From contig NZ_CP140255.1 of assembly GCF_034479615.1 (NCBI RefSeq), positions 2,728,001-2,792,000 of the forward strand: 64,000 bases of DNA. The letters are read 5' to 3'. Positions 1 to 64,000 of the stretch are shown piece by piece. Both the position numbers and the translations under genes were made by a program. The notes beneath the pieces are model-generated. The model had not been told where the DNA came from, made no database searches, and saw only the letters and a program-made list of their open reading frames with translations. The DNA is from Vreelandella neptunia. GTDB lineage: Bacteria; Pseudomonadota; Gammaproteobacteria; Pseudomonadales; Halomonadaceae. Each line of letters opens with the position of its first letter. The first letter of the stretch is position 1.

Positions 1-22
1 ACACTGGGCTAGTAGCCAATAC

Positions 23-316
23 TTAGAGGGTACGATAGGCAGAATTATCGGTGGTTTCAGCATGCTCAACGATCATTTGTACGATTCGCCGCTGGCTCGG
101 CTCCTCGGGCCACTCGCGGTGCATCAGCCAGACAAACAGATCCTGATCTTCACCTTCAATGAGCTGCTGATAGGCCAGCTGATCCTCTTCGCTGAGATGG
201 TCAAACCGCTGTTCAAGAAACGGGATAAGCAGCAGATCAAGCTCCCACATGCCGCGCCGGGAGTGCCAGTAAAGCCGTTTGCGCAAAATGGCTGCTGGGG
301 AATTGTCGTCGTTCAA
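23..316 (-). CDS. sdhE: FAD assembly factor SdhE
   Basis: Small cytoplasmic factor of the SdhE/YgfY family, which promotes covalent flavinylation of the succinate dehydrogenase flavoprotein SdhA. The family hallmark RRGMWELD is present, followed by the conserved FLEQRF and DLFVWLM segments. The frame stays open upstream to an ATG at 388 (121 residues), but the family is about 90 residues long. A TATACT box lies inside that extension, and a GGAG precedes a TTG at 316, so the shorter 97-residue form is preferred. The start remains uncertain. The gene diverges from ihfB. Identity rests on the motif and length and is fairly sure. Confidence 0.85.
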   Translation of the reverse strand: MNDDNSPAAILRKRLYWHSRRGMWELDLLLIPFLEQRFDHLSEEDQLAYQQLIEGEDQDLFVWLMHREWPEEPSQRRIVQMIVEHAETTDNSAYRTL

Positions 317-522
317 CGTCAGCCGCTCCGATCTAATAAATGAAGGGTCAGTATACCTAAGCTGTGGGGTCGCGCCAGCGCCCTCCATCGCCTATGCTGT
401 TAATGAGTCTAGAACCTTGTTTTATCTGAATTGTTTTATACTGAATTGCGCAGTATGCTGAATTTGATGTTAGCGAGGTCGAGAGCGCGTCAAGGCCTTC
501 AATGTTCGCAGGGAGCCAACCG

Positions 523-819
523 ATGACTAAATCTGAATTAATCGAACAAATTGCGATGCGTCAGCCGGAGTTGTCCGCCAAAGATGTTGAAACGGCGGTG
601 CGTATTATCCTGGACGATATGACGGATTCTCTTTCTAGCGGTGGTCGCGTTGAGATCCGTGGTTTCGGCAGCTTTTCGCTGCACTACCGGGAGCCGCGGG
701 TAGGACGCAATCCAAAAACAGGCGATGCAGTTGATCTGGAAGGCAAGTACGTGCCGCACTTTAAGCCTGGGAAGGAGCTACGCGAGCAGGTAGACGCTAG
801 TCGAGCACTAGGCTACTAA
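523..819 (+). CDS. ihfB: Integration host factor subunit beta
   Basis: Beta subunit of the IHF heterodimer, a sequence-specific DNA-bending nucleoid protein of the HU/IHF family. The protein begins MTKSELIEQ and carries the DNA-binding beta-arm signature GRNPKTG after [13 protein letters not shown]. The ATG at 523 is chosen over the one at 502 because GGGAG sits seven bases before it and the resulting 98 residues match the family. In many gammaproteobacteria ihfB directly follows rpsA; here the upstream neighbour is the divergent sdhE. It heads a same-strand run with lapA and lapB, about 90 bp before lapA. Confidence 0.95.
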
Positions 820-908
820 AACGCGACTATTCATTTCTGTGGGATGACGTCGCCGCTTGAGTCGTACACAATAGCGCTACCGTGAACGTCACAGACTAGG
901 AAACTCAC

Positions 909-1214
909 ATGCGTTGGATCAAAGGGCTGATTCTAGCCGTTATTTTGCTGATAGTAGTGCTGGTCGGTATTCTGTTTGCCGTTAATAATCAGCAAACCAT
1001 TGCCTTAAACCTTATTTGGCTGGAGCTACCAGCGGTATCGCTGTCGGTTTGGCTGCTCGCGACGTTGGTGTTTGGCGTCATACTCGGCATGCTCGCCATG
1101 CTAGGTGTCTACGTGAGATTAAAAGCCACCCTGGCCCGCAGCCAGCGACAGAATAAGCAGCAGCGTAAAGAGCTCGATAGCCTACGCACCCAGGAGTTTA
1201 AGGAACTGGCATAA
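909..1214 (+). CDS. lapA: Lipopolysaccharide assembly protein LapA domain protein
   Basis: Small inner-membrane protein of the LapA (YciS, DUF1049) family, which works with LapB in controlling LPS synthesis through LpxC turnover. Two hydrophobic helices (about residues 5-25 and 40-68) are separated by the typical NNQQTIALNLIW segment, and a basic, Q/R/K-rich cytoplasmic tail follows. The 101-residue length fits the family. The stop codon at 1212-1214 is immediately followed by the lapB ATG, indicating translational coupling. AGGAAACTCAC precedes the start as a ribosome-binding site. Confidence 0.9.
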   Translation: MRWIKGLILAVILLIVVLVGILFAVNNQQTIALNLIWLELPAVSLSVWLLATLVFGVILGMLAMLGVYVRLKATLARSQRQNKQQRKELDSLRTQEFKELA

Positions 1215-2420
1215 ATGCTGGATGTCGCGCTGCTAAGCGTACTGTTGGTCGCCATTGCCATCGGTTACGGGTTAGGTTATCACCAAGCCGGACGCCGCCG
1301 ACATCGCTCCCGACCGCCCGCGGCCTCCTCGCAGGCGCTCTCCAGAGACTACTTCGTCGGGCTTAACTACCTGCTTAACGAGCAGCCCGACGAAGCGATC
1401 AATACCTTTATTAACGTGCTTGCAGTCAACAGCGAGACGGTTCATACCCATATCGCCCTCGGCAAACTGTTTCGCACCCGCGGCGAGGCTGATAAAGCGG
1501 TGAGCATTCACCAAAACCTGCTAGCACGTCCCGCCCTTTCCCAACACACCAACGAACAGATCCAGCTTGAGCTTGCCCGGGATTTTATGGCGCTTGGTGT
1601 TCATGACCGCGCACAGCGGCTACTCAATACGCTACTGGAGCATAGCGGTGATGATGATCACCGCTATGCTGCGAAACAGCTGCTCATTGATTTATTAGAG
1701 CGCGAAAAAGCGTGGCAGCAAGCCCTCGACGTTATCCAGCCGCTGCTTAAGCAGTATCCTAAGATGCGTCGTCCAGCGGCCCACTGGCTATGCGAGCTGG
1801 CTTTAGAGGAAATTAGCGAAGCCAGTCGACCACTGGCGAAAAAGCACCTCAAAAAAGCCCTGCAACTGGATGAAAACTGCGTTCGCGCCACCCTGCTACT
1901 AGCCGAATTAGAGATGGACAATGGGCACTATGACCGCGCGATTGAGCGATTAGACAACATCCCAGGGCAAGAGATAGCGCATATCCCCACCATGCTGCCC
2001 GCCCTCAAGCACGCCTATCTGCGCAATAATGATGAAGCTGGCTATGAAGCTCATCTATACCGGCTACTTGAGCAAGCGCCTTACACCAGTACGATTATTG
2101 CGCTAGGGCAGCTCGTGCATCAGCGTGAAGGGGTCGACAAAGCAATTGAGTTGATTGGTGAGCGATTGCGCGCCGTGCCGAGTTTAGGTGGGCTGGATTA
2201 TTTGATCGATCTGTATATTGAAAGCCAACGCCTGAGTGGAAAACCCTCCCCAGATACACGCCTACTGTTACTAAAACATCATACCGATGCGCTACTGCTT
2301 AATAGAACGCGTCATCGCTGCCAGCGCTGCGGCTTTGCCAGCGACGCGTTACAGTGGCAGTGCCCCAGCTGTCGCTTCTGGGGCACGATTAAGCCGGTCA
2401 TTGGCGTTGAGGGCGAATAG
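1215..2420 (+). CDS. lapB: Lipopolysaccharide assembly protein LapB (TPR protein)
   Basis: LapB (YciM) is an inner-membrane-anchored tetratricopeptide protein that adapts LpxC to FtsH proteolysis and coordinates LPS assembly. An N-terminal hydrophobic anchor (residues 1-20) is followed by TPR repeats. The C-terminus carries a rubredoxin-like metal-binding module with two CxxC pairs (CQRCGF and CPSC). The length of 401 residues is close to the 389 of E. coli LapB. The gene starts directly after lapA. It converges on pyrF, which in enterobacteria lies downstream on the same strand. Confidence 0.95.
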   Translation: MLDVALLSVLLVAIAIGYGLGYHQAGRRRHRSRPPAASSQALSRDYFVGLNYLLNEQPDEAINTFINVLAVNSETVHTHIALGKLFRTRGEADKAVSIHQNLLARPALSQHTNEQIQLELARDFMALGVHDRAQRLLNTLLEHSGDDDHRYAAKQLLIDLLEREKAWQQALDVIQPLLKQYPKMRRPAAHWLCELALEEISEASRPLAKKHLKKALQLDENCVRATLLLAELEMDNGHYDRAIERLDNIPGQEIAHIPTMLPALKHAYLRNNDEAGYEAHLYRLLEQAPYTSTIIALGQLVHQREGVDKAIELIGERLRAVPSLGGLDYLIDLYIESQRLSGKPSPDTRLLLLKHHTDALLLNRTRHRCQRCGFASDALQWQCPSCRFWGTIKPVIGVEGE

Positions 2421-2450
2421 TGCTCACAAAGCTAAGGTGTTCAAGGGTAT

Positions 2451-3152
2451 TTAGTGAACCCCTAGTTCCGCCTCAATCGCCTCAAGCGCTACCATGGGGT
2501 CGTCAGCCTGAGTAACGGGGCGACCGATGACCAGGTGGCTGCTTCCCTCTGCCATAGCCTCACTGGGGCTCATCGTCCGCTGCTGGTCATTAGCGACTGC
2601 AAAACTTGGCCGAATACCAGGGGTCACTTTCAAGAACGACTCACCGCATAGCGTTTTGATCCGCGCGGACTCCTGGGCCGAACAGACGACCCCTTGTAAG
2701 CCACTCTGCTTCGCCAGCAGCGCTAAGCGCTCCACGTGATCGGCGAGTGGTGCCTGAATACCCAGCTCTGCTAAATCAGCGGCCTGCATACTGGTCAATA
2801 CGGTAACGGCGATTAAATGGGTCGTTAGAGCATTCTGATCCAGGCGTTGCACTGCCGCCTCCATCATCCGGCGCCCGCCGCTGGCATGAACGTTGACCAT
2901 CCACACGCCCTGCTCAGCCGCCGCCTGCACGGCGCTGGCAACGGTATTGGGAATATCGTGAAATTTAAGATCCAGAAACACTTCAAACCCACGCCCATGC
3001 AGCGCCTCAAGCACCGCCGGGCCGCTGCGGGTAAATAGCTCCTTACCCACTTTCACACGGCACCGGGCGGGATCCAACTGATCAGCCATGCAAAGCGCGG
3101 CGTCTAGTGACGGGTAATCAAGGGCAATAATAATCGGGGAATCGGTGGCCAC
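2451..3152 (-). CDS. pyrF: Orotidine 5'-phosphate decarboxylase
   Basis: Catalyses the last step of de novo UMP synthesis, decarboxylation of OMP. The 233-residue protein shows the active-site segment [13 protein letters not shown] (the DxKxxD motif), an N-terminal IIALDYPS substrate-binding strand, and the TPGIRP and LVIGRPVT phosphate-binding loops. It is on the minus strand, convergent with lapB with about 30 bp between the stops. The upstream region to 3432 is shared with the divergent helix-hairpin-helix gene. Confidence 0.96.
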
Positions 3153-3432
3153 AACGTTGCTCCAAATACGTTTTCGACCATTATATCAGCCTCTCCCCAC
3201 TCCTCGCTCCCCCGAGTGCAAGCTGCATGTAAGCCTTTTGCCATATATGAATAGCTAAAAACTTACAAGCGCCGTCATAGATCTCTTACAGAAACACGTT
3301 CTCAATAAAGCTAAGTTAGTAATGCATCGGCGTTTAACTTGCTCATTATTAATTCGGGCACGAGTAGAAACCTCTACTCAACGCCGCTTGTGCAATCCAA
3401 TCAACCCATCGTTATTAAAAGGATCATTGCAG

Positions 3433-3714
3433 ATGAACATGACAATTAAAGGGATATTGGCCGCCCTACTGCTGAGCATTAGCTTAGGACTTTCCAGTGG
3501 CGTGCTGGCCCAAGAGGTAGCCCCAATTAACGTCAATACAGCCGACGCTGAGCTGCTGGCCGAACTACCGGGTATTGGGCCCAGTCGAGCCGACGCGATC
3601 ATTGAAGAGCGCGAAACCAATGGCGCCTTTGAAAGCGCTGCAGACCTTGAGCGTGTCAATGGTATTGGGCCAGCCACCGTTGACCGCATGCGCGATCAAG
3701 TGACATTTGAATAA
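3433..3714 (+). CDS. ComEA-family helix-hairpin-helix protein
   Basis: Small secreted or periplasmic protein of 93 residues with a signal peptide (hydrophobic core LLLSISLGLSS, cleavage near VLAQ) and a ComEA-type double helix-hairpin-helix domain. The motif INVNTADAELLAELPGIG and a second VNGIGPATV turn are visible. ComEA proteins bind DNA during competence uptake, but stand-alone short forms are widespread and their role is not settled. The frame is open from 3322, but only the ATG at 3433 gives a proper signal peptide and an AAGGA upstream. It diverges from pyrF. Confidence 0.85.
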   Translation: MNMTIKGILAALLLSISLGLSSGVLAQEVAPINVNTADAELLAELPGIGPSRADAIIEERETNGAFESAADLERVNGIGPATVDRMRDQVTFE

Positions 3715-3746
3715 CCTCATTGAAGCGCATATTGATCGTTAAAAGT

Positions 3747-3784
3747 CCACAAAGCCCGGTGCTTACCCAAGCCGGGCTTTGTGG
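3747..3784 (-). terminator. Rho-independent terminator after prpD
   Basis: A perfect 13-bp inverted repeat (CCACAAAGCCCGG and its complement, 12-nt loop) lies just beyond the prpD stop. Read on the minus strand it is followed by ACTTTT, a T-tract. It may also stop the convergent helix-hairpin-helix transcript, since TTTT occurs shortly after the hairpin on the plus strand. Confidence 0.85.
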
Positions 3785-3795
3785 ATAGCGTGCTT

Positions 3796-5280
3796 TTAAA
3801 TCATCCACATATCCAAGAATTTGTGTACCGGCATTGCTTCAAGGGTTGTCTGACGGCTGCATATTTCGGCAATTGTTTGGCAACGACTTGCTGGAAAGCG
3901 GGTCGCTAAATTGCGCTCAAACTTTTCAACCAATAGCGGCATCCCCTCTTCCCGACGACGTCGATGGCCTACCGGGTACTCCACTACGATTTTATCAGAC
4001 GCACTCCCATCGCTGAAAAATACCTGCACCGCATTGGCGATAGAGCGCTTCTCAGGGTCATGGTAATCCGCCGAATACTCAGCGTTTTCTTCTACCACCA
4101 TCTTATTACGCAGCTCATCTATCAGCGGATGCTCCTCATGAAAGCTATCTTCATAGTGCTCAGCATTAAGCGCACCAAAGATAAGCGGCACCGCGGTCAT
4201 GTATTGCAGGCAGTGGTCGCGATCCGCCGGATTGGCGAGTGCGCCGGTTTTGGAAATAATCCGAATAGCCGAATCGTGGGTGGTGAGTACAATCCTATCG
4301 ATCTCGGCCAAGCGCTCCTTCACCTGCGGGTGGAGGGTTACGGCGGCTTCACAGGCGGTCTGGGCGTGAAATTCAGCCGGGAAGGAGATCTTAAACAGAA
4401 TATTCTCCATCACGTAGCTACCAAACTCCCGCTGAAAGCGTAGGCGACGGTCAGCTTCCGGCTTGAGGCTCAAATCTTTGTTGGCATGACTGAACAGCAC
4501 ATCGTAGAAGCCCCATTGGGGCGCTGACAGCGCGCTGGGAATACCCATTTCACCACGCAGGGCGATATCCGCTAAGCGCACGCCCCGTGAAGTGGCATCC
4601 CCTGCGGCCCAGCTTTTACGCGAACCGGCGTTGGGCGCATGACGATAGGTGCGCAGGCTCTGACCATCTACCCAGGCGTGGGAGAGCGCCGAGAGCAACT
4701 GCTCGCGATTGGCGCCCAACAGTTTGGCGGCCAGCGCCGTAGAGGCGACTTTCACCAGCACCACGTGATCGAGGCCAACGCGGTTGAAGCTATTCTCCAG
4801 CGCCAGCACCCCCTGAATCTCATGAGCCATGATCATGGCGTTGAGCACATCGCGCATTGTAAGCGCAGCGTCGCCTTGTGCAACCCGCTGCTGTGAAAGG
4901 TGGTCAGCAACGGCGAGTATCCCACCCAGATTATCGGAGGGGTGACCCCACTCGGCGGCAAGCCAGGTGTCGTTATAATCCAACCAGCGGATGATACAGC
5001 CGATATCCCACGCCGCCTTAACCGGGTCCAGGCGAAGCGACGTGCCGGGCACTCGTGCCCCAAACGGAACCACCGTGCCTTCCACTATCGCCCCCAGATG
5101 CTTAGTACATTCAGGGAAACGTAGCGCCAACAGCCCGCAGCCAAGCGTATCCATTAAGCAGTAGCGGGCGGTTTCCAATGCCTCCTGTGACTCCACCTGA
5201 TAATTGAGCACGTAGTCAGCAATGGCCTGTAGCTCGGGGTCGTAATCAGGCCGCTGATTGGTTTCGGATGTGGCGGACAT
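3796..5280 (-). CDS. prpD: 2-methylcitrate dehydratase PrpD
   Basis: MmgE/PrpD-family dehydratase of the 2-methylcitrate cycle for propionyl-CoA oxidation. The 494-residue length matches Pseudomonas PrpD. Conserved segments include [10 protein letters not shown], the [20 protein letters not shown] stretch, and the [14 protein letters not shown] motif. In organisms with AcnD and PrpF the dehydration is done mainly by AcnD. PrpD here is the last gene of the operon, 52 bp after prpF, and ends at a strong hairpin. Confidence 0.95.
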
Positions 5281-5332
5281 AGCACTCTCCTGTTGTATAC
5301 CGATCCATTCAGTATGGCCCAGCGAGGGTTTA

Positions 5333-6535
5333 TTAAAAGCTGTCGCCGGGTATACGAACTACCCCCTCCATCAACACCCGCGCACTGCGGCTCATGATTG
5401 CCTGCTCAATATGCCAGCGCCCATCTACTAGGTTTGCTTCCGCACCCACACGAAGACTTCCGGAAGGATGACCAAAAGTAACCTCGTTTCGCTTACCTCC
5501 ACCGGCGGCTAGGTTCACCACAGTGCCTTCAATCGCCGCTGCGGCTGCTATAGCAACGGCTGCAGTGCCCATCATGGCGTGGTGTAGTTTGCCCATGGAG
5601 AGCGCTCGCACCAGCAGGTCGATATCGGCCGCCTGAACGTTTTTACCGCTCGATGATATGTAATCCGCCGGTGGGCTAACAAAAGCCACTTTGGGCGTGT
5701 GCTGGCGACTGGCGGCTTCGCTGACGTCGTTGATCAACCCCATACGAACTGCACCGTGGGCACGAATGGTTTCAAACATAGCCAGGGCTTTGCTGTCGCT
5801 ATTGATGGCATCCTGCAGCTCGGCGCCGGTGTAACCAATGTCAGCGGCGTTAACAAATACAGTGGGAATACCGGCATTAATCAGGGTCGCTTTCAATATC
5901 CCCACGCCTGGCACGTCAAGCTGATCAATGAGATTACCGGTGGGAAAAATGGCCCCCTCGCCATCGGCCGGATCCATAAAGGCCACAGGAATCTCGGCAG
6001 CGGGAAAGGTCACGCCATCCAGCTCAAAATCGCCGGTCTCCTGCACTTCGCCATTGACGATAGGCACCCGTGAGACGATGGTTTTCTGGATATTCATCTG
6101 CCAAATGCGTACCTCGGCCACCCCGTTTTCAGGAATACGCGCAGGGTCAACAAGACCATTGGTAATTGCGAAAGGGCCGACCGCCGCGGAGAGGTTGCCG
6201 CAGTTACCGCTCCAATCCACATAGGGCTTGTCGATGGAGACCTGACCGAACAGGTAATCCACATCGTGTTCGGCTGACTCACTTTTCGACAGAATCACCG
6301 TCTTGCTAGTGCTTGAAGTGGCGCCCCCCATACCATCAATCTGCTTTTCGTAGGGGTCGGGGCTGCCGATTACCCGCAGCAGCAACTGATCCCGTGCGAC
6401 ACCCGGCCGCTGTGCCGCTTCGGGTAGGTCACTTAGTTTAAAAAACACGCCCTTACTGGTACCGCCGCGCATATAGGTTGCGGGTATTTTTATTTGCGGT
6501 ACGGGGTTTGTTTGCACTGAATCGCTGCTCATCAT
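5333..6535 (-). CDS. prpF: AcnD-accessory protein PrpF (methylaconitate isomerase)
   Basis: PrpF-family protein with a diaminopimelate-epimerase-like fold. It isomerises 2-methylaconitate and is required with AcnD when PrpD does not suffice. The N-terminal [11 protein letters not shown] motif, the [15 protein letters not shown] segment and the [17 protein letters not shown] active-site Cys region are visible. An AGGAG at 6543-6547 is placed correctly for the ATG at 6535 but too close to an upstream GTG at 6541, so 6535 is chosen (400 residues). That ribosome-binding site directly follows the T-tract of the acnD-prpF hairpin. Confidence 0.94.
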
Positions 6536-6553
6536 TACCACTCCTAAAAAAAT

Positions 6554-6627
6554 AACCCGGTGCTCTAAGCTTGTTTCGAAAAGCTAGATTCGAAAAACTA
6601 GGTTCGAAAAGCTAAAGGCACCGGGTT
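6554..6627 (-). terminator. Intercistronic hairpin with T-tract between acnD and prpF
   Basis: A 10-bp inverted repeat (AACCCGGTGC / GCACCGGGTT) encloses a 54-nt loop. On the minus strand the distal arm is followed by A and seven T residues, then the prpF ribosome-binding site. It has the form of an intrinsic terminator or attenuator inside the operon, though the long loop lowers certainty. An RNA-processing or stabilising hairpin is the alternative. Confidence 0.6.
6573..6614. repeat. Three tandem 14-bp repeats in the acnD-prpF loop
   Basis: Three head-to-tail 14-bp units at 6573-6586, 6587-6600 and 6601-6614 share the core TTCGAAAARCTA. Each holds the palindrome TTCGAA. Only one to three positions differ between units. 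They occupy the loop of the intercistronic hairpin. Confidence 0.85.
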
Positions 6628-6652
6628 CTCTCGGTCAGCTAGGCCACTTCAA

Positions 6653-9262
6653 TTAAGCCGCCGTGGACTCAAGAAAGTCTTGGGCAAAGCGCTGCAGTAC
6701 ACCACCGGCGGTGTAAATCGACACCTCCTCGGCGGTGTCCAAACGGCACTTCACCGCAACCTGCTCGCTGTCACCGTTTTGGCGGTGGATCACCAGGGTG
6801 AGCATCGCCCCTGGCGAAACGGTGCCTTCGACATCAAAGGTTTCAGTGCCGTCCAGGCCCAGTGTCATACGCGTAGTCCCAGGCTCAAACTCCAGCGGCA
6901 TCACCCCCATACCGATCAGGTTGGTGCGGTGGATACGCTCAAAGCCTTCGGCGGCAATCGCTTCCACCCCCGCCAGCGCCACGCCTTTAGCCGCCCAATC
7001 ACGCGAGGAGCCCTGGCCGTAATCCGCCCCGGCAATAATGATCAGCGGCTGCTTGCGAGCCATATAGGTTTCAATCGCCTCCCACATGCGGGTGACTTGG
7101 CCTTCCGGCTCTACCCGCGCCAGCGAGCCCTGTTTAACGTTGCCGTCGGCATCGCGCACCATCTCGTTGAACAATTTCGGGTTGGCGAAGGTGGCCCGCT
7201 GAGCAGTTAGGTGGTCACCGCGGTGGGTGGCGTAGGAGTTAAAGTCCTCTTCAGGCAGGCCCATTTTGGCCAAGTATTCGCCCGCTGCGCTGTTCAACTG
7301 AATAGCGTTGGAAGGCGACAGGTGGTCGGTAGTGATATTGTCCGGCAGGATCGCCAGCGGCCGCATGCCTTTGAGGGTGCGTACTTTCGCCATATTGCCC
7401 TCCCAATAAGGCGGCCGGCGGATATAGGTGCTCTGGGGCCGCCAGTCATACAGCGGGCTGACCTGGGCGCGGGCGCTCTTATCCAGATCGAACATGGGGA
7501 TATAGGTCTGACGGAACTGCTCCGGCTTCACCGATGATTTGACGATCGCGTCGATCTCTTCATCCGCTGGCCAGATATCTTTCAAGGTGACTGGGTTGCC
7601 CGCCTGATCCACGCCCAGGACGTCTTTTTCGATATCAAAGCGAATCGTGCCCGCAATGGCGTAGGCGACCACCAGGGGCGGTGACGCCAAAAACGCCTGC
7701 TGGGCGTGGGGGTGAATGCGCCCATCGAAGTTGCGGTTGCCAGAAAGCACGGCGGTCGCATAGAGATCCCGCTCAATAATCTCCTGCTGAATTTTTGGAT
7801 CCAGCGCCCCGGACATACCGTTGCAGGTAGTACAGGCGTAGGCCACCACCCCGAAGCCAAGATTTTCCAGTTCGCTCATCAAACCGGCTTCTTCCAGGTA
7901 CATCTTGACGGTTTTCGAGCCCGGCGCCAGCGACGACTTCACCCACGGCTTACGCAGCAGACCCAGCCGATTGGCGTTACGGGCAATTAGCCCGGCGGCA
8001 ACCATATTACGTGGGTTAGAGGTATTGGTGCAGCTGGTGATGGCGGCGATGATAACCGCGCCATCGGGCATTTTGCCCGCTTTCTCTTCCGCCTGTGCTG
8101 CCTCAAGCCCTACCGCAATGCCGCGCTGTGCCAGTTCTGAAGTAGGCAAATGAGCGTGGGGATTGGAAGGCCCCGCCAGAGTGCGTTTCACCGATGAGAG
8201 GTCAAAGGTTAGCACTCGCTCATACTCAACCTCGGTCAAGCTATCCGCCCACAGGCCGGTGTGCTTGGCGTAGGTTTCAACCAGTGCAACCTGTTCATCT
8301 TCACGGCCGGTAATTTTCAGGTAATCGATAGTTTGGCCATCGATGTAGAACATCGCCGCGGTCGCGCCGTACTCGGGGGTCATATTGGAAATAGTGGCGC
8401 GATCGCCGACCGTTAGGGCATCGGCGCCTTCGCCGTAAAACTCTAAATACGCGCCGACGACGCGCTCTTTACGCAGAAACTCGGTAATCGCCAGCACCAT
8501 ATCGGTACCGGTAATGCCAGGTTGCAGCTTGCCGGTCAGCTCCACGCCGACGATATCCGGCAGGCGCATCATGGAGGCACGGCCCAGCATGACGCTTTCA
8601 GCTTCCAAGCCACCCACACCTACGGAGATAACGCCCAGGGCATCGACCATGGGTGTATGGCTATCGGTACCCACACAGGTATCCGGGTAGGCAATGCCGT
8701 CGCGGTTCTGTACCACTGGCGACATCTTCTCCAGATTGATCTGGTGCATGATGCCGTTGCCCGGGGGAATCACATCAACGTTTTCAAAGGCCGTTTTAGT
8801 CCAGTTAATAAAGTGGAAGCGGTCATCGTTGCGGCGGTCTTCAATGGCGCGGTTTTTCTCGAAGGCGCCCTCTTCCGACCCTGCGTGCTCCACCGCCAGC
8901 GAGTGGTCAACGATTAGCTGGGTAGGCACTACAGGATTGACCTTGGCGGGGTCGCCGCCCTTTTCAGCGATGGCGTCACGCAGCCCGGCTAAGTCCACCA
9001 GTGCGGTCTGGCCGAGAATATCGTGGCAGACCACGCGCGCGGGGTACCAAGGGAAATCCAGGTCACTCTTGCGCTCGATCAGCTGTTTTAGCGCATCGGT
9101 AAGCAGTTCAGGATCGCAGCGGCGCACCAACTGCTCCGCCAGCACACGTGAGGTATAGGGCAGCTGCGCATAGGCTCCGGGCTGAATATCTTCCACCGCC
9201 TCGCGAGCATCAAAAAACTCAAGCGCTGTGCCAGGCAGGGGTTTACGGTATTGGGTATTCAT
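6653..9262 (-). CDS. acnD: Fe/S-dependent 2-methylisocitrate dehydratase AcnD
   Basis: Aconitase-superfamily [4Fe-4S] enzyme that dehydrates 2-methylcitrate in the methylcitrate cycle together with PrpF. Cluster ligands are visible as SCTNTSNP (about residue 411) and CTTCNG (about 477 and 480). The GTDSHTPM and QGSSRDWAAKG swivel-domain motifs are intact. The start is set at the ATG at 9262 because family members begin MNT-x-(Y/F)RK; a GTG at 9277 is also in frame. The resulting length of 869 residues is normal. It lies between prpC and prpF, with hairpins on both sides. Confidence 0.96.
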   Translation of the reverse strand: MNTQYRKPLPGTALEFFDAREAVEDIQPGAYAQLPYTSRVLAEQLVRRCDPELLTDALKQLIERKSDLDFPWYPARVVCHDILGQTALVDLAGLRDAIAEKGGDPAKVNPVVPTQLIVDHSLAVEHAGSEEGAFEKNRAIEDRRNDDRFHFINWTKTAFENVDVIPPGNGIMHQINLEKMSPVVQNRDGIAYPDTCVGTDSHTPMVDALGVISVGVGGLEAESVMLGRASMMRLPDIVGVELTGKLQPGITGTDMVLAITEFLRKERVVGAYLEFYGEGADALTVGDRATISNMTPEYGATAAMFYIDGQTIDYLKITGREDEQVALVETYAKHTGLWADSLTEVEYERVLTFDLSSVKRTLAGPSNPHAHLPTSELAQRGIAVGLEAAQAEEKAGKMPDGAVIIAAITSCTNTSNPRNMVAAGLIARNANRLGLLRKPWVKSSLAPGSKTVKMYLEEAGLMSELENLGFGVVAYACTTCNGMSGALDPKIQQEIIERDLYATAVLSGNRNFDGRIHPHAQQAFLASPPLVVAYAIAGTIRFDIEKDVLGVDQAGNPVTLKDIWPADEEIDAIVKSSVKPEQFRQTYIPMFDLDKSARAQVSPLYDWRPQSTYIRRPPYWEGNMAKVRTLKGMRPLAILPDNITTDHLSPSNAIQLNSAAGEYLAKMGLPEEDFNSYATHRGDHLTAQRATFANPKLFNEMVRDADGNVKQGSLARVEPEGQVTRMWEAIETYMARKQPLIIIAGADYGQGSSRDWAAKGVALAGVEAIAAEGFERIHRTNLIGMGVMPLEFEPGTTRMTLGLDGTETFDVEGTVSPGAMLTLVIHRQNGDSEQVAVKCRLDTAEEVSIYTAGGVLQRFAQDFLESTAA

Positions 9263-9296
9263 AGCAGACAGACTCACAAGAAGGGGGCTGAAAAAA

Positions 9297-9319
9297 GCCC
9301 GGTGTCCAAGTCACCGGGC
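9297..9319 (-). terminator. Intrinsic terminator-like hairpin between prpC and acnD
   Basis: Perfect 8-bp stem (GCCCGGTG / CACCGGGC) with a 7-nt loop, followed on the minus strand by six T residues. It sits within the 67-bp gap between the prpC stop and the acnD start. The form is that of a canonical intrinsic terminator placed inside the operon, so partial read-through is inferred. Confidence 0.75.
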
Positions 9320-9329
9320 AGCAGGCGGT

Positions 9330-10457
9330 TCAGTCTCGCGCTTCTATCGGCACCCACTCGCTCTTCTCAGGGCCAGTGTAATCGGCGCTAGGGCGAATAA
9401 TGCGGTTATTGGCGCGCTGCTCAAATACGTGCGCCGCCCAGCCAGTCAGCCGTGACATCACAAAAATCGGCGTAAACAGCTTGGTGGGTATATCCATAAA
9501 GTGATAAGCGCTGGCATGGAAGAAGTCTGCGTTACAGAACAGCTTCTTCTCACGCCACATGACCTCTTCGACCCGTTCAGAAACCGGGTAAAGCACCTTA
9601 TCACCCACATCATCAGAGAGCTTCTTGGACCAGTGCTTGATAATCGCGTTGCGCGGGTCGGACTCGCGATAAATCGCATGACCAAAGCCCATGATTTTAT
9701 CCTTACGCTCCAGCATGCCCATGATCTTGCTTTCTGCTTCTTCTGGCGACTGCCAATCCTCGATCATCGCCATGGCCGCTTCGTTGGCACCGCCATGCAG
9801 GGGGCCGCGCAGCGAACCAATCGCACCGGTCACGCAGGAGTGCATATCGGAAAGCGTTGAGGCGCAGACCCTGGCAGTAAAGGTAGAGGCGTTAAACTCA
9901 TGCTCAGCGTAGAGAATCAGCGATACGTTCATGACCCGCGCATGCAGCTCTGAGGCGGGCTCGCCGCGTAGCATGTTAAGGAAATGGCCGCCTACCGAGT
10001 CGTCATCGGTCTCGGTATCAATGCGCACGCCGTCGTGGGTGAAGCGGTACCAGTAGCAAATAATCGAGGGCAGCACCGCCAGCAGCCGATCCGCAACGTC
10101 TTGCTGCTGATCAAAATTCTCCTCGGTTTCCAGATTGCCCAGCATTGAGGTGCCGGTGCGCATTACATCCATGGGGTGGGCGTCTTTGGGAATCTGCTCG
10201 AGCACTGTTTTCAGTGCATCGGGTAGGCCACGCAGGCTTTTCAGCTTGGCGATGTAGTGATCCAGCTCGGCTTGATTGGGCAGTTTGCCTTTTAACAGCA
10301 GGTAAGCCACTTCTTCGAATTTGGCTTTTTCGGCCAGCTCTTTGATATCAAAGCCACGGTAGGTCAGGCCTGAACCGGTTTTGCCTACTGTGCATAGCGC
10401 GGTAGAACCAGCGCTCTGGCCACGCAGCCCTGCGCCTGTCACGGGTTTATCAGCCAT
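9330..10457 (-). CDS. prpC: 2-methylcitrate synthase PrpC
   Basis: Citrate synthase-family enzyme condensing propionyl-CoA with oxaloacetate. The catalytic triad lies in SLRGPLHGGANE (His), GFGHAIYRESDPR (His) and NADFFHASAYHF (Asp). The length of 375 residues and the TYRGFDIKELAE N-terminal segment fit the small dimeric 2-methylcitrate synthases rather than the hexameric housekeeping citrate synthase. It is the second structural gene of the prp operon. A 321-bp spacer with a palindromic repeat separates it from prpB. AGGAGACACACC gives a good ribosome-binding site. Confidence 0.96.
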   Translation of the reverse strand: MADKPVTGAGLRGQSAGSTALCTVGKTGSGLTYRGFDIKELAEKAKFEEVAYLLLKGKLPNQAELDHYIAKLKSLRGLPDALKTVLEQIPKDAHPMDVMRTGTSMLGNLETEENFDQQQDVADRLLAVLPSIICYWYRFTHDGVRIDTETDDDSVGGHFLNMLRGEPASELHARVMNVSLILYAEHEFNASTFTARVCASTLSDMHSCVTGAIGSLRGPLHGGANEAAMAMIEDWQSPEEAESKIMGMLERKDKIMGFGHAIYRESDPRNAIIKHWSKKLSDDVGDKVLYPVSERVEEVMWREKKLFCNADFFHASAYHFMDIPTKLFTPIFVMSRLTGWAAHVFEQRANNRIIRPSADYTGPEKSEWVPIEARD

Positions 10458-10547
10458 GGTGTGTCTCCTGTTACTGCTATTGTTTTTAAGTATTTAGGCT
10501 CTTCGTCATTCGGTATGGAATTATTTCTGACAGTCTGACAGTTGACC

Positions 10548-10653
10548 TGTGGGAGGTAGCTTTAGCTCGCGACCGTTTAGCCTGACAACACCGGGGTACC
10601 TTCGGCACCCTTCGTCGAAGTGTCGAACCACCGCTGGAAGCGGCCTCCCACAA
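10548..10653. repeat. REP/REPIN-like palindromic element, copy A
   Basis: A roughly 106-bp element bounded by TGTGGGAGG and its inverted partner CCTCCCACA. The left head reads AGCTTTAGCTCGCGA and the right half contains TTCGTCGAAGTGTCGAACC and CCGCTGGAAGCGG. Related copies occur near 41.5 and 56.2 kb. It occupies most of the 321-bp prpB-prpC spacer, which otherwise holds no recognisable gene. The head resembles Pseudomonas REP sequences from memory. Confidence 0.8.
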
Positions 10654-10778
10654 CAGAAAGCTGGCTTAGTGGTTTCTGTCTGAACCGTGAGGCACAAAAT
10701 GTGCCGGTTAATATTAAATCCACTTTAGATGACGAATAACCATTATTTAATGTTGCCAAGTCGTTAAGCGGCACTTGG

Positions 10779-11669
10779 TTACTGGTCATCACCTTTCTCG
10801 GCAAACAAAGCATCCAGCTTCTGCTCAAAATCGTGGTAGTTCAGAAAGTCGTAGAGTTCGTCGCGTGTCTGCATGATAGGCACGACGTCTTTTTGATGGC
10901 CGTTGTCGAGGATGCTTTGATAGACCTGCAGTGCCGCAGCGTTCATAGCGCGGAAGGCCGAGAGCGGGTAAAGCACCATGCGGCAGCCAACGTCACCAAG
11001 TTCCGTTTGCGTAAATAGCGGAGTAGCGCCGAACTCGGTGATGTTAGCCAAAATGGGCGCATTGACCCGTTCACAGAAGGCTTTGTAATCATCCAGGGTA
11101 TGAACCGCTTCTGCGAAGATGGCATCTGCCCCTGCTTCCACGCAGGCGTTTGCCCGCTCAATGGCCGCATCGAGTCCTTCTTTTTGAAACGCATCGGTGC
11201 GGGCAATCAAATAGAAGTCGGGGTCGATCTTGGCATCGGCGGCAGCTTTAATGCGGTCGACCATCTCCTGCTGAGAGACAATTGCTTTATTGGGGCGGTG
11301 GCCACAGCGCTTTTGGGCCACCTGGTCTTCCATATGTACCGCGGCCACGCCAGCGCGCTGCATTTCTTTTACTGTGCGTGCAATATTGAAGGCACCGCCC
11401 CAACCGGTATCGATATCCACCAGCAGTGGCAGCTCGGTAGCGCCGCAGATACGGTGGGCATCTTCCACCACGTCATTCATGGTCGTCATGCCCAGATCCG
11501 GCAAGCCGAAAGAGGCGTTGGCGACGCCGCCACCAGAGAGATAAATGGCTTGGTGGCCAACCTTGTCGGCCATTAGCGCTGTGTAGGCATTAATGGTACC
11601 TAAGATCGGCAGCGGGCGGTTAGCCTCAAGCGCGGCTCGAAACCGGGCGCCGGGAGTCATCTGGGACAT
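10779..11669 (-). CDS. prpB: 2-methylisocitrate lyase PrpB
   Basis: Isocitrate lyase/PEP mutase-family enzyme splitting 2-methylisocitrate into pyruvate and succinate. The catalytic Cys loop appears as KRCGHRPNK (family KKCGHR). The metal-binding Asp residues lie in [11 protein letters not shown] and HMEDQV. The length of 296 residues is standard. It is the first structural gene after the regulator (35-bp gap), with GGAGAAACGCCC before the ATG. Confidence 0.96.
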
Positions 11670-11704
11670 GGGCGTTTCTCCTATTGCTAATTTCTAGTTA
11701 TGTT

Positions 11705-12442
11705 TTAGCTTTGTGATGTAGATGCTGACTGTTCTAAGGCCGCTGCATAGCGATCCGCCACATTGGCGCGAGAGGCGCTGACATGGCGGCGCATGAGCAG
11801 CTCGGCCAGCTCCGCATCACCGGCTTCAATGGCATCAACAATGCGATGGTGCTCCACAAAGGCGCGCTGCGGTCGCGTGCCGCTGGCACTGAACTGAGTG
11901 CGATAAAGGCGCACAAGGTAGTAAAGGTCGTCGCAGAGCAGGTTCATTAGCATCTTGTTATGGCTGCCCTGAACGATGCAGTAGTGAAAATCGAGATCAC
12001 CTTCGCGCTGGTAGTAAGCTTCGCCGCGCTTTAAATCGGCTTGGCCTTCGTGCAGCGCCAGCACATCCCGCAAACCCTGAACCTCTGCCGGTGACATATG
12101 CTCAGCCGCCAAGCGCGCCGCCATACTTTCCAGGGCTTCACGCAGGTCAAACAGCTCTAAAAGCTCCTTCATCGAGAGCTTAACCACCCGGGCACCCACA
12201 TGAGGAACGCGCTCGATGAGGCGGTGGGCTTCCAGGCGCCGCATCGCCTCGCGCAACGGCCCTCGGGAGATACCATAGGTTTTAGATAGCCCCGGCTCGG
12301 TAATCTTACTGCCGGGAGCAAGCTCGCCGCGTACGATGGCATCTTGCAACTGATGAAATACCCGCTCGGCGAGCGTGCGTACTTCAGGGGTTGCCATTTC
12401 ATGCGGCGAGGCGTCGGAATAAGAAGAAATGGGTAAGCTCAT
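11705..12442 (-). CDS. GntR/FCD-family transcriptional regulator of the prp operon
   Basis: A 245-residue one-domain-plus-effector regulator. The N-terminal winged helix (about residues 20-90, with GSKITEPGLSKTYGISRGPLREAMRRLEAHRLI) precedes an all-helical FCD ligand domain. Its position at the head of prpB-prpC-acnD-prpF-prpD matches Pseudomonas- and Halomonas-type operons, where it is taken as a propionate-responsive repressor. A perfect AATTGTCGACAATT palindrome lies four bases before the start codon, so autoregulation is likely. No clear ribosome-binding site precedes this ATG; an internal ATG at 12397 is possible. Confidence 0.9.
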   Translation of the reverse strand: MSLPISSYSDASPHEMATPEVRTLAERVFHQLQDAIVRGELAPGSKITEPGLSKTYGISRGPLREAMRRLEAHRLIERVPHVGARVVKLSMKELLELFDLREALESMAARLAAEHMSPAEVQGLRDVLALHEGQADLKRGEAYYQREGDLDFHYCIVQGSHNKMLMNLLCDDLYYLVRLYRTQFSASGTRPQRAFVEHHRIVDAIEAGDAELAELLMRRHVSASRANVADRYAAALEQSASTSQS

Positions 12443-12446
12443 GGCA

Positions 12447-12460
12447 AATTGTCGACAATT
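12447..12460. promoter_or_regulatory. Probable GntR/FCD operator of the prp operon
   Basis: A perfect 14-bp palindrome AATTGTCGACAATT ends four bases from the regulator start codon. The TTGTCnACAA core is the type known for FCD-subfamily GntR repressors. The position suggests direct autorepression of the whole prp operon. Confidence 0.7.
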
Positions 12461-12509
12461 AGAAACATAGCGAAACTTTAGCCCCGCGAACCACAGCCGT
12501 CAACCTGCT

Positions 12510-12526
12510 TATAAAGCGACTTTATA
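12510..12526. promoter_or_regulatory. 17-bp palindrome in the prp-pabB divergent region
   Basis: TATAAAGCGACTTTATA is a 7-bp inverted repeat around CGA, located between the divergent prp regulator and pabB. It could be a binding site or overlapping -10 elements. No cognate protein is identified. Confidence 0.4.
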
Positions 12527-12675
12527 CATCTTTCGTTGTAGGCAAAAAGTCTATCTGCAAAAACAGTGTCAACAATCATGTTTCGAGCGTGAGAATTGCG
12601 TCAATCGCATGACTGGTGCCGATCTTCAACGACCTCTACCATATGCAGCCCTCTTACCGGCCAGGCGTTTGCTTA

Positions 12676-14031
12676 ATGAACCAGGCGTTGACGATCACTG
12701 CCCTGCCCTATTCACCCGACCCACTGGGAATATTTGCCTGCCTACGTGCCAGGCCCGGTGCGGTGCTGCTCGATAGTGGCCGCCCTATCGCCACCGGTCG
12801 CTTTGATATTATCAGCAGCGACCCGCTTGCCACGCTTGAAGTGGCTCATCATGGCGAAGCAAGCATGGCATCAGATCAGCTTAGCCCACCGGCGCACATA
12901 ACTAGCGATGCGTTTGCCCTGCAGCAGTGGCTACTGGATCAACTGGATATTCCTAATGAAACCAGTGAACTCCCTTTTCTAGGCGGGCTAATAGGTTACT
13001 GGGGCTACGATTTAGGGCGTAAAGCCTTATCGATCAAGAGTACTCAGGCAAGCCCTGTCACGTTACCGCAAGCCCGTTTGGGACTTTACGACTGGTGTAT
13101 CACCCTGGATCACATGGCCCAGCAGGCGTGGTTGATCGCCACCCCGCAGCGCCGTGAGCAGGTGGAAAGCTGGCTTATCCAGGCGCCAGCGCCGACTTGC
13201 GCGTTTACATTGACGAATAGCTTTAAAGCAGAACTCAGCCATGACCAATACGTCGCACGCTTTAACGCTGTGCAGCGCTATATTCGCGCGGGTGACTGCT
13301 ATCAGATCAACCTGGCTCAGCGCTTTTATGCCGACTACCAGGGGGATGAGTGGCAGGCGTACCTACAGTTACGCAAAGCGACCCCCACGCCCTATTCAGG
13401 TTTTATGGCCTGGGGCGATAAGGCCGTGCTGTCACTTTCCCCCGAACGGTTTATTCAGTGCCGCAACGGCGAGGTGGAAACACGGCCAATTAAAGGTACC
13501 CGCCCGCGAGGCGCGACGCCTGAAGAGGATCAGGTGCTGGCGGAACAGCTATTGAGCAGCACTAAAGATCGCGCTGAAAATGTGATGATCGTTGACCTGC
13601 TGCGCAATGACCTGGGTCGTGTCTGCCAGCCCGGCTCCATTCGCGTTCCGCAGCTATGCCGCCTAGAGAGCTATCCTAACGTGCACCACTTAGTCAGCGT
13701 GGTGCAAGGAACGCTGGCCGGCAACTACACCCCTCTGGCACTGCTTAAGGCGGCCTTTCCCGGCGGCTCAATTACCGGCGCCCCAAAAATTCGCGCGATG
13801 CAGATCATCGATGAACTAGAACCCTGCCAGCGCAGTGTTTATTGTGGCAGCCTTGGCTATGTCGATGTGCGCGGCAGCATGGATACCTCCATCGCTATTC
13901 GCACCATGGTAGCCGAGGCGGGAAGACTGCATGTATGGGGCGGCGGGGGTCTAGTTGCAGACTCGAAAGCGGACGAAGAGTACACGGAGACACTGGATAA
14001 AATTCGTCACCTTATAGGCGCTTTGGAATAA
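12676..14031 (+). CDS. pabB: Aminodeoxychorismate synthase component I
   Basis: Chorismate-utilising enzyme that makes 4-amino-4-deoxychorismate for folate synthesis with a glutamine amidotransferase partner. The catalytic PIKGTRPRG motif, the NVMIVDLLRNDLGRVC segment, and FPGGSITGAPK mark the chorismate-binding domain. The N-terminal part contains the RFDIISSDPLATL segment typical of PabB. The frame opens at a GTG at 12616, but the ATG at 12676 gives the family-like N-terminus and 451 residues. TrpE is the alternative identity; the short N-terminus and overall pattern favour PabB. It stands alone; a possible amidotransferase partner, trpG, lies at 33 kb. Confidence 0.88.
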   Translation: MNQALTITALPYSPDPLGIFACLRARPGAVLLDSGRPIATGRFDIISSDPLATLEVAHHGEASMASDQLSPPAHITSDAFALQQWLLDQLDIPNETSELPFLGGLIGYWGYDLGRKALSIKSTQASPVTLPQARLGLYDWCITLDHMAQQAWLIATPQRREQVESWLIQAPAPTCAFTLTNSFKAELSHDQYVARFNAVQRYIRAGDCYQINLAQRFYADYQGDEWQAYLQLRKATPTPYSGFMAWGDKAVLSLSPERFIQCRNGEVETRPIKGTRPRGATPEEDQVLAEQLLSSTKDRAENVMIVDLLRNDLGRVCQPGSIRVPQLCRLESYPNVHHLVSVVQGTLAGNYTPLALLKAAFPGGSITGAPKIRAMQIIDELEPCQRSVYCGSLGYVDVRGSMDTSIAIRTMVAEAGRLHVWGGGGLVADSKADEEYTETLDKIRHLIGALE

Positions 14032-14055
14032 GCAGCGCGAGCTCTATATCAAAAA

Positions 14056-14067
14056 GGAATATAAAAG
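14056..14067 (+). promoter_or_regulatory. GAATATAAAA motif upstream of cysH
   Basis: GGAATATAAAAG lies about 95 bp before the cysH ATG. Near-identical 12-mers occur about 80 bp before the sulfate-binding protein gene (37546-37557) and in the cysB-trxA gap (15914-15925), all in plus orientation. A common sulfur regulator, perhaps CysB, is inferred from this sharing only. Confidence 0.4.
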
Positions 14068-14162
14068 CCAAACTAAATGGTATTGGGGTTCGCTGCCTCC
14101 TGTTTGGTAGCCTAGTCAGTATTATTTAACTTTCGATATTTAATTCTCGATTAGGAGGCAGT

Positions 14163-14783
14163 ATGTCCTCAGAGCTTGAAGCGATTAACAGAGATTTCGC
14201 AAATAACCCTCAAGGGTTAGTTGAGTGGGCGCTGGCCCAGGGTGCACGGCCTATTTGCACCACCAACTTTCGCCCCTTTGAGGCAGTGATTCTGCATATG
14301 GTTAGCCAGGTGCGTCCGGATATTCCCATCGTGTGGATGGACAGCGGCTACAACACCGAGGCAACTTATCAATTCGCTGACGAGGTGATAAAGCAACTCA
14401 ACCTAAACATTGTGAGCTTTGTGCCCCGGCGCACACGCGCTCACCGTGAAGCGCTGGAAGGCCCCATGCCTGATATCGATGACCCGCGCCACGCGGCCTT
14501 TACTCAGGAAGTCAAAATTGAGCCCTTCGAACGCGCACTGCGTGAAATGCAGCCCGACGTATGGTTCACAGCACTGCGTGCTGAAGACACCCCCGAGCGC
14601 GCAAAAATGCAGCCGGTTAGCCGCAACAGCGATGGCCTATTGAAAGTCGCCCCGCTGCTGCAGTGGAGCGCCAAAGATATGTACCAGTATCTACAGGCGC
14701 ATAATCTACCCAACAACTTCGACTACTTCGACCCTACCAAGGTGGAAGAGAAGCGCGAGTGCGGGCTGCATTTACAGCACTAA
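14163..14783 (+). CDS. cysH: Phosphoadenosine phosphosulfate reductase family protein
   Basis: CysH-family reductase expected to reduce PAPS to sulfite with thioredoxin in assimilatory sulfate reduction. The C-terminal catalytic motif KRECGLH is intact and there are no CC/CxxC cluster ligands, so a PAPS-type enzyme is indicated. At 206 residues it is shorter than E. coli CysH (244). The conserved loop between the FxYFDP segment and ECGLH is reduced, and the P-loop-like N-terminus reads CTTNFRPFEAV rather than the usual SxSFGxxxAV. AGGAGGCAGT precedes the ATG. It converges with cysB, 14 bp apart, and trxA lies just beyond. Confidence 0.85.
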   Translation: MSSELEAINRDFANNPQGLVEWALAQGARPICTTNFRPFEAVILHMVSQVRPDIPIVWMDSGYNTEATYQFADEVIKQLNLNIVSFVPRRTRAHREALEGPMPDIDDPRHAAFTQEVKIEPFERALREMQPDVWFTALRAEDTPERAKMQPVSRNSDGLLKVAPLLQWSAKDMYQYLQAHNLPNNFDYFDPTKVEEKRECGLHLQH

Positions 14784-14797
14784 CGCCACACTGCGGG

Positions 14798-16161
<1,364 letters not shown>

Positions 16162-16485
16162 ATGGCTAATAATGTTGATGTCACCAACGCCAATTTTGAG
16201 CAAGAAGTCCTCAACGCTGAACAGCCTGTGCTAATGAAATTCTGGGCGCCGTGGTGTGGCCCGTGCAAAGTGATGGCCCCGGTCGTTGATGAAGTGGCTG
16301 CAGAACGTCAGGAGAGCCTGAAAGTCGTTAGTGTCAATGTAGACGACGCACCTGAAATTGCTGCCGAACAAGGCGTGCGCGGCGTACCTACCGTCATGCT
16401 GTTTAAATCCGGCACCAAAGTCGCTTCACTGGTTGGCGCGCAATCTAAATCACAACTGACCCAGTTCATCGAACAAAACGCTTGA
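16162..16485 (+). CDS. trxA: Thioredoxin
   Basis: Cytoplasmic thiol-disulfide reductant of 107 residues. The active site WAPWCGPCK places the redox cysteines at 32 and 35, and the cis-proline segment GVRGVPTVMLF is intact. As the electron donor for PAPS reductase it fits the adjacent cysH-cysB context. ACGGAGAAGCAA provides the ribosome-binding site. The gene ends before a hairpin shared with the convergent transporter gene. Confidence 0.96.
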   Translation: MANNVDVTNANFEQEVLNAEQPVLMKFWAPWCGPCKVMAPVVDEVAAERQESLKVVSVNVDDAPEIAAEQGVRGVPTVMLFKSGTKVASLVGAQSKSQLTQFIEQNA

Positions 16486-16514
16486 TGGATGAAGGTGTTT
16501 AGCACTTGTAAAAG

Positions 16515-16533
16515 CCGCCGACTCTGTCGGCGG
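16515..16533 (-). terminator. Hairpin terminator between trxA and the AI-2E-type transporter
   Basis: Seven-bp stem CCGCCGA / TCGGCGG with a 5-nt loop. On the minus strand it is followed by C and TTTT, fitting termination of the transporter gene. It may also serve trxA, although no T-tract follows on the plus strand. Confidence 0.65.
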
Positions 16534-16555
16534 TAACAGGCCCTAAATTTTCTGC

Positions 16556-17659
16556 TTAATTTTTACGTTTCCACGGTGGCAGACTAGCATCACCTGCCCG
16601 AGTATCTTTCACACGGCGCTTTCCAGGCCCTAACAGCCGTGCGATCCAGCGTGTTTGTGGGTGGCTATCGAGGGCAATCTTTAGCGTCATCGTCAGCACC
16701 ACCGAAAGTAGCATTCCCGCCGCACCAAAGATCCATCCCCATACCACCAGCGATAAAAACGCCACAAACGTGGAAAGCCCCAGCGCTTGCCCCATTACCC
16801 GCGGTTCGATCAAATTGCCGAGCACAAAGTTGATCACCAGATAAGCGGAAGCCAGCAGTAGTGCCTGAAAGGCGCCGCCATCCTGGGAGACCAAGAGCAA
16901 TAGCACGGGAGGAATGGCAGCAATGGCTGAGCCGATATTGGGTATAAAGTTAAGGGCAAACGCCAGCACGCCCCATAGCAGCGGAAAATCCACCCCAACG
17001 ACCATGCAAGAAAGCCAAACCAACGCGCCCGTTGCCAGGCTAATAACCGTCTTAACAGCCAGATAGCGCTTCAGCGTTAAGCTGAACTCACTAAAGCGTT
17101 TCAAGCTAGGTGCAGGATTTTCCAAGGCACGGGAAATTTTGTCGCGCACATTGAGGGTTTCAAACAGCATAAAGATGACCAGTAACCCGACAATGATGCT
17201 CTGCATAAAGAGGTTACCAAGCTGGCTCAATACCTCTGGCATCCAGGAGCCTTCATCATCCATCTCAAATAGCGAGTTGATCTGATCAGGATTAATCGCT
17301 AGCCCCCGAGAAGAGAGCGCATTGAGCAAATTCCAATACTGTTCATAAAGCCGCGATTCTATCTCCGGCAACGCCGTTACAAAGGTACTAAAGCTATTGA
17401 CCACCAGCAGGCCAATCAGTGATATAAACGCCAGCAACACCATCAATGTCAGAAATGCCGACATTCGCATGCTCAAACCACAGCGATGCAGCCACTGCAC
17501 CGGTGAAGTACATACTACTGCGATAAATATCGCGAGCAGCAGCGGCACTAATAAATCTGCACCGGCTTTCATTCCTGCAATAATCACCACCAGCGCAGCG
17601 AGTGCCAAGGTGGCATTGAGTGGAATACTGCGGTAATCCTCGTCCGACAATTTCGACAT
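16556..17659 (-). CDS. AI-2E family transporter (PerM/YdiK-like)
   Basis: Inner-membrane protein of 367 residues in the AI-2E exporter/PerM superfamily. About eight hydrophobic segments surround a soluble loop (roughly residues 95-145). The conserved FALNFIPNIGSAIAAIPP motif and the ASAYLVINFVLGNLIEPRVMGQALGLS segment are diagnostic. Substrates in this family are mostly unknown; some members act as Na+/H+ antiporters in halophiles, so autoinducer export should not be assumed. AGGGATGGATC precedes the ATG. Confidence 0.88.
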   Translation of the reverse strand: MSKLSDEDYRSIPLNATLALAALVVIIAGMKAGADLLVPLLLAIFIAVVCTSPVQWLHRCGLSMRMSAFLTLMVLLAFISLIGLLVVNSFSTFVTALPEIESRLYEQYWNLLNALSSRGLAINPDQINSLFEMDDEGSWMPEVLSQLGNLFMQSIIVGLLVIFMLFETLNVRDKISRALENPAPSLKRFSEFSLTLKRYLAVKTVISLATGALVWLSCMVVGVDFPLLWGVLAFALNFIPNIGSAIAAIPPVLLLLVSQDGGAFQALLLASAYLVINFVLGNLIEPRVMGQALGLSTFVAFLSLVVWGWIFGAAGMLLSVVLTMTLKIALDSHPQTRWIARLLGPGKRRVKDTRAGDASLPPWKRKN

Positions 17660-17862
17660 GATCCATCCCTAGCCTGTTGTCCATATATAATGGCTGCATT
17701 CACCATATTGCACAAACCGTGCAAATAATAAGCAACTGTTTTGCATCCACTCTTCCGTGCTGAACTTTCCTTTCTACTTCGCTTCCAAGTTGCGTCTACC
17801 TGAATGATTTACACCCGGTTTAACTTGGCGACACCACTGCCCGCCCACTAAGGAAAACATTT

Positions 17863-20254
<2,392 letters not shown>

Positions 20255-20518
20255 TTATTCGTAGTGGCTCCAAAGCCGGAGCACTTTAATTACCCCTTCG
20301 TCTTCAAGTACCTGGTAAACCAAACGATGCTGAATATTGATGCGCCGTGAATAAGCCCCCGCAAGATCACCGATGAGCTTCTCAAACGGAGGCGGTTTCC
20401 GATACGGATCTTCAGCGATCAGTGCTAGCAGCTCCTGTGCCTTTGGCTTCAATCCACTGGAGGCTAACTTCTTCGCATCTTTCTGAGCGTGTTTGGTGTA
20501 AACCAACTTCCATGTCAC
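20255..20518 (-). CDS. yoeB: YoeB-family toxin (mRNA interferase)
   Basis: Type II toxin of the Txe/YoeB family, a ribosome-dependent endoribonuclease. The 87-residue protein keeps the catalytic residues Glu46 (PFEKL), Arg65 (HRLVY), His85 and Tyr86 (LWSHYE), at the same numbering region as E. coli YoeB. It overlaps the antitoxin gene by four bases (ATGA type), implying coupled translation. All key residues being present, an active toxin is likely. Confidence 0.93.
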   Translation of the reverse strand: MTWKLVYTKHAQKDAKKLASSGLKPKAQELLALIAEDPYRKPPPFEKLIGDLAGAYSRRINIQHRLVYQVLEDEGVIKVLRLWSHYE

Positions 20519-20757
20519 CAGTCCAACTCCTCATCGCACTCATCCACTGGTGTCTCCATTCCATCACGAACAGACTCTCGCATCCCTGGAACAGAAAGCA
20601 GGAATAGCGTCTCCTGAATGGCAGACCAGTCCTCCTCCGCCACCAGAACGGCTTTATTCCGCTTGCCCATAATGACAATGGGCTGATGAGATTCGGCAGT
20701 CTCATCAATCAATCGATAAAGATTGCTGCGCGCCTCTGTTGCAGATATTCCGGTCAT
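20515..20757 (-). CDS. yefM: YefM/Phd-family antitoxin
   Basis: Antitoxin of 80 residues with the N-terminal Phd/YefM DNA-binding domain (ISATEARSNLYRLIDET, IVIMGKRNKAVLVAEEDW). An acidic C-terminal tail (DECDEELDW) would neutralise YoeB. AGAGGTGCGTT precedes the ATG. As in other systems of this family it probably represses its own promoter; a GTAC/CCATATGG-containing site lies 35-57 bp upstream. Confidence 0.93.
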   Translation of the reverse strand: MTGISATEARSNLYRLIDETAESHQPIVIMGKRNKAVLVAEEDWSAIQETLFLLSVPGMRESVRDGMETPVDECDEELDW

Positions 20758-21104
20758 AACGCACCTCTAATTTATCCCGCCTCACATTTATTGTACGCCA
20801 TATGGTACGTACGTCAAAACGAACGCAATATTCAACCCTTTTAAGACTCGAATTAAATCACCACAACTCAGAGCTTGGTTCTGATCGTTATATTTCAAAA
20901 TAGCTATAGCGTGAACCCTCAACCTCAATTAGCGCGTGGTATTCCTGTGACTGAGCAGCATCTAACTCTCGGATCTAACGCATGAGCTATAACCACTCGG
21001 CATATCCATCCCAGCCCATTAGCCAAAAGTGATAGAGTGCCCGCCGATTCGACTGGCGAATCGATAAATAATAGGTTTTCACACTTTTTGACAGGAGAAA
21101 CGCA
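20758..21104. other. yefM-symporter divergent region (347 bp, no gene)
   Basis: Apart from the possible YefM site and the symporter ribosome-binding site (AGGAG at 21092-21096), no gene or clear repeat was seen. The middle part (20815-20980) is A/T-richer than its surroundings. Confidence 0.4.
20792..20814. promoter_or_regulatory. Possible YefM operator
   Basis: TTGTACGCCATATGGTACGT contains two GTAC half-sites around the palindrome CCATATGG, upstream of yefM. GTAC-type sites are bound by YefM-YoeB in E. coli. Assignment is by resemblance and position only. Confidence 0.4.
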
Positions 21105-22352
21105 GTGCAGGAGACAGCACAGCAGGGAAAGTTTGCTTGGTGGCGACGAATTGCCCTATGGAAGAAGATTCTCGCAGGGTTGGCGCTGGGTATTTTGGCA
21201 GGTGCGCTATTAGGTGAGAGCGCCAGCGTGTTTAAACCGCTGGGTGATATTTTTATTAACGCCATTATGATGCTGATTGTGCCGCTGGTGTTCTCCACCC
21301 TGGTGGTGGGTATTACCTCCATGCGCGACCCGCAGAAAATGGGCCGTATTGGCGCGCGTACCATTACGCTCTACTTGGTCACTACCGCCTTTGCTATTTC
21401 CATCGGTCTGGTACTTTCCACCCTGCTGCAGCCAGGCGTGGGCGTTGATTTAAGCTTCGACTCTGAAGTGGCCGCTAGCGAAGCACCATCGCTGGTCTCT
21501 ATTCTGGTTAACTTAGTGCCGCGTAACCCGCTGGACGCCCTGGCCAACGGCAACATTATGCAAATCATTGTGTTTGCCATTGGTTTGGGTATTTCGCTGA
21601 CGTTGATCGGCGATAAAGGCGAGCCGGTCATGAAGGTATTTGACAGCTTTGCCGAGGCGATGTACAAGCTCACCGGCATTGTGATGGCCTTCGCGCCCTT
21701 CGGCGTCTTTGGCTTGATCGCCCACGTCTCCGGCCAGTACGGTTTAGAGATACTGCTGCCGCTGGCCAAGCTGATTGGCGTGGCGTACCTGGCCAGTATT
21801 CTCCACGTGCTGGTGATCTATTCAGGTTTTATCTCGCTATTGGGGCGGCTAAACCCAATGCGTTATTTACAGGGCAGCCTGGACGCTATTGTAGTGGCGT
21901 TCTCATCCGCCTCTTCTGCGGGCACCCTGCCGGTCTCTATCCGCTGTGCGCAGAAGAATCTGGGTGTTTCCGAAGGGGTTTCAGGGTTTGTGCTGCCCGT
22001 GGGCGCCACCATCAATATGGACGGTACCGCGCTTTACCAGGGCGTGGTGGTGCTATTTATTGCCCAAATGACCGGCACTGATTTGAGCATGATGGATTAT
22101 GGCATGATTGTCGCCACTGGCACGCTGGCATCCATTGGCACCGCAGGCGTTCCGGGCGCTGGCCTGATTATGCTCTCGATTGTAATGGCCCAGGTTGGCC
22201 TGCCGCTGGAAGCTATCGCCGTGGTCGCGGGGATTGACAGGATCCTTGATATGGCACGCACCAGCGTCAACGTTGCGGGCGATTTGATGGTCACCACACT
22301 GGTAGGTAAAAGCGAGGGTGAGCTCAACGAAGACATCTACAACCGTTGCTAA
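21105..22352 (+). CDS. Dicarboxylate/amino acid:cation symporter (DAACS family)
   Basis: Inner-membrane Na+ or H+ coupled symporter of the GltP/DctA family for glutamate, aspartate or C4-dicarboxylates, 415 residues. Hallmarks are the serine-rich re-entrant loop SSASSAGTLPVS, the GATINMDGTALYQG helix with NMDGT, and GTAGVPGAGLIMLS. The start is a GTG with AGGAG eight bases upstream. The C-terminal RTSVNVAGD segment carries the Asp/Asn/Arg positions that set substrate choice. Substrate is not settled from sequence. Confidence 0.92.
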   Translation: MQETAQQGKFAWWRRIALWKKILAGLALGILAGALLGESASVFKPLGDIFINAIMMLIVPLVFSTLVVGITSMRDPQKMGRIGARTITLYLVTTAFAISIGLVLSTLLQPGVGVDLSFDSEVAASEAPSLVSILVNLVPRNPLDALANGNIMQIIVFAIGLGISLTLIGDKGEPVMKVFDSFAEAMYKLTGIVMAFAPFGVFGLIAHVSGQYGLEILLPLAKLIGVAYLASILHVLVIYSGFISLLGRLNPMRYLQGSLDAIVVAFSSASSAGTLPVSIRCAQKNLGVSEGVSGFVLPVGATINMDGTALYQGVVVLFIAQMTGTDLSMMDYGMIVATGTLASIGTAGVPGAGLIMLSIVMAQVGLPLEAIAVVAGIDRILDMARTSVNVAGDLMVTTLVGKSEGELNEDIYNRC

Positions 22353-22507
22353 TGTTAACGCTACATTTATAGTGTATGAAAAGGCGTCCGCTGTGATTAG
22401 CAGCGGGCGCTGCGCCCTCCCCTTTTCACAACCTTCCCTACAGCAGTTGTGATTCGCACAGTTTCTCGGCAACCTATTAGCATCATTTCTAGCCGAGCAA
22501 CGCAGCT

Positions 22508-23098
22508 ATGCCTACCGCTTTTGATCAAACGCTCGCCGCCATCGATGCCCTACATGCCGAGGATCCGCGCTCCACGACGCTTGCCGATGGCACCTCCATG
22601 CCCCAGGAACTGGCTTATGCCCAGCGCATGAGCGACTGGCTAGACCGCGTGCATGACGCGCCCGATGACGTGCTGCGCTTAGCCGTACGCGCACAGCACT
22701 TACAGCGCTGGTTAGTCCCGCGTGAGGAGTACCCCGAAGGGCGCGTAGGCTACTTAACCTGGCGGCGCGACCAGGGCAAGCGCGCAGGCGATACCACCGC
22801 CCAGCTAATGCGCGACGCAGGCTACAGTGACAAAGAAGCCGAGCGCGCCGCAGCGATTATTGGCAAGAAAGGCCTGGGCCGAGACCCCGATGTGCAGGCG
22901 CTGGAGGATTGCGCCTGCCTGGTATTTCTAGAGAACTACTTTGCCGACTTCTCGCGCAAGATCGAGCACGACCACATGGTACGGATCGTGCAGATGACCT
23001 GGCGCAAAATGTCGCCCCGCGCCCACGACATGGCCCTAACGCTACCTATGTCGGACGCCTCATTAGCGCTGGTGAAAGAGGCTCTGGGAGTGGATTAA
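22508..23098 (+). CDS. DUF4202 domain-containing protein
   Basis: Cytoplasmic 196-residue protein of the DUF4202 family, whose function is not established. The conserved parts include LRLAVRAQHLQRWLVPR, YLTWRRDQGKRAGD and ALEDCACLVFLENYFADF. The regular His/Asp spacing recalls HD-type helical proteins, but no metal site is proven. It sits alone between the symporter and the FAD/Fe-S oxidoreductase; the 126-bp gap after it has a GCAGCGG/CCGCTGC hairpin at 23151-23169. Confidence 0.85.
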   Translation: MPTAFDQTLAAIDALHAEDPRSTTLADGTSMPQELAYAQRMSDWLDRVHDAPDDVLRLAVRAQHLQRWLVPREEYPEGRVGYLTWRRDQGKRAGDTTAQLMRDAGYSDKEAERAAAIIGKKGLGRDPDVQALEDCACLVFLENYFADFSRKIEHDHMVRIVQMTWRKMSPRAHDMALTLPMSDASLALVKEALGVD

Positions 23099-23224
23099 GG
23101 AGAGGAGTAAGGTGTGGGGTAAGCTACAGAGCAATGCGCTACCGTGAGATGCAGCGGGGCAGCCGCTGCGGTAAAGTAGCGGTCTTCTTTTACTGCGCCC
23201 CCGGCACTGACGGCTTGATCAACT

Positions 23225-26200
23225 ATGATTGCATCCTTGGACACCCGTACCGCCCCGTTTGAACGCTTGGGCAATGAGTATGTACGTTTTCTACAGGCGC
23301 TTAAAACGCGTGGCTTTGAAGGCGAAATCGCTCCCGACTATGCCAACCGTACGGTGTTGGCAACGGATAACTCGATCTACCAGCGCCTGCCCCAGGCGGC
23401 GGTCTACCCCAAGCATGCCGAAGATATAGAGCGCCTTACCCGGCTGGCGGCCCAAACCACTCACCGCAGCATTGTATTAACGCCCAGGGGCGGCGGTACC
23501 GGCACCAACGGCCAGTCGCTCACCGATGGCATCGTGGTGGATGTCTCCCGCCATATGAATCAGATCCTAGAAATCGATGTGGATGCACGGCGGGTGCGCG
23601 TTCAGGCGGGCGTGGTGAAGGATCAATTAAACGCGGCGCTCAAACCCCACGGGCTGTTTTTCGCCCCGGAGCTTTCGACCTCCAACCGCGCCACTATTGG
23701 CGGCATGATCTCAACCGATGCCAGCGGCCAGGGCAGCTGCGAATACGGTAAAACCCGTGATCACGTGTTGGAGCTCGATACCATTTTGATCGGTGGAAAG
23801 CATCTGCACAGCCGCGTATTAACACAGGACGAAGAGCAGGCTGAGTGCCAGCAGGAAGGCATTCTGGGCCGCGTACATACCACCGCCGCCGAGATTATCG
23901 ACCAGCAGCGCGACTTGATTGCAGCCAAATTCCCGCCGCTCAACCGCTGCTTGACCGGCTACGATTTAGCCCACCTGCGCGACGACGAGGGGCAGCTCAA
24001 CCTCAACAGCCTGCTGTGCGGCTCGGAAGGCTCGCTGGGCTTTTTAAATGAAGCGGTGCTGAACGTGCTGCCGATTCCCAAGCACTCCACCCTGGTCAAT
24101 GTGCGCTATACCAGTTTTATGGATGCGTTGCGGGATGCCAAAGCATTAATGACTGCCAGCGCGCAGCCTACCTCGATTGAGACCATCGACGACAGCGTGC
24201 TGCAACTGGCGATGGAAGATTTCGTCTGGGACAGCGTGGCGGAGTTCTTCCCGGCGACCGCTAACACGGCGATTCGCGGCATTAACCTGATTGAGTTTAA
24301 TGACGACGATGAGAGTGCCCTCGCCGAGCGAGTTCGCGCCTTCACCGAACACCTAAGCCAAGACACCACCGTTGAGCGCCTAGGCTACACCCTGGCCGAG
24401 GGGCGCGGGCAGATCCAGAAAGTCTACGCTATGCGCAAGCGCTCGGTGGGTTTGCTCGGCAATGTGCAGGGCGAGAAACGGCCCATTCCGTTTGTGGAAG
24501 ATACCGCCGTGCCACCGGAGCATCTGGCCGAGTTTATCGCAGAGTTCCGCGCCGCGCTGGATGCCCGAGGACTCTCCTACGGGATGTTTGGTCATGTAGA
24601 TGCAGGCGTGCTGCACGTGCGCCCCGCCATTGATATGAAGGATCCCGAACAGGAAAAACTGATTCGCGCGGTGTCCAATGAAGTGGCTGCGCTGACCCAG
24701 AAATATGGCGGCCTGCTGTGGGGCGAACACGGCAAGGGCGTACGCTCCGAATATTCGCCTAAGTTCTTCGGCGAACTCTATCCCAGCCTTCAGCGGGTAA
24801 AAGCGGCTTTTGATCCTTATAACCAGCTTAACCCTGGCAAGATCGCCTCGCCCGCCGAAAGCGGCGAGCTCATCGCCAAGGATAGCGATCCCGATCTGTT
24901 GACGGTCGATGGCGTGCCCATGCGCGGTCAGTTTGACCGCACCATCGACGAGCGCGCCTGGCAGGCCTACGACGCCGCGGTGTACTGCAATGGTAACGGC
25001 GCCTGCTACAACTATGACCTTGATGACCCCATGTGCCCTTCCTGGAAGGCAACGAGGGATCGTCGCCACTCGCCCAAAGGCCGTGCCAGCCTGATCCGCG
25101 AGTGGCTGCGGCTGCAGACCCAGGCGGGCATCGACGTGGTCGAAGAGTCGCGTAAGAAGAAAGCCGAAGGCGGCTGGGGCTTTATTAAGAGCTTTCCGCT
25201 GCGGGTGGCGAACACGCTAAGCCGCAAGCAGCACCACGACTACTCCCATGAGGTTTATGACGCCATGGCGGGCTGTTTGGCGTGTAAGTCCTGCGCGGGG
25301 CAGTGCCCGGTTAAGGTCAACGTCCCCCAGTTTCGTTCGCAGTTCTTGGAGGTCTACCACGGCCGCTACCTGCGCCCGCTGCGCGACTACGTGATTGGCG
25401 GCACTGAATTTATGCTGCCCACCCTGGCCAAGGCGGCACCGCTGTATAACGCCGTGATTGGCCAGCGCTGGGTAGAGCAACTGATGCGCCGCACCTTGGG
25501 CATGAGCGATTCTCCGGCGCTTTCACGGGCCAGTGTTAAAAAGCAGCTCAACGCCTGGGGCGTCGCCGAGGCAACGCCGCTCTCGCTTACCCTGTTAACC
25601 GAACAGCAGCGCGCTAACAGCGTGATTATTGTCCAGGACGCCTTCACCACCCACTTTGAAGCCAAGCTGGTCATGGACGTGGTAGAGCTGCTATCGCGTC
25701 TGAATCTACGCGTGTTCGTGATGCCCTATTCGGCTAACGGCAAACCGCTCCAGGTTCAGGGCTTTTTAGGCGCCTTCGAGCGCACCGCCGCCAAGCAGGC
25801 CGAGCGGCTACGCACCTTGGCCCGCTTTGATATCCCCCTGGTGGGCATCGACCCAGCAATGACGCTTACCTACCGCCAGGAGTACATCAAAGCACTAGGC
25901 AATGAGGCGGTACCGGAGGTGCTGATGCTGCAGGAGTGGCTGGCAACCCGCATTAATACGCTTGCGCCCAGCCAGCTCAAGCTAAACGACCCAGGCTTTA
26001 AGCTGCTCTCCCACTGCACCGAGAAAACCAACGCGCCGGGTAGCCCTAAAGCCTGGCAGCAAGTGTTTGCGGCGTTTGGGTTAGAGCTTGAGCTGATGGC
26101 CACCGGCTGCTGCGGTATGTCCGGCACCTACGGCCATGAAACCCGCAACGCCGCTACGTCAAAAACGATCTACGCCCAGTCGTGGCAGCCCCAGGTCGAG

Positions 26201-26335
26201 GCAGAGGAAAACAGCGGCAAACTACTGGCTACCGGCTACTCCTGCCGAAGCCAGGTAAAGCGCTACTCGAGTCAGGTAATGCCGCATCCTTTGCAGGCGC
26301 TGTTAGCCGCAGTTAAGAGAGCAGCTCCGCTCTAA
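23225..26335 (+). CDS. ydiJ: FAD-binding and Fe-S oxidoreductase (YdiJ-like, D-2-hydroxyacid dehydrogenase)
   Basis: Large 1036-residue fusion. The N-terminal FAD-binding PCMH/oxidase domain has TPRGGGTGTNGQSLTDGIVVD (about residues 88-108). It is followed by an FAD-oxidase C-terminal domain, then a ferredoxin-like region with CLACKSCAGQCPVKVN, and a C-terminal heterodisulfide reductase-type domain (HCTEK, GCCGMSGTYGH). YdiJ homologues oxidise D-2-hydroxyglutarate or related D-2-hydroxyacids and feed the quinone pool; the substrate here is inferred. The ATG at 23225 gives the expected length (E. coli YdiJ is 1018). Confidence 0.92.
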   Translation: MIASLDTRTAPFERLGNEYVRFLQALKTRGFEGEIAPDYANRTVLATDNSIYQRLPQAAVYPKHAEDIERLTRLAAQTTHRSIVLTPRGGGTGTNGQSLTDGIVVDVSRHMNQILEIDVDARRVRVQAGVVKDQLNAALKPHGLFFAPELSTSNRATIGGMISTDASGQGSCEYGKTRDHVLELDTILIGGKHLHSRVLTQDEEQAECQQEGILGRVHTTAAEIIDQQRDLIAAKFPPLNRCLTGYDLAHLRDDEGQLNLNSLLCGSEGSLGFLNEAVLNVLPIPKHSTLVNVRYTSFMDALRDAKALMTASAQPTSIETIDDSVLQLAMEDFVWDSVAEFFPATANTAIRGINLIEFNDDDESALAERVRAFTEHLSQDTTVERLGYTLAEGRGQIQKVYAMRKRSVGLLGNVQGEKRPIPFVEDTAVPPEHLAEFIAEFRAALDARGLSYGMFGHVDAGVLHVRPAIDMKDPEQEKLIRAVSNEVAALTQKYGGLLWGEHGKGVRSEYSPKFFGELYPSLQRVKAAFDPYNQLNPGKIASPAESGELIAKDSDPDLLTVDGVPMRGQFDRTIDERAWQAYDAAVYCNGNGACYNYDLDDPMCPSWKATRDRRHSPKGRASLIREWLRLQTQAGIDVVEESRKKKAEGGWGFIKSFPLRVANTLSRKQHHDYSHEVYDAMAGCLACKSCAGQCPVKVNVPQFRSQFLEVYHGRYLRPLRDYVIGGTEFMLPTLAKAAPLYNAVIGQRWVEQLMRRTLGMSDSPALSRASVKKQLNAWGVAEATPLSLTLLTEQQRANSVIIVQDAFTTHFEAKLVMDVVELLSRLNLRVFVMPYSANGKPLQVQGFLGAFERTAAKQAERLRTLARFDIPLVGIDPAMTLTYRQEYIKALGNEAVPEVLMLQEWLATRINTLAPSQLKLNDPGFKLLSHCTEKTNAPGSPKAWQQVFAAFGLELELMATGCCGMSGTYGHETRNAATSKTIYAQSWQPQVEAEENSGKLLATGYSCRSQVKRYSSQVMPHPLQALLAAVKRAAPL

Positions 26336-26437
26336 AGCTTGTACAATAAACACCTCTTGTATAATGTTGAGTGAGTTAACGGCGTGCAGTGTAAAAAGCT
26401 GTCACGCTGTTCTTTAATTGTTTTTTCAGGAGCTGCC

Positions 26438-27505
26438 TTGTTATCTCTACTTTCCTCTCTGACTCGTCTAGGCGCAGGCGCTGTTTTAACCCTGAGCCTA
26501 GCGGCCATGGCGGTCGCTCAGGAAAACCGTGTTGAGACGCAGGTAGTGGCGGACTCTCCGCGGATAGAGGTGTTGCCATTGACCGGCACCGTCAGCGCCC
26601 CACGCACCTCGCTGCTATCAAGCGCTGAAGCGGGTCAGGTCAGCGAGCTAACGGTTGAGATGGGCGACACAGTCACTCAAGGCCAGCCGCTTTTATCGCT
26701 TGATACCCGCGATATTAGCCTGGAAAGCCAGCGCGCCAGCGCGGATCTAGCTCAGGCCGAAGCCGAACGTGACGAAGCGCAGCGCTTAGTGAGCGAAGCC
26801 AATCAGCTCTCGGCGCAAAACTTTGCCGCCAGTGAACGACGCCAGCGTGAAAGCGCTTTAGCAGCGGCCCAGGCCACCCTTGAAGCGCGTCGAGCCGACT
26901 ACAGCTTGGCCCAGCTGCAGCTTGAGCGTCACCAGATACGTGCCCCCTTTGACGGCATGGTCACCCACCGTGAGAGCAATATCGGTGAGTGGGTAAACCC
27001 CGGTGATACCCTGCTCACCTTGGTCGATTTAGCTTCCCTTCGCTTGGATTTCTCGGTGCCGCTCTCTGCCTACCAACGCTTTGAGGGCTCCCAGTTAGAG
27101 GTGCGCTTAGAAGGCAGCGATCAATGGCACCCGGCGCGCACCCTCGCGCGTATTCCCCTCGATGCCAGTTCAAGGCAGTTTCTGCTGCGTGCAGCGCCGG
27201 AAACACCACTTGAAATGCTACCGGGTATGGCAGTAGAAGGCCGTTTGCAGCTTAACGGCGAAAGCGGGCCCAGCGTGCCGAGGGATGCCCTCATTCGCCG
27301 TCCGGATGGCAGCGTCAGCGTTTGGTTAGCCCGCCAGAGCCAGAGCGATGATACTTGGCAGGCGTTCGAACAGCGGGTTGAGATCGGCAGCAGCTACCAG
27401 GGAGAGGTCGCCGTGAATGAGGGCCTATCAGCGGGAGACCGCGTTATCGTCGTCGGTAATGAGCGGCTTGAAGAGGGACAAGAAGTGTCCCTGAGCGACG
27501 ACTAA
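26438..27505 (+). CDS. RND efflux periplasmic adaptor subunit (first system)
   Basis: Membrane-fusion protein linking an inner-membrane RND pump to an outer-membrane channel. A TTG at 26438 has a strong CAGGAG six bases upstream and gives a clean signal peptide ending in AMAVAQ; a GTG at 26384 is in frame but less likely. Barrel-sandwich halves (VSELTVEMGDTVTQGQPLLSLD and HQIRAPFDGMVTHRESNIGEWV) flank a helical hairpin at about residues 90-160. It is followed after 16 bp by its permease. No outer-membrane factor gene is nearby. Confidence 0.92.
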   Translation: MLSLLSSLTRLGAGAVLTLSLAAMAVAQENRVETQVVADSPRIEVLPLTGTVSAPRTSLLSSAEAGQVSELTVEMGDTVTQGQPLLSLDTRDISLESQRASADLAQAEAERDEAQRLVSEANQLSAQNFAASERRQRESALAAAQATLEARRADYSLAQLQLERHQIRAPFDGMVTHRESNIGEWVNPGDTLLTLVDLASLRLDFSVPLSAYQRFEGSQLEVRLEGSDQWHPARTLARIPLDASSRQFLLRAAPETPLEMLPGMAVEGRLQLNGESGPSVPRDALIRRPDGSVSVWLARQSQSDDTWQAFEQRVEIGSSYQGEVAVNEGLSAGDRVIVVGNERLEEGQEVSLSDD

Positions 27506-27521
27506 GGAGCGATACCCGCAT

Positions 27522-30500
27522 ATGTTTGCCGCCATTATTCGTCACGGCATCTTGGTGAGCGTTATTACGCTGATCCTGCTGATTCTGGGGGTAGCTGCGA
27601 TTTGGCGCATCCCTGTACAGATGATTCCCGACCTGGAAACCCGCGTGGTGGGTATTGAGACCCAGTGGCCGGGTGCCACGCCGCAGGATATTGAAAAGGA
27701 TATCTTGATCGAACAAGAGGAGTTCCTGCGTAATGTGCCCAACCTGCAGCGCATGGAGTCCACCGCCAGCAGCGGCAGCGCCGAAATCGAGCTGGAGTTC
27801 CCGTTTGGCGTCGATCTCACCGAAACCTTGATTCGGGTTAACAACGCGCTAAGCCAGGTGCCCTCCTACCCCAACAATGTCGACCAGCCGCGCATCGTCG
27901 CCAACTCCTTTTCCGCCAACGCCTTTATGTACTTTAACGTTGGCCCCCGTGGGGGTAACCCCCGCCAGCTCGATATGCCGGCCATGCGCGACTACCTGGA
28001 AGATAATGTCCGCCCGCGCCTTGAGAGCGTTGCGGGCGTATCGGAAGTCACGGTTTCCGGTGGTGCAGAGCGGCAAATGCAGCTACTGATCGACCCCGAA
28101 GCGTTGGTCGCCCGTGAACTGAGTATCGCTGACATTCAGGACGCCCTTCAGGCTCGCAACCAGGATGTCTCCGGCGGCAACCTCGAGAGCGGCAAACGCC
28201 GCTACCTGCTGCGTACTGTAGGCCGTTTTGAGGATGTGGAGAGCCTTGAAGCGCTGATTCTCATCCGCGACGGAGACGCGGTCACCCGGCTAAGCGATGT
28301 GGCTGAAGTACGCCAATCCTACGCCGAACTCACTTCTCGCGCTTACAGCTCGGACGGTCAGCCGGTACTAAGCGTGCAGGTGCGCCGGGAACCGGGCGCC
28401 AATGTGATTGATATCAAGCGCGCCATGCTCGATGAAGTCGCGGCGCTAAATGAAGGTCTGCTAGCCGAGCAGGGCATGCGCATGACGCTCTCTAGCGACG
28501 ACGTGCGCTACGTGGAGTCGTCGATTGCCAATGTCTGGGTCAACCTGGGCCTGGGCGCGCTGTTTGCAACCCTGGTGATGTATGCCTTCCTGCGCTCTGC
28601 CCGCGCTACCCTGGCCGGTGTCATCGGCATCCCTATCTGCACCATCGCCGCCTTTTTAGGCCTGCTGCTGGCAGGGCGCACGCTCAACGTCATTTCGCTG
28701 GCGGGTGTCGCTTTCGCCATTGGCATGACGATAGACAACACCATCGTCGTGCTGGAGAGCATTGAGACCCAGCGCCGCCGTGGCCTGGCGCGCTTTGAAG
28801 CGGCTCTTGAGGGCGTCAAGCAAGTATGGCCTGCGGTGCTGGCCTCAACGCTGACCACTATTTTAGTCTTTGTGCCGATCTTCTTTATTCAGCAGGAAGC
28901 CGGGCAGCTCTACTCCGATATTGCGGTGGCCATCTCGACGTCGATTATTGTCTCCATGGTGGTCGCCATTACCGTTATTCCCACCCTGGGCGCGCATATC
29001 GATTTTCGCGGTAAGGAGAGCGCTTCAACGTCATCGCCGCGCTGGGTACGCGGCTGCCTTTGGGTGGTTGATGGCATGATTCGCACGGCTTCCCGGCGCT
29101 TTCTCGCTATCGTGCTGGGCATCATAGGGGGAATCGGCATTTTTGTCTGGCTGACGCCCCCGGCGGAGTACCTGCCCGAAGGCGAAGAGGCCAAAACCTT
29201 TGCTAGCATGAACGCCCCGGCGAGTTACAACCTGGCCACCATGGATGCCATTGCGCAAACGCTGCAGCAAGAACTGGAACCCCATGTAGGCGATGATCCA
29301 GAGGACTTCGAGCGCGGCGATACCGACATCCCGCCGATTCGCACCATGGGCATTCAAGCCGAAGCGCAGAGCCTGCGGATCATTGCGGAAACCATCGACC
29401 CCACCCATATTGAAGCCTTGATGGACGCCCTCACCCGGCGCTTTGAAAGGTACCCGGACATGCGCGCCTTTGCTGCCCGTGGTTCGATTATCTCCAGTAA
29501 CGACGGCGGAACGCGCAGTATCACTTTGGATATTGCCGGCAACGATCTAAACGAACTCTACACCACCGCCAATGCGATTTATCAACGCGCCGAGACAGTG
29601 TTCGACAACCCACGCATTCAGTCACGGCCCTCCGCTCTGGATCTTGGCCAGCCGCTGATTGAGGTATACCCCGATTGGGAGCGCGCCGCTGAAGTCGGCC
29701 TGGATACCGACGCCCTGGGCACTACCGTCGCGGTGCTCACCAACGGCGCCTACCTGGATGACTTCTATCTCGACGACGAGAAAATCGACCTTTACGGCTA
29801 TGGCCCCGAGGCAGGCGATATCGACCTTGATGCCCTTGCCACCCTGCCCATCTATACCCCTTCTGGGGTGAGCGTTCCGCTCAACACCCTCGCCGATATT
29901 CGCGAGACGGTGGGAACGGCTACGCTGCGGCGGGTAGACGGGCGCCGCAGCGTGACGCTGGACGTTATTCCACCCCGCAGCGTGGCGCTGGAAGCCGGTA
30001 TCGAGCAGATGCAGGATGAGGTTATCGACCCACTGCGCGATGAGGGCGTCATACCCGCCAACATTAACGTCAGCGTGACCGGCGCGGGGGATCAGTTGGA
30101 CGCCACCCGCCAGGCGCTAACCGGTAATGCATTAATTGCGTTGGCGATTGTGTATCTGCTGCTGGTAGCGATCTTTGCCCACTGGGGTTACCCGCTGCTG
30201 ATTCTCGCCACTATTCCGTTAGGCGCCGCAGGGGGGATTGTAGGGCTGTGGCTGATGAATACTGTCGGCGCTCAGCTGCCGAAAATTGGCTTAAATGCCA
30301 TCAGCCAGCCGTTCGATATGATCACCATGTTGGGCTTTCTGATTCTGATGGGGACGGTGGTCAACAATCCGATACTGGTGGTTCATCAGGCGAGGGAGAA
30401 TCTACGCACGGCGAGTATGGGGGTTCGGGAGGCCGTTCAGCATGCGGTAGAGAGTCGCTTACGGCCTATCGCCATGACGACTCTTACCACCCTGTGTGGC

Positions 30501-30665
30501 CTTTCACCGCTGGTGTTTCTACCCGGGGAAGGCACCGAGCTTTACCGCGGCGTCGGTGCCATTGTGCTATTCGGGCTGCTCGGCACGGCAATTGTCACCG
30601 TCACCTTCTTGCCAGCCCTTACCGTTGCCGTGCTCAGTAGGAGAACCCAACGGTCGGCGAACTAA
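27522..30665 (+). CDS. RND efflux permease (first system)
   Basis: Inner-membrane proton-driven exporter of the RND superfamily, 1047 residues with twelve predicted helices and two large periplasmic loops. The TM4 relay region reads GMTIDNTIVVLESI, with a single Asp where AcrB has two. The TM10-11 half carries GTVVNNPILVVHQARE. This matches a less-studied RND branch close to the HAE group. Substrate cannot be read from the sequence. It is translated just after the adaptor and converges on trpC, 12 bp apart. Confidence 0.92.
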   Translation: MFAAIIRHGILVSVITLILLILGVAAIWRIPVQMIPDLETRVVGIETQWPGATPQDIEKDILIEQEEFLRNVPNLQRMESTASSGSAEIELEFPFGVDLTETLIRVNNALSQVPSYPNNVDQPRIVANSFSANAFMYFNVGPRGGNPRQLDMPAMRDYLEDNVRPRLESVAGVSEVTVSGGAERQMQLLIDPEALVARELSIADIQDALQARNQDVSGGNLESGKRRYLLRTVGRFEDVESLEALILIRDGDAVTRLSDVAEVRQSYAELTSRAYSSDGQPVLSVQVRREPGANVIDIKRAMLDEVAALNEGLLAEQGMRMTLSSDDVRYVESSIANVWVNLGLGALFATLVMYAFLRSARATLAGVIGIPICTIAAFLGLLLAGRTLNVISLAGVAFAIGMTIDNTIVVLESIETQRRRGLARFEAALEGVKQVWPAVLASTLTTILVFVPIFFIQQEAGQLYSDIAVAISTSIIVSMVVAITVIPTLGAHIDFRGKESASTSSPRWVRGCLWVVDGMIRTASRRFLAIVLGIIGGIGIFVWLTPPAEYLPEGEEAKTFASMNAPASYNLATMDAIAQTLQQELEPHVGDDPEDFERGDTDIPPIRTMGIQAEAQSLRIIAETIDPTHIEALMDALTRRFERYPDMRAFAARGSIISSNDGGTRSITLDIAGNDLNELYTTANAIYQRAETVFDNPRIQSRPSALDLGQPLIEVYPDWERAAEVGLDTDALGTTVAVLTNGAYLDDFYLDDEKIDLYGYGPEAGDIDLDALATLPIYTPSGVSVPLNTLADIRETVGTATLRRVDGRRSVTLDVIPPRSVALEAGIEQMQDEVIDPLRDEGVIPANINVSVTGAGDQLDATRQALTGNALIALAIVYLLLVAIFAHWGYPLLILATIPLGAAGGIVGLWLMNTVGAQLPKIGLNAISQPFDMITMLGFLILMGTVVNNPILVVHQARENLRTASMGVREAVQHAVESRLRPIAMTTLTTLCGLSPLVFLPGEGTELYRGVGAIVLFGLLGTAIVTVTFLPALTVAVLSRRTQRSAN

Positions 30666-30677
30666 AAACGGGTGGCG

Positions 30678-31481
30678 TTAGAAAAACAGCCTTTTCAGCG
30701 CCAATCCCGGATCACTTTCGCGCATAAAGGCTTCGCCGACCAGAAAGCCGTTAACGTTATGATCGCGCATTAGCTCAACGTCATCGCGGGTATGAATACC
30801 CGATTCGGTAATCACCGTGACGCCCTCAGGAATGCGCGGCAGTAGATCCAAAGTGGTATTCAGGCTGGTTTCGAAGGTATGCAGATTACGGTTGTTGATG
30901 CCGACCAGCTTTAGATCCAGCGCCAGGGCACGCTCAAGCTCGTTGGCGTCGTGCACCTCGATCAGCACATCCATCCCCAACTGGTTGGCCTGATGGTGCA
31001 GATCGCGCAGCTGTGCGTCATCCAGGGCAGCAACGATCAGCAGAATGCAGTCCGATCCAATCGCCCGGGCTTCACATACCTGGTAGCCGTGGGTGATAAA
31101 GTCTTTGCGAATCACCGGCAGCGTGCAGACATCCCGAGCGGCAATGAGATAGTCTTCGTGGCCTTGGAAAAAATCGGCGTCGGTAAGCACGGAGAGACAG
31201 GCAGCGCCGCCCTGGGCGTAGCTTTTGGCGATATCCGAGGGGTGAAACTCTTCACGAATAACACCCTTTGAGGGCGAGGCTTTTTTCACTTCGGCGATAA
31301 TCGCCGGATCACCTGTTGCAATGCGCGTATTAAGCGCCTCAATAAAGCCACGTGGGGCGCTCTGCTGCTCCCCGAGGGCCAGCAGATCCGTCTCTGAAAC
31401 GGCCTGACGGCGCTCAGCCACTTCTTGGTCTTTGCGAGCAAGAATGCGCGTTAAAATAGTCGGCGTTGCCTGTTGAGTCAT
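30678..31481 (-). CDS. trpC: Indole-3-glycerol-phosphate synthase
   Basis: TIM-barrel enzyme closing the ring of CdRP to indole-3-glycerol phosphate in tryptophan synthesis. Visible motifs are [15 protein letters not shown] (substrate Lys), [13 protein letters not shown] (general-acid Lys), [11 protein letters not shown] and [12 protein letters not shown]. It is a stand-alone TrpC of 267 residues, not fused to TrpF. It is third in the trpG-trpD-trpC set, 38 bp after trpD. Confidence 0.97.
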
Positions 31482-31519
31482 GGTGGTCTCTTTTTTTAAA
31501 GCTTATCTTGTTTAAGCAC

Positions 31520-32539
31520 CTACTGCTTAAAAACGCTGGTGAAGTGCGAAAGCTCTTTGAGTTTTTCGAGCGGCAGCTGAGAGGCCTGCGCGTCCTGAGC
31601 TACCATCACCCCCTCTTTTAAGGTATCCGCAACCCCCGAACAGTAGAGCGCGGCCCCAGCGTTTAGTGCGACCATATCGGCAGCGGCACCCTCACCGGAA
31701 AGCGCGGCCTTGACCAATCGCAGGCTGTCTTCGGCACTGGCGGCTTTCAGCGTTGCCAGGCTCTGGCGCTCAATGCCCAGTTCTTCAGGCGTAATGGTGT
31801 ACTGGGTAATCTCACCCTCTTTTAGCTCAGCGACCAGGGTGGGGCTAGCCAGGGAGATTTCATCCAGGCCGTCCTCTGAGTGGACGACCATCACGTGGCG
31901 GCTGCCCAGGGTTTTCAGCACTTCCGCCATTAATGGCACTAATTCTGGGGCGTAAACACCCAGCACCTGGTTCGGTGCGCCAGCAGGGTTGGTCAGCGGG
32001 CCCAAAATATTAAACAGCGTGCGCACGCCCATTTCCCGGCGCGGGCCAATGGCATAGCGCATGGCCGGGTGGTGGTTGGGTGCAAACATAAAGCCTACGC
32101 CCACCTGCTCAATACAGCGCGCTACCTGATCAGGCTTGAGATCCAGGTAGATACCCGCCACATCGAACAGATCCGCACTGCCCGACGACGACGAAACGCT
32201 GCGATTACCGTGTTTGGCTACATGGGCTCCGGCGGCCGCGGCGACAAAACTGGCGGCGGTGGAAACGTTAAACAGGTTGGCACCATCGCCACCGGTGCCG
32301 ACAATATCCACAACGTTTTCAGCACTCAGCTCAACGCGCTTCATCAACTCACGCATTACCTGGGCAGCGGCGCTAATTTCCGCGGCGCTTTCGCCTTTCA
32401 TGGCGAGGCCTACCAGCAGGCCGCCAATTTGCGCATCGCTTGCATCGCCGGTCATGATCTGACGCATTAAAGCGTGCATGGCATCGAAAGTGAGGTCTTC
32501 GCGGCGCATCACCGCATTAATCGCATCTCGCATTTGCAT
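31520..32539 (-). CDS. trpD: Anthranilate phosphoribosyltransferase
   Basis: Transfers phosphoribose from PRPP to anthranilate. The PRPP-binding GTGGDGANLFNVST loop, KHGNRSVSSSSGSAD, and the NPAGAPNQVLGVYAPEL segment are intact in 339 residues. It lies 37 bp after trpG and before trpC, as in Pseudomonas-type trpGDC operons. Confidence 0.97.
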   Translation of the reverse strand: MQMRDAINAVMRREDLTFDAMHALMRQIMTGDASDAQIGGLLVGLAMKGESAAEISAAAQVMRELMKRVELSAENVVDIVGTGGDGANLFNVSTAASFVAAAAGAHVAKHGNRSVSSSSGSADLFDVAGIYLDLKPDQVARCIEQVGVGFMFAPNHHPAMRYAIGPRREMGVRTLFNILGPLTNPAGAPNQVLGVYAPELVPLMAEVLKTLGSRHVMVVHSEDGLDEISLASPTLVAELKEGEITQYTITPEELGIERQSLATLKAASAEDSLRLVKAALSGEGAAADMVALNAGAALYCSGVADTLKEGVMVAQDAQASQLPLEKLKELSHFTSVFKQ

Positions 32540-32576
32540 GAGCAGAGGGGCCCCTAAAAGCGTGTGAAACCGGCCA

Positions 32577-33212
32577 TTAGCCGCGTTTTAAAAAGTTGGC
32601 CAACAGCTCGTGGCCTTGGCGGGTAAGAATTGACTCGGGGTGAAACTGCACCCCTTCTATATCCAGTTCGCGGTGACGAAACCCCATAACTAAACCGGGG
32701 GTTACATCGTCATCGCCTGTCCAGGCAGTCACTTGCAAACAGTCGGGCAGGCTCGCTTTATCGACCACCAGGGAGTGATAGCGGGTAACCTCAACCGGGT
32801 TATCCAGCCCTTCAAACACGCCTTGGTTAGCGTGAAGCACGGCTGAGGTTTTGCCGTGCATCACCTGCGGCGCGCGCACGACCTTGCCACCATACACCTG
32901 ACCAATCGCCTGATGCCCCAGGCAGACGCCTAAGATAGGCAGCCTGCCTGCAAAGTGTTTAATCGCGGCCATGGAGATCCCAGCCTCGTTGGGCGTGCAG
33001 GGCCCTGGCGATACCACCAGGTGCGACGGCTCCAGCTCTTCGATTTGCTCAATGGTGATATCATCATTGAGGTGAGTGATCACCTGCGCACCCAGCTCAC
33101 CCAGGTACTGGACAATGTTGAACGTGAAGCTGTCGTAATTATCTATCATCACCACTTTCGGCGCTGCCTGTTGCTGTGATGGCTGTTTGTGCACCGACTG
33201 AGCTTGCGCCAT
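32577..33212 (-). CDS. trpG: Anthranilate/aminodeoxychorismate synthase glutamine amidotransferase
   Basis: Class I glutamine amidotransferase supplying ammonia to TrpE and probably PabB. The nucleophile Cys is in [13 protein letters not shown], and the His-Glu pair in VQFHPES. Family members usually begin at the [11 protein letters not shown] strand; here the ATG at 33212 adds about 21 residues rich in Gln, and an ATG at 33149 is an alternative start. The usual partner gene trpE is absent from the adjoining region, while pabB is at 12.7 kb. Confidence 0.95.
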
Positions 33213-33598
33213 TGCCCCATTTGCTCCATTGCGTCATTTCGACCACAGATTAGATCTGTTAATGGAGTGATGATAACGCAACCGAGCACTTCCTTGCAGG
33301 GGTTAAGTGTCAACCTGCCCCCCTTTCGACTACCAGCACTCCGGGCAATAGATCACAGCTTTGGATGACCAAGTCGATGCGGAAAAGAAGAAACCATTCG
33401 GACGGTCATAAGGAACGCTATGTTTAGGAGTGAAATACAGGCTCTTTTCAGCATAGTGGCCCTTTCTACTTGAGAGTATTCTGCCTTGAGCAATACTTGT
33501 TTCGGCCTGCCGCTGTATCGGAACTGGCAACCAGCCACCGCAGTCTTTATTATCTGCCGTCTTTTTAGATAGCCTTTTTAACCAGTTAGGAGCGTGGG
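33213..33598. other. trpG-metal-binding protein divergent region (386 bp, no gene)
   Basis: This gap lies where trpE is often found. Neither strand shows a recognisable trpE remnant or other gene; a 91-codon minus-strand frame with a TTG start has no recognisable protein features. Promoters for trpG and the plus-strand gene should lie here. No leader peptide with Trp codons was identified. Confidence 0.4.
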
Positions 33599-34519
33599 AT
33601 GTCAAAGTGGGTTACCTGGGTATGTGCGCTCTTATTCGTCGCGCTGATAAGCTATGCGCCAGCGTATGCCAATACAACACTGCGCGTTATTGCTTCCTTT
33701 TCAGTCATGGAGGAGCTGGTCAAACGGGTGGCGGGCGACACAGTCAGCGTTAATGTCATTGTACCGCGGGGGGAAGATGTTCACCGCTGGGAGTTAACGC
33801 CACCCAATGTGCTGGCGTTAGAAGAGACCCATATCGTGTTTTATAACGGGCTTGGGCTAGAGCCCTGGATACGTCATGTTGAAGCGATGTCTGACGATCA
33901 GCTAACACTAGTGGAAGTGGCTAGAGAGGCCGACTATACACCGCTGATCATTTCGACCGGGCAGCATAAAGGGGCGCTAGACCCACACATGTGGATGGAT
34001 CCAGAGGGTGCCGCGGCCTACATTGATGTCATTGCCGAGACCTTGGCAGCTCACCTACCCGACCAGGCCGAAGCGTTTTATAGCCGTGCTGAAGAGGCAC
34101 GCAAGGCGCTGAATAATCTTAGCCTAGCGGTGAAAGAGCGCCTGGAAGGAATTCCACAAACGAACCGCACCTTGGTGACCAGCGAAGCAGGCTTTGGCTA
34201 TTTCGCCCGCGCTTACGCATTTGAAGCGCATGGCGTCTGGGGGGTTAACCATGAGACCCAGGGCAGCGCCCAGGCAATGGCTAAAATGAGCGAATATCTT
34301 GCTAATAATCGTCCACGCCCACCGGCGCTGTTTTTTGAAAGTACCACGCCCAGTATTCATATGGATGCCCTGTCTCGGGAAGCCTCACTACCTCTGGCTG
34401 GCCCACTGTATGTCGACTCGCTGAGCGGTGAAAGTGGCCCCGCGGCTAACTACGCGGACATGCTGCACCATAACGCTGAAGTGATGCATACCGCGCTAGG
34501 GGGGGCCACGGCTGAGTAA
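33599..34519 (+). CDS. Metal ABC transporter substrate-binding protein (cluster A-I)
   Basis: Periplasmic metal-binding protein of the ZnuA/PsaA family, 306 residues with a signal peptide (cleavage near AYANTT). Four metal ligands are visible: His62 (EDVHRWE), His130 (DPHMW), Glu196 (TSEAGFGYFARAYAF) and Asp273 (YVDSL). A Glu rather than His at the third site is the pattern of Mn/Fe binders. The His-rich loop of Zn-specific ZnuA is absent. No permease or ATPase gene lies beside it, so it is an orphan here. It occupies the space between gph and trpG. Confidence 0.88.
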   Translation: MSKWVTWVCALLFVALISYAPAYANTTLRVIASFSVMEELVKRVAGDTVSVNVIVPRGEDVHRWELTPPNVLALEETHIVFYNGLGLEPWIRHVEAMSDDQLTLVEVAREADYTPLIISTGQHKGALDPHMWMDPEGAAAYIDVIAETLAAHLPDQAEAFYSRAEEARKALNNLSLAVKERLEGIPQTNRTLVTSEAGFGYFARAYAFEAHGVWGVNHETQGSAQAMAKMSEYLANNRPRPPALFFESTTPSIHMDALSREASLPLAGPLYVDSLSGESGPAANYADMLHHNAEVMHTALGGATAE

Positions 34520-34533
34520 GCGACCGGCCAAGC

Positions 34534-35283
34534 CTAGCCCACCACCTTTGTCGCCCAAGGTGCGTTCAACAGCAGCTCAGTTAAAGAACTGAGCACTAGA
34601 TCGGGGTGACTGTTCTCTATTGGCTCCCCATGGTTGTAACCATAGGGCAGCGCCAGGGTAGTAAAGCCCGCCGCCTTACCGGCAGCCATATCGTGACGTG
34701 AATCGCCGACCATCACACACTCAGCTGGCGGTATTTGGCAATGGTGCGCAGCGTGAAGCAGCGGCAATGGATGGGGCTTCTTTTCGGCCAGCGAATCACC
34801 GCCAATCCATAGCGTAAAATAGTCAAGCAGCTCGAAGTGCTTTAACAGCGGCTCAATAAAACTCTCGGGCTTGTTGGTGATCAGCACCAGTGTCAGACCT
34901 TGTTGATGCAGCGCCTCTAGGGCTTGCTTTACGCCAGGGTAGAGTGTTGTCAGGGTATTGGGTGCAGCGCCGTAGTGCACCATAAACACATCATAGGCGC
35001 GCTGTTGCAGGCTAGGTTCTGGCGGGGCTTGCAACGCCCAGGTCAGAGCTCGTTCTACTAATACCGGCGCGCCGTTGCCTACCCAATCCCGTACCTCTGC
35101 TTCGCTCGGTTCAGGCAACCCCAGCTCGTCTAACGTGCGCGCCACTGCGACGGCAAGGTCGGGCACTGAATCAATCAGCGTGCCATCCAAGTCGAACGCA
35201 ATCAGCCGTTTACCCTGTAGTATTGTGTGTAACTCTGAATAGTTTATGGGATGCACTTTCAATGCTCTCTGCCTCATTTCCAT
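34534..35283 (-). CDS. gph: Phosphoglycolate phosphatase (HAD family)
   Basis: HAD-superfamily phosphatase that removes 2-phosphoglycolate. Motif I is FDLDGTLIDSVPDLA, motif II is ITNKP, and motifs III/IV are in KKPHPLPLL and MVGDSRHDMAAG. The rpe-gph neighbourhood (rpe lies upstream on the same strand, interrupted by an opposite-strand NDH-2 gene) supports the assignment. The first ATG gives 249 residues; a slightly later GTG is possible. Confidence 0.93.
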   Translation of the reverse strand: MEMRQRALKVHPINYSELHTILQGKRLIAFDLDGTLIDSVPDLAVAVARTLDELGLPEPSEAEVRDWVGNGAPVLVERALTWALQAPPEPSLQQRAYDVFMVHYGAAPNTLTTLYPGVKQALEALHQQGLTLVLITNKPESFIEPLLKHFELLDYFTLWIGGDSLAEKKPHPLPLLHAAHHCQIPPAECVMVGDSRHDMAAGKAAGFTTLALPYGYNHGEPIENSHPDLVLSSLTELLLNAPWATKVVG

Positions 35284-35380
35284 TAGAAAACCATCTTACC
35301 TGCTTAAAGCAAACTTTCGCATTAGTCAGCAGCGTAAGAACCTTCTATGCTGGGGCTAATTTAGTTAAGGAGGTAGTGAT

Positions 35381-36679
35381 ATGCCCACTCCCAGAATCGT
35401 GATTGTCGGCGCTGGCGCTGGCGGTTTAGCCCTTGCCACACGATTAGGCCGTACCTTGGGTAAGCGCAAACGCGCAGAAATTGTGCTGCTGGATCGCAAT
35501 ACCACTCACGTGTGGAAGCCGCTGCTCCACGAACTGGCCACCGGCGTGCTGAACTCCAGCATGGACGAGGTGGATCTTCGTGGACACTCATCGGCCCACT
35601 TCTACCGCTATCAGCGTGGCTCGCTCACCGGCGTAGATCGTGAGCAGCAGACGCTGCAATTAGCACCGATTCATGATGAAGATGGGCAAGAGGTGCTACC
35701 CGCCCGCGAGCTTGCCTACGACTATCTGGTCATGGCAATAGGCAGCGTTTCCAACGATTTCGGCACGCCCGGCGTAGCGGAGCACTGCCACTTCATTGAT
35801 TCGCCCGAGCAGGCCAAGGCGTTCCAGCGCGATATGATCAACACCTTTCTGCGCTATACCGACCCCAATCTACGTCAGCATACTCAGTTGACCATTGGCA
35901 TCGTCGGCGGTGGTGCGACAGGAGTAGAGCTGGCGGCGGAATTGTTTGACGCTTCGCGCATGCTCAATGCCTATGGAGTGACGGCATTAGATAACCAGCA
36001 AATCAGTGTCCATCTATTAGAGGCGGCACCCCGCTTGCTGCCGGGGCTCTCCGAGCGGGTTAGTCAAACGGTTAAAACAGAGCTTGAGAGCATGGGGGTG
36101 ACTGTCCACACTGATACCGCCGTTAAAGAAGCTCAGGCGTATCAGTTGCTCACCGGTGACGATGAGGTGATTAAAACCGATATCAACGTGTGGGCAGCGG
36201 GTATCAAAGCGCCGCCGTTTTTGGCGGAGCTAGGCCTGACAACGAATAAGAAAAACCAAATTGAAGTAAAAAGCACCCTACAAAGCGTCGATGATGAGAA
36301 GATTTTTGCCCTAGGCGACTGCGCCAGTTGCCCAATGGGAGAAGATAGCACCGTTCCGCCGCGCGCCCAGGCTGCACACCAGCAGGCTAAGCTGCTCGCC
36401 AAAAACCTGGTCAATAAACTGGAAGGCAAACCGCTAGCCGACTTCCGCTACCGCGATCACGGCTCACTGGTATCGCTGGCCCGCTACGATGCGGTAGGTA
36501 ATTTGATGCGCAGCTCCGCCTCCCGCGGCCTGTTTTTAGAGGGCTGGCTGGCTCGCCAAGCCTATGCATCGCTCTACCGTATGCACCAGCTCTCTATTCA
36601 TGGGGCGCCGAAGACGGGGCTAGCGTGGCTGGTCGATAAGCTTAATCGTTACTTAAAGCCGCGCATGAAATTGCACTAA
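35381..36679 (+). CDS. ndh: Type II NADH:quinone oxidoreductase
   Basis: Single-subunit membrane-associated flavoprotein oxidising NADH without proton pumping. FAD-binding GAGAGGLALATRLG at the N-terminus, NAD-binding GIVGGGATGVELAAEL at about residue 170, and FALGDCASCP near 305 are diagnostic. A strong ribosome-binding site AAGGAGGTAGTGAT precedes the ATG. The 432-residue length and C-terminal amphipathic part fit NDH-2. It is inserted between gph and rpe on the opposite strand. Confidence 0.94.
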   Translation: MPTPRIVIVGAGAGGLALATRLGRTLGKRKRAEIVLLDRNTTHVWKPLLHELATGVLNSSMDEVDLRGHSSAHFYRYQRGSLTGVDREQQTLQLAPIHDEDGQEVLPARELAYDYLVMAIGSVSNDFGTPGVAEHCHFIDSPEQAKAFQRDMINTFLRYTDPNLRQHTQLTIGIVGGGATGVELAAELFDASRMLNAYGVTALDNQQISVHLLEAAPRLLPGLSERVSQTVKTELESMGVTVHTDTAVKEAQAYQLLTGDDEVIKTDINVWAAGIKAPPFLAELGLTTNKKNQIEVKSTLQSVDDEKIFALGDCASCPMGEDSTVPPRAQAAHQQAKLLAKNLVNKLEGKPLADFRYRDHGSLVSLARYDAVGNLMRSSASRGLFLEGWLARQAYASLYRMHQLSIHGAPKTGLAWLVDKLNRYLKPRMKLH

Positions 36680-36693
36680 ACGACCCTTGTATA

Positions 36694-37386
36694 TTACTTG
36701 GCCAGCGCCGCACGCAGCTGTTTGATTACCGTGTCATAGCCGTGCGGGTCGCTGGCTTCGTGGGCGCTGAAAATGGCGGAACCTGCCACAAAGGTATCAG
36801 CGCCCGCTGCGGCGATCTCGGCGATGTTATCCACTTTCACACCACCGTCGATTTCCAAGCGAATAGGCCGTCCTGACGCATCAATACGCGCCCGCGCTTC
36901 ACGCAGCTTGTCCAGCGTACCGGGAATAAAGGATTGCCCACCAAAACCTGGATTGACGCTCATCAGCAGCACCATATCGACTTTATCCATCACATAGTCG
37001 AGATAGGAGAGCGGTGTAGCCGGATTAAACACCAGGCCGGCTTTACAGCCGCCGTCACGAATTAGCTGCAGCGAGCGGTCGACATGCTCAGACGCTTCCG
37101 GATGAAAGGTAATATAGCTGGCGCCCGCCTCGATAAAATCGCTGATCATGCGATCCACCGGTTTCACCATCAGATGCACATCAATAGGCGCAGTCACCCC
37201 GTGTTTACGCAGCGCTTTGCACACCATGGGGCCAATGGTCAGGTTGGGCACATAGTGATTATCCATGACGTCGAAGTGCACCACATCCGCGCCTGCAGAC
37301 AGCACGTTATCCACCTCCTCACCCAGCCTGGCAAAGTCAGCCGATAAAATAGAGGGGGCAATCAAGAAATCCTGCGCAGCGGTCAT
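36694..37386 (-). CDS. rpe: Ribulose-phosphate 3-epimerase
   Basis: Pentose phosphate pathway TIM-barrel epimerase. Motifs include [32 protein letters not shown] (metal-binding His and Asp), [13 protein letters not shown] and [11 protein letters not shown]. The ATG at 37386 gives [12 protein letters not shown] and 230 residues, the family length; a TTG at 37455 is in frame but extends without support. It converges on ndh with 14 bp between stops. Confidence 0.96.
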
Positions 37387-37532
37387 ATTCCATTCCTGCT
37401 TATCAATCAGTAGACGAAGGGTAGTCACTCGATATACCTGCGAGTGTGCAGGCAAGAGAGCAAAGCCAGGCCGCTATCTTAGCAGAGCCGCTTAGCAGAA
37501 CCACGTATCAGCTCTTTGCATGGCATCACACA

Positions 37533-37557
37533 TATATTCTTAAATAGAATATAAAAC
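37533..37557 (+). promoter_or_regulatory. Inverted repeat and GAATATAAAA motif upstream of the sulfate transporter
   Basis: TATATTCT and AGAATATA form an 8-bp inverted repeat with a 5-bp spacer (37533-37553). The right arm opens the 12-mer AGAATATAAAAC (37546-37557) shared with cysH and the cysB-trxA gap. The motif ends about 80 bp before the substrate-binding protein ATG, a position expected for an activator such as CysB. Inference from sharing and spacing. Confidence 0.45.
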
Positions 37558-37638
37558 ATGATTGTAATTCCACATTGATAGATTTAATCTTGCCAATATT
37601 GCGACACTAAGCGCCTACTGTTTTTAAGGAGTTTCTCT

Positions 37639-38649
37639 ATGGCACTGCCAACAATTTTCCGCCGCAGCCTGATTGCCATTGCGTTAGGCGTTACGGTAAG
37701 TGGAACCGCCGCCGCCCAAGAGCGGGAGCTACTTAACTCCTCTTACGATATCGCTCGCGAGCTGTTTGCTGCGATCAATCCCGAGTTTCAAGCCTGGTGG
37801 CAGGAAGAGCACGGTGAAGAGATTGCCATTAGTCAGTCTCACGGCGGCTCTTCCGCACAAGCCCGCGCCATCCTTCAGGGTCTACGTGCCGATGTGGTGA
37901 CCTTTAACCAGGTCACCGACGTACAGGTACTCGCCGATGCAGGGCTGGTAGCCGAAGATTGGCAGGATGCGTTTGAGAACAATGCCTCCCCCTACTACTC
38001 CACCACTGCCTTCTTGGTACGCAAAGGCAACCCCAAAGGCATCGAAAGCTGGGACGATCTAGTCCAAGAAGATGTAGAAGTGGTCTTCCCCAACCCGAAA
38101 ACCTCGGGTAATGGCAGATACACCTATCTAGCTGCCTGGGGCTTTGCCGAGAACGAGTTCGATGGCGATGAAGAGCAAATCGAAGAGTTCATGCGCACTT
38201 TCCTCGCCAATGTGGCGGTGTTCGATACCGGCGGTCGTGGTGCAACCACCAGCTTTATCGAACGTGAAATTGGCGATGTGCTGATCAGTTTCGAGTCTGA
38301 AGTCAACAACATTCGCAAGGAATACGGCAGCGACGACTACGAAGTCATCGTGCCGCCCGTTAGCATCCTGGCCGAGTTCCCTGTTGCAGTGGTCGGCGAA
38401 AACGCTGAGCGAAATGGTAACAGCGACTTGGCCCAAAGCTATCTTGAGTACCTCTACACGGAAGAGACTCAGCGCCTGCTCGCGGGCTTTAACTACCGGG
38501 TGCATAACGAAACGGTGGTAGAGGAGTTCGCTGATCAGTTCCCAGAGACCGAACTGCTCGAAGTAGACGACGTATTCGGTAGCTGGGATGAGGCAATGGA
38601 GACCCACTTCGAAGGTGGCGCCCTTCTCGACCAGCTACAGCGCCGCTAA
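37639..38649 (+). CDS. Sulfate ABC transporter substrate-binding protein
   Basis: Periplasmic sulfate/thiosulfate-binding protein of the Sbp/CysP family, 336 residues. A signal peptide ends near TAAAQE. The mature part shows LLNSSYDIARELFAAIN, SHGGSSAQARAI, FPNPKTSGNGRYTYLAAWG and FDTGGRGATTSF, which build the sulfate site. Sbp and CysP cannot be told apart with certainty by eye. First gene of a four-gene operon with cysT, cysW and cysA. Confidence 0.94.
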   Translation: MALPTIFRRSLIAIALGVTVSGTAAAQERELLNSSYDIARELFAAINPEFQAWWQEEHGEEIAISQSHGGSSAQARAILQGLRADVVTFNQVTDVQVLADAGLVAEDWQDAFENNASPYYSTTAFLVRKGNPKGIESWDDLVQEDVEVVFPNPKTSGNGRYTYLAAWGFAENEFDGDEEQIEEFMRTFLANVAVFDTGGRGATTSFIEREIGDVLISFESEVNNIRKEYGSDDYEVIVPPVSILAEFPVAVVGENAERNGNSDLAQSYLEYLYTEETQRLLAGFNYRVHNETVVEEFADQFPETELLEVDDVFGSWDEAMETHFEGGALLDQLQRR

Positions 38650-38675
38650 TATTCATTTATGAGCCAGCCTGAACT

Positions 38676-39530
38676 ATGAGTCAACTTGCCACCTGGCGAA
38701 CCGGCAGCACACGCGTGCTGCCGGGTTTTGGCCTTTCTATGGGTATCAGCGTGCTGTTTATCTCGCTGGTGCTGCTGCTCCCTATTACGGGCCTGTTCGG
38801 TCAGTTAGCGGAGCTTAGTTTTGCCGAGTACTGGGCGATCATTACCGAAGGGCGCGTGGTCGCCAGCTATATGGTCACCATTGGCGCGGCAGCCGTTGCG
38901 GCGATTATCAACGCCATATTTGGCTTATTGCTGGCGTGGGTGTTAGTTCGCTACGACTTTCCTGGCAAGCGCTTACTGGATGCCTTAATGGATCTACCCT
39001 TTGCGCTCCCCACCGCGGTGGCAGGCATTACGCTGGCAACCCTTTACGCCAGCAGCGGCTGGATGGGTGGATTGCTGGAGCCGCTAGGGTTTCAAGTCGC
39101 TTACACCTGGGTGGGCATCGCCCTGGCCATGGCCTTTACCAGCATCCCGTTTGTAGTGCGCACGGTGCAGCCGGTACTGGAAGATATGCCAGTGGAAGTC
39201 GATGAAGCCGCTATGTCGTTGGGTGCTACCGACGGTGTGGCCTTTCGCCGCGTGATCTTGCCGCATATCTGGCCCGCCTTGGTGACTGGAACCGGGCTGG
39301 CGTTTGTGCGTTCGCTGGGCGAGTTCGGAGCGATCATTTTTATCGCCGGCAACATGCCTTATGAAACGGAGATCACCGCACTGATGATTTTCGTTAAGCT
39401 GCAAGAGTATGACTATGCGGGGGCTTCAGCGATTGCATCGGTGGTATTGTTTGTCTCCCTGGCGCTGCTACTGGCGATTAATATTTGGCAGGGACGCTTT
39501 GTGCGCCGCCTGCATGGAGGTAAGGGGTAA
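38676..39530 (+). CDS. cysT: Sulfate ABC transporter permease CysT
   Basis: Inner-membrane permease (CysT/CysU) of 284 residues with about six helices. The EAA loop appears as DEAAMSLGATDGVAFRRVILPHIWPALVTG, which docks CysA. The LPFALPTAVAGITLATLY segment is typical for the sulfate permease. It begins 26 bp after the binding-protein stop, and its stop overlaps the cysW start by one base. Confidence 0.95.
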   Translation: MSQLATWRTGSTRVLPGFGLSMGISVLFISLVLLLPITGLFGQLAELSFAEYWAIITEGRVVASYMVTIGAAAVAAIINAIFGLLLAWVLVRYDFPGKRLLDALMDLPFALPTAVAGITLATLYASSGWMGGLLEPLGFQVAYTWVGIALAMAFTSIPFVVRTVQPVLEDMPVEVDEAAMSLGATDGVAFRRVILPHIWPALVTGTGLAFVRSLGEFGAIIFIAGNMPYETEITALMIFVKLQEYDYAGASAIASVVLFVSLALLLAINIWQGRFVRRLHGGKG

Positions 39531-40357
39531 TGCGTCGAATTGGTGATGCACCGCTTATCCGGCGCCTGCTGATAGGCGCCGCCCTGGTGCTGTCAGCACT
39601 GTTTCTACTGCTGCCGCTGGTGGCCATTTTTGCTCAGGCATTCTCCCAGGGCGTAATGGTGTTCTGGTCGAACGTCAGTAATACCTTCACCCTGCACGCG
39701 ATTGGTCTGACGCTGGTGATTGCGCTGTTGACCATTCCCGTGTGCCTGGTATTTGGCGTTGCCCTGGCGTGGCTGGTCACGCGGTTTAGCTTTCCTGGGC
39801 GGCGTATTCTGCAAACGTTGATCGATATTCCCTTTGCGGTCTCCCCCGTTGTCGCGGGTCTGATTTACCTGCTGCTGTATGGCCGCAACGGTTGGATCGG
39901 CACTTGGCTGGACGGCTATGATATTCAGCTGATGTTTTCTTGGCCGGGCATTCTCATGGTGACCATTTTTGTTACCTGCCCTTTTGTCGCCCGGGAACTG
40001 ATCCCGTTGATGCAGGCCCAAGGCTCTCGTGAAGAGGAGGCGGCGGTGACCCTGGGTGCTTCCGGCTGGACGACCTTCCGTCGCGTTACGCTGCCCAACA
40101 TCCGCTGGGCGCTGCTTTATGGCGTCATTCTGACTAACGCCCGCGCCGTGGGGGAATTTGGCGCTGTCTCGGTGGTCTCCGGCGCTATTCGCGGTAAAAC
40201 CAATACGCTACCCCTGCACCTTGAGCAGCTGTATCAGGATTATAATGCCGTGGGGGCGTTTGCCTGCGCGGCCCTACTCGCCTTTATTGCCCTACTGACG
40301 CTCGCCGCCAAGGCCGGGCTGGAATGGCGCGCAGCGCGCCGGGAGGCATTTGCATGA
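39530..40357 (+). CDS. cysW: Sulfate ABC transporter permease CysW
   Basis: Second inner-membrane permease of the sulfate importer, 275 residues. The [19 protein letters not shown] segment and EAA loop [31 protein letters not shown] are clear. GRNGWIG and [14 protein letters not shown] are CysW-specific. A GGAGG lies just before its ATG. The stop overlaps the cysA ATG. Confidence 0.95.
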
Positions 40358-41448
40358 GCATTCACTTACACAACATCGCTAAGCACTTCGGCACCACCCA
40401 GGCGTTAGAGCCGATCAACCTGGATATTCACGAAGGCGAGCTGGTCGGCCTGCTTGGCCCCTCAGGCTCAGGTAAAACCACGCTGCTGCGGATTATCGCT
40501 GGCTTGGAAAATGCCGACCGCAACGCACAGCCCAGCAAAATTCTGTTTGGCGACCGCGACGTGACCAATGTCCATGTGCGTGACCGGCGGATCGGCTTTG
40601 TATTCCAGCACTACGCGCTATTTCGCCATATGAGCGTCTACGACAATGTGGCTTTTGGACTGACCGTGCTGTCGCGTAAACGCCGCCCGAGCAGTGGAGA
40701 GATTCGCGCCCGGGTGTTTAGGCTGCTTGAAATGGTCAAGCTGGAGCATCTTGCCAATCGCTACCCTGCCCAACTTTCCGGTGGCCAGCAGCAGCGTGTG
40801 TCCCTGGCCCGCGCCTTGGCAGTGGAGCCGGAAGTACTGTTATTGGACGAGCCTTTTGGCGCTCTGGACGCCAAAGTGCGCCAAGAGCTACGCCGCTGGC
40901 TGCGTCATCTTCACGATGAACTCAATTTCACCAGCGTTTTTGTCACCCACGATCAGGAAGAAGCGCTGGAGCTTTCTGACCGCGTCGTAGTCATGAGCAA
41001 CGGCCGTATAGAGCAAATTGATACTCCCGATGAACTCTACCGGGAACCCAAAAACCGCTTTGTGTTTGAGTTTCTAGGCGATGTGAATCATCTGGAAGGC
41101 AAAGTGACCAACGGCGTACTCACCTGTGGCGACGCATACTGGCACGTGGATCTACCCGATGGCCATGAAGAGCTGCTGCTACGCCCCCATGAAGTGCGGC
41201 TAACCGAACAACCCACCTCTGAGAGCCATCTACCGGTGACCATCACGGCGATCTCGCCGGTGGGTGCCGAGGTGCGCGTGGAGCTAGAGGCGGATTGGCT
41301 CGCCCAGCCTTGGCTGGCTACCGTGCGCCACACTGATTTTGAGCACTTGGCGCTTCGCCGCGGGCAACGCTTATTCGCCCATCCACGCCACTGGCGACGC
41401 TTCCCCAAAGCTGAGTCGAAAGCGACGGAGCAAAGCCGCGTGGCTTAA
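40354..41448 (+). CDS. cysA: Sulfate/thiosulfate import ATP-binding protein CysA
   Basis: ATPase energising the sulfate importer. Walker A is GPSGSGKTT, the signature is LSGGQQQR, Walker B is [16 protein letters not shown] and the switch His is in [11 protein letters not shown]-terminal TOBE-type regulatory part follows (about residues 240-355). The ATG at 40354 overlaps the cysW stop (ATGA) and follows GGGAGG; the in-frame upstream extension is rejected. The length of 364 residues is normal. A terminator follows. Confidence 0.96.
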
Positions 41449-41456
41449 TGCAACGG

Positions 41457-41479
41457 CAGTTGCCCCTCGTGGGCAACTG
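41457..41479 (+). terminator. Terminator-like hairpin after cysA
   Basis: Perfect 9-bp stem CAGTTGCCC / GGGCAACTG with a 5-nt loop, 8 bp after the cysA stop, followed by ATTT. It closes the sulfate transport operon; the T-tract is weak. Confidence 0.7.
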
Positions 41480-41480
41480 A

Positions 41481-41510
41481 TTTAGCTCGCGACCACTCAA
41501 GCTTTCAACC
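41481..41510. repeat. Truncated REP-like half element
   Basis: TTTAGCTCGCGACCACTCAA and the following ten bases match the head-proximal part of copy C near 56.1 kb, but the GTGGGAGG end is missing. It lies 14 bp from the full copy B, so it looks like a decayed neighbouring unit. Confidence 0.65.
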
Positions 41511-41523
41511 TAATCGCGACAAC

Positions 41524-41612
41524 TGTGGGGGGGAGCTTCAGCTCGTGAATGTTGGGGCTGCCAGCTTGGGGGTGTTTTCAACACCCTTCGCGCGCTAAAG
41601 CGCCCTCCCACA
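41524..41612. repeat. REP/REPIN-like palindromic element, copy B
   Basis: An 89-bp element bounded by TGTGGG and CCCACA, with AGCTTCAGCTCGTGAA as head and CACCCTTCGCGCGCTAAAGC in the right half. It is related to the copies at 10.5 and 56.2 kb. It fills the cysA-alkB gap. Confidence 0.75.
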
Positions 41613-41652
41613 ATAGCCTTGAGCCTGATAACAATCCTGCCAAAGCCAATGA

Positions 41653-42258
41653 CTAGCGCATTTGCCTAAACGTTAGGCTCACCCGCGGTTCAACATCTTT
41701 CTTGGTTTTAGGCAGGCTATGTAGCCAGTTTTGCTGTGTATTACCTTGCATAATTAACAGACTGCCGTGTTCTAACGTAAGCGACACACTCTCCCCTGTT
41801 TTTCGATGTTTAAACGAAAATTTCCTCTCGCCGCCTAGGCTCAACGCCCCAATCGCGCCATTCTCAACAAGGTCTTTTTCGGCGTCACTGTGCCAGCTCA
41901 TGCCCTCATCCCCTGAGCTATAAAAATTACCCAGGCACGAATTAAACACCTCCCCGCAGTGGCTCTCCAGCACCTGCTTAATCTCTCTTAAACAATCAGG
42001 CCATACTAACGCGATCTTTGTATATCCTGAGTACGTGTAAGAAACCGGCTTGTCCGCATACCAGGCTATTTTCCTCTTTGTAACGATCTCTTTGCCGTAA
42101 ATAAATGCACGATCATGCTCCCAGCTTAGTTCGCTTAGACACTTATCCAAATACATATCGGCGGTAACGGTATCCATGACTTTGCCGTAGTAGTAGGCCT
42201 CACCATCCCGAGGAAGCAGATTAATCAACTTCATATCGTCGTTTTCAAATAGATCCAT
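41653..42258 (-). CDS. AlkB-like 2-oxoglutarate-dependent dioxygenase
   Basis: Fe(II)/2-oxoglutarate dioxygenase of the AlkB family, likely repairing alkylated bases by oxidative demethylation. The iron facial triad is His123-x-Asp125 (SWHSDAEKD) and His180 (NWLHSLPK); 2-oxoglutarate is held by Arg192 and Arg198 in PRVSLTFR. The ATG at 42258 (201 residues) follows AGAGGGG; a 39-codon upstream extension is rejected. The pattern is nearer the AlkB2/ALKBH2-like group than E. coli AlkB, by impression. Codon use is A/T-richer than in the neighbouring operon. Confidence 0.9.
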   Translation of the reverse strand: MDLFENDDMKLINLLPRDGEAYYYGKVMDTVTADMYLDKCLSELSWEHDRAFIYGKEIVTKRKIAWYADKPVSYTYSGYTKIALVWPDCLREIKQVLESHCGEVFNSCLGNFYSSGDEGMSWHSDAEKDLVENGAIGALSLGGERKFSFKHRKTGESVSLTLEHGSLLIMQGNTQQNWLHSLPKTKKDVEPRVSLTFRQMR

Positions 42259-42535
42259 TTTAACCCCTCTAATGTGCGAAGCCGTAGAAGGCAGTACCCG
42301 CCGCCCGTGGCACAAAGCCAACCCCGACGCATCAAACCATAAGCCTGCACATTCCGGTTTAAAAACATGCAACAAAGCAAGAAACGGGTTTTTTCGTCGC
42401 TATAAAAAGCCAATACTGCATTGCCATGGGGCAAAAAACCAAGCCCCCCCTGACAACTTCCGGTAAAAAGCTAAAAAAAATCAACCATCAATTAGCGGCT
42501 CAAGGCTAAGAGCAAGCTTTGAAAAGGGGTATAAA

Positions 42536-43429
42536 ATGAGAGCAATAGACTATATACGACTACTGTCGCTAGCCGCTATCTGGGGAGCAAGCTTTCTTTT
42601 TATGAGAATCGCCTCACCGGCGATAGGCCCGATCAACACGGCATTTTTTAGAGTCTTTTTTGGCCTTATTGGCTTGGCTATTATCATCGCGATCATACGT
42701 AAAAGCCTCGCGTTCAGAGGCAAGTTAGGCAAGATTTTGATTTTGGGTGCCATCAACTCAGGTATCCCATTCCTTATGTACAGCATAGCTGCAACATTAC
42801 TACCTGCTGGCTATTCAGCGATTTTAAATGCGACGACCCCTTTAACAGGGGCCATGATTGGCTTTTTTATCTTTAGCGAGAGTTTAACTATAAAAAAATG
42901 GCTGGGCGTAACGCTAGGTATTATCGGCATTACGGTTATTACCACCGTGGGTGATTCAAATATTGTTGGCAACATCTATATAGGTGTTGCGGCCTGTATA
43001 ATAGCCACTGTTGGTTACGGCTTTGCTGGCTTTCTTACCCGAAAATGGATAACCCAACAGGGCGGCCTGGATTCAACGTTGGTTGCGTTTGGCAGTCAAA
43101 TAGGCGCTACCGCTTTTCTCAGCCCCTTTTTACTTTGGAACATCTCAACTGGCCCCAGCATTGATTGGCTTCAAGGTGATGTGTGGTTCAGCCTGCTCGC
43201 AGTCGGCTTTTTATGCACCTCCCTCGCTTATATCCTTTATTTTAGATTGATCGCTGACATTGGGCCGTTACGGTCGCTCACCGTTACCTTCTTGGTGCCA
43301 CCCTTCGCGGTGCTATGGGGCTTTCTAGTCCTTGATGAAACGCTATCCAGCGGATTCTTGCTTGGCTCTTTGGTCGTTCTACTTTCTGTTTGGTTAATCG
43401 TGGGGCCCGATTCAAAAAAAGCAATCTAG
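42536..43429 (+). CDS. EamA/DMT-family transporter
   Basis: Inner-membrane drug/metabolite transporter of 297 residues with ten predicted helices in two EamA repeats (IWGASFLFMRIA near the start, and LAYILYFRLIADIGPLRSLTVTFLVPPFAVLWG in the second half). The substrate is unknown; relatives export amino acids or metabolites. AAAAGGGGTATAAA precedes the ATG. The gene uses many AGA, ATA and AAA codons compared with surrounding genes, suggesting transfer together with the divergent alkB-like gene. Confidence 0.9.
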   Translation: MRAIDYIRLLSLAAIWGASFLFMRIASPAIGPINTAFFRVFFGLIGLAIIIAIIRKSLAFRGKLGKILILGAINSGIPFLMYSIAATLLPAGYSAILNATTPLTGAMIGFFIFSESLTIKKWLGVTLGIIGITVITTVGDSNIVGNIYIGVAACIIATVGYGFAGFLTRKWITQQGGLDSTLVAFGSQIGATAFLSPFLLWNISTGPSIDWLQGDVWFSLLAVGFLCTSLAYILYFRLIADIGPLRSLTVTFLVPPFAVLWGFLVLDETLSSGFLLGSLVVLLSVWLIVGPDSKKAI

Positions 43430-43587
43430 CGAACTAGGTTGCGTCAATTTTTACGCAGCCACAGCGGTGCGCAAAGGCAATGTGCAGTGTGATGTGGGAA
43501 GTGACTGAGCAAAGCCACATCGCCAGAACATACCGCCAAGGCGCTACCCGCGTTATACTGGCGTTTTAGCCATAGCGGAGGAAGACC

Positions 43588-44181
43588 ATGCTTCGGCGTC
43601 ACTTTTTACGGATTTCAGGTGTGCTGCTGGCCAGTGCATGGCTTGCTGGTTGCGCCAGCCCCCAATACTTACAGCTTAGCCCTGAACGCAGCGCGCAGGT
43701 GCCGCAAGTTGGCTCAGGCCAACAGGTGACTGTGATTGCCCAGGATGGCCGCGAAAGCGATATTATTGGCAACCGAGCTGGCGGCGATATGTCGACGGCG
43801 CATATTACCGTGAGCAGCCACGAGCTGATTCCACGCTTACAGCAAGAAGCTGAGCGTGCCGTGCGGGATATGGGCTTTAGCCCCACCACCGAGCAGGCCG
43901 AGGGCCGCCCGAGCTTGACGCTGGAACTTGCCAGTCTGAACTACGCCCGTGGCGACAGCGGCCAGCCACTGGTAGATGAAGCGCGTCTTGAAGGTGTTTT
44001 CCGCGCTATCGCGCAAAATAAGGGCACTACTTATACCGGCACTTACACCTCGCGCCGTACCCAGGGCTATGCCCTTAAGCCTGATGCCGACAGCAATGCA
44101 CGCATGCTCAGCGACTTACTTAGCGATGGCATGAACCGCGCCTTTAGCGACCCAGAGCTGGGCCGTTTACTCGCGCGCTGA
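43588..44181 (+). CDS. YajG-family lipoprotein
   Basis: Predicted lipoprotein of 197 residues. The lipobox LAGC places the acylated Cys at about residue 22, followed by ASPQYLQLSP. The YajG core (AHITVSSHELIPRLQQEAERAVRDMGF and SLTLELASLNYA) is present. YajG-like proteins are of uncertain envelope function. GCGGAGGAAGACC precedes the ATG. A hairpin follows the stop. Confidence 0.88.
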   Translation: MLRRHFLRISGVLLASAWLAGCASPQYLQLSPERSAQVPQVGSGQQVTVIAQDGRESDIIGNRAGGDMSTAHITVSSHELIPRLQQEAERAVRDMGFSPTTEQAEGRPSLTLELASLNYARGDSGQPLVDEARLEGVFRAIAQNKGTTYTGTYTSRRTQGYALKPDADSNARMLSDLLSDGMNRAFSDPELGRLLAR

Positions 44182-44213
44182 GAGACCCCACTGAAACAGA
44201 TTTGTCACGGGCT

Positions 44214-44237
44214 GCGCCTCTTTACCTCTAGAGGCGC
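44214..44237. terminator. Convergent hairpin between yajG-like and thiopurine methyltransferase genes
   Basis: Eight-bp stem GCGCCTCT / AGAGGCGC with an 8-nt loop. It overlaps the last codons of the minus-strand gene and has no clear T-tract. It may act as a shared transcription stop. Confidence 0.5.
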
Positions 44238-44860
44238 GGCCCGCGTCGTTCCAGCGCCCATACGCTCTCCGTTCGGCCACGCTCATCCGGGCTCCCCTCC
44301 TCCAGAAACGTTAGCGTGAAGTTGGGGGTGAACAGGCTTTCGATCTCGCTTTTGGGCACACTATACGGCGGCCCAGCACTGCCATCGGTATGCGATAAAC
44401 TAATCAGCAGGCCCTTGGCGCCGGGCGGTACCAACTGTGCTAGGTGAAACGCATAGCGCTGCCGAGTGGCTGGTGGCAGCGCTATAAGCGAGGCGCGATC
44501 ATAAAACGCGCCAATCTCGGCGGCCTGCTGAATATGCAGGTGAAAAAAGTCACCGCACCACAATTCCACGCTACTTTGGCGCGAAATCGTAAACCCTGCC
44601 TGACGATAGCGGGATACCGATGTGCTGCGCTGAGCCAAAAACTGCTCAATGGCCTCGGGGGCAAACTCTATACCCAGAACCGGGTGTCCTTCATCCGCCA
44701 ACCAGCGCATATCAAGGCTTTTTCCGCACAGCGGCACCAGTACCTTGGTGCGATGAGCAACACCGAGCGACACCCAATGGCGCAGCAATGCTGGGTGCGC
44801 CTGCTGCAAGTGAAAGCCAATACGCCCTTCTTGCCAGCGCTTGCGCCATTGATCGCTCAT
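44228..44860 (-). CDS. tpm: Thiopurine S-methyltransferase
   Basis: SAM-dependent methyltransferase of the TPMT family, associated in bacteria with selenium and tellurium methylation. The protein starts MSDQWRKRWQEGRIGFH. The SAM-binding region includes VLVPLCGKSLDMRWLADEGHPVLGIEFA, and YDRASLIALPPATRQRY is another family motif. The ATG at 44860 follows AAGGTGG with good spacing; a GTG at 44869 is less likely. 210 residues. Confidence 0.93.
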   Translation of the reverse strand: MSDQWRKRWQEGRIGFHLQQAHPALLRHWVSLGVAHRTKVLVPLCGKSLDMRWLADEGHPVLGIEFAPEAIEQFLAQRSTSVSRYRQAGFTISRQSSVELWCGDFFHLHIQQAAEIGAFYDRASLIALPPATRQRYAFHLAQLVPPGAKGLLISLSHTDGSAGPPYSVPKSEIESLFTPNFTLTFLEEGSPDERGRTESVWALERRGPRL

Positions 44861-44913
44861 TTTGGCCACCTTGAAATCGATTGCACTATCCGGAGAGAGG
44901 GCTTATCGCGCCT

Positions 44914-45549
44914 TTAGAACCAACGGTCACGCTTTTTACGCCGACGCGGGAGGTGAGGCACAATCAGACCCACCAATAAACCCGCGCCAGCCACACCGCC
45001 GCCGTACATGAAGTAGCGCATCAGAAGGTCTTCTTCTTGGGTCTCCAGGCGCGCCTGGAGCGCCCTCACTTGCCGACGAGACTGCTCTGCTTGAGCATCC
45101 AGCTCTTGGTTGCTGGCTTCAAGCTCGGCAATGCGACGTTCGCGAACCTCTAGAGTCTCTGTCATTGAGGCAGTACGCTGCTCCCAGGTTTCATTGATCC
45201 CCTCGAGCTCGGCGGTTAGCTCCTCGACCTGGGCTTCTAACGCAGGTAGCTGCTCAACCGCGCTCGGCGTTTGCTGTAGCTCATTGCTCAACACCCAGAC
45301 CGCATTGCCATCATTGTTGCGCACACGGGTGTAATCACCGCTGGTTTCCAATACCTCTACCTGCTCACCTGCGTTGAGCGTCCCAATGATGCGGTAACCA
45401 TCGGTGGGGCCGCTGCGCACATAGGTGCTCAGCTCATCGGTCACCCATGCTTGGTTGGCAGACTGAGCAGTGGCATTGAAGCTGGTAAAACTGAGTAAAA
45501 GGCCAGCCGCAGCGGCGTAATTTCGATAACGAGTTCTGTTTACTAGCAT
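44914..45549 (-). CDS. TIGR04211-type SH3 domain, coiled-coil membrane protein
   Basis: Predicted envelope protein of 211 residues. Signal peptide (LLLSFTSFNATAQS), then a bacterial SH3 domain (about residues 35-90: YVRSGPTDGYRIIGTLNAGEQVEVL), a long Glu/Gln-rich coiled coil (95-175), and a C-terminal membrane helix (GGGVAGAGLLVGLIVPHL) with a basic tail. This is the arrangement of E. coli YgiM-like proteins. Function is not established; binding of cell wall is plausible from the SH3 domain. Confidence 0.88.
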   Translation of the reverse strand: MLVNRTRYRNYAAAAGLLLSFTSFNATAQSANQAWVTDELSTYVRSGPTDGYRIIGTLNAGEQVEVLETSGDYTRVRNNDGNAVWVLSNELQQTPSAVEQLPALEAQVEELTAELEGINETWEQRTASMTETLEVRERRIAELEASNQELDAQAEQSRRQVRALQARLETQEEDLLMRYFMYGGGVAGAGLLVGLIVPHLPRRRKKRDRWF

Positions 45550-45637
45550 GACATCATGTCCTGATTAAAAACGCTGCAAGGCGGACGAAGCCAACAGCGC
45601 TTATCGCTTAACTTAGCGGGGCGCTTGTCTCATACGC

Positions 45638-45967
45638 TTACCCTTCTCCGCGCGGGGGCAGCGGAAAGGGACGGGGGAACTCCGCTACCCGGGCATCGGT
45701 TTTGACCGCCTTCAATGGCCCCTCGCGCTCTACTTCATCAATGCGCACAATAGCATTTAACGGCAGGTAGCTACGCTTGACGCCATCGAAGGTTCGTTGC
45801 AATTTTTCAGTCGCAGGGTCAACCACTACCCGTGAAGCATCGTCAAAGACAAACTCCTCGACTTCAATAAAGCCCCAGAGTTCGCTTTGAAAGATCTCTC
45901 GGACGTATAAATCCCAAATTTCACCCTGCTGGTGAACCACCACACGGTAGATCGGCTTGGCCGCCAT
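45638..45967 (-). CDS. DUF1820 family protein
   Basis: Small cytoplasmic protein of 109 residues in the DUF1820 family. The pattern YRVVVHQQGEIWDLYVREIFQSELWGFIEVEEF is conserved in gammaproteobacteria. No function is known. The C-terminal tail (RPFPLPPRGEG) is Pro/Gly-rich and unlikely to be structured. It diverges from the ATP-grasp gene. Confidence 0.88.
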   Translation of the reverse strand: MAAKPIYRVVVHQQGEIWDLYVREIFQSELWGFIEVEEFVFDDASRVVVDPATEKLQRTFDGVKRSYLPLNAIVRIDEVEREGPLKAVKTDARVAEFPRPFPLPPRGEG

Positions 45968-46174
45968 CTTGGCCTAATCCTCTTGCCATTCGTACATTAA
46001 GTTGAACCGCCTAGCTTACCATATTCCCGCAGTTACGCCTTTACGCTATACCCTCAAGCCAGTGATACGCTAATGCAAAGGAAAATGCGCTCATTAGCCG
46101 CGCATGCCCCCCTCGTGTATGGTAGTGAGCGTGATTTGGCAATTATGTTCGTTCACCAAGTAGGAGTCATCAAC

Positions 46175-47398
46175 ATGCAGAAGGATCCCAATAAAGGCTA
46201 TATCGCTCTATTAGGCTGGAGTCTCAATGCAATTGAAGCGGCCGAAAATTTTGACCGTCGCTACATTGTCGTTGCACCTGACTGGGCGGAAGAGTATTGC
46301 CAAAAACACGACATTCCCTACGTGCCTTGGAATTTCGAGCGACTCAATGATCGCTCAATGGAAATTGCCGAGACGCTTAAAGAGAAAGGCGTCGATGTCG
46401 CCATTCCGCTTTACGAAGAGACCGTTGAGTGGGCTGGCGCTATCAACTCTGTGCTACTGGATAACCCGCGCCTTTACGGTCAGTCGCTGTTGTTGCGCGA
46501 TAAAGCGTTAATGAAGCGTCGTGCCCAACTAGGCGGCATCCGCGTGGGTATTTTTGAAGAAGCCCACGACAAACAAGATGTCGTGCGCTTTCTCAAGCGC
46601 GTTAACCAGACGCTGCTCAAGCTGGACGGCGACCCCAACGACCCGATTCACCTGAAGGCGTTTGATAAAGCAGGCTGCCTTGGTCACCGCGTCATTCGCA
46701 CCCCAGATGAAGTCGATACCATCCCGGATGAAGAGTTCCCGGTGTTGATGGAGTCGCACCTGGATGGCTGGGAATTTGCCGTGGAAGCGTGGATTCATGA
46801 TGGCAAAATCGCCTTCTTGAACATCTCTGAATACGTGACGCTAGGTTACTCGGTGTTTGTCCCCGCGTCGCCTGAGCTCGAGATTTACCGTGAACAGATC
46901 ACCCAACAGATCGAGAAGCTGATTAAAGCGTTCGATATTGAGTTTGGTTTGATCCACCCAGAATACTTCGTTACCAGCGATGGTGAAATGTACTTTGGCG
47001 AAGTGGCCTACCGTCCGCCCGGCTTCAAGGTATTCGAACTGCTAGAGCGTGTTTACGGCTTCAATGCTTACCAAGCTTCCATGCTGGTATTCGATCCGAA
47101 AGCCACGAAAGAAGAAGTGGCCACGTTTTTCCCGAAAGAAGTGGTCGATGCCGATGGCTTTGCCGGCTGCTTTGGCGTTTACCCACGCCGCCGTGTGGTC
47201 AGCCGCTTGGAAATTCCCGAAGAGACTGAAGATCACCCCTACTTTGAGTCTCATGAGCTAACCTCACCAGTAGAAGAAACCGTTACTAAACGCACCGCGT
47301 TTGGTACTCATTGGGGTCTGGTCTACTTTAAAGGCGAAGACGCGCATACTATTCGCGATCTATTAAAACGCCAAGAAGACCTCGACTTCTATGTATAA
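46175..47398 (+). CDS. Stand-alone ATP-grasp enzyme of unknown substrate
   Basis: A 407-residue ATP-grasp protein, expected to join a carboxylate to an amine or thiol through an acyl phosphate. Visible parts are an N-terminal pre-ATP-grasp domain, LLLRDKALMKRRA and LKAFDKAG (Lys161, nucleotide side), VLMESHLDGWEFAVEAWIHDGK (Glu193), and the metal/substrate segment GLIHPEYFVTSDGEMYFGEVAYRPPG (His261, Glu263, Glu276, Arg280). The ATG at 46175 has AGGAG eight bases before it; the longer frame from 46073 is rejected. It resembles peptide or amino acid ligases (carnosine-synthase type), not a biosynthetic enzyme I can name. The next gene starts 30 bp later. Confidence 0.85.
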   Translation: MQKDPNKGYIALLGWSLNAIEAAENFDRRYIVVAPDWAEEYCQKHDIPYVPWNFERLNDRSMEIAETLKEKGVDVAIPLYEETVEWAGAINSVLLDNPRLYGQSLLLRDKALMKRRAQLGGIRVGIFEEAHDKQDVVRFLKRVNQTLLKLDGDPNDPIHLKAFDKAGCLGHRVIRTPDEVDTIPDEEFPVLMESHLDGWEFAVEAWIHDGKIAFLNISEYVTLGYSVFVPASPELEIYREQITQQIEKLIKAFDIEFGLIHPEYFVTSDGEMYFGEVAYRPPGFKVFELLERVYGFNAYQASMLVFDPKATKEEVATFFPKEVVDADGFAGCFGVYPRRRVVSRLEIPEETEDHPYFESHELTSPVEETVTKRTAFGTHWGLVYFKGEDAHTIRDLLKRQEDLDFYV

Positions 47399-47428
47399 TC
47401 CCCGCTAATGCTGGGATAAGGAGTCACC

Positions 47429-49486
47429 GTGGAGACAAATCAAGTTACGTCTTCTCAAGAAGATAGCAAGCTCGATGGATTATTGAGCCAATTTGATGAC
47501 GCAGTGCGCCTGCTGAACCAGGCGCCCGCCTTCTCGAAACCCGCCAAATTGCCGCGCGTGATGGACACTGCGCGGCGAGTATTGCTTCAGGATGGCGGGT
47601 GTGACGCACTGGAGTCCCGCGCGCAAGCGTTTGAGGACTCTGGTGTGTTTTTGGGCTCCGATTGGGAAACACCCCAATATTTGGTACCGACCCTGACGAC
47701 CTTCTCGCTGAAAAGCGCGGATGCCAATGTGGTCGTCATTGAGGCATTGAGCGAGCTTCGACTGCTTGCTGTCGCTAAAGGCAATTTTGAACACCCGTTG
47801 GTTTCTTCAGAGCATGCACACCACTACCTTACTCAGGTAATGGCGATTAATTTATGGCTGCTGTTCTTGCCACCCAGCGAGGCGGAGCGGGAAACCCAAG
47901 GGCGACTGGCGACTATCCCACGCCAGCTTTTTCAGCATTTAGCTGAACGAATCGGCTATGAGCATATCGTTGATCGCCTGATTGATGAGATTTGGCGCAT
48001 TTTAAAACAGCGCCCTATTCAGGTTGACTCGATCAAACAGATGATCACCCAAATTGCCCTATGTCAGGCCAATCCAGAGATTGATCTTGGCGCTAGTGGC
48101 CAAGGCGCCGACCGGCTGGTCAGCTCGCTTTACGGCCCCACTCAGGCCTGCCGCGAAGATCCTGGCGTGGATATTTATCGCGATCGGTTAGAGCATATGG
48201 ATCAGGCGGCCCTGCAGGCTGAATCTACCGGCTTCGCCCGGGCAATGCACGATACCGGCTTGGTATCGCCGTATCACGCCGTGCTGCTGCGTCACCTACT
48301 CGAAGAAGGTGACCACTTACTCTCCGAGGCGCTGGGTCTTTCTTCTACCGGCCGCGACTGTCTACTCTGCTATCGCGAGCTGGTTCAAGCGCTTATTCGG
48401 GGCGGCGTTTATCCAGCCACCGCACAAGCGGTTTACGGCCTGGCGCTGATGCTTGAGCGCGGTATTCTCTATCAGCCGCCGGTGGCGCCCGCCATGTGGC
48501 GTCAACTTAACCTGCCGCTATCCGAGTGGGCGCAGTCGCGACTCACCCTGTCCTATGGCGACACTGTTTCTCCTCGGGCACGCTTAATTGAAGGCGTGCT
48601 CTGCATGCTGGGATTACCGCTAGGCGTTGGTCAGGGCAACAATCCTACCTGCCAGTCGGCACGTGCACTCTCCATGTGGGCGTACAACGACCCAGACTAT
48701 CTGCTGCAAATGGTGGCGTGGGCAGCCCGAGATGACGAAATCATTATGCATTTTGAAGGCCAAGCCATTTCCTCCATGGCGAGCCTATCAGGTGTGGCGA
48801 CCCAGTTACCCATCGATCTCGACCCGGTTTCGCTGATTGTCGTGCCACACCTGGATCGAATTTATGCCGAAATGGGACGGCGCTGCATTGGCCGTGAAGG
48901 TGACCCTCACCGCTGGGTGAATCCTGAATTTCACGGTTGGTGGTCGGGCCGTGGCTTTCGCATCAATGTCGATGTTGCCACCGGTCAACTTAGCGATGTG
49001 GACGACTTTATTCGCCACTTTTTCGCCTATTATCATCCCTACTACAATGGCAACCAGCCGCTGATTCACCCTCAGCCAGCGGGTATTGCGGTCACTGATA
49101 GCGCGGCGCGTTTTATCGGCTGGCACGCAATCACCATTTTGCGGGCATCCCTCGACCCCTCTGATGTCATGCGGATTTACTTCTATAATCCCAACAATGA
49201 TAGCGGGCAGGATTGGGGCGATGGCGTCATTGTGAGTACATCAGGCAATGGTGAGCGCTTCGGCGAGGCCTCGCTGCCTTTCGATCGCTTTGCATCTCGG
49301 CTGTATATTTATCATTACGATCCTCTTGAGCGCGTTGACATAGCCGACGTCACCAGCGAAGAGGTGGAAAATGTTAAACACTACCTGCACCGTAGCTGGG
49401 GGGCCTCACGCTTACCGCCTACCGAGCTGCAGGCAGATCAAGGCTCCAACTCATCCCTACCCAATACACCCCCAGACGTGGGGTAA
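47429..49486 (+). CDS. Uncharacterised 685-residue protein with papain-like Cys/His/Asn pattern
   Basis: No named family is recognised. The first 390 residues are mainly helical and lack a signal peptide or membrane helix. The C-terminal half has NNPTCQSARALSMWA (Cys408 at the head of a helix), GWHAITILRA (His566) and a strand RIYFYNPNNDSGQDWG (Asn587/589/590). That order and spacing resemble a papain-fold peptidase, amidase or transglutaminase-like enzyme. GTG start with AAGGAG upstream, 30 bp after the ATP-grasp gene. The pair suggests a ligation and hydrolysis system on one substrate, which is inference. A catalytically dead or unrelated fold cannot be excluded. Confidence 0.75.
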   Translation: METNQVTSSQEDSKLDGLLSQFDDAVRLLNQAPAFSKPAKLPRVMDTARRVLLQDGGCDALESRAQAFEDSGVFLGSDWETPQYLVPTLTTFSLKSADANVVVIEALSELRLLAVAKGNFEHPLVSSEHAHHYLTQVMAINLWLLFLPPSEAERETQGRLATIPRQLFQHLAERIGYEHIVDRLIDEIWRILKQRPIQVDSIKQMITQIALCQANPEIDLGASGQGADRLVSSLYGPTQACREDPGVDIYRDRLEHMDQAALQAESTGFARAMHDTGLVSPYHAVLLRHLLEEGDHLLSEALGLSSTGRDCLLCYRELVQALIRGGVYPATAQAVYGLALMLERGILYQPPVAPAMWRQLNLPLSEWAQSRLTLSYGDTVSPRARLIEGVLCMLGLPLGVGQGNNPTCQSARALSMWAYNDPDYLLQMVAWAARDDEIIMHFEGQAISSMASLSGVATQLPIDLDPVSLIVVPHLDRIYAEMGRRCIGREGDPHRWVNPEFHGWWSGRGFRINVDVATGQLSDVDDFIRHFFAYYHPYYNGNQPLIHPQPAGIAVTDSAARFIGWHAITILRASLDPSDVMRIYFYNPNNDSGQDWGDGVIVSTSGNGERFGEASLPFDRFASRLYIYHYDPLERVDIADVTSEEVENVKHYLHRSWGASRLPPTELQADQGSNSSLPNTPPDVG

Positions 49487-49518
49487 GCAGCCCTCTGAAC
49501 AACACACTCTTAATCTCT

Positions 49519-50277
49519 ATGATGCGACTCGATCAACTGTTGGTCAGCCAGGAGCTGGCCAACTCGCGTACCCGCGCCCAAAGGCTTATTCGTCACGGGC
49601 GAGTAAGACTTGCCGATAACGGCAAGCCGTTAACCAAAGCGTCTGAAAAATGGCCCGAAGATACCCGCTTTGAAGTAGATGACGATCCCGAAGAGCGCTA
49701 TGTATCCCGGGCGGGGTTAAAATTAGAGGCAGTGCTCACAGCGCTTGAGCTGCGTTTTGACAACGCTGTTGTGCTCGATATCGGTCAATCAACCGGCGGC
49801 TTCAGCGACTGCGCGCTGCGTTTTGGCGCCCGCCATGTGATTGGTGTCGAGGTCGGCCACGGACAGCTTGCAGCAGAGCTACGCGGCGACCCACGCGTCA
49901 CCTGCTTGGAGGGATTAAATGCGCGCTCGATGACCAGCAGCGAAGCCCTTACCAGCGTGCTTTCTGCCCACCCCATCAATAGCGCCATTATGGATGTTTC
50001 GTTTATATCCCAAACGCTGATTCTGCACGAAATTGCCGCCCTGCTACCACCAGGGGGGCAGTTAATTTCACTGGTGAAACCACAGTTTGAGCTAACCCCC
50101 GGCGCCCTGGATAAACGTGGCGTGGTACGCGACGCTAAACACTTTGCAGAAGTTGAAGCCAACATTCGTCGCAGCTGCAACGCCTGCGAACTTAATATTC
50201 AACACTGGCAGGAGAGCCCGATCACCGGCGGCGACGGCAACCGCGAATTTCTCCTGCATGCAGTAAAAGGGCCTTAA
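49519..50277 (+). CDS. tlyA: TlyA family RNA methyltransferase
   Basis: S4 RNA-binding domain (residues 1-65: MRLDQLLVSQELANSRTRAQRLIRHGRV) fused to an FtsJ-like methyltransferase domain with VLDIGQSTGGFSDCALRFGA, the SAM site. TlyA 2'-O-methylates rRNA in actinobacteria; in proteobacteria the homologue is often annotated hemolysin and its target is not proven. The 252-residue length is normal. It follows the 685-residue gene by 32 bp and may share its transcript. Confidence 0.93.
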   Translation: MMRLDQLLVSQELANSRTRAQRLIRHGRVRLADNGKPLTKASEKWPEDTRFEVDDDPEERYVSRAGLKLEAVLTALELRFDNAVVLDIGQSTGGFSDCALRFGARHVIGVEVGHGQLAAELRGDPRVTCLEGLNARSMTSSEALTSVLSAHPINSAIMDVSFISQTLILHEIAALLPPGGQLISLVKPQFELTPGALDKRGVVRDAKHFAEVEANIRRSCNACELNIQHWQESPITGGDGNREFLLHAVKGP

Positions 50278-50299
50278 AAAAAGAGAGCTTAAAAATGCA

Positions 50300-53200
50300 T
50301 TACGTCGATGCAGGGGGCAGTTGGTTCGCGGACTGCACTTTAACCGCCTCCCCCTGATCAGGGTGTAGCCACACATCCATCTGTTCAAACGCCACGCGTA
50401 CGCCCGCTTCGCGAAACAGCGCATCTACCCGGCAGTTGATTTCATCGGCGGCAAACAGTCGGTCAAGCAGATCGTTGACGAAAATACGCAGCTCAAAATT
50501 GAGGCTGTGCTGCCCATAGCTTAAACAGAAAACCTGCGGTTCTGGATCGGCTAGCACTCGGGGGTTTTCATCCGCCACCTGACGTAATAGCTGATGCACC
50601 TTGGCCATATCGGAGCCGTGGGCCACGCCGTAAGTGAGCACAACGCGGGTGATATTATCCGACAACGACCAGTTGATCAGTTGGTCGGTCACAAAGGTCT
50701 TATTGGGGATAATAATCTCTTTACGGTCGAAATCGGTCACGGTGGTCGCACGGATACGGATACGGCTGACGGTTCCGTGCAAATTGCCAATCGTGATGGT
50801 GTCACCAATGCGAATCGGACGCTCAAACAGGATGATTAAACCGGATATAAAGTTGGCAAAAATTTCCTGCAAGCCAAACCCCAACCCCACACTCAAGGCA
50901 GCGACCAGCCACTGCAGCTTGTCCCAGGAGACGCCCAGCGTCGAAAGCCCCATGACAATCCCCGTACCCACAATGGTGTAGGAGAGCAGCGAGCTAATGG
51001 CATAGGCGCTGCCCTGTTTCAATGACAGCCGGGATAGCACCATCACTTCCAACAGACCGGGTAAGTTGCCCGCCATAATAAAGGTAATAGCGACAATCAG
51101 CAGAGCAGCAAAGACATCGGAGATCGATAGAGCGTTATCGACCAGATCCCCTTCTTGCGCCTCCCACAATGACACGTTGTCCAAATAGCCGAGCACCGAG
51201 AGCAAGTCTGACCAGACCAAATAAAGCAGCGCACTGAAGCCAATCAACACAATCAACTTGGAAAGCCGCAGCGACTGGCTATTGATCTGGGCCATATCAA
51301 GCGGAGGCTCCTCCACGACTTCGAGGCCACCTTCCGCGCCCTCTTGCACCTGAGCGCGCCGGCGCGCCAGCGCACGGCGATAAGCAAGCCGCCGTGCGGC
51401 TACCGCAAGACTTCTTACCAAAGAGGCTTCTACCACGACCCATAGCCCCAGCAAGTAAAGGGTAATCGCGAACCGCCCCACTAAACGTAACGCGGTGTAT
51501 TCGTAACCCCAGACCACTAATCCCAGTAGGATCAGCGGCACCGAGGCCATCGCCAGCCCCAACAGCAAGCGAAACAGGTGCACGCCAAAAATGGGAATAT
51601 GCGCCAGTATCAGTTGCGCCAACCACCAGCTCATCGCTATCAAGCCAAACGCAAATAGCCCCAAGGCGACAGGGCGCATCGCTAGCGGCGTTTCCATCTC
51701 TCCGGACATCGCCGCAATGGCAATGACTGGCACCAAGGCGATGCCTAGCCCGCCTAACAGTTGGCGTAACCGGGCGTTGTACTGTGGCGACCAGGTAAAG
51801 TGGCGCTCGGCCACTCCATCGGCGACCAGTAGTCTGCGCCCCCAAGCGACGACGGCCCAGCTTAAGGCCAATTGAAGCAGCGCCGGGGCAACGCTATTAG
51901 CCAAGGAGCCAGCCGCCCCCTGCAGCCCAACGCCAATACCGGCTACTGCCAACGGGCCCGAGAGCGCCAGCAGCGCATTCAGCAGCACCGCCCTGGGTGT
52001 GTGCAGCTGGGTATCGCTCTTTAACCGACCTATCTGCGAATGCAGCGTGGCCAAGCGGGCCTTGATTTTGCGACGCAATCCCATTAGCACCAGACTCAAC
52101 ACCACTAGCGGGGCGCCTCTAAGCACTTCCCAGGAGAACCCTTGCCAGCGGGTGGGCAAAATGGCTCGCCACTCTCCTTCTTGCCATTCTAGCCGCAGGT
52201 TGCGCGGTAATTGGCGTACCCAATTTAGATCCAATGGCCGGCTGTTGGCGACCCAAAACAGCTGCTCATCGATGGTTTTGCGTAACTCAATAGTCGTCGA
52301 TACCAACTGCTGCTGGTTGAGCTGCAGCTCAATCGCCGCACTTAATAAACTGCCGTAAGACTGCTCCAACTGCTCGACCAGTTCACGACGGGATTGATAA
52401 AGCTGCGAAAGTGAATCTACCAATCCCGGGGTCGCCTCAATGCCCTCCTCAGCCAGCCGCGTGGCGGCATATTGTTCGCTTTGGCGCAGCTGATCACGCT
52501 GGCGAACTAAATCAAACTGTTTTAGGCGCAGGTCGGCAATTTCGTCCTGCAAATTTCGTGGGGCCGCCAAGGAAGGTAGTGACTTGCGCTGTTCGCGCAG
52601 AATACGCGACAGCAGTTGGCTGCCACGGATAGCCTCAATTTGCTCATTAAGACTACGCTGTAGCTGACGCACGTTCTCCAACTGCCGCTGGGCTTCAATG
52701 TTTTCCCGCACCACCGTGTTAGCACGGTCAGTTGCCCGCAGCAGCTCCAGGCTAAGTGTCTGATTGGTTTGCTGCGCTTGCACCACCACCGGATGCCCCG
52801 CAGCGATTAACGGATTATCCCTGGCGGCATCCGCAATGGCTTGTTCAGAGGCTAACCGACGCTGCCGATCAATCACCCCTTGCAGCATCGTTAGCTGCTG
52901 CTCTTGATAATCGATCTGCACCATCAGCGCATCGCGACGCTCCTGGGCTAATTCGCGCAGGCGGCTGTTAGCGCTTAGTTCGCGCTGATAAAAGCTCACT
53001 TCGCGTTCGGCCAGCGCCCGCTCAAGGCGTAATTGGATCAGCCGCGCATCGCTCAAGGCAGAAAGTTGACGATCCGCCAGCAAAGCCTCGCGCTCATCGT
53101 GCTGTCGGCGTAAACTCTCCGCACGTTGGAGGGTTTCCGCGATAGACTGCTGGGCCCGCTCTGGGAGTGTTTGGGCAGCCAACAGCTGCGAGTTCACTTC

Positions 53201-53665
53201 CGCCAGTTGGCTTTGCAACTGCTGTAGCTCGACCACCGCGTTGGTTTGCAACGCTTCCAGCTCATCGAGGGGACGGTCGCTCAAGTCGGCCACCGTCAGC
53301 TGCTGCGAAGCTTCTTCCGCTTCGCTCAAGTCGCGCTGTAGACGAGCTAGTATTTCAGGGGCTTGTTCTACCCGGGTGTCTAGTGCAGCAAGACGCTCTT
53401 CCACAGAGGCTAGCCGTTCATAAGCTTCGATGGCTGCTTCCAGAGCCTCTTTATCGCTGGCCTGCTGGGCGGTCAAGGGCTCCTCAAGGGCTTCTAACTG
53501 AGCAAGCCTTGATGCCAGTTCGGCCTGTTCGGGTACCCGTTCAAGCATATTCGACTGAAGCGCAGCGTGAGCTGGATTAATAGCAGCACTGCTAATGACG
53601 AGCAGTAGGAACAAACAGGTTATACTCCACTTACAGGCGCATCTCACCACGTTACGTATCAACAC
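50300..53665 (-). CDS. mscK: MscK-type mechanosensitive channel
   Basis: Large inner-membrane channel of the MscS superfamily. A signal peptide (LFLLLVISSAAINPAHA) leads a periplasmic coiled-coil region (to about residue 480), then about eleven hydrophobic helices and a C-terminal MscS core (GLGFGLQEIFANFISGLIILFERPIRIGD) with beta and C-terminal domains. Opening under hypo-osmotic shock is expected, apt for a halophile. The frame opens at 53797, but a GTG at 53665 preceded by GCGAGG gives the signal peptide and 1121 residues, equal to E. coli MscK. It diverges from pldA. Confidence 0.93.
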   Translation of the reverse strand: MLIRNVVRCACKWSITCLFLLLVISSAAINPAHAALQSNMLERVPEQAELASRLAQLEALEEPLTAQQASDKEALEAAIEAYERLASVEERLAALDTRVEQAPEILARLQRDLSEAEEASQQLTVADLSDRPLDELEALQTNAVVELQQLQSQLAEVNSQLLAAQTLPERAQQSIAETLQRAESLRRQHDEREALLADRQLSALSDARLIQLRLERALAEREVSFYQRELSANSRLRELAQERRDALMVQIDYQEQQLTMLQGVIDRQRRLASEQAIADAARDNPLIAAGHPVVVQAQQTNQTLSLELLRATDRANTVVRENIEAQRQLENVRQLQRSLNEQIEAIRGSQLLSRILREQRKSLPSLAAPRNLQDEIADLRLKQFDLVRQRDQLRQSEQYAATRLAEEGIEATPGLVDSLSQLYQSRRELVEQLEQSYGSLLSAAIELQLNQQQLVSTTIELRKTIDEQLFWVANSRPLDLNWVRQLPRNLRLEWQEGEWRAILPTRWQGFSWEVLRGAPLVVLSLVLMGLRRKIKARLATLHSQIGRLKSDTQLHTPRAVLLNALLALSGPLAVAGIGVGLQGAAGSLANSVAPALLQLALSWAVVAWGRRLLVADGVAERHFTWSPQYNARLRQLLGGLGIALVPVIAIAAMSGEMETPLAMRPVALGLFAFGLIAMSWWLAQLILAHIPIFGVHLFRLLLGLAMASVPLILLGLVVWGYEYTALRLVGRFAITLYLLGLWVVVEASLVRSLAVAARRLAYRRALARRRAQVQEGAEGGLEVVEEPPLDMAQINSQSLRLSKLIVLIGFSALLYLVWSDLLSVLGYLDNVSLWEAQEGDLVDNALSISDVFAALLIVAITFIMAGNLPGLLEVMVLSRLSLKQGSAYAISSLLSYTIVGTGIVMGLSTLGVSWDKLQWLVAALSVGLGFGLQEIFANFISGLIILFERPIRIGDTITIGNLHGTVSRIRIRATTVTDFDRKEIIIPNKTFVTDQLINWSLSDNITRVVLTYGVAHGSDMAKVHQLLRQVADENPRVLADPEPQVFCLSYGQHSLNFELRIFVNDLLDRLFAADEINCRVDALFREAGVRVAFEQMDVWLHPDQGEAVKVQSANQLPPAST

Positions 53666-53829
53666 GTTACTTAGGGCCTCGCTGACATCAAATGCTCCGC
53701 AGAGACGGAGAATGAGGTTATTGTCAGGCGTTCTGATGGTCAGCGCAATCAGAGGTGTTGACTTCCGCAGGCGGCGTGATAGAAACAAGCTTGGCATTTG
53801 CCTATTCCTTCATTTTGCGAGTCACCTTG

Positions 53830-54861
53830 ATGGTCACCCGAAAACTGCCGTTGACGAAATTTATTGTTCTGCTGAGCCTTGCAACGTTTAGTGTGAATGC
53901 CGTTGCCGAGTCTCAACAAGAGATTGAGGCGCGTATCCGAGCCCTCAACGCCGAGCTGTATGATCTGCATCAGCAGTTGCAGCAGATAGAAAATCCCGAA
54001 GAAGCTGCACTAGGTTTACCGTTTGAACAGTTGCCTGAAGAAGCTGCCCGGGAGGATTTGAGCGAGCGCCGTGAACTTGAACAGGAATCAAGCCGAAACC
54101 CGTTTTCAATCACCACCCACCGCACCAACTACCTATTTCCGGTTAGCTTTAATACCAACCAGAACCGTGAAAGCTTCCGCAATATCTCTGACGATGGCGA
54201 AGTGAGTGATGTGGAACTAAAATTCCAGTTCAGCGCCAAGGTTAATCTGGCTGAGCAGGTATTCGGTAACTACGGCGACGTCTACTTTGGCTACACCCAG
54301 CGCAGCTGGTGGCAGGCTTATAATACCGACGCCTCATCACCCTTTCGGGAAACCAATTACGAGCCTGAAATCTTTGTAGACTTTGACAATGCCTGGGGTG
54401 TACTGGGCTGGGTAAATACCCGTAACCGAATCTCCCTTAACCATCAATCGAATGGTCGCTCAGATCCGCTCTCACGCAGTTGGAACCGAGTGTATCTTGA
54501 AAGCACCTTTCAACGTGGCGACTGGGCGTTCACCCTGGCACCCCATTGGCGTGTACCCGAATCCGAAGAGAATGACGACAACCCGGATATCGAACGCTAT
54601 ATGGGATACGGCGATATTCGCCTCGCCAAGCGCCTCAATAATAACCATGAAGTGAGCGGCCAGTTACGCGGCAACCCCAGCGCAGGCAATATAGGCACCC
54701 AGATTGATTACAGCTGGCCCGCTTTCAACAGCTTGCGGGCGCACGTACAGTACTACTACGGATATGGTGAAAGCATGATCGATTACGATCATCGTGTGCA
54801 CCGGTTAAGCCTTGGATTTAGTTTAAATCCCTTATTTAGTGCCACAGGGCTGAACCGATAG
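53830..54861 (+). CDS. pldA: Outer membrane phospholipase A
   Basis: Beta-barrel phospholipase (OMPLA) that hydrolyses phospholipids misplaced in the outer leaflet. The catalytic triad is in NHQSNGRSD (His205, Ser207) and SWNR (Asn219), in the strict family motif. A signal peptide (FIVLLSLATFSVNAVAES) is followed by an acidic coiled-coil-like stretch and the barrel from about residue 85. The ATG at 53830 is the best signal-peptide start; an ATG-free extension to 53755 is ignored. 343 residues. Confidence 0.94.
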   Translation: MVTRKLPLTKFIVLLSLATFSVNAVAESQQEIEARIRALNAELYDLHQQLQQIENPEEAALGLPFEQLPEEAAREDLSERRELEQESSRNPFSITTHRTNYLFPVSFNTNQNRESFRNISDDGEVSDVELKFQFSAKVNLAEQVFGNYGDVYFGYTQRSWWQAYNTDASSPFRETNYEPEIFVDFDNAWGVLGWVNTRNRISLNHQSNGRSDPLSRSWNRVYLESTFQRGDWAFTLAPHWRVPESEENDDNPDIERYMGYGDIRLAKRLNNNHEVSGQLRGNPSAGNIGTQIDYSWPAFNSLRAHVQYYYGYGESMIDYDHRVHRLSLGFSLNPLFSATGLNR

Positions 54862-54926
54862 ACGCATTTGCTTGTCTGTTGCTAGGTGGCTGCTATGCTT
54901 GTGCTTGTAGTCAGTAGCTAAACACT

Positions 54927-54952
54927 GTAACTAATAGGTAAGTAACTAGTAG
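54927..54952. repeat. Short direct repeat before the DUF883 gene
   Basis: GTAACTAATAG (54927-54937) and GTAACTAGTAG (54942-54952) are 15 bp apart in a stretch dominated by TAGTA/TAACT words. It lies in the leader or promoter of the DUF883 operon. No binding protein is known. Confidence 0.4.
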
Positions 54953-54990
54953 TTAGTAGCCCAATCATTCACTCGTCAAAGGAAGACTCC

Positions 54991-55323
54991 ATGGCTAAAC
55001 GTCAACCCACTTACTCTACTCAAGCCGATCAACTCAAAGATGATCTGCGTCACTTGAGTGAAACCGTTGAAGAGCTGGTCAACGCGACCGCTAAAGATGC
55101 CAGCGGAGAGATGAACGATCTTCGTACTCGCGCCGAACGCCGTTTAAAGGACACCCGTGCACGCCTTGAGGCCCGTGGCGAGCGCATTTATGACGAAACT
55201 CGCGACTCGCTGACTCACCAGGCCGATGCCTGTGACCGTTATGTCCATGAAAACCCCTGGACAAGCATAGGTATTGGTGCCGCAGCAGGTATGGTTGTGG
55301 GTATGCTGCTCGGTCGTCGCTAA
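54991..55323 (+). CDS. DUF883 family protein (ElaB/YqjD-like)
   Basis: A 110-residue protein of the ElaB/YqjD/YgaM family. The N-terminal two thirds form an amphipathic helix/coiled coil (DDLRHLSETVEELVNATAKDASGEMNDLRTRAERR). The C-terminus has VHENPWTSIGIGAAAGMVVGMLLGRR, a membrane-anchoring segment. E. coli relatives tether ribosomes to the membrane in stationary phase. AAAGGAAGACTCC precedes the ATG. It overlaps the next gene by one base, forming an operon of three. Confidence 0.92.
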   Translation: MAKRQPTYSTQADQLKDDLRHLSETVEELVNATAKDASGEMNDLRTRAERRLKDTRARLEARGERIYDETRDSLTHQADACDRYVHENPWTSIGIGAAAGMVVGMLLGRR

Positions 55324-55727
55324 TGGCTTTGGGTCCCACCCAACGCGTCTTCTCTGCCGCCAAACGCTTATTGAAATCGCTGATTGCTAATAGCGAAACC
55401 CGCCTGCGTTTGGCGGTGTTTGAGTTAGAGGAGGAGCGTGCACGCTTACTGGTGCTACTGCTGCTGGCAGGAGCAAGCTTACTGCTACTCTTATTAGGTA
55501 TTGCCACACTGACGGCACTGGTCGTCGTTCTATTCTGGGATACCTATCGCTTAACGGCCATTGCCATCAGCGCTGGTGCGTTGATCGGTGCCAGTTTGTT
55601 ACTCGCGGTTATTGCGATTCGTCAGTCCAAGCAACACTCTCTGTTAAAAGAAACACTCAAACAGCTTGCTGCTGATCGAGCACTGCTTGAGGAGCCAAGT
55701 GATGAAACCATCCGCAGACACCGCTAA
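55323..55727 (+). CDS. Phage holin family / YqjE-like membrane protein
   Basis: 134-residue membrane protein of the holin superfamily 6 (YqjE). Two membrane helices (about 42-72 and 75-105: LLVLLLLAGASLLLLLLGIATLTALVVVLF, then ISAGALIGASLLLAVIAI) follow a short charged N-terminus. Start overlaps the DUF883 stop (TAATG). Despite the name it is a chromosomal stress-membrane gene, not evidence of prophage. Confidence 0.9.
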   Translation: MALGPTQRVFSAAKRLLKSLIANSETRLRLAVFELEEERARLLVLLLLAGASLLLLLLGIATLTALVVVLFWDTYRLTAIAISAGALIGASLLLAVIAIRQSKQHSLLKETLKQLAADRALLEEPSDETIRRHR

Positions 55728-56013
55728 GCCACCAACAAAACCGCTCAGCCGTGCTGAGCGCAAAGCGCTACTGTTAGCCGAGCTTGAGCAGCAGCGCGTG
55801 GATATTTTGGTCGATAGCGAATTTTTACAGCAGGCCGCTTCACCACTGGATAGAAACTGGCAAAGCTTCAAGCTGCCTCTCTACGCAGTTGGCGGCTTTG
55901 CCGCATTTAAGCTGATGCGCCATCCAGGTGGTGCAATGGCGGCAGGCAGAAAAGCGCTTGCGGGCTATATGCTACTCAAGAAACTTAAATTATTAGCCAA
56001 AGTGGCTAGTTAA
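55702..56013 (+). CDS. YqjK-like small protein
   Basis: Third gene of the DUF883-YqjE set. The ATG at 55702 follows GAGGAG and overlaps the yqjE-like 3' end by 26 bp, giving 103 residues. The N-terminal LSRAERKALLLAELEQQRVDILVDSEFLQ helix is charged, and a moderately hydrophobic segment (LPLYAVGGFAAFKLM) with a basic end follows. Matches YqjK by position and pattern; similarity is weak and the role is unknown. Confidence 0.78.
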   Translation: MKPSADTAKPPTKPLSRAERKALLLAELEQQRVDILVDSEFLQQAASPLDRNWQSFKLPLYAVGGFAAFKLMRHPGGAMAAGRKALAGYMLLKKLKLLAKVAS

Positions 56014-56099
56014 TTTTATTAATCTACCTTACTTGCTGTCAGGCTTTATCTAAAAAGGCTGCGAGCGAAGGCTAGGCTACCAGCTTGATAGTAGCTCCG

Positions 56100-56211
56100 G
56101 TAGGAGGCAGCTTTAGCTCGCGACCACTCAAGCTCTCAGCCTTATGGAACTAAGGGGTGACTAGGGCACCCTTCGTCGAAGTGTCGAACCGCCGCTAAAG
56201 CGGCCTTCCAC
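56100..56211. repeat. REP/REPIN-like palindromic element, copy C
   Basis: Bounded by GTAGGAGG and CCTTCCAC with the AGCTTTAGCTCGCGACC head and TCGTCGAAGTGTCGAACC in the right half. Together with the 23-bp leader at 56079-56101 that recurs at 56213-56235 it forms a 134-bp tandem unit with copy D. It lies downstream of the DUF883 operon in a 524-bp gene-free stretch (56014-56537). Confidence 0.8.
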
Positions 56212-56233
56212 CACCAGCTTGATAGTAGCTCCG

Positions 56234-56330
56234 GTGGGAGGGAGCTTTAGCTCGCGAATGTTCAGGCTACCAGCATGATGAAGCTAAGGGGTGCTTGCAG
56301 CACCCTTCGCCCGCTGAAGCGGCCTCCCAC
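56234..56330. repeat. REP/REPIN-like palindromic element, copy D
   Basis: Bounded by exact inverted ends GTGGGAGG and CCTCCCAC, with head AGCTTTAGCTCGCGAA and right half CACCCTTCGCCCGCTGAAGC. Intact copy in the middle of the array. Confidence 0.85.
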
Positions 56331-56333
56331 AAT

Positions 56334-56402
56334 AGCTCTCAGCCTTATGGAACTAAGGGGTGCCTATAGGGCACCCTTCGCCCGCTGGAAGCGGCCTCCT
56401 AC
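56334..56402. repeat. REP/REPIN-like element, right half only, copy E
   Basis: A 29-nt segment (56334-56362) repeats 56131-56159 of copy C exactly, followed by CACCCTTCGCCCGCTGGAAG and CCTCCTAC. The left head is missing. It marks a partial duplication at the array end; no gene lies between here and 56538. Confidence 0.75.
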
Positions 56403-56537
56403 AATATACAGCTTACTTAGTGATATTAGCCTGAATAGTGGGTCTGATGATGGCTAAAGACTAGTCAACCTGCATAAGCTAACGAATAGCCATTTTTAAC
56501 GACGTATGGTCAAGCGCAGCTAGTTTTCAGGCAAAGC

Positions 56538-57722
56538 CTAGCAGGACTGCCCGCAGGCGACGCCGCTCGCCCACGCCCACTGAAAGTTATACCCGCCTAA
56601 CTCTCCCGTTACATCTAATACTTCTCCGATAAAGCGCAACTGCGGCAAGCCTTTAACCTCAAAGGTTTTGGACGAAATCGCATCGGTATTGACCCCGCCC
56701 ATGGTCACCTCTGCAGTACGCCAACCTTCTGTTCCCGCTGGCTTCAGTTGCCAGGCGTTGAGTCTTTGCGCCCACTCATCCAGTGCAGCATTAGCATACT
56801 GAGCCAGGGGCTGCGCCAAGTCATGGTCGGGATACCACTCCAGCAGTGCTTGCGCGAAGCGTTTCGGGAAGCGTTCGCCAAGCCATGTCGAGAGCTGACG
56901 CTTAGGCGTCTCTTGGCGTGCATAGCGCAGCGATTCCGCCACGTTTTCATTGGGCAGCAGATCAATATTAATGCTCTCCCCTGGCTGCCAAACGCTGGAT
57001 ATCTGCAGCATCGCCGGCCCAGACAAGCCACGATGGGTAAACAGCATAGGATCCACAAAGCGGCGACTGCCAGCACTAACGGCCACTGGTACACTCAAAC
57101 CAGAGAGCTCAGCTGCGCGCGCTTTCCAAGTATCGCTTAAGGTAAACGGCACCAGCCCGGGTCGCGTAGCGAATACCTCTAGACCAAATTGGCGGGCTAT
57201 GTCGTAGCCAAACCCTGTCGCGCCCATGCTCGGAATGGAAAGCCCACCGCTCGCGATGACGACCACCCCGGCATCGATTTTACCTATCGAAGTCGTTAGC
57301 CGCATGGCACTGCCCTGTTGCTCCACGCGGGTAACCTGGGTGCTGAGCCTGATTTCAGCCCCGGCCCATTCACACTCGGTCAGTAGCGTATGGACAATAT
57401 CTTTAGCCGAGGTTGCACAGAATAGCTGACCCGGCGTTTTCTCAACATGTTCAACGCCATGGCGCTCTACCAGCTCAACAAAGTGCTCAGGGCGGTAACG
57501 TTTGAGCGCCGAAATACAAAAGTAAGGATTTGAAGAGTAAAAGTGCTGTGGCGTTGTGCCAAGATTGGTAAAGTTGCAGCGGCCGCCCCCGGACATGAGA
57601 ATCTTCTTGCCCGCTTTGTTAGCATGATCAAGCACTAAGACCCGTTTTCCGGCATAGCCCGCTTGGGCTGCGCACATTAAACCAGCGGCGCCAGCACCGA
57701 TGATGACAACGTCATAGATCAT
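56538..57722 (-). CDS. NAD(P)/FAD-dependent oxidoreductase, BaiN/HI0933 family
   Basis: Flavoprotein of the YhiN/HI0933/BaiN family. The N-terminal FAD-binding IIGAGAAGLMCAAQAGYAG and the KKILMSGGGRCNFTN motif are diagnostic. The C-terminal half has AEVTMGGVNTDAISSKTFEVKGLPQLRFIGEVLDVTGELGGYNFQWAWASG, also FAD-contacting. Substrate is unknown. The ATG at 57722 gives MIYDVVIIGAG and 394 residues; the extension to 57770 is rejected. Confidence 0.92.
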   Translation of the reverse strand: MIYDVVIIGAGAAGLMCAAQAGYAGKRVLVLDHANKAGKKILMSGGGRCNFTNLGTTPQHFYSSNPYFCISALKRYRPEHFVELVERHGVEHVEKTPGQLFCATSAKDIVHTLLTECEWAGAEIRLSTQVTRVEQQGSAMRLTTSIGKIDAGVVVIASGGLSIPSMGATGFGYDIARQFGLEVFATRPGLVPFTLSDTWKARAAELSGLSVPVAVSAGSRRFVDPMLFTHRGLSGPAMLQISSVWQPGESINIDLLPNENVAESLRYARQETPKRQLSTWLGERFPKRFAQALLEWYPDHDLAQPLAQYANAALDEWAQRLNAWQLKPAGTEGWRTAEVTMGGVNTDAISSKTFEVKGLPQLRFIGEVLDVTGELGGYNFQWAWASGVACGQSC

Positions 57723-57857
57723 AATGAACAGCTCATATTGAGGGCGACTCCCGCCGTAAAAGGCAGGCATTCTAACAGGGTCGCACTTAAAAATTATTAT
57801 ATAGCCAAATTACCCTATACAATAATTGTATAAATATTATCTAACGCTGAGAACCCT

Positions 57858-58940
57858 ATGCTTTTGCCCTTCCACCGACGACGGCTGTTGCGACTCACAC
57901 TCGTGCCTCTCACCCTTCTACTTTCCTGCGTGGCGTTGGCCCAATCAGCGCCATCAGTCATCGGCACCCGCGCGATCGTGACAACCTGGTCGGATCCACT
58001 AGAAGCCTTGGGTACCCTTCGTGCCGATGAGAGCGTCACGCTATCGACTACCGTCACGGACATCGTTGCCGAGATCAATTTCCGTGACGGCGAGCAGGTC
58101 GAAGAGGGGCAACTGCTTATTCGTCTGGAGGATGCCGAAGAGCAGGCGCAGTTGAGGGCGTCCCAGGCACTTCGCGAAGAGCGGCGCAACGCTTCAAATC
58201 GCGCTTCCCAGCTACAAGAACGCAACCTGGCGGCCCGGGCCGATGTAGAAGATAGCCAATCACGACTGCGTCAGGCAGATGCCGATATACAAGCGATTGA
58301 AGCGGAGTTGGCCAATTACCAGATAAAAGCCCCCTTTAGTGGCCGTGTCGGCTTTCGCAATATCAGTGTTGGCGCCCTGGTCACCCCAGGCATGGATCTG
58401 GTGACGCTCGATAAATTGGATGTTATGCAGCTCGATTTCAGCGTTCCCGAAGTATTTCTTGGCCGCCTCTCGCCAGGCTTGATGCTCAACGCCACGACTG
58501 CCGCTTACCCTGACGCCCTCTTTAGCGGTGAAATTGCCACCATCGGCATACGGGTGGATCCAGTCACGCGCAGCGTAAGCGTCCGCGCTGATCTCGAGAA
58601 TACCGATGGCCGCCTGCGCCCTGGCATGCTGATGGAAGTGATCGTTCAACAGCGCGTACGCGATACGGTGGTTATCCCTGAGGCGGCCATAGAGCCTAGC
58701 GGTGACCGTCACTTCGTGATGTTAATTGAACAGAGTGAAGGCAGCACACGCTTGGCACGTCGCGAAGTAGCGATTGGCGAGCGTCGCAATGGCGAGGTGG
58801 AAATTCTCGAGGGACTCGCCGCCAACGATTTAATTGTCTTTCATGGCCTACAGCTAGCCCGTGATGGGCAGGAAGCCAGGTTAATTGGGATCGCTGATGA
58901 CGAGACCGGTATACGAGCGCTGTTGGAGGCCGACCGCTAA
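57858..58940 (+). CDS. RND efflux periplasmic adaptor subunit (second system)
   Basis: Membrane-fusion protein of the AcrA/MexE type, 360 residues. Signal peptide (LVPLTLLLSCVALAQS), then lipoyl halves (DIVAEINFRDGEQVEEGQLLIRLED and YQIKAPFSGRVGFRNISVGALV) around a helical hairpin (about 90-145). The final A overlaps the permease start (TAATG), showing a two-gene operon. No outer-membrane factor or regulator lies beside it. Confidence 0.93.
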   Translation: MLLPFHRRRLLRLTLVPLTLLLSCVALAQSAPSVIGTRAIVTTWSDPLEALGTLRADESVTLSTTVTDIVAEINFRDGEQVEEGQLLIRLEDAEEQAQLRASQALREERRNASNRASQLQERNLAARADVEDSQSRLRQADADIQAIEAELANYQIKAPFSGRVGFRNISVGALVTPGMDLVTLDKLDVMQLDFSVPEVFLGRLSPGLMLNATTAAYPDALFSGEIATIGIRVDPVTRSVSVRADLENTDGRLRPGMLMEVIVQQRVRDTVVIPEAAIEPSGDRHFVMLIEQSEGSTRLARREVAIGERRNGEVEILEGLAANDLIVFHGLQLARDGQEARLIGIADDETGIRALLEADR

Positions 58941-61900
58941 TGCGTTTATCGGATATCTCTGTACAGCGACCGGTATTGGCGATGGTGATCGCGGCGCTGA
59001 TTATTGCCTTTGGCCTACTGGCGCTCAATCGTCTGCCGCTACAAGAGTACCCCACCATCGACCCGCCAGTGGTCACCATCGATACCCGCTACCCCGGCGC
59101 CTCGGCAAGCGTCGTCGAAACACGGATTACCCAGGTATTAGAAGACCGCATTGCAGGCGTTGAAGGCATTGAGCTGATTACCTCGCAAAGCGAGGATGGT
59201 CGCTCTCAGATCGAAATCGAATTTGGCATCGATATGGATATTAATGCCGCCGCCAATGACATTCGCGACCGTATCTCCGGCGCGCTGCGCAACCTACCCG
59301 ACGACGCTGACAACCCAGAGGTCACCAAAGCCGATAGCAGCGAAGAGATAGTGGTGTGGCTAAGCCTTTCCGGCGAAGACTACTCCATCACCGAGCTGAC
59401 CGACTACGCTAACCGCTTTCTGGTCGACAGCCTTTCCGTTCAGCCAGGGGTAGCACGGGTGCGTGTCGGCGGCGGCAGTGACTACGCCATGCGCGTGTGG
59501 CTGGATCGCAATGCCTTGGCCGCACGGGGACTCACCGTTAGCGATATCGAAGACGCACTAAGGGCAGAGAACGTAGAGCTACCGGCAGGCTCGCTTGAAT
59601 CCGAAGACCGGCAGTTTATTGTCCGCCTTCCCCGCAGTTTTGCCAGCGCCGAAGATTTTCAGCGTCTCGCCCTCAGCTCTCCTCAAAACCAAGAGTTAAA
59701 CGGCTATCTGGTGCGCCTTGCTGACGTAGCAAGAGTAGAAGTCGGCGCTGTGGAGGATCGTTCTGTCTTCCGCTCTAACGGCATCCCCATGGTCGGCCTG
59801 GGTATGATCATGCAGTCGACGGCCAACGTCATAGAGCTCTCCGAAGCCGTTCAGGTCGAACTTGAACGCCTGCAAGGTACGCTACCAGAAGGGATGTCAC
59901 TGAGCCTTAACTACGATGCCTCGCTGTTCGTCTCCGGGGCGATTGAGCAGGTCGTTATGACGCTGTTTATCGCCATGGGCTTGGTGGTGGTGGTGATCTT
60001 TATGTTTTTGGGCAATTTGCGCACCACTCTGGTGCCCGCGGTAACCGTTCCGATAGCCGTTATTGGCGCCTTTACTGCTCTGGCCGCAATGAATTTCTCA
60101 ATCAACCTACTAACGCTGCTGGCGCTGGTGCTGGCGATCGGCCTGATTGTCGATGATGCCATCGTCGTGCTTGAAAATATAAACCGGCGAATGCACGACT
60201 ACGGCGAGACACCGCTAGTCGCCGCCTTTCGCGGTACCCGGCAAATCGCTTTTGCCGTTATCGCCACCACCCTGGTGTTGGTGGCGGTTTTCCTGCCGCT
60301 CAGCATGTTGCAAGGCGATATTGGCCGACTATTTTCCGAGTTCGCGCTGACTATGGCCGCCGCAGTAGTCGTCTCTACGCTGCTGGCACTGACGCTTACG
60401 CCGATGATGGCGTCTAAAATTCTTAAGCCGGGCATGCACGATAGCCGGATTGGCAAAGCCGTGCAGTGGCTTCTCAGCGGCACTCAACGCCGCTATCAGG
60501 CCACGTTAGAGTGGATGCTCAAAATGCGCTGGCTGGTGGTCGCGGCGTTTGTATTGCTGATTGGAGCCACCGCCTGGCTGGCCACGGTACTGCCCAACGA
60601 ATACACGCCTCAGGAGGATCGCGGTAACTTTATCGTATTAGTGAATGGCCCTGAAGGCGCCACCTTCGACTACATGATGGACTATATGGATGAGATCGAA
60701 GCGCGGATGACACCATTGGTAGAGAGCGGTGAGCTGGAGCGCGTCGTCGTTCGCGCCCCTCGTGGCTACGGCAACATCGAGAACTTCAATAGCGGCTTTA
60801 TTATCGTCAATATGGCCGACTGGGGCAGTCGACGCAGTGCCTGGGAGATCATGGGCGAAGTACGCGAAAAGCTGCGTACTTTGCCAGGAGTACAAGCCTT
60901 CCCGGTAATGCGCCAGGGGTTTGGGCAGCGTACCCAAAAGCCGGTGCAGTTTGTGCTGGGTGGTGGGACTTACGAAGAGCTTGCCCGCTGGCGGGATACG
61001 CTGATCGATCATGTGCGTGAAAACAACCCGCGCTTGATGGCACTGGAGAGCAATTACAACGAAACCCAGCCGCAGCTAAGAGTCGACATTGACTACGAGC
61101 GCGCTGCTTCGCTGGGTGTTACGGTTACCGAGATCGGCAGAACGCTTGAAGTGCTGTTAGGTGGCCGTAACGTCACTCGCTACGTGGATCACGGTGAAGA
61201 GTACGACGTCATTTTGGAAGGTGACCGCGGCAGCCAAAACAGCCCCAGGGCGTTGGATAACATTCAGGTGCGATCTGCTCGCACAGGTGAGCTGATCCCC
61301 CTGGCCAGCCTGGTCACACTCTCCGACTTTGCTGGCGCCAGCACCCTGAATCGCTTTGACCGTATACGGGCGATTACCATTGAAGCCAATCTGGCGGATA
61401 GCTACCCTCTCGGCGAAGCCTTGGCCTACTTAGAGCAGAGCGCCGCGGAGCTACTGCCGGAAGAAACACAAACCAATTTGGCAGGCGCCTCACGGGATTT
61501 CCAAGAGGCCAGCGGCGCCACCGCGTTCCTGCTGATACTGGGCGCGCTAGTGGTCTTTTTGGTGCTGGCAGCGCAGTTCGAGAGCCTGATCCATCCCTTT
61601 GTGATTATGCTCACGGTGCCACTCGCAATGAGCGGCGCGCTCCTCGCCCTGCTGCTAAGCGGTCAGTCGCTTAATATCTACAGCCAAGTTGGCTTGGTGC
61701 TGTTGATTGGGCTGGCGGCGAAAAACGGCATTCTAATTGTCGAGTTTGCCAACCAGCTGCGCGACGAGGGTAAAGCCTTTCGTGCGGCGTTGATTGAAGC
61801 CTCTGTGACGCGCTTAAGACCTATCTTAATGACCGCCGTGACCACCATGGCCGGCGCCATACCGCTGATTGTCTCGACAGGGCCGGGGGCTGAGTCGCGC

Positions 61901-62074
61901 CTGGTGATCGGCACAGTAATTATGGCGGGCGTCGGCTCGGCCACGCTGTTTACGCTGTTTGTCGTGCCCGTCGCATACGATCTACTCGCGCGTCACACGG
62001 GTTCGCCAGGTGCAGTTAAGCGGCAGTTGGAGGAGGAAATTGCTAACGCGCCAGGAAGCGCACCAGATTCATAA
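58940..62074 (+). CDS. RND efflux permease (second system)
   Basis: Proton-driven multidrug exporter of the HAE1 type, 1044 residues. The TM4 relay has both Asp residues (AIGLIVDDAIVVLEN), and TM10/11 carry GLAAKNGILIVEFANQ with the Lys of the relay. N-terminus MRLSDISVQRPVLAMVIAALIIAFG is typical of the MdtC/MexQ-like group. Substrate unknown. A terminator follows 10 bp after the stop. Confidence 0.94.
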   Translation: MRLSDISVQRPVLAMVIAALIIAFGLLALNRLPLQEYPTIDPPVVTIDTRYPGASASVVETRITQVLEDRIAGVEGIELITSQSEDGRSQIEIEFGIDMDINAAANDIRDRISGALRNLPDDADNPEVTKADSSEEIVVWLSLSGEDYSITELTDYANRFLVDSLSVQPGVARVRVGGGSDYAMRVWLDRNALAARGLTVSDIEDALRAENVELPAGSLESEDRQFIVRLPRSFASAEDFQRLALSSPQNQELNGYLVRLADVARVEVGAVEDRSVFRSNGIPMVGLGMIMQSTANVIELSEAVQVELERLQGTLPEGMSLSLNYDASLFVSGAIEQVVMTLFIAMGLVVVVIFMFLGNLRTTLVPAVTVPIAVIGAFTALAAMNFSINLLTLLALVLAIGLIVDDAIVVLENINRRMHDYGETPLVAAFRGTRQIAFAVIATTLVLVAVFLPLSMLQGDIGRLFSEFALTMAAAVVVSTLLALTLTPMMASKILKPGMHDSRIGKAVQWLLSGTQRRYQATLEWMLKMRWLVVAAFVLLIGATAWLATVLPNEYTPQEDRGNFIVLVNGPEGATFDYMMDYMDEIEARMTPLVESGELERVVVRAPRGYGNIENFNSGFIIVNMADWGSRRSAWEIMGEVREKLRTLPGVQAFPVMRQGFGQRTQKPVQFVLGGGTYEELARWRDTLIDHVRENNPRLMALESNYNETQPQLRVDIDYERAASLGVTVTEIGRTLEVLLGGRNVTRYVDHGEEYDVILEGDRGSQNSPRALDNIQVRSARTGELIPLASLVTLSDFAGASTLNRFDRIRAITIEANLADSYPLGEALAYLEQSAAELLPEETQTNLAGASRDFQEASGATAFLLILGALVVFLVLAAQFESLIHPFVIMLTVPLAMSGALLALLLSGQSLNIYSQVGLVLLIGLAAKNGILIVEFANQLRDEGKAFRAALIEASVTRLRPILMTAVTTMAGAIPLIVSTGPGAESRLVIGTVIMAGVGSATLFTLFVVPVAYDLLARHTGSPGAVKRQLEEEIANAPGSAPDS

Positions 62075-62083
62075 AACGACAAA

Positions 62084-62116
62084 CCAAAAGGGCGCCCCAA
62101 TGGGACGCCCTTTTGG
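62084..62116 (+). terminator. Rho-independent terminator after the second RND operon
   Basis: Perfect 11-bp stem CCAAAAGGGCG / CGCCCTTTTGG with an 11-nt loop, starting 10 bp after the permease stop. Its TTTT lies in the distal arm; it is nearly symmetrical and may also stop the convergent DUF3617 transcript. Confidence 0.85.
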
Positions 62117-62167
62117 TGAGCTACCGGTTAGTTATTAACAAATTAATTATTAACTAAGAGGCAGTAA

Positions 62168-62596
62168 TTACTCACACTCGCCAAGGTACTCGCCTTCAAT
62201 CACGGTATTCATGCTGAGTTCACCCATGGGTGACTGGGTAAGGATATCGACGCTGCCTTCGATACGCTCGCCCATAAAACGCATTTCGCCATCGATGGTG
62301 GCTTCACCACCCTCAGCGCGACACACCATGCTGTAGCTTAGACCGTCTGCATTCAGCTCCTGGTCGAGCAGTTCACAGCCTTCCTCTTCCTCGATGAAGC
62401 CAAATTCAGCTCCCTCAAGCTCTTCCTGACTAATACACTGGCGCTCGGTTTCCGTTTGATCCGGAATTTCCATTTCGCCGGTGACGCTGGTTTTGCTCAC
62501 AAACTCCCACTCACCAGCGGTGACATTGGGGGTTTCAGCCAACGCGACCATCGGAAAGGCCACTAGGGCCGCTACTGCCATGTTACGTAACATCAT
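62168..62596 (-). CDS. DUF3617 domain-containing protein
   Basis: Secreted or periplasmic protein of 142 residues. Signal peptide MMLRNMAVAALVAFPMVALA is cleaved before ETPNVTAGEW. The DUF3617 fold has four Cys residues, in ERQCIS, GCELL, VCRAEG and the C-terminal GECE, likely paired as disulfides. The protein is notably acidic, as is common for exported proteins of halophiles. Function unknown. Confidence 0.88.
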   Translation of the reverse strand: MMLRNMAVAALVAFPMVALAETPNVTAGEWEFVSKTSVTGEMEIPDQTETERQCISQEELEGAEFGFIEEEEGCELLDQELNADGLSYSMVCRAEGGEATIDGEMRFMGERIEGSVDILTQSPMGELSMNTVIEGEYLGECE

Positions 62597-62743
62597 CGCT
62601 ACTCTCGCTGCGTTGCTTTGGGAACTTAAATCCTGGGATATCCTACCTGATTCAACCCCACGATGCCCTACCCGAGGATCACACTGCTACACTCAAGGGG
62701 TAAGAAACTGATTTAGCGCATCCGCTATACAAGGTAGCCAACA

Positions 62744-62953
62744 ATGCAAGACGACGCCCTGGTCAATTATGACTTCCACTGCCCCTACTGCGATTCGCCG
62801 CTGACCTTCCTGATTGATACGTCACAAGGCAGTCACGATACCTGGGAGGATTGCCATCAATGCTGCGCGCCCGTCCAGCTTCAGATCATCGTCTCACCGA
62901 TGAGCGGAGAACTTGAAAGCGTCGTCGCTGGGCGCGACGACGATGTGCTATAG
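62744..62953 (+). CDS. CPXCG motif-containing cysteine-rich protein
   Basis: A 69-residue protein with two metal-ligand pairs, CPYCDSPLTF and CHQCCAP, forming a small zinc-ribbon-like domain. The family is widespread and uncharacterised. It stops 6 bp before the stop of the convergent potI-like gene. Confidence 0.9.
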   Translation: MQDDALVNYDFHCPYCDSPLTFLIDTSQGSHDTWEDCHQCCAPVQLQIIVSPMSGELESVVAGRDDDVL

Positions 62954-62959
62954 CTTGAT

Positions 62960-63787
62960 CTAAACGTCTCGTAGAGCAGCCTTCCGCCGGGTCTCATTAC
63001 GCCGCATGAAAAACCACGCCAACAGTGTCGCCAGCGATACCGTTAGGATAATCAATGTAGCAAGCGCATTAATCTTCGGCGACACCCCCATGCGCACCGA
63101 CGAAAACACCACCATCGGCAGCGTATTGGCCCCTGGGCCGGAAACAAAGCTGGCGATCACAAGGTCATCCAGGGAGAGGGTAAACGCCAGCAGCCAGCCT
63201 GCTGCCAACGCGGGGGTAATGATCGGCAGCGTGATAGAGAAGAAGGTTTTCACTGGAGGTGAGCCCAAATCCATGGCGGCCTCTTCAATGGAGTGATCCA
63301 CTTCCCGCAGTCGCGCAGCCACCACGACCGCTACATAGGCACTGCAAAAAGTGGTGTGGGCAATCCAAATGGTCGCCATGCCCCGGTCGGCTGGCCAGCC
63401 GGTAATCTGCGCCATCTGCACAAATAGCAGCAGTAGCGAAAGACCGGTGATGACTTCGGGCATTACCAGCGGCGCCGTGACCATACTCGATAGCGCCGTT
63501 TTGCCTCGGAAGTGGCCATAGCGCGTCATTACAAAGGCTGCCACGGTGCCAAGGCAAACCGCCATGCTGGCAGCGAAAAACGCGATGCGTAGGCTTGTCC
63601 ACACCGCCGACAAAATCTGCTGATCTCGAAACAGCTCGCCGTACCACTGGGTGGAGAACCCCGCCCACACCGTGACCAGCTTCGATGCGTTAAACGAATA
63701 CACCACCAGCACAAACATCGGCAGGTAAAGAAATAGCAGACCAAGCACCAGCATGACCGTCGAGAAGTTCGGCCGTCGCATGCTCAT
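62960..63787 (-). CDS. potI: Polyamine-type ABC transporter permease (PotI-like)
   Basis: Inner-membrane permease of the spermidine/putrescine (PotFGHI or PotABCD) class, 275 residues with six helices. The EAA loop is IEEAAMDLGSPPVKTFFSITLPIITPALAAG; SLDDLVIASFVSGPGANTLPM is typical for PotC/PotI. Its ATG overlaps the stop of the upstream permease (TAATG). The substrate may be putrescine or a related compound, which the rest of the operon would settle. Confidence 0.92.
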   Translation of the reverse strand: MSMRRPNFSTVMLVLGLLFLYLPMFVLVVYSFNASKLVTVWAGFSTQWYGELFRDQQILSAVWTSLRIAFFAASMAVCLGTVAAFVMTRYGHFRGKTALSSMVTAPLVMPEVITGLSLLLLFVQMAQITGWPADRGMATIWIAHTTFCSAYVAVVVAARLREVDHSIEEAAMDLGSPPVKTFFSITLPIITPALAAGWLLAFTLSLDDLVIASFVSGPGANTLPMVVFSSVRMGVSPKINALATLIILTVSLATLLAWFFMRRNETRRKAALRDV

Positions 63788-64000
63788 TATTCAAGCTCCT
63801 TGGACTGGTAACGATGAAACCAGACAATCGGCACCAGTAAAAGCAGTAGCATTACCATCGCCAGCGCCGACGCCACCGGCCAGTCGCGGTTAAGGAAGAA
63901 CTCCTCCCACAGCACTTTGCCGATCATTAACGTGTCGGGACCACCCAGCAGTTCAGGAATCACAAACTCCCCTACCGCAGGAATGAACACCAGCATCGAA
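63787..64000 (-). CDS. potH: Polyamine-type ABC transporter permease, C-terminal part (PotH-like)
   Basis: Partial at the right window edge: only the last 70 or so codons are present. The visible FIPAVGEFVIPELLGGPDTLMIGKVLWEEFFLNRDWPVASALA is the signature end of PotH/PotB permeases, followed by a last membrane helix. Transcribed with the PotI-like gene; the 5' part and probably the ATPase and binding-protein genes lie beyond the window. Confidence 0.9.
   Translation of the reverse strand, partial: SMLVFIPAVGEFVIPELLGGPDTLMIGKVLWEEFFLNRDWPVASALAMVMLLLLLVPIVWFHRYQSKELE

Follow-up and report, generated by a model that had tools for sequence, protein, structure and literature searches.

Two adjacent genes of Vreelandella neptunia, one encoding an ATP-grasp ligase and the other a 685-residue protein of an unnamed and possibly papain-like family, are present together or absent together in the genomes sampled. 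They lie in a stretch of 64,000 nucleotides, referred to here as the window. The strongest evidence obtained concerns the pairing, with strict co-occurrence in the samples, and such joint presence and absence points to a two-enzyme system, so far undescribed, in salt-adapted bacteria. Our preferred reading, to which we give an even chance, is that the two genes constitute a self-contained cytosolic enzyme module, in which a ligase and a cysteine hydrolase or transferase act on one product and are tied to saline life.

Both genes are read on the forward strand. The ATP-grasp gene, characterized by its open reading frame and by family, PDB and profile comparisons, occupies positions 46175..47398 (407 amino acids, start ATG) and is preceded by the ribosome-binding site AGGAG at 46162..46166, 8 bp before the ATG. 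A longer in-frame version from 46073 also appears in the list of open reading frames; the start at 46175 is supported by this ribosome-binding site and by tblastn, where the matches of most intact relatives start from residue 1 of the 407-residue reading. After a gap of 30 bp, the papain-like gene, characterized by its open reading frame, library searches, alignment and model, extends over 47429..49486 (685 amino acids, start GTG), with the site AAGGAG at 47418..47423, 5 bp before the GTG. The initial annotation of an adjacent pair 30 bp apart with AGGAG-type sites was therefore confirmed for both reading frames and both sites. A scan of the two sequences revealed neither a transmembrane-like hydropathy stretch nor a signal-like N-terminus, and we infer a cytosolic location for both proteins.

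In the family sample (Halomonadaceae), with presence defined as E 1e-20 or better, 47 of the 81 genomes carried both genes, 34 carried neither, and none carried a single one. Across the 229 genomes of the class sample, the 685-residue gene and a close ligase (at least 777 bits, the next best match scoring 77.7 bits) occurred in exactly the same six. An intact ligase gene lies directly upstream of the 685-residue gene in 71 of the 80 named loci, at gaps of −11 to 245 bp; in one locus a contig end truncates it, and it is missing or broken locally in the other eight, where another full-length copy exists elsewhere in the genome in 8/8 cases. The two genes, earlier taken to be a functional pair, thus proved to be linked and co-inherited. 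Copy numbers are unequal in some genomes: the 47 positive family genomes hold 57 papain-like and 52 ligase copies, papain-like copies exceed ligases in several of them, and one genome (G675) holds three papain-like copies and one ligase. The only ligase copy of another genome (G650) appears as two pieces that lie in different frames, one of which was counted as a ligase while the other was left out. When types are assigned by identity, a type 2 ligase can be the only one accompanying type 1 papain-like genes, and type 2 papain-like genes occur in genomes with a type 1 ligase only; the trees took in 47 of 103 papain-like and 42 of 100 ligase sequences.

The surrounding genes follow the pair less closely. 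tlyA, previously regarded as perhaps only a downstream neighbour, lies within 300 bp in 47 of the 80 loci, lies farther away in 23, and was not found in 10, two of which have short flanks; because its distance varies, a role for tlyA was rejected and the view of it as a mere neighbour was upheld. Roles for the DUF1820 and SH3 proteins were likewise rejected, since, in the set of 80 loci, only closer relatives have them next to the pair. A BCCT transporter gene adjoins the second ligase copy of the window genome, and a link between the two was discarded because the other second-type ligase loci lack this transporter. No ribosome link emerged in the neighbourhoods examined, and no accompanying gene was common to the 11 and 12 regions compared. 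In these regions, no gene for a target protein or tail accompanies the pair among open reading frames of 80 amino acids or more, no transporter, oxidase or carrier gene is common beside it, and no antibiotic cluster of the butirosin kind was found.

The first gene had been called a complete ATP-grasp enzyme, which is a fair description but understates its divergence: the protein alone scores 25.3 bits against Pfam ATP-grasp_4, under the cut-off of 27. By single sequence, the solved protein nearest to it is 4wd3 (RizA), an L-amino acid ligase matched in part at E 5e-5. A profile of 22 rows, four of them distant ATP-grasp proteins, matches 4wd3 at E 4.4e-38 and 3vot at E 4.2e-33. K110, K161, E193, E263, E276, A278 and R280 are invariant in these 22 rows, and the E-x-A-x-R motif formed by E276 to R280 is also present in 4wd3; the conserved Lys, the Glu pair and the E-x-[NA]-x-R motif are presumably ATP or metal residues. 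Profile match and conserved residues both place the protein in the ATP-grasp superfamily, in the branch of the L-amino acid ligases, enzymes that act on free amino acids, and the gene product probably joins molecules with ATP.

For the 685-residue protein, Pfam, NCBIfam and PADLOC returned no family at E 1 or better, and the best matches in PHROGs (E 0.29) and among PDB sequences (E 0.78) were not significant, in line with the initial annotation, which had recognized no family. Neither PF00112 (C1) nor PF00648 (C2) gave a Pfam match for the window protein or for a 22-row alignment, and the PADLOC anti-phage models yielded no family at E 1 or better for either protein of the pair. At least 586 relatives were confirmed in genome_contigs, which, together with candidate catalytic residues invariant in 104 sequences, places the protein far beyond chance. 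The phage search gave no relative, none was present among 76 pattern matches in viral contigs, and the plasmid search gave one match, on a 1.83-Mb Halomonas replicon. The family has no description in the libraries searched, nor does the pair in the open-access literature searched; the pair supplies the family with a partner.

About 370 mostly helical residues of this protein precede a papain-like catalytic region (about residues 374-665), whose candidate active site was examined in an alignment of 104 sequences with identity down to 42%. On the forward strand, the codons concerned are those of Gln402 (48632..48634), six residues before Cys408; Cys408 itself (48650..48652), the proposed nucleophile and the only invariant Cys, directly before a predicted helix; His566 (49124..49126), directly before a predicted strand; Asn587 (49187..49189), directly after the next predicted strand; and Asn589 (49193..49195), an alternative third catalytic residue. 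All five residues are invariant in 104/104 rows; Cys408, His566, Asn587 and Asn589 occupy the positions previously assigned to them and held up in the comparison with homologues. In papain, the oxyanion-hole Gln stands six residues before the Cys, a spacing that a pattern allowing 5-7 also picked out in five bacterial C1 proteins. The Cys-His-Asn order of clan CA, with Gln six residues before Cys, was found in every row, and the five residues form a putative papain-type active site.

The structural models are less informative. The full-length model, based on 44 sequences (the window protein and 43 relatives at 74-91% identity), is poor (pLDDT 62.0, pTM 0.39), as is the catalytic-domain model from 81 sequences, also of close relatives (pLDDT 51.7, pTM 0.54), whose pLDDT is no better. 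Foldseek by itself found nothing at E 0.001 or better. In a second-look structural alignment of the domain model, rows 1-16 are calpain entries (Z 4.0-4.7), which amount to about one match because all belong to one family, row 17 is bleomycin hydrolase (Z 3.3), and from row 18 on papain-type chains are mixed with unrelated ones, all at values below the Z of 8 under which common arrangements can be responsible. The full model matched mostly helical proteins, chiefly over residues 1-180, with a best Z of 6.2. When the catalytic domain was compared by hhalign with the five bacterial C1 proteins, a C1-only reference found in 5 of 165 genomes, the alignment covered 10 columns with an E of 0.18; of 40 column-shuffled controls, 10 outscored it. 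The predicted secondary structure, from the domain model with its pLDDT of 51.7, fits the papain pattern, with Cys at a helix start and His and Asn by strands. Motif spacing and weak structural matches point to the papain-like core of the initial annotation, but poor models and a negative C1 profile comparison count against it, and the evidence hints only weakly at a papain fold.

In the phylum sample, where dropping a weak match (G561, E 0.0046) reduced the positive genomes from 13 to 12, the pair is present only in ectoine-making genomes: ectoine synthase occurs in 12/12 positive genomes versus 62 of 397 overall and, counted by genus, in 7/7 positive genera versus 36 of 222. The association is confounded by relatedness, because the 12 genomes represent five families and ectoine synthase occurs in each of the nine Halomonadaceae genomes of the sample, whether they carry the pair or not.

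In the proposed module, the ATP-grasp protein would activate a carboxylate with ATP and join it to an amine, like the L-amino acid ligases closest to it. The 685-residue protein would be a papain-type thiol enzyme using Cys408, His566 and Asn587, with Gln402 in the oxyanion-hole position, and would either cleave the ligase product or pass on its acyl part; recognition of the substrate or of the partner probably falls to its long helical N-terminal region. Both enzymes would act on one product, in a process useful at high salt. More speculatively, the pair may represent an undescribed amide-modification cycle of salt-adapted proteobacteria, in which the ligase attaches an amino acid or a peptide to some protein or metabolite, members of a new papain-type family that bear an extensive helical region for recognition, several per ligase, remove or transfer it, and salinity sets the balance.

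The module can be specified in two ways. RimK, which has a peptidase partner, adds glutamates to ribosomal protein S6; by analogy, the ligase might extend a protein or small carrier with amino acids that the papain-like enzyme takes off again, the two being writer and eraser of one peptide-like tail. This rather doubtful version is favoured by the strict mutual dependence of the genes in the samples and by genomes such as G675, whose three papain-like copies per ligase suit one writer with several erasers; loci of ATP-grasp and peptidase genes do exist, one of them with an osmotic phenotype (PMC12239564). Ligase identity between the two most distant genomes compared is 77%, versus 59.5% for RpoB, as would be expected of an enzyme with several partners, although gene transfer could also account for it. 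The regions compared offer no target or tail gene for such a tail, and the closest solved ligases work on free amino acids. These same ligases argue for a two-step small-molecule synthesis, a tentative possibility in which a dipeptide-like product would be transferred or trimmed by the papain-like enzyme to give, perhaps, a compatible solute or a thiol. The constant presence of ectoine synthase in the positive genomes is consistent with it, as is butirosin synthesis, where BtrH acts downstream of the ATP-grasp ligase BtrJ. Papain-fold acyltransferases such as BtrH have been described (PMC10318531). The neighbourhoods compared fit this synthesis poorly, having no common transporter, oxidase or carrier gene, and the BCCT transporter does not recur at comparable loci.

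Two further explanations depart from shared papain-type chemistry. Cys408 might belong to another Cys-dependent fold, for instance a transglutaminase, or be a metal or structural Cys, as the low-confidence models, the Foldseek result, the negative C1 comparison and the want of a Pfam match would allow; the Gln-6-Cys, His-strand and strand-Asn arrangement in papain order and a structural match list led by papain-superfamily chains make this improbable. Shared chemistry does not follow from co-occurrence and linkage by themselves, and the 685-residue protein could be a protease or a scaffold regulating the ligase. We consider such a regulatory pair unlikely, since papain-like genes that persist only with a ligase of the opposite type, and papain-like copies in excess of ligases, fit a shared product better than a dedicated regulator.

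The pair gives a protein family without description in the libraries searched a testable hypothesis and, in the samples, an obligate partner. From the strict pairing, related effects are predicted on deletion of either gene, and because Halomonas species are genetically tractable, as well as used in industry, finding the substrate by comparison of deletion mutants is practical. Should the proposed module yield a compatible solute or a protein tag that depends on salt, this would add a route of salt adaptation beyond ectoine and betaine.

Several known systems resemble parts of this arrangement. Glutathionylspermidine synthetase/amidase and trypanothione synthetase combine an ATP-grasp ligase with a Cys amidase that reverses the ligation, but each is a single fused protein with a CHAP amidase, whereas the window has two genes, a longer protein and papain-type spacing. 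The Anbu locus, a conserved set of ATP-grasp and transglutaminase-like genes with a hydrolase, likewise joins an ATP-grasp protein to a thiol-type enzyme, yet no proteasome-like gene was seen beside the window pair. Among solved ATP-grasp proteins, 4wd3, 3vot (BL00235) and 3vmm (BacD) are the closest to the window ligase, although its similarity to L-amino acid ligases is low, with a partial single-sequence match and a score below the Pfam cut-off. The C1 and C2 peptidases of the papain superfamily (calpain, bleomycin hydrolase) share the Q-x5-C, H, N order of the 685-residue protein and weakly resemble its domain model, but it differs from them in its negative Pfam and profile comparisons, its roughly 370 helical residues in front and its ATP-grasp partner, obligate in the samples. 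BtrJ and BtrH also place an ATP-grasp ligase and a papain-fold enzyme in one pathway (PMC10318531 for BtrH), but they act on an acyl carrier protein within an antibiotic cluster. RimK/RimB and RloC/RloA each consist of an ATP-grasp protein and a retropepsin-like peptidase, and mutants without the three RloA peptidases fail at low osmolarity (PMC12239564). As described there, these systems resemble the window pair in combining a cytosolic ATP-grasp protein and a peptidase in one operon, and are set apart from it by peptidases that are aspartic rather than thiol enzymes, RloA being secreted.

An ATP-grasp ligase gene (ATG 46175 to stop 47398, + strand) is followed after 30 bp by the gene for a 685-residue papain-like protein (GTG 47429 to stop 49486, + strand). 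The two adjacent genes of the initial annotation, with a ribosome-binding site each, were thus recovered as ORFs with good sites of their own. Both products are acidic (pI 4.8 and 5.1), and neither contains a hydrophobic stretch of transmembrane strength or a signal-like N-terminus. Promoter and terminator scans returned no more sites than shuffled sequence. The surrounding genome is a single contig of 4.95 Mb, whose closest named relatives, among the matches listed, are Halomonas and Vreelandella.

The pairing of these genes is stronger than could be known from the window, where it was originally noticed. An intact ligase lies directly upstream on the same strand in 71 of 80 named papain-like loci; a contig end cuts the ligase position in one, and eight have no intact local ligase. 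Four of these eight (L020, L021, L022 and L030) retain ligase 3' remnants, and all eight genomes carry another full-length ligase elsewhere. Among 81 genomes drawn from the family, the same 47 hold both genes and 34 hold neither. The pair is adjacent in 45 of these 47 genomes, and a ligase lies within 500 bp of 46 of their 57 papain-like genes, counting the interrupted copy of G650. The only ligase of that genome (G650:C10:753415-754598) reads as two pieces that overlap slightly, each in its own frame, next to a papain-like gene; assembly error or decay may account for this. The class sample contained the pair in 6 of 229 genomes and no close homologue of either gene alone. Across the phylum, the papain-like gene occurs in 12 of 397 genomes (one weak match dropped), and the ligase, looked for in these 12 only, is present in every one. 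Three genera (g199, g407 and g410) each include sampled members with the adjacent pair alongside sampled members lacking both genes, so that repeated gain or loss of the pair as a unit is probable.

When ORFs of at least 80 aa were compared in 11 regions surrounding pair members and in another 12, new or repeated, no third gene accompanied the pair throughout; orientation varied between same-strand, divergent and convergent. In the 80 named loci, where only five window genes were followed as neighbours, the proposed downstream neighbour tlyA holds its place within 300 bp in 47, whereas it lies at 300-2000 bp in 16, farther away in 7 and was not found in 10, two of them with short flanks. A 1165-residue ORF resembling, by eye, a large MscK-like mechanosensitive channel (50300-53797, - strand) converges with tlyA at its end; another ORF (41653-42375, - strand) resembles, by eye, an AlkB-type 2-oxoglutarate oxygenase. 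Ectoine synthase, a proxy for salt adaptation, is encoded in 12/12 pair-positive phylum genomes versus 62/397 overall (Fisher p 8e-11) and, by genus, in 7/7 versus 36/222 (p 1.7e-6), values inflated by relatedness because the 12 genomes represent five families; the association gives no link of the pair to ectoine itself.

As a single sequence, the ligase scores just below the curated cut-off of Pfam ATP-grasp_4 (25.3 against 27 bits) and matches the solved L-amino acid ligase 4wd3 (E 5e-5). With a 22-row profile in which four rows are distant ATP-grasp proteins, the top matches are the L-amino acid ligases 4wd3 (E 4.4e-38) and 3vot (E 4.2e-33), with BacD next (E 1.1e-12). Asn is the more usual residue where the ligase has Ala in its E-x-A-x-R motif; its absence is no sign of decay because 4wd3 shares this motif. 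Ligase conservation is unusual: identity to the window copy is 77% in G242, which shares only the phylum (RpoB 59.5%), 83% in G398 (RpoB 74.6%) and 79.5% in G171 (RpoB 72.6%). Gene transfer or strong constraint could lie behind it.

The 685-residue protein, described from the outset as matching no recognised family, indeed matches no family in Pfam, NCBIfam or PADLOC at an E of 1 or lower, and PHROGs and PDB sequences yield no significant match. Within the 22-row alignment A2, two rows weakly match DUF2891 (best E 0.065) and one DUF4274 (E 0.27) in Pfam, and its profile has no significant PDB match. The family is sharply bounded: a profile run against 398 genomes gave its members more than 1000 bits, and the best sequence outside it reached 11 bits. 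The set of 104 sequences, made up of the window protein and 103 distinct relatives with identities as low as 42%, has 98 invariant positions; residues 374-665 account for 66. Cys408 is the sole invariant Cys, and Gln402, His566, Asn587 and Asn589 show no variation; the invariance of His566 is not telling by itself, because His494, His536 and His629 are equally invariant. Gln402 sits six residues before Cys408; in the predicted secondary structure, a helix starts directly after Cys408, a strand directly follows His566, and Asn comes directly after the next strand. This order and spacing is the arrangement of papain-type enzymes.

AlphaFold2 models of the full-length protein and the catalytic domain are poor. 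A second-look comparison of this poor domain model with 395 chains placed 58 at Z 2 or above and none at Z 5; rows 1-16 are calpain entries, in effect a single match, followed by bleomycin hydrolase (row 17) and then by staphopain and cathepsins mixed with unrelated chains. Foldseek also ranked a calpain first, at an E of only 0.95. When the domain profile was compared directly with one built from five bacterial C1 proteins, the outcome was negative (E 0.18 across 10 columns), and 10 of 40 column-shuffled controls beat the real comparison. Hence the protein is left outside any peptidase family. Of the papain-fold triad first proposed, the invariant residues and their order stand. Residue pattern and prediction together assign the protein a papain-type active site, with Cys-His-Asn the likely catalytic residues and a papain-like core probable. 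Separately, bacterial ORFs of about 700-950 aa at L188-L191 combine a C1-type peptidase region with a C-terminal region bearing a lipase-like GHSAG motif.

FastTree phylogenies, one with 47 papain-like sequences and one with 42 ligases, each divide into a main type and a second one and leave a few sequences outside both (support 92 for the second-type papain-like clade, 100 for the second-type ligases). Genomes absent from the trees were typed by identity alone; on this basis, G693 and G715 have a type 1 papain-like gene and a sole, type 2 ligase elsewhere, and seven genomes (G653, G671, G683, G694, G695, G705 and G708) have both papain-like types with a type 1 ligase only. The window's genome, with both ligases and one papain-like gene, is an intermediate state. 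Such mixing suggests that either ligase may supply either papain-like partner. The second ligase of this genome (L155:8221-9528; G000:C1, about 2184220-2185527) is 81% identical, has an N-terminal extension and immediately precedes a BCCT-type betaine/carnitine/choline transporter gene. G171 has one ligase and, at L160:7899-9890, a second papain-like gene whose flanks of about 8 kb contain no ligase. A further papain-like copy, also lacking an adjacent ligase, occurs in two congeneric genomes (L184:8279-12868, L185:8025-13841); close to it are an AstE/AspA-like gene and one that resembles GCS2 (Pfam GCS2, E 4e-6 in L184).

The gene pair first noticed is thus a sound observation, with both ORFs present, catalytic residues invariant and the genes linked. 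On the most economical reading of these sequences, the ligase would make an amide and the 685-residue thiol enzyme would act on that product. The strict two-way dependence of the genes fits a cycle or a two-step route. Several genomes have more papain-like copies than ligases (G675 has 3 and 1), which is compatible with a single product that serves several thiol enzymes. That both enzymes act on the same bond is a plausible hypothesis. The nearest precedents in logic are the RimK/RimB and RloC/RloA systems (PMC12239564); Rlo mutants show an osmotic phenotype, but the peptidases of both systems are aspartic, whereas a thiol active site is proposed here.
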